Shown here piece by piece: positions 1 to 22,871 of a stretch of DNA of 22,871 nt (positions are counted from its first letter, which is position 1; each line of letters begins with the position of its first letter). The notes beneath the pieces were generated by a model. It was not told the DNA's origin. It did no database searches and saw only the letters and a program-made list of their open reading frames with translations. The stretch is taken from positions 1 to 22,871 of IMG/VR virus record IMGVR_UViG_3300036401_000682; one strand, given 5' to 3'. Origin of the DNA: a virus. Made by a program: the position numbers and the translations under genes.

Positions 1-572
1 AGATCGCGGCGCTGCCCACGGGGTTCATCGCCACACTGCTGGCCCGCATCGCCCCGTCCAGGCCGGTGTTCTGGATCGCCCCCGAGAGCGATCTGCATCC
101 GCCCGGCCTGCTGCCCTACGGGTTCGATCCTAATCGGTTGGTACTGGTGCGTCCGTCCAGGGACGTCGAGACGCTTGCCGCCATGGAGGTGGCGCTGCGA
201 GAAGGTGTCGCCGCCGCAGTGGTGGGCGAGGTGGGGCAGTTCGACCGCACCGCCTCGCGCCGGCTGCAGTTTGCCTGCCTGCACCGCGGCTCCACCGGCT
301 TTGTGCTGCGTCGCTGGTCGCACGGCCACAAGACCGCCGATCGGGAGACCAGTGTCGCTGTTACCCGCTGGCACCTTACTCCGATGCCCAGCGTGAAGGA
401 CGGCAAGGGACCCGGACTGCCGCGCTGGCATGTGGCGTTGACACATGCCCGCGGCGGACGGCCGGGCGAATGGATCATGGAGGCTTCGGATGAAGCGACG
501 CATCCTCTCCGTGTGGTTGCCGCACTGGCCGATCACGCGCCTGAGCCGTGGCGTCTCCGTCTCGCCGGATAG
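1..572 (+). CDS. imuA: ImuA, SOS mutagenesis accessory protein (5' end cut off)
   Basis: The reading frame is open from base 3 of the window to a TAG at 570-572, giving 189 visible residues. The start codon lies upstream of the window. ImuA is a RecA/SulA-like accessory protein that works with ImuB and DnaE2 in damage-induced mutagenesis. The visible part contains the family's features: a FWIAPESDLHPPGL segment, the LPYGFDPNRLVLVRP strand, a conserved RLQFACLHRGSTGFVLRRW core, and a C-terminal RGGRPGEW segment ending in RLRLAG. Identification rests on these segments and on the imuB and dnaE2 genes directly downstream. The last 83 nt overlap imuB in another frame, so the two are probably translationally coupled. 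The promoter, where a LexA box would be expected, is not in the window. Confidence 0.88.
   Translation, partial: IAALPTGFIATLLARIAPSRPVFWIAPESDLHPPGLLPYGFDPNRLVLVRPSRDVETLAAMEVALREGVAAAVVGEVGQFDRTASRRLQFACLHRGSTGFVLRRWSHGHKTADRETSVAVTRWHLTPMPSVKDGKGPGLPRWHVALTHARGGRPGEWIMEASDEATHPLRVVAALADHAPEPWRLRLAG
479..483 (+). promoter_or_regulatory. Ribosome binding site of imuB
   Basis: A GGAGG lies 6 nt before the ATG at 490, inside the end of imuA. It decides the imuB start in favour of 490 over the more upstream in-frame start at 445, because the protein from 490 begins with the family-typical MKRRILSVWLPHWPITR. Confidence 0.7.
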
Positions 573-2022
573 GCCGCTGGTCACCATCGAGGCCATCCGT
601 GGCGTACGGCATCTGGTCGCGGTGGGGGAGCACGGCGAGGCACAAGGGCTGCGCCTGGGGCAGACGCTGACCGATGCGCGCGCTGTCTGCCCGACGTTGA
701 TCCCTGTCGATGCCGATCCAGCGGCCGACGAAGCCGCGCTGGGCAGGCTCGCCGCCTGGTGCGAGCGCTTCACGCCCATGGCGGCGCCCGATCTGCCGGA
801 TGGGTTGTGGCTGGATATCACCGGCTGCACCGCGGTGTTCGCGACGGAAGCGGAGTTGGCGCGGGCTCTTGCTGCGCGTCTGGCGTGGAATGCCATCCCC
901 TGCCGCGTGGCGGTTGCCGGGACGACCGGGGCCGCCTGGGCACTGGCGCATGCCGGGGTGGATCGGACCATTCTGCCATCGGGAGAGGAAAAGGCGGCGC
1001 TGGCCGATCTGCCGATCACCAGCCTGCGGCTCGACACCGGCACGGTGACCGGGCTGCGCCGGCTTGGCCTGCGGACGGTGCGGGACCTGCTGCGCATTCC
1101 GCGGCCGCAGATCACGTCTCGGTTCGGCGCCATGCCGGTGCTGCGGCTCGATCAGGCGCTGGGCGCGATGGAGGAGGCCATTGACTGGCCTCGGCCGCTG
1201 ATCGGGTGGAATGAGCGTCTGGCCTTCGCCGAACCGATCGGAACGCCAGAGGATCTCGCGCGTGCGCTCGCGCAGCTTGCGGAACGGCTATGTCGGCGGC
1301 TGGCAGAGCAGGACAAAGGCGGTCAGCGCTTCGTCGCGCGGTTCTTCCGCGTCGATGACGTTGTGCCGCAGATCACGGTGAGCACTGCACTGCCGGCGCG
1401 CGATGCCACCTATCTGACCAAACTGCTGGGCGAGAAACTGGACACCGTCGATCCAGGCTTCGGCATCGAGGTGATCGTGCTGGAAGCCGAGACCGTGGCA
1501 CCACTCTCGGTGCCGCAGACCCAACTTGCCGATGTCGCTGCGCAGGAGGCGAGCGACCGTCTCACTGGTGTGGTGGATACGCTGACAAACCGCCTGGGTT
1601 TGGATCGGGTTTCTCGTGTCGCGCCGTTTGGGAGCCACGTGCCGGAGCGTGCCGTGCAAAGCATACCGCCACTGGCGCTCAGGCAGCCATCCTGGGTGGA
1701 CGATCCCGCCGCGCCGCGGCCGATCCGCCTGTTGCGTCGGCCGGAAGAGATCGAGGTGATCGCCCCCGTGCCGGACGATCCGCCCATCAGGTTCCGCTGG
1801 CGCGGTGTGTCGCATCGTGTGTGCGCCTCCGCCGGTCCCGAGCGGATCGCCGCCGAATGGTGGCGCGCCAAGCGATCCGGTGGGGGGCGGCCGGAGACGG
1901 ATCTGATTCGCGACTATTATCGGGTGGAGGATTCCGACGGCGCTCGGTTCTGGATCTTCCGCGCCGGTCTGCATGCCGCGGACCGGATGCCGCAGTGGTA
2001 TTTGCATGGGCTGTTCGGGTGA
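490..2022 (+). CDS. imuB: ImuB, Y-family polymerase-like mutagenesis protein
   Basis: This 510-aa protein is a Y-family DNA polymerase homologue that is not thought to polymerise itself. It acts as the adaptor that recruits DnaE2 to the beta clamp. The N-terminus carries the ImuB hallmark WLPHWPITR (residues 9-17). The position where active Y-family enzymes have their SIDE catalytic motif reads GLWLDITG (105-112). A helix-hairpin-helix-like stretch (about 173-213, LRRLGLRTVRDLLRIP) follows, then the little-finger region and a C-terminal ImuB-specific tail ending in RMPQWYLHGLFG. I chose ATG 490 for its GGAGG site and because upstream residues do not fit the family. It overlaps imuA by 83 nt and dnaE2 by 17 nt, consistent with one operon. 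Confidence 0.92.
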   Translation: MKRRILSVWLPHWPITRLSRGVSVSPDRPLVTIEAIRGVRHLVAVGEHGEAQGLRLGQTLTDARAVCPTLIPVDADPAADEAALGRLAAWCERFTPMAAPDLPDGLWLDITGCTAVFATEAELARALAARLAWNAIPCRVAVAGTTGAAWALAHAGVDRTILPSGEEKAALADLPITSLRLDTGTVTGLRRLGLRTVRDLLRIPRPQITSRFGAMPVLRLDQALGAMEEAIDWPRPLIGWNERLAFAEPIGTPEDLARALAQLAERLCRRLAEQDKGGQRFVARFFRVDDVVPQITVSTALPARDATYLTKLLGEKLDTVDPGFGIEVIVLEAETVAPLSVPQTQLADVAAQEASDRLTGVVDTLTNRLGLDRVSRVAPFGSHVPERAVQSIPPLALRQPSWVDDPAAPRPIRLLRRPEEIEVIAPVPDDPPIRFRWRGVSHRVCASAGPERIAAEWWRAKRSGGGRPETDLIRDYYRVEDSDGARFWIFRAGLHAADRMPQWYLHGLFG

Positions 2023-5000
2023 TTTGATTCTCCCCTCCTCCCAAGGATATGCCGAACTGCAGGTGGCGAGTGCGTTCTCCTTCCTGCGCGGCGCTTCATC
2101 GCCGGAGGAACTCGCCGCCACCGCGTCAGTGCTGGGGCTTTCCGCCATCGGCATCACCGATCTCAACAGCGTGGCCGGCGTGGTGCGGATGTGGGATGCG
2201 GCGAAGGCGGCCGGCGTTCGGCTGGTGGTCGGCGCGCGCCTGTCATTCCGCGACGACACGCCGGATCTGCTCTGCTATCCGCAGGATCGGGCGACGTGGG
2301 GACGCTTGGCGCGTCTGCTCACCGTCGGCAAGGGACGTGTGCCACATGGCGACACCGGCGGTGCTGCGAAAGCCACCAATCGCTGCTTCCTGCACTACAC
2401 CGATCTGCTGGAGCATGGCGAAGGGCAGCTTCTGCTTGCTGTCGCGCCGGATCGATTGGATGTTGGCTTCCGGGAAAATCTCCAGCGCCTGCAATCGGAT
2501 TTTCGCGGCCGGGCGTTTCTTGCCGCCAGCCGCCGTTATCGTGGTGACGATGCCAACCGCTTGCGCGCAATGGCCGAACTGCCGTTGCCGATGGTGGCGA
2601 CCAACGATGTGCTCTATCATCTGCCTGACCGGCGTCCGCTGCAGGATGTGATGACCTGCATCCGTCTCGGCTGTCGCATCGACCAGGCGGGCCGTGCATT
2701 GCAGCCCAATGGCGAGAGGCATCTGAAGTCGCCGAAGGAAATGGAGCGCCTGTTCCGCGAATATTCCGAAGCGGTGCGTCGCACAGAAGACATCGTTGAG
2801 CGCTGCGGCTTCTCGCTTGGGGAACTCGCCTATGAATATCCCGACGAACCGATTCCGCCCGGTCTGACGCCGGACGAGCACCTTGCCGATCTGACCTGGC
2901 AAGGCGCGGCGGTGCGTTATCCCGAGGGAATCCCGCTGCGTGTGCGCGATACCATCGAAAAAGAACTGTGCATCATCGCGCAACTCAACTACGCGCGGTA
3001 TTTCCTGACGGTGCATGACATCGTGCGCTACGCTGTCAGCCGCGGCATTCTCTGCCAGGGGCGTGGCTCGGCTGCCAATTCCGCGGTGTGCTATTGCCTG
3101 CATATCACCGCGGTCGATCCGGCACAGATCGACGTGCTGTTCGAGCGCTTCATTTCCACCGAGCGGCGCGAGCCGCCGGATATCGATGTGGATTTCGAAC
3201 ACGAACGCCGCGAAGAGGTCATCCAGTACATCTACGAGCGCTATGGCCGCGAGCGTGCGGGCATCGCTGCGACGGTGATTCACTACCGGCCGAAGCGGGC
3301 CATCCGCGAGGTAGGCAAGGTGATGGGGCTGTCGGAGGACGCCACTGCCGCGCTGTCGGCGCAGTCATGGCATGCGGGCGGGGAACTCTGGTCGGATGAT
3401 TGTCTGACCGAGATCGGCCTTGATCCGCAGAGCTTTGTGGTTAGCCGCTCGATCGAGCTGGCGCGCCAGCTTGTCGGATTGCCGCGTCATCTGTCGCAGC
3501 ATGTAGGCGGCTTCGTACTGACACGTGGTCGACTGGATGAGACCGTGCCGATCGGCCGGGCAGCGATGGACCAGCGCACCTTCATCGAATGGGACAAGGA
3601 CGACATCGACCGGCTGGGCATCATGAAGGTGGATGTGCTGGCGCTCGGGATGCTGACCTGCATCAGGAAGGCGTTCGAGCTGTTGGGGATCAAGAACCTG
3701 GCCGGAGTGCCGACGGAAGACACGGCCGTCTACGACATGCTGTGCCGCGGTGATTCGATCGGCGTGTTCCAGGTGGAATCGCGCGCGCAGATCAACATGC
3801 TGCCACGGCTGCGGCCGCGCGAATTCTATGATCTGGTGATCGAGGTGGCGATCGTGCGTCCCGGGCCGATCCAGGGCGACATGGTGCATCCTTATCTGCG
3901 CCGGCGGCAGGGACTGGAAGAGCGGGATCTGCCGTCACCCGCGCCTGAATATGGTTCCGCTGATGAACTGGAGCAGGTGCTCGGGCGGACATTGGGTGTG
4001 CCGCTGTTTCAGGAGCAGGCGATGCGCATCGCCATCGATGCGGCTAAGTTCACGCCGGAGGAAGCCAACCAGCTACGCCGCTCGATGGCGACGTTCCGCA
4101 ACTCGGGCACCATCCATCGTTTCTTTGAGAAGATGGTTTCTGGCATGACAGCGCGCGGCTATGCGCAGGACTTCGCCGAACGCTGTTTCCATCAGATAGA
4201 GGGCTTCGGCACCTATGGTTTCCCGGAGAGCCATGCCGCCAGCTTCGCTCTGCTGGTTTATGTCTCGGCCTGGCTGAAATGCCACCACCCGGCAGCGTTT
4301 GCCTGCGCGCTGCTGAACTCGCAGCCGATGGGGTTCTATGCGCCAGCACAGATCGTGCGCGATGCGCGCGAGCATGGGGTGGAGGTACGGCCTATCGATG
4401 TGGCCGCCAGCGGATGGGACTGCACTTTGGAAGAGGGAGCGCTGCGTCTCGGTTTTCGTCTGATCAATGGATTTTTGCAGGAGTGGGCGGATCGGTTGAT
4501 CGAGGCTCGGGGTTCTTCTTTTGCTGCTTTTTCGTTTGCCGAACTGGTCCGCACGGGCCTTCCTCGCGCCGCCCTTGTCATGCTCGCCGAGGCTGATGCG
4601 CTGCGGAGTCAAAAACTCGATCGGCGAGCCGCGCTGTGGCAGGTACGCGGCTTGTCGGACGTGGCGGAGCTGCCCCTGTTTGCCCACCAGCCGGTTGCGA
4701 TTCACCATGTTCCGCTGCCCGTCATGACGACGGGCGAGCACGTCATCACTGACTACCAGACCGCCGGCCTGTCGCTGAAGTCACACCCGATGCGTTTCCT
4801 GCGCACGCTGTTCAATGGCGAAGGCGTGTTGAGCTGCGCCCAGGCCGCGGTGCTGGCTGATGGCACCCGGCTTTCCGTCGCCGGCGTGGTGCTGGTGCGC
4901 CAGCGGCCGGGCAACGGCAACGTTGTTTTCTGCACCATCGAGGACGAGACCGGCATCGCCAACATCGTGGTCTGGTCCAGCCTGCTCGAGCGATTCCGCC

Positions 5001-5215
5001 GCGCCATGATGGGCAGCAGCCTGCTGCTAGTGACCGGTCGTCTGCAACGCAGCCCGGAGGGCATCATCCATGTCATCGCCGAGCGGCTGGACGACCGCAG
5101 CGCCATGATGGCGCGTCTCCCCGAGACATCGGCCACCGTTGGAAGGCTGCCGATGCGAAGCCCCGGCCATCCTCGTCAGGAGCGGATTTTTCCCCGCTCC
5201 CGAGACTTCCACTGA
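2006..5215 (+). CDS. dnaE2: DnaE2 (ImuC), error-prone DNA polymerase III alpha-type subunit
   Basis: This is a C-family error-prone polymerase of 1069 aa from ATG 2006, the usual DnaE2 size, and it performs translesion synthesis together with ImuA and ImuB. The PHP domain opens with YAELQVASAFSFLRGAS and has ITDLNSVAG (about 50-58) where replicative DnaE has a TDH motif; this loss is typical of DnaE2. The catalytic aspartates are in PDIDVDF (near 391-397) and in KVDVLALGM (Asp near 543). The conserved YGFPESHAASFALLVYVS and a C-terminal OB-fold (about 960-1050) follow. The protein ends in SRDFH as expected, so the gene is complete. The start is uncertain: TTG 2024, just after the imuB stop, is an alternative. 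It is the last gene of the operon and converges on the phage-type endolysin 11 bp away. Confidence 0.95.
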   Translation: MGCSGDLILPSSQGYAELQVASAFSFLRGASSPEELAATASVLGLSAIGITDLNSVAGVVRMWDAAKAAGVRLVVGARLSFRDDTPDLLCYPQDRATWGRLARLLTVGKGRVPHGDTGGAAKATNRCFLHYTDLLEHGEGQLLLAVAPDRLDVGFRENLQRLQSDFRGRAFLAASRRYRGDDANRLRAMAELPLPMVATNDVLYHLPDRRPLQDVMTCIRLGCRIDQAGRALQPNGERHLKSPKEMERLFREYSEAVRRTEDIVERCGFSLGELAYEYPDEPIPPGLTPDEHLADLTWQGAAVRYPEGIPLRVRDTIEKELCIIAQLNYARYFLTVHDIVRYAVSRGILCQGRGSAANSAVCYCLHITAVDPAQIDVLFERFISTERREPPDIDVDFEHERREEVIQYIYERYGRERAGIAATVIHYRPKRAIREVGKVMGLSEDATAALSAQSWHAGGELWSDDCLTEIGLDPQSFVVSRSIELARQLVGLPRHLSQHVGGFVLTRGRLDETVPIGRAAMDQRTFIEWDKDDIDRLGIMKVDVLALGMLTCIRKAFELLGIKNLAGVPTEDTAVYDMLCRGDSIGVFQVESRAQINMLPRLRPREFYDLVIEVAIVRPGPIQGDMVHPYLRRRQGLEERDLPSPAPEYGSADELEQVLGRTLGVPLFQEQAMRIAIDAAKFTPEEANQLRRSMATFRNSGTIHRFFEKMVSGMTARGYAQDFAERCFHQIEGFGTYGFPESHAASFALLVYVSAWLKCHHPAAFACALLNSQPMGFYAPAQIVRDAREHGVEVRPIDVAASGWDCTLEEGALRLGFRLINGFLQEWADRLIEARGSSFAAFSFAELVRTGLPRAALVMLAEADALRSQKLDRRAALWQVRGLSDVAELPLFAHQPVAIHHVPLPVMTTGEHVITDYQTAGLSLKSHPMRFLRTLFNGEGVLSCAQAAVLADGTRLSVAGVVLVRQRPGNGNVVFCTIEDETGIANIVVWSSLLERFRRAMMGSSLLLVTGRLQRSPEGIIHVIAERLDDRSAMMARLPETSATVGRLPMRSPGHPRQERIFPRSRDFH

Positions 5216-5226
5216 CGGAACCTTTC
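5216..5226. other. Convergent junction between host dnaE2 and the phage tail operon
   Basis: Only 11 bp separate the TGA of dnaE2 from the TGA (on the - strand) of the endolysin gene. There is no tRNA, integrase, direct repeat or clear rho-independent terminator here. The last coding bases of dnaE2 contain a 7-bp hairpin (5179-5185 with 5194-5200) but no T-run follows it on either strand. Confidence 0.6.
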
Positions 5227-5817
5227 TCAACCTACCGGCGAGGCCGCGGTCCCCGATGATGCCGGCTGGATCGATTGATCGAGATAACCTGCGTTGGCTG
5301 CCTCGTACGGCAACCTGCACAGACGACGAGCCCAGCCGATGCCGAACGTCTTCCAGGTCGCCAGCGATGACATGAACATCAGCCGTTGCGCGAGGTATTC
5401 GACGCAGAGGTCAGCGACGCCATCCGGTCCAGCGGCAGCCCGATCAATGGCGCTTAGGGTCTGCTCGCCGATCATACCATCCTGGCGTACCTGAGCGACC
5501 TGCTGCAGCCAACGTGCCGCGCGACCGGTACCGTTATTGATTGCGGCGTCGAACACGAGAAGAGCGACCGCGGAAGGCAAGCGATCACCCGCGATCCGCT
5601 GCCAGTAGTCGTGCTGGTAAAGTGCCTTCGCAGCATCGAGGGAGAGGTTTGCGATATCCAGGTCGGGGTAAGCCGCAGCGCTGATACCGAACCTGGTTCC
5701 GCGACAGATGCCGGCGCCGATCGTGCCGCCGGTCCAGTTGCCGGGGTCGGAGGGATTGGCAGTGAAGTCGCCTTCATGACCCACCACGATATCGAACATT
5801 CGGTCGAAGTTGCTCAT
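5227..5817 (-). CDS. GH108-family endolysin (N-acetylmuramidase-type)
   Basis: A 196-aa peptidoglycan hydrolase. The N-terminal glycoside hydrolase family 108 domain has the catalytic Glu in VVGHEGDF (E15), followed by NPSDPGNWTGG and GTRFGISAAAYP (41-51), the long variant of the family's DPGG-T-GI motif. The C-terminal half has the peptidoglycan-binding type-3 pattern VFDAAINNGTGRAARWLQQV (88-107) and DGMIGEQTL. There is no signal peptide or membrane segment, so release to the wall would need a holin or cell lysis, and I see no holin next to it. ATG 5817 lies 5 nt after the stop of the esterase gene. Upstream in-frame residues look like read-through of that gene and were excluded. It is the last gene of the tail operon. 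A baseplate-associated role is less likely than lysis. Confidence 0.88.
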   Translation of the reverse strand: MSNFDRMFDIVVGHEGDFTANPSDPGNWTGGTIGAGICRGTRFGISAAAYPDLDIANLSLDAAKALYQHDYWQRIAGDRLPSAVALLVFDAAINNGTGRAARWLQQVAQVRQDGMIGEQTLSAIDRAAAGPDGVADLCVEYLAQRLMFMSSLATWKTFGIGWARRLCRLPYEAANAGYLDQSIQPASSGTAASPVG

Positions 5818-5822
5818 ACCGG

Positions 5823-7904
5823 TCAGCCGGGGCTGTCGCTCAGTGCGATCGGCGTCGACGTGGCAGCGAGCGGGAAGTTGAGATTCCAACTCGTGGCGAG
5901 ATCGGCGCCGATATCCCAGCCCGCCGGCTTTGCTTTGGTCGAAGCGTTGTCGGTCACGGCGTTACCGTGGCCGATCCGGGCGGAGCCGTACGGGTAGAAC
6001 AGCAGGCACGACGCGCCGGCGTTCACCAGGGGGGCATCGAGCGTCAGCAGCAGATGCGTGGGATCGACCCGCGCACATCCCGTGGCGTGACGCAGCGGGC
6101 CGGGTGACGCGACTGATCCACCGTCCATCACGACGAAACCGGTTCCGTTCGACGCGGTACCGCCCAGCAGGAGATCGTCCCCGGTGTCGTGCTGTACGGT
6201 AAGCACGACGTGCGTCGCGTCCTGCCTGGATGCGTGGACGATCGTCGGGCCGCCCACAGTTGGGATGCCGGGAGGGATCGCTGAAAACGTGTCGCCACCT
6301 GAGGCAGCAAGGACTGCATGCGCGACGACGGGTGCCGCCCGCTGACCCAGCATGATGTTGTCCGTGACGGCGATGTGGCTGTTGTCGCCGCTGCGTGCAT
6401 CGACGTCGGCCGTCATCGGAAGCCCGATGACAACGTTTTGCGTGCCGTCCGCCGCCATCGACGCGGCGACCTCACGCACCATTTGGACGCCTGGGTCGCT
6501 CCAGAACGGCATGGCGTTCCACCAGATCAACGGCAGGTTCTTGGCACTGCGGCCGAGCATGCCGCGCAGCTTCGCCAGAAGGTTGCTGGCGCCGTCGTGG
6601 AAGAAGGCCTTTTCCGAGTAGGCGCGGGTGGAATCGGTTTCTGACCAGGGCCAGAGGATTGCGGCAATGTCGGCCAGGTCTGCTGCGGCCTGCTGACCGA
6701 GATAGGTCTGCACCGCGTTGCCGTCGTTGCCGAGACCGTAGCTCGCCGGGTCCGACCCGTCGGCTGGGTTATGCAAGAACTCGCCTGGCAGATACACCAG
6801 CGATCCGGTGTTCGGCGGCTGGCGCACGTCATACACGCCGTGCCCCCCGATGCAGGTGTAGGCGCCGCTCGAGCCGTACAGGCCCATTACGCCGTACGCC
6901 AGCGCCCCAAGGTGCCAAGCCACGCCCTGCGCCAGCAGGTGCCACGCGCCGTCGTTGAGGCCATTGCCGGCGTTTGACTGGCCGACCACCAGAATCTGCA
7001 CGCCCTTGCGCACGCCGCGCTGCCAGCGTGCCGCGCAGGCAAGCAAGGTGGTGATTTCGGGTGACGTGATCGCGCGCGACCAGCTGGCGGCCTCATGGAA
7101 CCAGCATTGGGCGCCACCCTGGCTGACACCGGAATGGAGGACGAACAACCCACCTGACGCGTTGGCGGACAGCGGACTGGCTACACCGCTTGCCACTTGG
7201 TTGCCGTCAAGCCAGGCATCGACGCCAGCGCCTGGTGTGTTGCGGATGATGATCGAGTGGGTGTGCCGCCGCTCAAGCGATGAGGTGAGGACCCGCATAG
7301 CCGCGCCGGAAAACAACATAAGGCGGTCGCCTGCGCCGCTCACACCATCTGCCTGAAGGATGGTTGTCCCGCCAGCGCTCAGGAGCGTGACCGGCCCCGT
7401 GACACCCTGGCGCCAGTTCGGCCGCGACCAGACCAGATACCACGTCCAGCCAACTGCGGCGCCAAGATTGGCCGTCGCAAGGCAGAAACCCTGATCGGGA
7501 TCAAGCTGCGGCAGATAGCAGCCGGATTGCGGAATTGCATTTGGTGGAACCACCGTATTGAGGCCGACACCGCCAAGCAATGCATTCAATCGTGGGGTTG
7601 CCTGCGGCAATGCGCTGCCGCTGACACGGTATGCCGCCAGCGCATTGCCGTTGCCGCTCTTGTCAGCGACGCTCGCCGCGGGGTTGTTCCACGCCGGGAG
7701 GGGACGTGCGCTTCCGTCAAGCAATCCATCGAACGTGCCTGCATCCCACCACCCCGAGATGCCAGAGATGGCGCTTGGATAGGGGCCTGCGAACGTGCCG
7801 CCACCAACACCGCCACCACTCGCACCGCGCAATGCCCGCCACAACGCGGCGCGACCGCTCGCGAAGAGCATGGCGCGACCAGGTGCAGCGAGTGCTATGC
7901 CCAT
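5823..7904 (-). CDS. Tail protein with LamG-like domain and SGNH/SASA-type carbohydrate esterase
   Basis: A 693-aa protein from ATG 7904, 7 nt after the stop of the fibre gene before it; the ribosome site is weak. Residues about 48-296 look like a concanavalin/LamG-type beta-sandwich (GWWDAGTFDG, DKSGNGNALAAY, TWYLVWSRPNW, WLDGNQVASG). Residues about 300-535 form an SGNH hydrolase of the acetylesterase (SASA) kind: nucleophile Ser310 in VVGQSNAGNG, a WPWSETDS block (418-425) in place of the family's W-x-GE-x-D, and the Asp/His pair in GDNSHIAVTD (D507, H510). The C-terminal region (about 540-693) resembles an Ig-like beta domain. The inferred role is de-acetylating a host surface polysaccharide during adsorption. 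The catalytic set is visible; the substrate is not known. An additional 38 in-frame codons upstream overlap the preceding gene and are unlikely to be used. Confidence 0.82.
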   Translation of the reverse strand: MGIALAAPGRAMLFASGRAALWRALRGASGGGVGGGTFAGPYPSAISGISGWWDAGTFDGLLDGSARPLPAWNNPAASVADKSGNGNALAAYRVSGSALPQATPRLNALLGGVGLNTVVPPNAIPQSGCYLPQLDPDQGFCLATANLGAAVGWTWYLVWSRPNWRQGVTGPVTLLSAGGTTILQADGVSGAGDRLMLFSGAAMRVLTSSLERRHTHSIIIRNTPGAGVDAWLDGNQVASGVASPLSANASGGLFVLHSGVSQGGAQCWFHEAASWSRAITSPEITTLLACAARWQRGVRKGVQILVVGQSNAGNGLNDGAWHLLAQGVAWHLGALAYGVMGLYGSSGAYTCIGGHGVYDVRQPPNTGSLVYLPGEFLHNPADGSDPASYGLGNDGNAVQTYLGQQAAADLADIAAILWPWSETDSTRAYSEKAFFHDGASNLLAKLRGMLGRSAKNLPLIWWNAMPFWSDPGVQMVREVAASMAADGTQNVVIGLPMTADVDARSGDNSHIAVTDNIMLGQRAAPVVAHAVLAASGGDTFSAIPPGIPTVGGPTIVHASRQDATHVVLTVQHDTGDDLLLGGTASNGTGFVVMDGGSVASPGPLRHATGCARVDPTHLLLTLDAPLVNAGASCLLFYPYGSARIGHGNAVTDNASTKAKPAGWDIGADLATSWNLNFPLAATSTPIALSDSPG

Positions 7905-7911
7905 GATCGGA

Positions 7912-10098
7912 TCAGGTGACCGCGAAAGCTGAAGGAGAAACGTACGTCGCGACTGCGCTGCCGCTGGCATCCTTGGCGATGGCCCAGAAGTAATAGGCGC
8001 CCGAAGAACTCGGCGCACTGATCCACTGATACCAGAGATTATGCCCAGTCATGCCTGGAATGCTCTGCGAGGTTCCTGCCGCGGCGGTGAGGCCGCTGGT
8101 TGGAGCAACGGTGTTGCTGAGTGACCATCCGAACAAGACCGCAGATGGTATGCTATGGCTGCCGTCGATGCCTGTGCTGTCATCATTTACATTGACGGCA
8201 ATGCCGCCGGTGCTTTTCGGCCACGTGGAGCCGGCTGTCGGGCTGGAGCCTGCCGTCAGCAGGTAGTTGCCAGTCGTCGCAGCCGTGATCGGCGCCGTCC
8301 AGGCGCTGCTGCCTGCAGCATTCACTGCCTGGACCTCGAAATCGTATGAGGTGTTGGCAGTGAGCCCGGTAAGCGCGGCCGATGTGCCGCTGATATTGCT
8401 GCTCGTGGTCCAGGTGTTCGCATTGTGCGGCGACCAGCGGACCGAATAGGTGGACACGGCACCGCCGCTCACGGGCGCCGTCCAGCTCAACTGCATCGTC
8501 GATGCGGTCGCCGTGCCCGCCGTCAAACCTGTGGGAACACCTGGGAGCGCGATGGTAGTCGTGGCGCTCGCCGCCGCCGAAGGCGTGCCGCTGCCCGCCG
8601 CATTTACGCCGAACACCTGGAAGTCATATGCCGTCACGGGCGACAGTCCTGTCACCTGATAGCTGGTGCCTGTGATGCCAGCCGCTGCGATGTTCCAGCC
8701 TGTGCCGCCGCTGTTGCGATACTGGGCCGTATAGGTTGCAACCGCTCCGCCACTGCTTGGTGCCGTCCATGACAGAGCCACCGTGCTGACGGTGGGATTG
8801 CTGGCCGTGAGGCCGGCAACCTGGCCTGGGGCCTGCGTGGGCGCTACCTGCGTTGTGCCAGTCACGACGGACGACGCCGCGCCGCTACCAGCAGCATTGT
8901 TGGCAATCACCTCGAAGTCATATTGCGTTGCTGCCGCCAGGCCGGAGACCGTCAGGCTTGTTCCGGCCACACTCTGTGCTGTCCAGGCACCACCAACCGA
9001 CGTCACGCGATAGTTCACGGTGTAACCAGTTGCCGCACCGCCGGTCGCCGGCGCCTGCCACGTCAGCGCAATACTCGACGGCGTGGTTGCTCCGACGGCG
9101 AGGCCGGTCACCTGGCCAGGCGGCTGTAGCGCCACGCCGCCAGTGATGCCGGCGAACACAACACTGCCGCCCGTGTAGCCGAATGCGCGCAGTTCGGCCG
9201 CCTGACCTGTGGGGAGCGTTTGCGAGGCGGCTGATGTGATGATGCCGGATGCGAAGCTGACGTTGCCGCCCGAGACGTTGACGACGCTGCAGGTGAAACC
9301 GCTGCCCATGTTCGGAAACGCCGGCGTCAGCGTGACCGGCTGCGAGCAAACCAGGATGGCGCCGTTATGGATCGTGCCGTCGAGGGTGGTGTTGACAGTG
9401 ATCTCCACCACAGGCCGGCGGTAGCTCGGCAACTTCGCCTTGATCCACGTCCAGACCGCGCTGAAGGTCTGGGCGACCATCGTGCTCGAGCCTTGGCCAA
9501 CCCAGAATGCATCCGCGTCGGATGCCGGCGCGGCTGCGCTCGCTGCGTCGATGGTCTGACCATCGAGCAGGTTCTGATATGTGATGGCGTGATCGATGCC
9601 AGCCTGGCTTATGCCAATCAGATCGCCGCTGGAAACCGTCGTGACCGGCGCCAGGTTCGCAATGCTGTAGGGTGGGCCACCGCTCGTCACAGTGGCTGAT
9701 ATTGTCCCGGTGGCATCGATGCTGATATTCGCGCCCGCCGAGAACAGGCCTCGCAGCGACGACAGCGGCAGCAATGTGAGCAGGCCATTGCTGTTCAGCA
9801 TCGCATAGTCGGTCGGCGACAGTGTGATCTGCTCGGAAAGGCCCGCAAGATTGAAGGCGGGCGAGGAGAGCGTGCCAGCGTTCAGCAGCAACCCGGCGCC
9901 GACGGTAACAGGTTCGGGTCCACCGGCACCGAGGCTGATGCGCCCGAGCAGGGTGCCTGTGTCGCTGAAGATTGCAGGCTGCGTACTGGCCAGCAGTGTG
10001 CCGACACTGACCGAATGGGTCACTCCCGCCTGACTGACCGGGACCTCATCCGCGGCAGTGACTTCTGTAGCAACGGGCAACTGTGAAATCGTCGGCAT
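7912..10098 (-). CDS. Tail fibre protein with three fibronectin type III domains
   Basis: A 728-aa virion fibre. Residues 1-80 form an N-terminal module (MPTISQLPVAT, then DEVPVSQAGVTHSV and TLLGRISLGAGGPE) that is clearly related to the start of the 920-aa fibre encoded just before it, so it is probably the part that docks to the virion. A central region (about 85-325) contains FWVGQGSSTMVAQTFSAVW, a pattern common in phage fibres. Three consecutive FnIII domains follow (about 326-416, 422-515, 518-608), each with a VxGLT-x(6-9)-SWTAP strand and a YDFEV/YDFQV-x-AxNAAGS segment. The last 120 residues are a separate domain with GWSLSN and YYFWAIAKD. An AGGA ribosome site precedes ATG 10098. 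FnIII domains in phages are thought to bind carbohydrate weakly; the true receptor cannot be read from the sequence. Confidence 0.85.
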   Translation of the reverse strand: MPTISQLPVATEVTAADEVPVSQAGVTHSVSVGTLLASTQPAIFSDTGTLLGRISLGAGGPEPVTVGAGLLLNAGTLSSPAFNLAGLSEQITLSPTDYAMLNSNGLLTLLPLSSLRGLFSAGANISIDATGTISATVTSGGPPYSIANLAPVTTVSSGDLIGISQAGIDHAITYQNLLDGQTIDAASAAAPASDADAFWVGQGSSTMVAQTFSAVWTWIKAKLPSYRRPVVEITVNTTLDGTIHNGAILVCSQPVTLTPAFPNMGSGFTCSVVNVSGGNVSFASGIITSAASQTLPTGQAAELRAFGYTGGSVVFAGITGGVALQPPGQVTGLAVGATTPSSIALTWQAPATGGAATGYTVNYRVTSVGGAWTAQSVAGTSLTVSGLAAATQYDFEVIANNAAGSGAASSVVTGTTQVAPTQAPGQVAGLTASNPTVSTVALSWTAPSSGGAVATYTAQYRNSGGTGWNIAAAGITGTSYQVTGLSPVTAYDFQVFGVNAAGSGTPSAAASATTTIALPGVPTGLTAGTATASTMQLSWTAPVSGGAVSTYSVRWSPHNANTWTTSSNISGTSAALTGLTANTSYDFEVQAVNAAGSSAWTAPITAATTGNYLLTAGSSPTAGSTWPKSTGGIAVNVNDDSTGIDGSHSIPSAVLFGWSLSNTVAPTSGLTAAAGTSQSIPGMTGHNLWYQWISAPSSSGAYYFWAIAKDASGSAVATYVSPSAFAVT
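8275..9123 (-). repeat. Three tandem fibronectin type III domains
   Basis: This part of the fibre gene encodes three FnIII units of about 90-95 residues each. They share the strand pattern xxLSWTAPxSGGAVxxY, the turn LTGLxAxTxYDF, and a closing NAAGSG. The units are similar but clearly diverged, so they are protein-level rather than recent DNA-level duplicates. Confidence 0.8.
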
Positions 10099-10146
10099 CG
10101 CATTATCCTGCGCAGCGGCGGACTCGTAATCGGCGGTCTTTGGAGT

Positions 10147-12909
10147 TCATGCCGCGACCTGCGAGCCACTGCATACCGAGATCCAGCGCCCGCCGTCGTA
10201 GAAGACCTCGACACCGGTACCGGCGCCCGCTCCTTCATTCGGCTTGCGGCCGTTGGCGGTAAAGGCCTTGGCTCCAGCGCCGGGGGAGCCGGGTAGTGTC
10301 GACACGGTGTACGAGGGTAATACGGGTGCACCCGAAAAGCGTGGGTTCACCGCGTTCGTTCTGAAGACTTCGCGCCAAGCCGAGATACCATCCGAGACGA
10401 CGTGATAGCGATCATTCGAGCGCAGCGTCATGGGCCCGTTGTCGATCGTGTTACTGCCCGTCGTCGCGATGGTCACATTGGCCGAGCCGAGCACCGAGAA
10501 TGTGTAACCGGTGCCGGCCGCGACGGTGTTCGCTGCCGGAAGTGTAATCGTGTAGGGGGAGCTGTTGCCGACCAGAAATATGATATTACCGGACATGTAG
10601 TTCGGCAGCGTCGCACTGCTCGCATAGGTGGTCTGCCAGCCAACCGAGATGCCTTTGCCTACTGCATAGGAGAGGCTGCCCTGGTTCCAGCGGAGAGTGT
10701 TCGTGGTGCTGTCGTAAGCGAGCCGATAGCTGTTGGTGGGCTCAAAGGCGATCGCGTGACCGGCGGCCATCCGGATCGCTGCCGCTCCAGCCATCTGTTG
10801 GGCATAGCTGGTGTCAAGGACCGATGTTGAGAATGGCACATTGACGTTGAATACCTTGTAGGCGTGACCGGTGCACCCAGCGGCCAGATAGACGCCGATG
10901 ATCGAGCTAATTTCGACCGGGAGACCGGATGTGTTGTGCTGCCCGATCACCAAAGACTGAATCTGACGCTGGGCGCCGTCATCGGGACCGTTGCCGAACC
11001 AGTCCATCTCTACGGTTATCGAGGAAGCTGCCATGCTCGATGGCAGCCCGGTGATGTCGCGGTATTCCAGGCATGCGGCCCAGAGATGGGGCTGTGGCAA
11101 TGCCCTGCCGGACGAATCCAATTGGACATTCTGCCTGATCGTCTGCACGTACCGCCCCACGTGCTCGGCGGTCGGGAACCCGCTCGGAGTTTGCGATCCG
11201 CACCATAGCAATCTGTCGATTCCGCCCCAGACGAAATTGCTTGGGCTGCTATAGATTATCGTGTCGTTGCGCGAATTTGCGATGACCACTCCGCCGACTG
11301 GTCCGCCGGCATGGTTAACAATGTAAGACGAATGGGCAACGGCGAAGTCCGTGGACTGCGAACCATTCTGCGAGACTTCGGCACTGGTCGCGCTGTTGCC
11401 GACGACGATCCCTGGCAAGTAATTGCTTGCTGGACCGCCGCCGCCTGGTATTGCGTTCGCAAGGGGTGTGCCGTCAGGAAGTGTTGTGCCGTCGACGATC
11501 CATTTCACTCGCTTGGTCAGGTCGATATTCCAAGTGGGCGGGGTCTGCAGAACAGTGACGCCGTGCGGTACATAGATGACCGAGCCGGCTGGGGCCGCCT
11601 GATACGCCGCCTTGAACGCCGCGGTATCGTCCGTCACGCCATTGAGGTGGGCATTGTACGGGGCCGAGCGAACGTTGATCACGCCGGTGGTACTGCCGCC
11701 GACGGTATCCACGTAACGTTTGGTCGCGGCCTGCAGGGAGGACGTGGGATCGCCGGCCAGCGTCAATGCACCGGTCAGCGTTCCTCCGACGAGAGGAACC
11801 GCGGAGGCGACCTGGCTATCGACGTATTGCTTCGGCGCCGCTTGCAGCGGCGAGGCAGGATTCGATGGCAGCGAAAGCGGACCGGTCAGGGTGCCGCCGC
11901 TGATTGGGAGCGAGGCGGCGGTCTGCGCGTCGACGTAATGTTTGGTGGCGGCCTGCATCAATAAGCTGGGATCGGCAGCCAGAGTCAGGGCGCCGGAAAG
12001 CGTGCCTCCAGTCTTGGGCAGGGCGCTGGACAGCTGCGCATCCACATATCCCTTCGTCGCCGCTTGCGACGGCGTCGCCGGATCGCCGGCGAGCACCAGT
12101 GGCCCGGTGAGCGTGTCGCCGCTCCGCGATACGCGGGAATCGACATACTGCTTGGTGGCAGCCTGCAACAAATTCGCAGGATCGGCCGCCAGAGTCAGCG
12201 CGCCAGTGAGCGTGCCCCCAGTCCTTGGAACCGCGGTGGCAACCTGTCCGTCGACATATTGTTTGGTGGCCGCCTGCAAGGACGCCGTCGGATCAGCGGC
12301 CAGGGTCAGGGCGCCTGAAAGGCTGCCGCCGGTTCTGGGCAGTGTCGTGGCGATCTGTCCATCGACGTATTTCTTCGTTGCCGCCTGCAGAGACCCGGCA
12401 GGATCAGTGGCCAGGGTCAGTGCTCCGGTCAGCGTGCCACCAGCCAGCGTTAGCGCGCTCGCCGCAAAGTCGGCCAGTTTGGTGGGCGATGTCCTGCCGG
12501 TCGGAGTTACCAGCAACTGGCTACCATCGACATTGGAGATGCCGGCAAGCCCACTCATGAACTGTGTGTAGGTGACGGCGGTGTTGCTGCCGCCCTGCCC
12601 GACTGGAACCAGATCGACGCTGGCCGGTACCGTGCCGGCGGGCAGGGATGAGATGTCGAAGGATGTGTCATTCGCCGACAAGGCGCCATTGGTCAGGGTT
12701 AGGTTGGCGCCGATCCTGATCTGCTCGGGGTTGCCCGTGCCGCCACTGACACGGCCGAGGAGACTTCCGGAGGTGACGGCAAGCTGTGGCTGGACGCCCG
12801 CCAGAACCTGCGACCTGGTTACCTTGCGGACAATGCCGCTTTGGCTGACGAGCAGTTCGTCGTTGTCGGACGCGGCCGTGGCAGGCGCGAGCTGATCGAT
12901 TGTCGGCAT
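10147..12909 (-). CDS. Long tail fibre with seven fibre repeats and a beta-helix domain
   Basis: A 920-aa fibre. Residues 1-80 are the same docking module as in the 728-aa fibre (MPTIDQLAPAT, DELLVSQSGIVRKV, LLGRVSGGTGNPEQ). Residues 157-402 are seven tandem units of the phage tail fibre repeat type (GGTLTGALTLAADP then LQAATKQYVD), probably a trimeric shaft. From about 410 the sequence NVRSAPYNAHLNGVTDDTAAFKAAY and SVIYVPHGVTVL is the start of a pectate-lyase-like right-handed beta-helix, the fold of many tailspike depolymerases. The C-terminus (about 870-920) has the TLPGSPGAGAKAFTANG and VFYDGGRWISV pattern of fibre tips. ATG 12909 has only a weak, distant ribosome site. Catalytic residues of the beta-helix cannot be assigned, so enzyme activity is unproven. 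Confidence 0.87.
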   Translation of the reverse strand: MPTIDQLAPATAASDNDELLVSQSGIVRKVTRSQVLAGVQPQLAVTSGSLLGRVSGGTGNPEQIRIGANLTLTNGALSANDTSFDISSLPAGTVPASVDLVPVGQGGSNTAVTYTQFMSGLAGISNVDGSQLLVTPTGRTSPTKLADFAASALTLAGGTLTGALTLATDPAGSLQAATKKYVDGQIATTLPRTGGSLSGALTLAADPTASLQAATKQYVDGQVATAVPRTGGTLTGALTLAADPANLLQAATKQYVDSRVSRSGDTLTGPLVLAGDPATPSQAATKGYVDAQLSSALPKTGGTLSGALTLAADPSLLMQAATKHYVDAQTAASLPISGGTLTGPLSLPSNPASPLQAAPKQYVDSQVASAVPLVGGTLTGALTLAGDPTSSLQAATKRYVDTVGGSTTGVINVRSAPYNAHLNGVTDDTAAFKAAYQAAPAGSVIYVPHGVTVLQTPPTWNIDLTKRVKWIVDGTTLPDGTPLANAIPGGGGPASNYLPGIVVGNSATSAEVSQNGSQSTDFAVAHSSYIVNHAGGPVGGVVIANSRNDTIIYSSPSNFVWGGIDRLLWCGSQTPSGFPTAEHVGRYVQTIRQNVQLDSSGRALPQPHLWAACLEYRDITGLPSSMAASSITVEMDWFGNGPDDGAQRQIQSLVIGQHNTSGLPVEISSIIGVYLAAGCTGHAYKVFNVNVPFSTSVLDTSYAQQMAGAAAIRMAAGHAIAFEPTNSYRLAYDSTTNTLRWNQGSLSYAVGKGISVGWQTTYASSATLPNYMSGNIIFLVGNSSPYTITLPAANTVAAGTGYTFSVLGSANVTIATTGSNTIDNGPMTLRSNDRYHVVSDGISAWREVFRTNAVNPRFSGAPVLPSYTVSTLPGSPGAGAKAFTANGRKPNEGAGAGTGVEVFYDGGRWISVCSGSQVAA
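11704..12441 (-). repeat. Seven tandem 37-residue tail-fibre repeats
   Basis: Units begin at residues 157, 194, 231, 264, 301, 338 and 375 of the 920-aa fibre. Six have 37 residues (111 bp). The third is four residues shorter and ends in SRVSRS. The core is GG(T/S)L(T/S)G(A/P)L(T/S)L-x-DP-x(4)-QAATK-x-YVD. The sixth is the most divergent (SNP for DP, QAAPKQYVD). Confidence 0.9.
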
Positions 12910-13000
12910 GATCGAGACGGCCTTTCAGGGCGCAGCGACGTGGCTGCACGTGCTGTGTCTTGTTGCCTAAGGAGGGTTGGCCACCCTGGAGCGGCCCTGG

Positions 13001-13486
13001 TTACGACGATGTGAGAACCGGATTGCCGTTCTGGTCAGTCAAGACGACACCAACATCGGTAATCAGGGCATTGGCTGGGATTGGCGGCACCGACAGATAG
13101 ACAACCGGCAACAGAACGCTGCGATTGATGGTGCGGCCATTCACCGTGGCGATTACAAGGTTCACTGTGTAAATCGTCCCCGGCTGACCCCCTGATAACC
13201 AGAGGATTGCGACCGCGCCATCGATTGTCGCGCTGTTCAGAATGAGATCGCCCGGGTTTGCGGGTTCAATTGTGATATCGAGTGTGGCGATTGCATCGCC
13301 ATCGTTGCCGACGAGCGCGGGTGATATGTCGAACTGGTAGTCCAGCACATCGCCGGGATCTTTTGTCGGCCAGTTTAGCGGCGCCGGTGGCACCGTCCAG
13401 GAGCCGCGCGGTACCGGAATGAATGAATCCAGGATGACAGTCCGCGCGTTGCTGGGTTTCCAGATGTGTGTTGCTGGAGTGGGCAT
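13001..13486 (-). CDS. Phage fibre-tail adaptor-like protein
   Basis: A 161-aa protein lying between two fibre-type genes. Residues about 37-130 fit the small beta-sandwich family annotated as phage fibre-tail adaptor: LNWPTKDPGDVLDYQFDIS (38-56), then a GDAIATLDITIEPA strand, the highly typical ILWLSGGQPGTIYTVNL (95-110), and ATVNGRTINRSVLL. The C-terminal 30 residues (DVGVVLTDQNGNPVLTSS) look like a separate attachment tail. Its likely role is to join a fibre to the baseplate or tail. An AGGATCC stretch about 6 nt before ATG 13486 may serve as the ribosome site. Family assignment is from memory of the motif, not from a search. The 91 bp between this gene and the next (12910-13000) show nothing beyond a short weak palindrome. 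Confidence 0.7.
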   Translation of the reverse strand: MPTPATHIWKPSNARTVILDSFIPVPRGSWTVPPAPLNWPTKDPGDVLDYQFDISPALVGNDGDAIATLDITIEPANPGDLILNSATIDGAVAILWLSGGQPGTIYTVNLVIATVNGRTINRSVLLPVVYLSVPPIPANALITDVGVVLTDQNGNPVLTSS

Positions 13487-13512
13487 GCCAGGATCCTGAT
13501 CGAGTACCGTAC

Positions 13513-13779
13513 TCAGTTCTTGCCGGATAGCTTTGCGAGAGCCACGCTCAGTGCTGTCAACTGAGCACGCAGTTCGGCGATCGTCGGAACGGGTGCAACT
13601 GCCGGCGGTGTGGGCGGTGGCGTGAATTTCGTTCCGTCAAAATGCCAACCTTCCGCGATGTCCGGCTGCGACGTTACGTCCGCCCAGACAAGCGCCGGGT
13701 TGAACATGCTGGTGATGTTGCCGTCGGTTGTCAGCAGTTCGGCGACCACACAGTCTTGTATCCGTGCATAGGTCTTCAT
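13513..13779 (-). CDS. Small tail-fibre-associated protein
   Basis: An 88-aa protein from ATG 13779, with AGGAG 6 nt upstream; the ribosome site overlaps the end of the glycine-rich fibre gene. Residues 1-50 (MKTYARIQDCVVAELLTT, FNPALVWADVT, GWHFDGTKFTPP) form a compact beta-rich unit of the kind found beside fibre genes, with a W-x-FDGT-x-F element also common in fibre assembly proteins. A proline stretch (51-65) leads to a C-terminal helix (TIAELRAQLTALSVALAKL) that could be a coiled coil. Function is unknown; fibre assembly or capping is inferred from position. An in-frame extension upstream overlaps the fibre gene and was rejected. Confidence 0.7.
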   Translation of the reverse strand: MKTYARIQDCVVAELLTTDGNITSMFNPALVWADVTSQPDIAEGWHFDGTKFTPPPTPPAVAPVPTIAELRAQLTALSVALAKLSGKN

Positions 13780-13787
13780 TGGCGCTC

Positions 13788-15041
13788 CTACCATCTGACG
13801 ACGACCAGACCTGCTGCTCCCGATGCACCGTTGTAGGGCGTGCTGCTGTTCGCCCCAGTGCCAGCGCCAGACGCGCCTCCGCCGGGAGAGTTGCCTGAAT
13901 TGCCCCACGTTCCGCCGTTCTGACAGCCGCCCATCGGGGCGCCGCCACCGAGTCCGCCTTGATTCAAGACACCGGCTTGGCCGGAGGAGCCAATGAGGTT
14001 GATGTCACCGGATATGCCGATGCCACCCGGTGTCGCGCCGTTCTGGGGATTTCCCACGCTGGCTAGACCGTTCAAGCTGCCGCCCGTCGCGCTGACATAA
14101 GTGCCGAAGCTGGACGTCCCGCCGGCCGAAGGTGATGCTCCGCTCGTATTTCCAGCAGCGCCGCCAGCGCCAACGGTCACCGGGATCGTCTGACCCGAGT
14201 TCAACTTGGTGATCAGTTTCCGTGCGTAGCCACCGCCGGAGCCGCCTCCGCTTGGAATGGTCCCGTACGAGGCATAGCTCCCCGATCCGCCACCCCACAC
14301 CTCGACCTCCACCTGTGAGACGTTGAACGGGACGATAAAGGTGTCATTGGTGAGGAACGTCTTCACGCCCGAGGCGACCCCTGGACGCAACGCCGGAAGC
14401 TTCCAGCCGAGAAACGGGGCCGCCGCCAACAGTGAAATGTTTGCTGCACCGATCGCTGTCTGTCCGTACGACACGGCGATGACGTACAGTCCCACCCACC
14501 CATTGTCGACCGGGGGGGTGGCTTGGGAGCCGGTATTTGCCGCCGCACCCGCTTTCAGCTGGAGTTGCACGCGCTGGATTCGGCAGGTGTTCTGCGCGAC
14601 CCCCGAATTGTTTGGGCCGCTGTATGGCTGCGCCGGGTTGGCAGCATTGTAGTATGGCAGCGGCGCCGGGTTCGTGTCGCTCTCTAGCAGTGCAGCCTGG
14701 ATCAGATAGTTGACCGCCTGACCGGAGGTGGCGGGCGCCGCAAGCGCGAACGATGTCGCGGTGAGATTGACGCCAAGTTTGACTAGCGGATCAGTTGTGT
14801 CGGCTGGCAGCGATCCGTAGGCGAGCGTATCCACGACAGACAGCTGGGTGATGCTTCCGGGCCCCACTGTTACCGTCATCGAAGCTGGCACCGTGGGTGA
14901 ACAGACAAGACCGTCGACGACGGTGTTGCTGCCGAGTATCGTCTGGGCCAGATATCCCAAGGCGACCATTGCGCTCCGATTTGTATTGAGAATATCGGTA
15001 TCGAGCGGGATGCTTCCCGGGTAGACCAGGATTCTATCCAT
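13788..15041 (-). CDS. Glycine-rich tail fibre protein
   Basis: A 417-aa protein. The N-terminal half (MDRILVYPGSIPLDTDIL, then ALGYLAQTILGSNTVVDGL) is the type that starts virion proteins next to tail protein I. From about residue 225 it becomes a glycine-rich domain: TFIVPFNVSQVEVEVWGGG (234-252), repeated SGGGSGGGYAR, VTVGAGGAAG, and the closing GAAGLVVVRW. This polyglycine-sandwich architecture is known for phage tip adhesins, so receptor binding is the likely job. A GAGG site 5 nt before ATG 15041 sets the start. It is the first gene after the baseplate set and opens the adsorption block. Confidence 0.8.
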   Translation of the reverse strand: MDRILVYPGSIPLDTDILNTNRSAMVALGYLAQTILGSNTVVDGLVCSPTVPASMTVTVGPGSITQLSVVDTLAYGSLPADTTDPLVKLGVNLTATSFALAAPATSGQAVNYLIQAALLESDTNPAPLPYYNAANPAQPYSGPNNSGVAQNTCRIQRVQLQLKAGAAANTGSQATPPVDNGWVGLYVIAVSYGQTAIGAANISLLAAAPFLGWKLPALRPGVASGVKTFLTNDTFIVPFNVSQVEVEVWGGGSGSYASYGTIPSGGGSGGGYARKLITKLNSGQTIPVTVGAGGAAGNTSGASPSAGGTSSFGTYVSATGGSLNGLASVGNPQNGATPGGIGISGDINLIGSSGQAGVLNQGGLGGGAPMGGCQNGGTWGNSGNSPGGGASGAGTGANSSTPYNGASGAAGLVVVRW

Positions 15042-15071
15042 GAGATCCTCTTTGCTGATCGTGGAACCAGG

Positions 15072-15746
15072 TCAATTGGTGATCCTGGTCCAACCGATGA
15101 CAGTGACCGGCAGCACGTCAGCGACGGCCGCAAAGATGTCGCCGTCTGTCACTTGGCCCTGCACCATTTCGAGGCTGGCGTATTCGATCGTGCCCCCGCC
15201 GTAGCCACCCACTGATCCACCCCAGCCACTCACCGCGGCAATACCGCTGCCGAGCGGTCGGTAGGCCGTGATGAAGCATTGAAATGGCAGCAAGAGACTG
15301 CCCCATCCTCCGGCGATACCGTAGCCAACACCACCTCCAAGGCCGCTCAACGACGTGTAGCCACCGGTATCGGCTGATCGGGCAGGCTCGAACACAATCG
15401 GTTCACGCCCCGTTAGATCCTGCAAGACCGAGACGACTGCACCGCGTGTCCCGCGTTCACGGAACAGTTCACGCTGGATCCTGCTTCGAAATGCCGCATC
15501 GCCTTGGGCTGCCCGTCTGGTCAGCCGGTCGCCAAAGAAGTCGAGCGCAATGATGTCCAACCATATATCGCTCGCCGTCGCGATGCGCGTCTGCGCCTTC
15601 ACGTACTGGAGTTGTTGGTAAACCCAGCTCCAACCGGACGCGAGACCGCCCAGCAGCGCGTCCAGTACTGGAGCACTGTCCGGGAACCAGCGCGCCGGCA
15701 ATACTGTGCGCAGCCGCGCAAGCATGTCCCCTTGATCGCCCGTCAT
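15072..15746 (-). CDS. Tail protein I family baseplate protein (Mu gp48/P2 gpI-like)
   Basis: A 224-aa protein. The N-terminal 110 residues match the tail protein I/gp48 family: RLRTVLPARWFPDSAPVLDALLGG, then ATASDIWLDIIALDFFGDRLTRR, and a helical FRSRIQRELFRERGTRGAVV. The centre (about 128-186) is an unusually glycine-rich stretch (GGGVGYGIAGGWGS, GWGGSVGGYGGG) before a short conserved-looking end. It acts in the baseplate with J and gp25 and carries the fibres. ATG 15746 follows the stop of the J gene by one base, so the two are translationally coupled. Confidence 0.82.
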   Translation of the reverse strand: MTGDQGDMLARLRTVLPARWFPDSAPVLDALLGGLASGWSWVYQQLQYVKAQTRIATASDIWLDIIALDFFGDRLTRRAAQGDAAFRSRIQRELFRERGTRGAVVSVLQDLTGREPIVFEPARSADTGGYTSLSGLGGGVGYGIAGGWGSLLLPFQCFITAYRPLGSGIAAVSGWGGSVGGYGGGTIEYASLEMVQGQVTDGDIFAAVADVLPVTVIGWTRITN

Positions 15747-15747
15747 G

Positions 15748-16872
15748 TCAGTTCACCGCGATGATGCCGGTCTTAACGACACCATTGGGAGGCACGGCGA
15801 CGTCACTTGCACTTCCGTTTGTCAACAGTGCACGGACATTGACCACCGCTGGGCTTGCCGAATACGCGATCTGGGCAAGCTTGGTCAGAGGCAGACTTGC
15901 CCCTATGGGCAGCCCGTTGATGTAGGAGCCGATTGCGTTGCCGACCAGCGCCTGAATGGGCGCCTCGGCCGTTCCGGCCAGAGCGGTGATGGTGAGGGAA
16001 ACGTTGGTCGTGAACACGATCGGCGGCTGCACGCTGAAGATTGACCCCACAGGCCGCACCGCATCAACCGCGGACTGTACCGTGGACAGCAATGCGGTCG
16101 AAGGGCTTCCGGATCCATCGTCGACCGTTACCACAAAGCTGCCCATCAGTGGCTGGCCTGATGGACAGATATTCTCCTGAAGCGCGTAGTTAAGCCCTTG
16201 TTGAATGCTGCTGATGGCATAGCCGACCGCCAGTGGTGTGGCGCGCGATCGGCTGGCAATGAAGTTGCGGAACCGGCCTCTGAATGCATCGTCGGACTCA
16301 GCGTCCAGGCCGTTCTGGAAGGCGCTCGCGTTGTTGACGGAGTCGATGCCAGGGATGGCAGATGCCAGCAAGGAGATTGTGTCTGCCTGCACGTTGCCAA
16401 CGCTCCCTGCCGTCTGAGCGGTCACTGGCACGTCAAGGGACGCGATGCCGTTGGCCACGACATAGCCATTGTTCGCAGCCGACCAGGAGGGTTGCGACGC
16501 ATCCGCGTTTACTGCGAACGTCTGTGTTCCGTCCGCGGTCCGGACCAGCGCACCGGCCGGAATCAATGCAGACATGCCCGGCGTGAACCGTGAAAGGGTT
16601 ACGGTTCCAGTGGCGGCAACGGCAGGCAGTCGAATCAGCGACAGATCGGCCATCCAGCTATCTAGATCGGCCCCATTGCTGGTGGCCGCGCGCGTTGTTC
16701 GCAGCACCTGAAGAATGAGCCACTGCATCCACAACCCGATTGAGGCATTGGCCTCCAGCACCGCACGCAGTGTGGAGCCGACCGTCAGGTCAAGAAGCTG
16801 AGTCGCGGATGCCTCAACGGCTGTCACCATCGACTGCACAAGCGTGTTGAATGTGCGGAGGGAAAGCTGCAT
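15748..16872 (-). CDS. Baseplate J-like protein (Mu gp47/P2 gpJ-like)
   Basis: A 374-aa baseplate wedge protein. The N-terminus (LRTFNTLVQSMVTAVEASAT, LLDLTVGSTLRAVLEANASI) and the segment ADLDSWMADLSLIRLPAVAATG are characteristic of the J family, as are SRFTPGMSALIPAGALVRTADG, the central SDDAFRGRFRNFIASRSRATP, and a C-terminal beta region with PPNGVVKTG. With the gp25-like protein and tail protein I it forms the baseplate periphery. The gene starts 4 nt after the preceding stop and ends one base before the next start. Confidence 0.92.
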   Translation of the reverse strand: MQLSLRTFNTLVQSMVTAVEASATQLLDLTVGSTLRAVLEANASIGLWMQWLILQVLRTTRAATSNGADLDSWMADLSLIRLPAVAATGTVTLSRFTPGMSALIPAGALVRTADGTQTFAVNADASQPSWSAANNGYVVANGIASLDVPVTAQTAGSVGNVQADTISLLASAIPGIDSVNNASAFQNGLDAESDDAFRGRFRNFIASRSRATPLAVGYAISSIQQGLNYALQENICPSGQPLMGSFVVTVDDGSGSPSTALLSTVQSAVDAVRPVGSIFSVQPPIVFTTNVSLTITALAGTAEAPIQALVGNAIGSYINGLPIGASLPLTKLAQIAYSASPAVVNVRALLTNGSASDVAVPPNGVVKTGIIAVN

Positions 16873-16876
16873 GACC

Positions 16877-17254
16877 TTAGCTAGAGACCGAAAATGAAAT
16901 CACCTGTGTCTCACTGCTGTCGGCATCCGCATAACGTATGTGCACGTAGACTGTACCGGACGCTCCGCCGGGAGCAACCTGCACATCGATCAACGGCTCG
17001 GGCTGGCGCGCGACCGCAGCCTCCTTGAAGATCTGGCTGCGGATCACAGCTCTGATCTGCAGTGCATTGGTCGGCTGGCCAATGAAGCGGGCCAGACCTG
17101 CACCATAGTCAAGCTGCCAGATGTAGTCACCTGGATTGGTCAGAAGGCGGCGCAGCACGCGCTGCTGGCCAAGCAGCGAACCTGCGGCGGTGGCAATGTC
17201 ACCGGTGGCACCAATCACCAGATCGGAGCCCCATTGATGCGACGCATCAGGCAT
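16877..17254 (-). CDS. GPW/gp25-family baseplate wedge protein
   Basis: A 125-aa protein of the gp25/gpW family. It contains GDIATAAGSLLGQQRVLRRLLTNPGDYIW (about 18-46), the family's TNPGDY-x(3)-DYGAGL element (39-53), and a C-terminal IRYADADSSETQVISFSV strand. In contractile systems this protein links the inner baseplate to the sheath. It sits between the spike and J genes as usual, starting 5 nt after the spike stop. Confidence 0.9.
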   Translation of the reverse strand: MPDASHQWGSDLVIGATGDIATAAGSLLGQQRVLRRLLTNPGDYIWQLDYGAGLARFIGQPTNALQIRAVIRSQIFKEAAVARQPEPLIDVQVAPGGASGTVYVHIRYADADSSETQVISFSVSS

Positions 17255-17259
17255 GATGT

Positions 17260-17775
17260 TCAGTCCGATGGACTGGGGACGGTCGTCGTGCCACCACGAG
17301 AATCGGTATGCGTGTGTGTGTCGTAATGACTGCGCAGACGCGACAGCGAGCCTTGCCGATCATAGACATCTCCCGTGACGTGCAGGTCGCCGTGCATCTG
17401 GATCGTTCCGTCATTCTGCAGTTTGATGAAACTGCCGGAGCTGTGCGTCATCCAAAGTTCGCCAACCGGCGTGGCGGGCGATGTCTGGGTGTTTGAGAAT
17501 GCGCGCCCGATAATGATTCCATGTTCAGCAGCGCCTTCCTGTGAGACGACCAGCACCTGGTCGCCGGGAGAAGGCGGGCAATAAATGCCCCAACCATTGC
17601 CGGTCCAAGGGGACAGGATCGGCAACCAGCCGCTTAGCACACCTTCTGGCTGCAGCGTGACCCGTGCAGTCGCGGTGGTCGCATTCACAGATGTGACCGT
17701 GGCGAAGCGCGGCTGACCGCCACCCTGATCAAGCGCACCGGCGTGCTGCTTGATGATATTGAGGAGACGCTCCAT
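17260..17775 (-). CDS. Baseplate spike protein (gpV/Mu gp45 family)
   Basis: A 171-aa puncturing spike. An N-terminal OB-fold (about 20-95) includes FATVTSVNATTATARVTLQP, SPWTGNGWGIYCPPSPGDQVLV and GIIIGRAFS. A beta-helical shaft follows (SGSFIKLQNDGTIQMHGDLHVTGDV). The C-terminal apex SHYDTHTHTDSRGG (149-162) contains the HxH pair (H154, H156), which binds a metal ion at the tip in P2 gpV-like spikes. The size is normal. It starts 3 nt after the hub stop. Confidence 0.9.
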   Translation of the reverse strand: MERLLNIIKQHAGALDQGGGQPRFATVTSVNATTATARVTLQPEGVLSGWLPILSPWTGNGWGIYCPPSPGDQVLVVSQEGAAEHGIIIGRAFSNTQTSPATPVGELWMTHSSGSFIKLQNDGTIQMHGDLHVTGDVYDRQGSLSRLRSHYDTHTHTDSRGGTTTVPSPSD

Positions 17776-17778
17776 GCG

Positions 17779-18453
17779 CTACACGGCGTTGCTGGGGTTG
17801 TCGCCGCCAAACGTCGTCTCGGTCCGAGGGGAGGTGTTTTTTGCCAGAATACGCTGGGTCAACCCGCTGTCTTGGTTCAGCCGGCGTTCGATAACGTCGA
17901 CGTAATAGGTCTGGTCGAATTCCGTGCCGGTACCTTCCAGCGCGATCATACTCCGCGGACTGAGCGAAAGCTCACCCGGCATGCTGATCCTGATTGTGCG
18001 CTCATGGCGTGTCAGCTCTGCCAGCTTCCGCTGGGCGAATTTCGATGCATCATCCGGCGTAAGGTTCGGCTGCACGAAGACATAGCGTTGAGGCGATCCA
18101 TTGGATCGTTTGGTACCGTTCTGTCCAGCGGCACGCGCCCGCGGAATGAATGCACAATTCTGCCTCGAGTTCCAGCTTTTCACGACCACTTCGATATCGC
18201 GCGCCAGTGTCAGCGACCGTTCCAGCCGAAGGTCGATCACATCCTCAGGTCGCAAAGACATTGCGAGATCGCCCACCTGTGTTACGGGTTGGAAGCAGAG
18301 CGTCTGACCCTGGACGAAGACATCAAACCCTTCCTGCCGAGCGAGGAAGACAAGGAGGTCCCATTCGGTAGTGGCATGGTTGAATTGGTCTAGTGTGATT
18401 CGATCGTGCTCACTCTGGTAGTAACGGCCCACCGGGGTCGTCGTCGGTGACAC
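17779..18453 (-). CDS. Late control D/tail hub protein, C-terminal part (separate frame)
   Basis: A 224-aa frame from GTG 18453, carrying the C-terminal two thirds of a gpD/Mu gp44-type hub: TTTPVGRYYQSEHDRITLDQ (residues 4-23), ATTEWDLLVFLARQEGFDVF, a central LARDIEVVVKSWNSRQN, and RTIRISMPGELSLSPRS followed by FDQTYYVDVIERRLNQDSG. It overlaps the N-terminal part by 44 nt in the +1 frame, and no good ribosome site precedes the GTG. The sequence matches a continuation of the upstream frame rather than an independent protein start. It is either a broken hub gene, a frameshifted product, or a sequencing error. Confidence 0.8.
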   Translation of the reverse strand: MSPTTTPVGRYYQSEHDRITLDQFNHATTEWDLLVFLARQEGFDVFVQGQTLCFQPVTQVGDLAMSLRPEDVIDLRLERSLTLARDIEVVVKSWNSRQNCAFIPRARAAGQNGTKRSNGSPQRYVFVQPNLTPDDASKFAQRKLAELTRHERTIRISMPGELSLSPRSMIALEGTGTEFDQTYYVDVIERRLNQDSGLTQRILAKNTSPRTETTFGGDNPSNAV

Positions 18454-18871
18454 CCGTCAGGCTATGGCGCTCAGCCAGGATCGAAGCGATCTCGCTCGAT
18501 GTGCGATTTGCGAACGTTTCCCGTGTGCGGGTCTCGATCAGTGCGGCCGTAAGATCGCGGCCATCGAGATGAATCAACCCGAGCGCGGGATCAATGCTCA
18601 CGCTGTCGATGGCCCCCTGCATCAGGCTGACAAACGATGCGCCGCCATCGACACTGAACTGAATGTCCAGCAGAATATCTGGCTCACTGGCCCAGAAAGA
18701 TGCTCCGGCCCACTCGTCGACACCCAACGCAACGGAGGCCCGAAACCGATCCGCTGCATAGTAGTTATTGGAGACCACCTCAGCATCCATTGCACCTACG
18801 ACAGCCTGACCGTTGGCGACGATCTGTAGGCGCGGAGCACGCCAGGTGGCTCGCGATTCATTGGGCGGCAA
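18410..18871 (-). CDS. Late control D/tail hub protein, N-terminal part
   Basis: A 153-aa frame holding the first domain of the hub: ATWRAPRLQIVANGQAVVGA, then DAEVVSNNYYAADRFRASVAL, WASEPDILLDIQFSVDGG and GLIHLDGRDLTAALIETRT, which are standard gpD-type elements, ending in SLTGVTDDDP and a TGA at 18412-18410. I chose TTG 18871 because GGAGG sits 5 nt upstream and the family starts near here; GTG 18886 is the alternative and adds 5 residues. The domain's second half is encoded in the +1 frame from about 18450. If read through with one base shift the hub would be about 363 aa, a normal length for the family. Confidence 0.78.
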   Translation of the reverse strand: MPPNESRATWRAPRLQIVANGQAVVGAMDAEVVSNNYYAADRFRASVALGVDEWAGASFWASEPDILLDIQFSVDGGASFVSLMQGAIDSVSIDPALGLIHLDGRDLTAALIETRTRETFANRTSSEIASILAERHSLTGVTDDDPGGPLLPE

Positions 18872-19043
18872 TGCCGCCTCCAGCACTAGGGTCGACGTCT
18901 GGGATCAGCAATGTATTTACTCCAGCAAGCATCGGGTCCGAGAGGCCGTTGAGCTCCGCGATGCGTATCCACTGAGTTGCATCAGCAAGTTGAACGGCGG
19001 CGATGCGGAACAGGTTGTCGCCGGCAACGGGAATACTTTTCAT
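18858..19043 (-). CDS. Small LysM/tail-X-like protein
   Basis: A 61-aa protein. Residues 1-50 (SIPVAGDNLFRIAAVQLAD, TQWIRIAELNGLSDPMLAGVNTLLIP) follow the LysM pattern: GDNL-x-IA, then W-x-IA-x-LN, and the closing L-x-IP. P2 gpX and other tail X proteins have the same build and sit next to the hub, where they help close the baseplate or touch the peptidoglycan. It starts 2 nt after the preceding stop and overlaps the hub start. Confidence 0.8.
   Translation of the reverse strand: MKSIPVAGDNLFRIAAVQLADATQWIRIAELNGLSDPMLAGVNTLLIPDVDPSAGGGIAAQ
18877..18881 (-). promoter_or_regulatory. Ribosome binding site of the hub gene
   Basis: GGAGG on the - strand, 5 nt before TTG 18871, inside the end of the LysM-like gene. 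It supports the unusual TTG start over GTG 18886, which has no such site. Confidence 0.55.
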
Positions 19044-19045
19044 GG

Positions 19046-19786
19046 TCAGGTGCTCGCGTTTGCCAGATTGGTTGCAGTCCTGCGGACGTAGGAGTCGGCG
19101 GAGGAAAGTGAGCTGAGTTGACCAGCAGCATCGGTTGCAGCCGTCAGCCCCGCTACTCCTACCGGGGCGGATTCGACATCCGCGACACTGACTCCGGTAA
19201 GTGTGTTTTCAGACGCTTGGATGGCGGTTCTTATTGAAGACCGGGCGTCGATGAGGCAGGCTTGGGCGGCGGTATAGGCGGCCGTGCCTCGAGTGGTGGC
19301 CCCCTGTGCCGCAAGTGCCGTTTGCAGCGGCGACAGGTCCACACCGGCGTACGATGCGTTAACGGTGGCTGCGCCCACATCTGCTAGCGCAGCGGTGGCA
19401 AGCGAAACCGCCGATACCAAGAGTGTCGATGCCTCGTCCTGGATCACAGTGCAGACGATGCGGTAAGGAATCCACCAGCTGCTGCGATAGTCGGCGCAAA
19501 AGTCACTGATCAGTACTGTGTAGAACAGCACGTCCCATGTCAGCGGCAAAGCGATACCAGCGACGCGCAATTCGTCCAGGCTGCGAGCACGAAGTATTGC
19601 GTCTGAACCCGCGAAGATGCCGGAGAAGCTGATCTGTGCATCGTCGCGCCCCAATGCATCGATCACCCGCGACCCGCTTGGCAGGCGATGCAGGGCGAAG
19701 CGTTGCCTGCCACCGAAATTGATTCCAGATGGAATTTCAAAGTCTTGAAAGACGATCGGACCGAGCAGCAACGCCACATCAGCCAT
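19046..19786 (-). CDS. Baseplate/tail protein upstream of the LysM-like protein
   Basis: A 246-aa protein. The first 125 residues look like a folded beta-rich domain (LGPIVFQDFEIPSGINFGGRQ, SRVIDALGRDDAQISFSGIF, LDELRVAGIALPLTWDVLFY, WWIPYRIVCTVIQDE). The rest (130-246) is alanine-rich and helical. The N-terminal pattern occurs in proteins placed between the tape measure and the hub in contractile tails, so an inner baseplate or DNA-circularisation-protein-like (Mu gp43 position) role is likely, but I cannot name a family with certainty. It overlaps the 61-aa gene before it by 8 nt. Confidence 0.7.
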   Translation of the reverse strand: MADVALLLGPIVFQDFEIPSGINFGGRQRFALHRLPSGSRVIDALGRDDAQISFSGIFAGSDAILRARSLDELRVAGIALPLTWDVLFYTVLISDFCADYRSSWWIPYRIVCTVIQDEASTLLVSAVSLATAALADVGAATVNASYAGVDLSPLQTALAAQGATTRGTAAYTAAQACLIDARSSIRTAIQASENTLTGVSVADVESAPVGVAGLTAATDAAGQLSSLSSADSYVRRTATNLANAST

Positions 19787-19964
19787 GGGCGCCCTCGCTT
19801 AATGTCGTAACCGCGCGCTGGCCGGTATTTGCCTCGCCCTGCAAGGTTGCCGCGCTGTCGCAGTGGAACGCCACTGCGATAGCAACGGGTGCTGTCATCG
19901 CGGTAAGGGAGGGCGGTGCTTCGTCGTTGAACCAGAGGACGAATGGTATACCAAATTGTTCCAT
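19779..19964 (-). CDS. Small protein between tape-measure position and baseplate gene
   Basis: A 61-aa protein (MEQFGIPFVLWFNDEAPPS, then MTAPVAIAVAFHCDSAATLQ) with no family I recognise. It is very likely real: its ATG is 4 nt after the preceding stop, its TGA overlaps the next start by 8 nt, and removing it would leave a gap in an otherwise gapless operon. There is no clear signal peptide or membrane helix. Confidence 0.6.
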   Translation of the reverse strand: MEQFGIPFVLWFNDEAPPSLTAMTAPVAIAVAFHCDSAATLQGEANTGQRAVTTLSEGAHG

Positions 19965-19968
19965 GCGT

Positions 19969-21000
19969 TCAGGAACCAGTGGGAGCGCCAGGATAAATTG
20001 CGCTCATGCGCGGATCGATGCCCGTCGTCATCGCGCCTGGGCGCGAGGCATATTTTTCGAGGTGATCGATTACCCATTGGCCGAGTTGAGCACCATCCAG
20101 GATGATCGTGCCTTGCCTCGGCTCTGACTCGGCCTGCGGCGACTCCGCGGGAGCTGCTCGCGACTGTGGTACTTCTGGCTGTGCGGCCATGTCGGGACTG
20201 ACATTGAGCGGCTCTGCCGTGTTGGAAACGACCCTGTCCGGCGGCGCGACATTTTGTGTCGCGAAGGTGGGTAGTGTCGATTGTGACGTAAGGCCCGGGG
20301 CCACCGCACCAATGACAATCCGCTGCAGCAGTGAGTTCTCCCGAGGTGTCCCGATGTTATCAGTGGCGGTGGTTGGTGCTATCGGAACTGGTTGCGCGAT
20401 GGCTTGCGGCAGCAATGATCGGATCAACACATCATTATCGGGAGCACTCGATGGTGACGGCGCATGGTCGGACGCCGCGACGCTCGGTGGCGGCTCGACG
20501 GAAGCTGGCGCCGCAGGCGCAGCCACTACGCCAGGAACAAGGGATGCGATGGGTGTCGTCAACTGTGGTGGCTTGCGCGGTGTAATCGCGGCGCTTTGAC
20601 TCGCCACTTGGTGAGGTTCAATCAGGCTTGCGTCGGGTCGTGGCATCGCCAATGTCCGCGGGGGCTGGGCTTGATCCAGCTGCACTTGCGGTTTGGGAAC
20701 ATCGTCAGCAGTCGGCCAGTATGCCGAAGGAGTGTGAGCCCGTTCTTGCGCGGAGCTCCATTGTTCCCCACGCTCGTCGTGGGGGTGTGCAGCACGTGTC
20801 GGCACGCTTATTGGTGCGGCGTTGATGTCGAATGCGCTCAGCCGCTCGCCGAGGTGCGTCATGGTCTCTAACATCGCTCCACTGGAAGCAACAGTGCGCC
20901 CCAGTGCCATCAGCTCCCGTTCGGCCATGGTGATTGCACCGGACACGCCATGGCTGAGTGCGAGTCTGGCGCCGATCGCCGGGGGGTCATTATCGGTCAC
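19969..21000 (-). CDS. Short Pro/Ala-rich protein in the tape-measure position
   Basis: A 343-aa protein from GTG 21000, which overlaps the frameshifted chaperone end by 11 nt. Three parts are visible. Residues 1-60 are helical (GAITMAERELMALGRTVASS, MLETMTHLGERLSAFDI). Residues 60-300 are low complexity, rich in Pro, Ala, Ser and Gln. Residues 300-343 (GTIILDGAQLGQWVIDHLEKY, MTTGIDPRMSAIYPGAP) look folded. The gene follows the chaperone, where all known long-tailed phages encode the tape measure, and the rest of the operon has no other candidate. It is much shorter than usual tape measures (often 600 aa or more), and has no obvious transmembrane helix. Tape measure is therefore an inference from position. 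Confidence 0.55.
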   Translation of the reverse strand: MTDNDPPAIGARLALSHGVSGAITMAERELMALGRTVASSGAMLETMTHLGERLSAFDINAAPISVPTRAAHPHDERGEQWSSAQERAHTPSAYWPTADDVPKPQVQLDQAQPPRTLAMPRPDASLIEPHQVASQSAAITPRKPPQLTTPIASLVPGVVAAPAAPASVEPPPSVAASDHAPSPSSAPDNDVLIRSLLPQAIAQPVPIAPTTATDNIGTPRENSLLQRIVIGAVAPGLTSQSTLPTFATQNVAPPDRVVSNTAEPLNVSPDMAAQPEVPQSRAAPAESPQAESEPRQGTIILDGAQLGQWVIDHLEKYASRPGAMTTGIDPRMSAIYPGAPTGS

Positions 21001-21169
21001 TCTCGACTACCCAACGCAGTGTGCGCCAATCGAATGTTCTGCCATCCAATGAGCCAAGTGCGACAACGAATGCCATCCGTTCATCGGTCGGCAGGCTAAA
21101 AGCGACGTCGAAAGGCACCCCGTTCCGGACCAGATAGAGGCAGTCGATCAGGTCGGGGTGCCTGCTCAG
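20990..21169 (-). CDS. -1 frame extension of the tail assembly chaperone (G-T type fusion)
   Basis: A 59-residue segment with no start of its own, entered by a -1 slip at the 3' end of the 115-aa chaperone frame. The joined product is 174 aa. It reads LIDCLYLVRNGVPFDVAFSL, MAFVVALGSLDG and FDWRTLRWVVE, which is the typical C-terminal module of the frameshifted chaperone in alphaproteobacterial contractile phages. The stop TAA is at 20992-20990, 8 nt inside the next gene. Coding potential is supported by this conserved-looking sequence. Confidence 0.82.
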   Translation of the reverse strand: MSRHPDLIDCLYLVRNGVPFDVAFSLPTDERMAFVVALGSLDGRTFDWRTLRWVVESDR

Positions 21170-21175
21170 TTTCCC
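21114..21175 (-). promoter_or_regulatory. Programmed -1 ribosomal frameshift signal
   Basis: The slippery heptamer GGGAAAC (21175-21169) sits in phase as G GGA AAC and is followed at once by the 0-frame TGA (21168-21166). After a 6-nt spacer comes GGCACCCCG (21162-21154), which pairs perfectly with CGGGGTGCC (21122-21114), a 9-bp stem with a 31-nt loop. All parts of a canonical -1 signal are therefore present at the expected spacing. Confidence 0.85.
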
Positions 21176-21513
21176 GCCGTGTCTACCATCTCGGCTGTAG
21201 TGGTTTCCGCAGATTGCTCCAGCACCTGCGCAATCGCCGCGACCCCCGTATCGCCGAGGCGGCCAATCATGGCTTCTATCTGGAGTTCATTGGATGGTGA
21301 AGGTATCGGAACATTGTCGATGGCAGCCACCGAACAGGCGATGAGTGCCATTCCCAGCCATGGCTGATTCTGTGCGAGTGCTGGGCCGGCCGCCTTGAAC
21401 AGCCTGAGCCTATCGAGTGCAGTAAGCCGCCTGATGGTGAGGCGCCGGCCATTGCCGTCGAGGACATTCTCGGTGGTGGCGGCGACCGCGACTATGGATG
21501 CAGACGGGGTCAT
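21166..21513 (-). CDS. Tail assembly chaperone, short (0-frame) product
   Basis: A 115-aa protein (gpG/Mu gp41 type). The visible pattern is a beta-strand start (IVAVAATTENVLDGNGRRLTI), RRLTALDRLRLFKAAGP, a helical WLGMALIACSVAAID, and an acidic C-terminus with IEAMIGRLGDTGVAAIAQVL. These chaperones hold the tape measure and recruit tube subunits during tail assembly; the short and frameshifted forms are made in a fixed ratio. Its ATG overlaps the tube stop as TGATG, a sign of coupling. Confidence 0.8.
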   Translation of the reverse strand: MTPSASIVAVAATTENVLDGNGRRLTIRRLTALDRLRLFKAAGPALAQNQPWLGMALIACSVAAIDNVPIPSPSNELQIEAMIGRLGDTGVAAIAQVLEQSAETTTAEMVDTAGN

Positions 21514-21941
21514 CAGATGCGGCGCCTACGGACGGCGAAGAATTCCAGCTTTTGCCTGACGCTGCTGTCACCCTTCCAGATCCCGGCATTACTCAGTTTG
21601 AATGTCACGCTGTCATATTGGTAGGTGGATGTGGATCCATTTGTCTCAGTGACATACTGGTACATAGTGCTGGGCGGCGGGTTGCTGCCGTTGAAGTATT
21701 GCTGCTCAGCCGCAGCAATGAAGTCATCGACGGTCGAGTTGCCGCGCTCGAGCTCGAAGCTGCCCTCCCAACCTTTGGGCAACTCGGTGCCCAAGTGGGT
21801 GCCATCCAGCCTGTCCACCCGTACCGATTGGGTTATCTGGCGGCTGTCGAACGACGTGACGTGGGTCAGGTCGATCCGTCCGGTTGGGCCGATCAGGACC
21901 AACTGCGTGTCACGGCCGATAGAGAACATGGTCAGAGACAT
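21513..21941 (-). CDS. Tail tube protein
   Basis: A 142-aa protein, of normal tail tube size, placed directly after the sheath as in contractile phages. It is beta-rich (TQLVLIGPTGRIDLTHVTSF, WEGSFELERGNSTVDDFIAA, YQYDSVTFKLSNAGIWKGDS) and ends in a basic RRRRI tail. GRIDLTHVTSFD followed by QSVRVDRLDG and GWEGSFELER is the form seen in tube proteins of this group. A strong AAGGAG ribosome site overlaps the sheath stop, which would suit the high expression a tube needs. Confidence 0.82.
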   Translation of the reverse strand: MSLTMFSIGRDTQLVLIGPTGRIDLTHVTSFDSRQITQSVRVDRLDGTHLGTELPKGWEGSFELERGNSTVDDFIAAAEQQYFNGSNPPPSTMYQYVTETNGSTSTYQYDSVTFKLSNAGIWKGDSSVRQKLEFFAVRRRRI

Positions 21942-21953
21942 CCGGTTAGCTCC

Positions 21954-22871
21954 TTACGCCGCCTGGCCACTCGGCAGAGTCTGGCGGGACACCTGCACGG
22001 TCTGACCGCCTTCCATGTTGACGATGAACTTCTCGTTGATTGCCTGGTATTGCACCTGCGCATCTGATTGAACGTAGCCGAGATCGGTCCGGCTGGGGGG
22101 ATTGTTGGACGTGTCACAGATCACGCTGAAGGGCAGGCTGCCGTCCGCGCTGCCAAGCAAACCCTGCCCGAGCATGTTCTGCAGAAACGCCAGCTGCGTG
22201 GCGCGTATCCTGCGGAACAAGTCCGCGGTGATCACCTGACCGACGTATTGACCCATACCAGCTGAAAGCGTCGCCGCGATGTAGTTTGTCAGGCGTGTGT
22301 AATTGTCTCCGCTGACGGCGGCATTGGATGACGAGTTGTGACCACCACGCACGCCCCAGAAATTGCCGCCAGGCTGTGGATTGCTGACCACATCGATGCC
22401 CGCGCTCAACAGTGCTGCGAGGTCCGCGGACGAATAGGAAGCGCTCTGGCCCGAACCCGGTGTGCCGGACTTCTGGCTGCCGATGACACTGTAGAGTTGC
22501 TTATTGAGGCTGGACTGTTCAGGTGAGAGGTTCGCCAGGCGCCCGGCAGTAAACCCCTGCGGCGATACCAGGCGGATTGCACCATTGACTTGATCGGACC
22601 ACCATAGCCAGTCACCGAACATCAGTTTCGCTGCGTAACTGTCCAGCCCCGCCTGCTGTTTGACGGTGACGGCGTTCTGGATGCTGTCGCCGGCCGGACC
22701 CGTGAGGACCATGTAGATGCCTTCCTCGAGTCCGAACTCGGCCTGTGTTGTCCAATAGTCGGGATCATCGGCGTCCGATAACGTTGCAATCCCGCAATCC
22801 TGGCCGCGCAGTGCATACAAGCCAGAGCGCGGCGGGATATCGGCGCCGACGAGGCTTGTTACCGTAACGCT
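21954..22871 (-). CDS. Tail sheath protein (N-terminal part beyond the window)
   Basis: The frame is open from the right window edge to TAA 21956-21954, giving 305 visible residues; the start is not in the window. The C-terminal sheath domain is visible as YTRLTNYIAATLSAGMGQYV, then ITADLFRRIRATQLAFLQNM and LGYVQSDAQVQYQAINEKFI (a strand that inserts into neighbouring subunits). Upstream is a subtilisin-like-fold-type sheath core with SYSSADLAALLSAGIDVVSNP and NFWGVRGGHNSS. Contraction of this protein would drive the tube and spike into the cell. Identity is well supported by the sequence and by the tube gene that follows. Confidence 0.9.
   Translation of the reverse strand, partial: SVTVTSLVGADIPPRSGLYALRGQDCGIATLSDADDPDYWTTQAEFGLEEGIYMVLTGPAGDSIQNAVTVKQQAGLDSYAAKLMFGDWLWWSDQVNGAIRLVSPQGFTAGRLANLSPEQSSLNKQLYSVIGSQKSGTPGSGQSASYSSADLAALLSAGIDVVSNPQPGGNFWGVRGGHNSSSNAAVSGDNYTRLTNYIAATLSAGMGQYVGQVITADLFRRIRATQLAFLQNMLGQGLLGSADGSLPFSVICDTSNNPPSRTDLGYVQSDAQVQYQAINEKFIVNMEGGQTVQVSRQTLPSGQAA

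Follow-up and report, generated by a model that had tools for sequence, protein, structure and literature searches.

Programmed −1 ribosomal frameshifting in tail assembly chaperone genes is a well-established class (PMC5009743; PMC10885494; PMC3711429), with the G/GT gene of phage lambda as a described member (Xu, Hendrix and Duda 2004, as cited in PMC5009743). In the model described for lambda the two products divide the labour, with the tape measure protein bound by the short form and tube subunits brought in by the fusion (PMC5009743). Frameshifting of 6-7% was measured for two HK97-like cases (PMC3711429), and phages of Caulobacter and of haloarchaea are on record with GGGAAAC or AAAAAAC sites (PMC3556154; PMC5009743). 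The chaperone pairs of phiCbK and Colossus, which are alphaproteobacterial (Caulobacter) phages with AAAAAAC and GGGAAAC sites (PMC3556154), resemble the gene described below in these slippery sites. Direct homologues are found in the Komagataeibacter phages phiKX1, which can be induced with mitomycin, and phiKX2; the phages induced in that survey were myovirus-like, and the paper, which deals with temperate phages of Acetobacteraceae, mentions neither frameshifting nor the chaperone (PMC8566455). Comparable by description are phage-like regions of Acetobacteraceae from Sphagnum metagenomes, in which structural, packaging and lysis genes are flanked by host genes without an excision or replication module and for which frameshifting is not discussed (PMC12142844). 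The original prediction had supposed that the element is undescribed in this host family, and a literature search likewise found no description of a tail-chaperone frameshift in Acetobacteraceae. Because −1 frameshifting in tail chaperones is so widely described, what is new here is confined to the lineage and to a hairpin that is absent from Rfam; the frameshift class itself is known.

The window analysed is a 22 871 nt stretch of viral DNA (IMG/VR record IMGVR_UViG_3300036401_000682, positions 1 to 22,871). Its contractile-tail genes lie on the minus strand, beginning with the C-terminal part of the tail sheath (21954..22820; phrog_23, tail sheath, E = 1.6e-27), which is cut by the window end. 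The tail tube protein (21513..21941) was assigned by position and synteny (phrog_12993, E = 2.9e-42, a family without a function name), and is followed by the 0-frame tail assembly chaperone of 115 aa (21166..21513). The next ORF (19969..21000, 343 aa) occupies the tape measure position and is identified by that position only, with no family match in Pfam or PHROGs. The order sheath, tube, chaperone, next ORF is constant among relatives. The 343 aa ORF is short for a tape measure position and has a proline-rich middle, and it may point to a short tail or an unusual ruler. In phiKX1 an ORF shortly downstream of the chaperone region matches phrog_28 (tape measure), and the tape measure candidate of this phage is 742 aa long.

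By comparison with homologues the chaperone gene almost certainly contains a programmed −1 ribosomal frameshift, the signal for which was read from the sequence as follows. The heptamer GGGAAAC lies at 21175-21169 (minus strand) with its first G as the third base of a codon, so that the 0 frame reads GCG GGA AAC TGA; the phase is thus X_XXY_YYZ (here G_GGA_AAC), and the stop codon TGA (21168-21166) stands directly 3′ of it. In the −1 frame, read from CTG at 21169, no stop intervenes for 59 codons until TAA (20992-20990) is reached; the coding part of this extension (20990..21169) stops 8 nt inside the next ORF (GTG at 21000). The predicted products are 115 aa (0 frame) and 174 aa (−1 fusion). 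A spacer of 6 nt which includes the stop codon (21163..21168) separates the heptamer from a perfect 9 bp stem with a 31 nt loop, formed by GGCACCCCG (21162-21154, 5′ arm) and CGGGGTGCC (21122-21114, 3′ arm), both on the minus strand. All of these elements, the reading frames and the predicted product lengths had been proposed in the original prediction and were recovered at the same positions. Taken from this single sequence, the fold at the stem has an energy of −29.3 kcal/mol (z = −2.15), and seven of 200 shuffles do as well; since the fold is only moderately better than shuffled sequence, the stem would not be proven from the window by itself. A search of Rfam 15 at the gathering score gave no match in the window.

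If the signal works as in other members of the class, the two tRNAs would slip in tandem by one base back, from GGA-AAC to GGG-AAA, with the helix acting as the stimulator of slippage. A minority of ribosomes would thereby produce the 174 aa fusion, and for the others translation would end at TGA. If lambda gpG/gpGT is taken as the pattern, the tape measure protein would be bound by the short form and tube subunits brought in by the long form, with both departing ahead of tail completion. Of the heptamers A_AAA_AAG and A_AAA_AAC the former is by far the more slippery in E. coli (PMC5009743), so the efficiency of frameshifting in the present host is not to be assumed.

Like the window gene as predicted, lambda G/GT encodes a short chaperone and a −1 extended one and has an X_XXY_YYZ heptamer near the 3′ end; it lies between the tube and tape measure genes, as the window gene would if its neighbours are what their positions suggest; the tail chaperone of P2 is named together with it as the frameshift class into which the window gene would fall. 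The lambda heptamer is G_GGA_AAG and thus differs from the present one, and the window gene is further set apart from lambda G/GT by its contractile tail and by a covarying stem at 6 nt. There is hardly any sequence relation between the two (phrog_508, tail chaperone, E = 0.13 for the 0-frame protein). The 0-frame protein has no Pfam family match, and its best PHROG is phrog_20383 (E = 1.5e-19), a family of unknown function. Its predicted structure (mean pLDDT 86.7) resembles that of the HK97 chaperone: the best solved matches are the HK97 chaperone (PDB entry 2OB9, Z = 5.8) and YqbN (PDB entry 3KLU, Z = 5.5), both at 10-11% identity. These scores are modest, as a Z below 8 is not proof and 5.8 lies under the level that the tool calls safe; unrelated structures scored 2.8 or less, the exception being a PICI protein from Vibrio (4.9). 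The top matches also included several viral models that bear the name tail assembly chaperone. The identity as a tail assembly chaperone that had been proposed for this gene is therefore backed by gene position, by the frameshift and by the modest match of the model, and remains the best reading of the predicted protein.

Viral contigs and genome contigs were scanned for homologues, yielding 166 chaperone loci, the named hosts of which are mostly Acetobacteraceae (Rhodopila, Acidisphaera and further genera). The duplicate of the window was left out and 165 loci were examined; five run off a contig end, leaving 160 that could be judged. Of these, 156 carry XXXAAAC in phase close to the 0-frame stop and four are irregular. 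The 156 loci collapse to 131 unique sequences, in which the heptamer is GGGAAAC (126) or AAAAAAC (five). The 0-frame stop abuts the heptamer in 82 of the unique sequences, follows 18 nt later in 48 and 21 nt later in one; an abutting stop is hence not essential to the family, 49 of 131 members having it 18-21 nt downstream. The −1 extension is 41-63 codons long in the 131 sequences, most commonly 57. A few broken homologues were also seen: the heptamer is short of one A in L029 and missing from L189, and the 0 frame stops early in L060 and L093. These irregularities are consistent with decay or assembly error. The alignment of homologues on which the original prediction could have failed thus shows the heptamer and spacer kept, a 0-frame stop retained 0-21 nt after the heptamer and, as described below, a stem that is kept with compensating changes.

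Selection was evaluated in 99 non-redundant homologues (less than 93% identical over 120 nt). On the 3′ side of the slip the −1 frame is free of stops and has a pN/pS of 0.29, compared with 1.33 for the 0 frame and 2.40 for the +1 frame; coding selection in the −1 frame only argues that the −1 product is made and selected. The overlapping −1 ORF is thus under coding selection and in most homologues has no start codon of its own. The phiKX1 record annotates separate hypothetical proteins, with a 59 aa CDS of its own in this place, unlike the fusion proposed here, and would fit a separate gene that is reached by reinitiation or from its own start. In 111 of the 131 unique homologues, however, the −1 frame contains no ATG, GTG or TTG ahead of the slip; in 78 of these the first start codon lies 51 nt past the slip, behind conserved residues, and in some homologues a −1 stop stands just 9-12 nt upstream of the slip. 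An independent start therefore cannot yield the conserved domain, and nothing in such a gene would keep a heptamer in phase, which makes a separate gene highly improbable. A single gene split by pseudogene formation or sequencing error might be suspected from the few broken homologues, but unrelated assemblies supply 131 unique sequences with the same layout, and purifying selection acts on both frames; this account is almost vanishingly improbable. That the −1 product arises by transcriptional rather than ribosomal slippage is suggested by the run of six A in the AAAAAAC version, whereas the runs in GGGAAAC are only three long and the heptamer phase and the stem 6 nt behind it fit ribosomes; it is regarded as extremely improbable.

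The role of the stem was considered separately, since the residues specified by its arms, R-H-P-D and N-G-V-P, are those most conserved in the −1 domain, and sequence conservation alone therefore proves no RNA role. The stem might accordingly be a by-product of the conserved protein (RHPD...NGVPF), with the heptamer alone driving slippage. In the 99 non-redundant homologues 99.0% of stem cells pair, so that the uncompensated loss of pairing that would have told against the stem was not found. The codon entropy at the wobble sites of the arms is 0.26 of background versus 0.89 elsewhere (p = 2e-7): the codon for valine 18 is GTG in 99 of 99, that for glycine 17 is GGG in 90% (background 26%) and that for histidine 4 is CAC in 98%, whereas the wobble base of proline 19, just outside the stem, is free. 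At proline 5, replacement by alanine (codon GCC) or by serine (codon TCC) goes along with a change in the wobble base of glycine 17 that keeps the pair; this pair, 19-57, is CG in 88 sequences, GC in six, UA in three and the intermediate UG in one. Compensatory changes occur in four of the nine pairs in distant relatives (15-61, 16-60, 19-57 and 22-54), and the relatives that carry them span Alpha-, Beta- and Gammaproteobacteria. Pair 15-61 changes from GC to CG in distant relatives, and pair 16-60 from CG to AU in Pantoea and Aquitalea and to GC in L202. The covariation score of the stem (0.278) exceeds all of 500 shuffles (mean 0.113) and every slid control (at most 0.088); the shuffle test is inflated by the kinship of the sequences, while the slid controls carry equal kinship and score far lower. 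In one homologue (L203, 961-1039, minus strand) the letters of GGCACCCCG are kept although a missing spacer base shifts the reading frame of the 5′ arm, which then specifies other amino acids while the stem is unchanged; this locus is a natural separation of RNA from protein constraint. A protein by-product is thus very unlikely. Both covariation and synonymous constraint are present in the 3′ RNA structure behind the heptamer, and by this comparative evidence the helix is under selection as RNA.

The extension itself was modelled with AlphaFold2 from 39 homologues as a compact helical C-terminal domain (mean pLDDT 91.8), and the chaperone-like C-terminal module that had been predicted for the −1 frame is conserved across homologues. 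The −1 domain of the window has no match in Pfam or PHROGs and its relatives give weak, unconvincing matches. A Foldseek search with this domain found nothing in the PDB and gave weak matches to viral models, the best being an unnamed protein of 49 aa (probability 0.99, E = 0.14); the tail chaperone of the Rhodobacter phage RcRhea was listed at E = 2.0.

A covariance model built from the alignment was run on 299 Acetobacteraceae genomes and matched 112 of them. In 85 genomes there are 88 tail tube loci at about 55% identity or more, and for 86 of these a strong match of the covariance model lies within 1.5 kb; the remaining two are a locus split over contigs and a locus with a weaker match nearby. 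With the same spacing, AAAAAAC takes the place of GGGAAAC in more distant prophages of the family, in phiKX1 and in plasmid-borne phage regions of Pantoea and Aquitalea; phiKX1 combines AAAAAAC, TGA and the 6 nt spacer with the same 9 bp stem as the window. The heptamer is AAAAAAT on the Rhodovastum plasmid pg. On Rhodovastum plasmid pd (RHOApd; L169, 12004-12351) the usual heptamer and stem are absent, an in-phase CCCTTTG precedes the stop by 25 nt and the −1 frame remains open. With the Pantoea chaperone as the query, no relative was found among phage records.

The genes belong to a cluster (window 445-22820; L142 and L146-L161; G001:C146:127869-151999; G002:C75:174631-198886) that in relatives is compact and runs from terL through portal, capsid and contractile tail to fibres, with host genes directly at the flanks. 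At the left end of the window, a virus-database contig, are the host genes imuB and dnaE2; at the right end the contig breaks off in the sheath. Because it is without head genes a tailocin was suspected at first; this was rejected, as longer relatives have terminase, portal and capsid, and the window is therefore merely cut at the sheath. An endolysin of the glycoside hydrolase 108 family lies between dnaE2 and the fibre genes (window 5227-5889), and in G006 its place is taken by another gene, lysozyme-like and weakly matching the pesticin domain. The mutagenesis genes imuB-dnaE2 adjoin the cluster in the window (445-5215) and in G001:C146, G006:C50, G097:C24 and G156:C92, and recA adjoins it in G002, G003, G008, G104 and G204; this association with SOS-type loci may have a meaning or be a coincidence. 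The cluster was found in 85 of the 299 sampled Acetobacteraceae genomes (about 28% of the sampled species) and is single-copy in 83 of the 85 carriers. Among the matches listed for 13 genomes, which concern integrases of the tyrosine type, none lay within 40 kb of the cluster. The capsid gene is intact and conserved in relatives, and capsid distances correlate moderately with RecA distances (r = 0.45; 0 of 2000 permutations as high).

The cluster may encode a domesticated particle, for instance a gene transfer agent; a prophage family that is defective or in slow decay is another possibility. The searched passages of PMC9662315 showed no contractile-tailed type among formally classified gene transfer agents. 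It is possible, if rather doubtful, that host selection in Acetobacteraceae keeps the cassette because it serves a contractile-tail particle that has been domesticated and is passed on vertically, such as a myovirus-type gene transfer agent, the related prophages of the same family using an AAAAAAC version.

The homologues described here add a large and cleanly testable family to the tail-chaperone frameshift class, with a hairpin that has unusually direct comparative support from covariation together with frozen wobble sites. The natural variants (GGGAAAC or AAAAAAC, a stop at 0 or 18 nt, altered pairs) make the roles of stem, heptamer and stop separable. Annotation would be corrected by adding the long product, which is missing from the phiKX1 record and from the plasmid records examined. 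To the carriers, assembling tails from this phage-like cluster apparently still matters, given how strictly the signal is kept up in it and that the cluster is single-copy.
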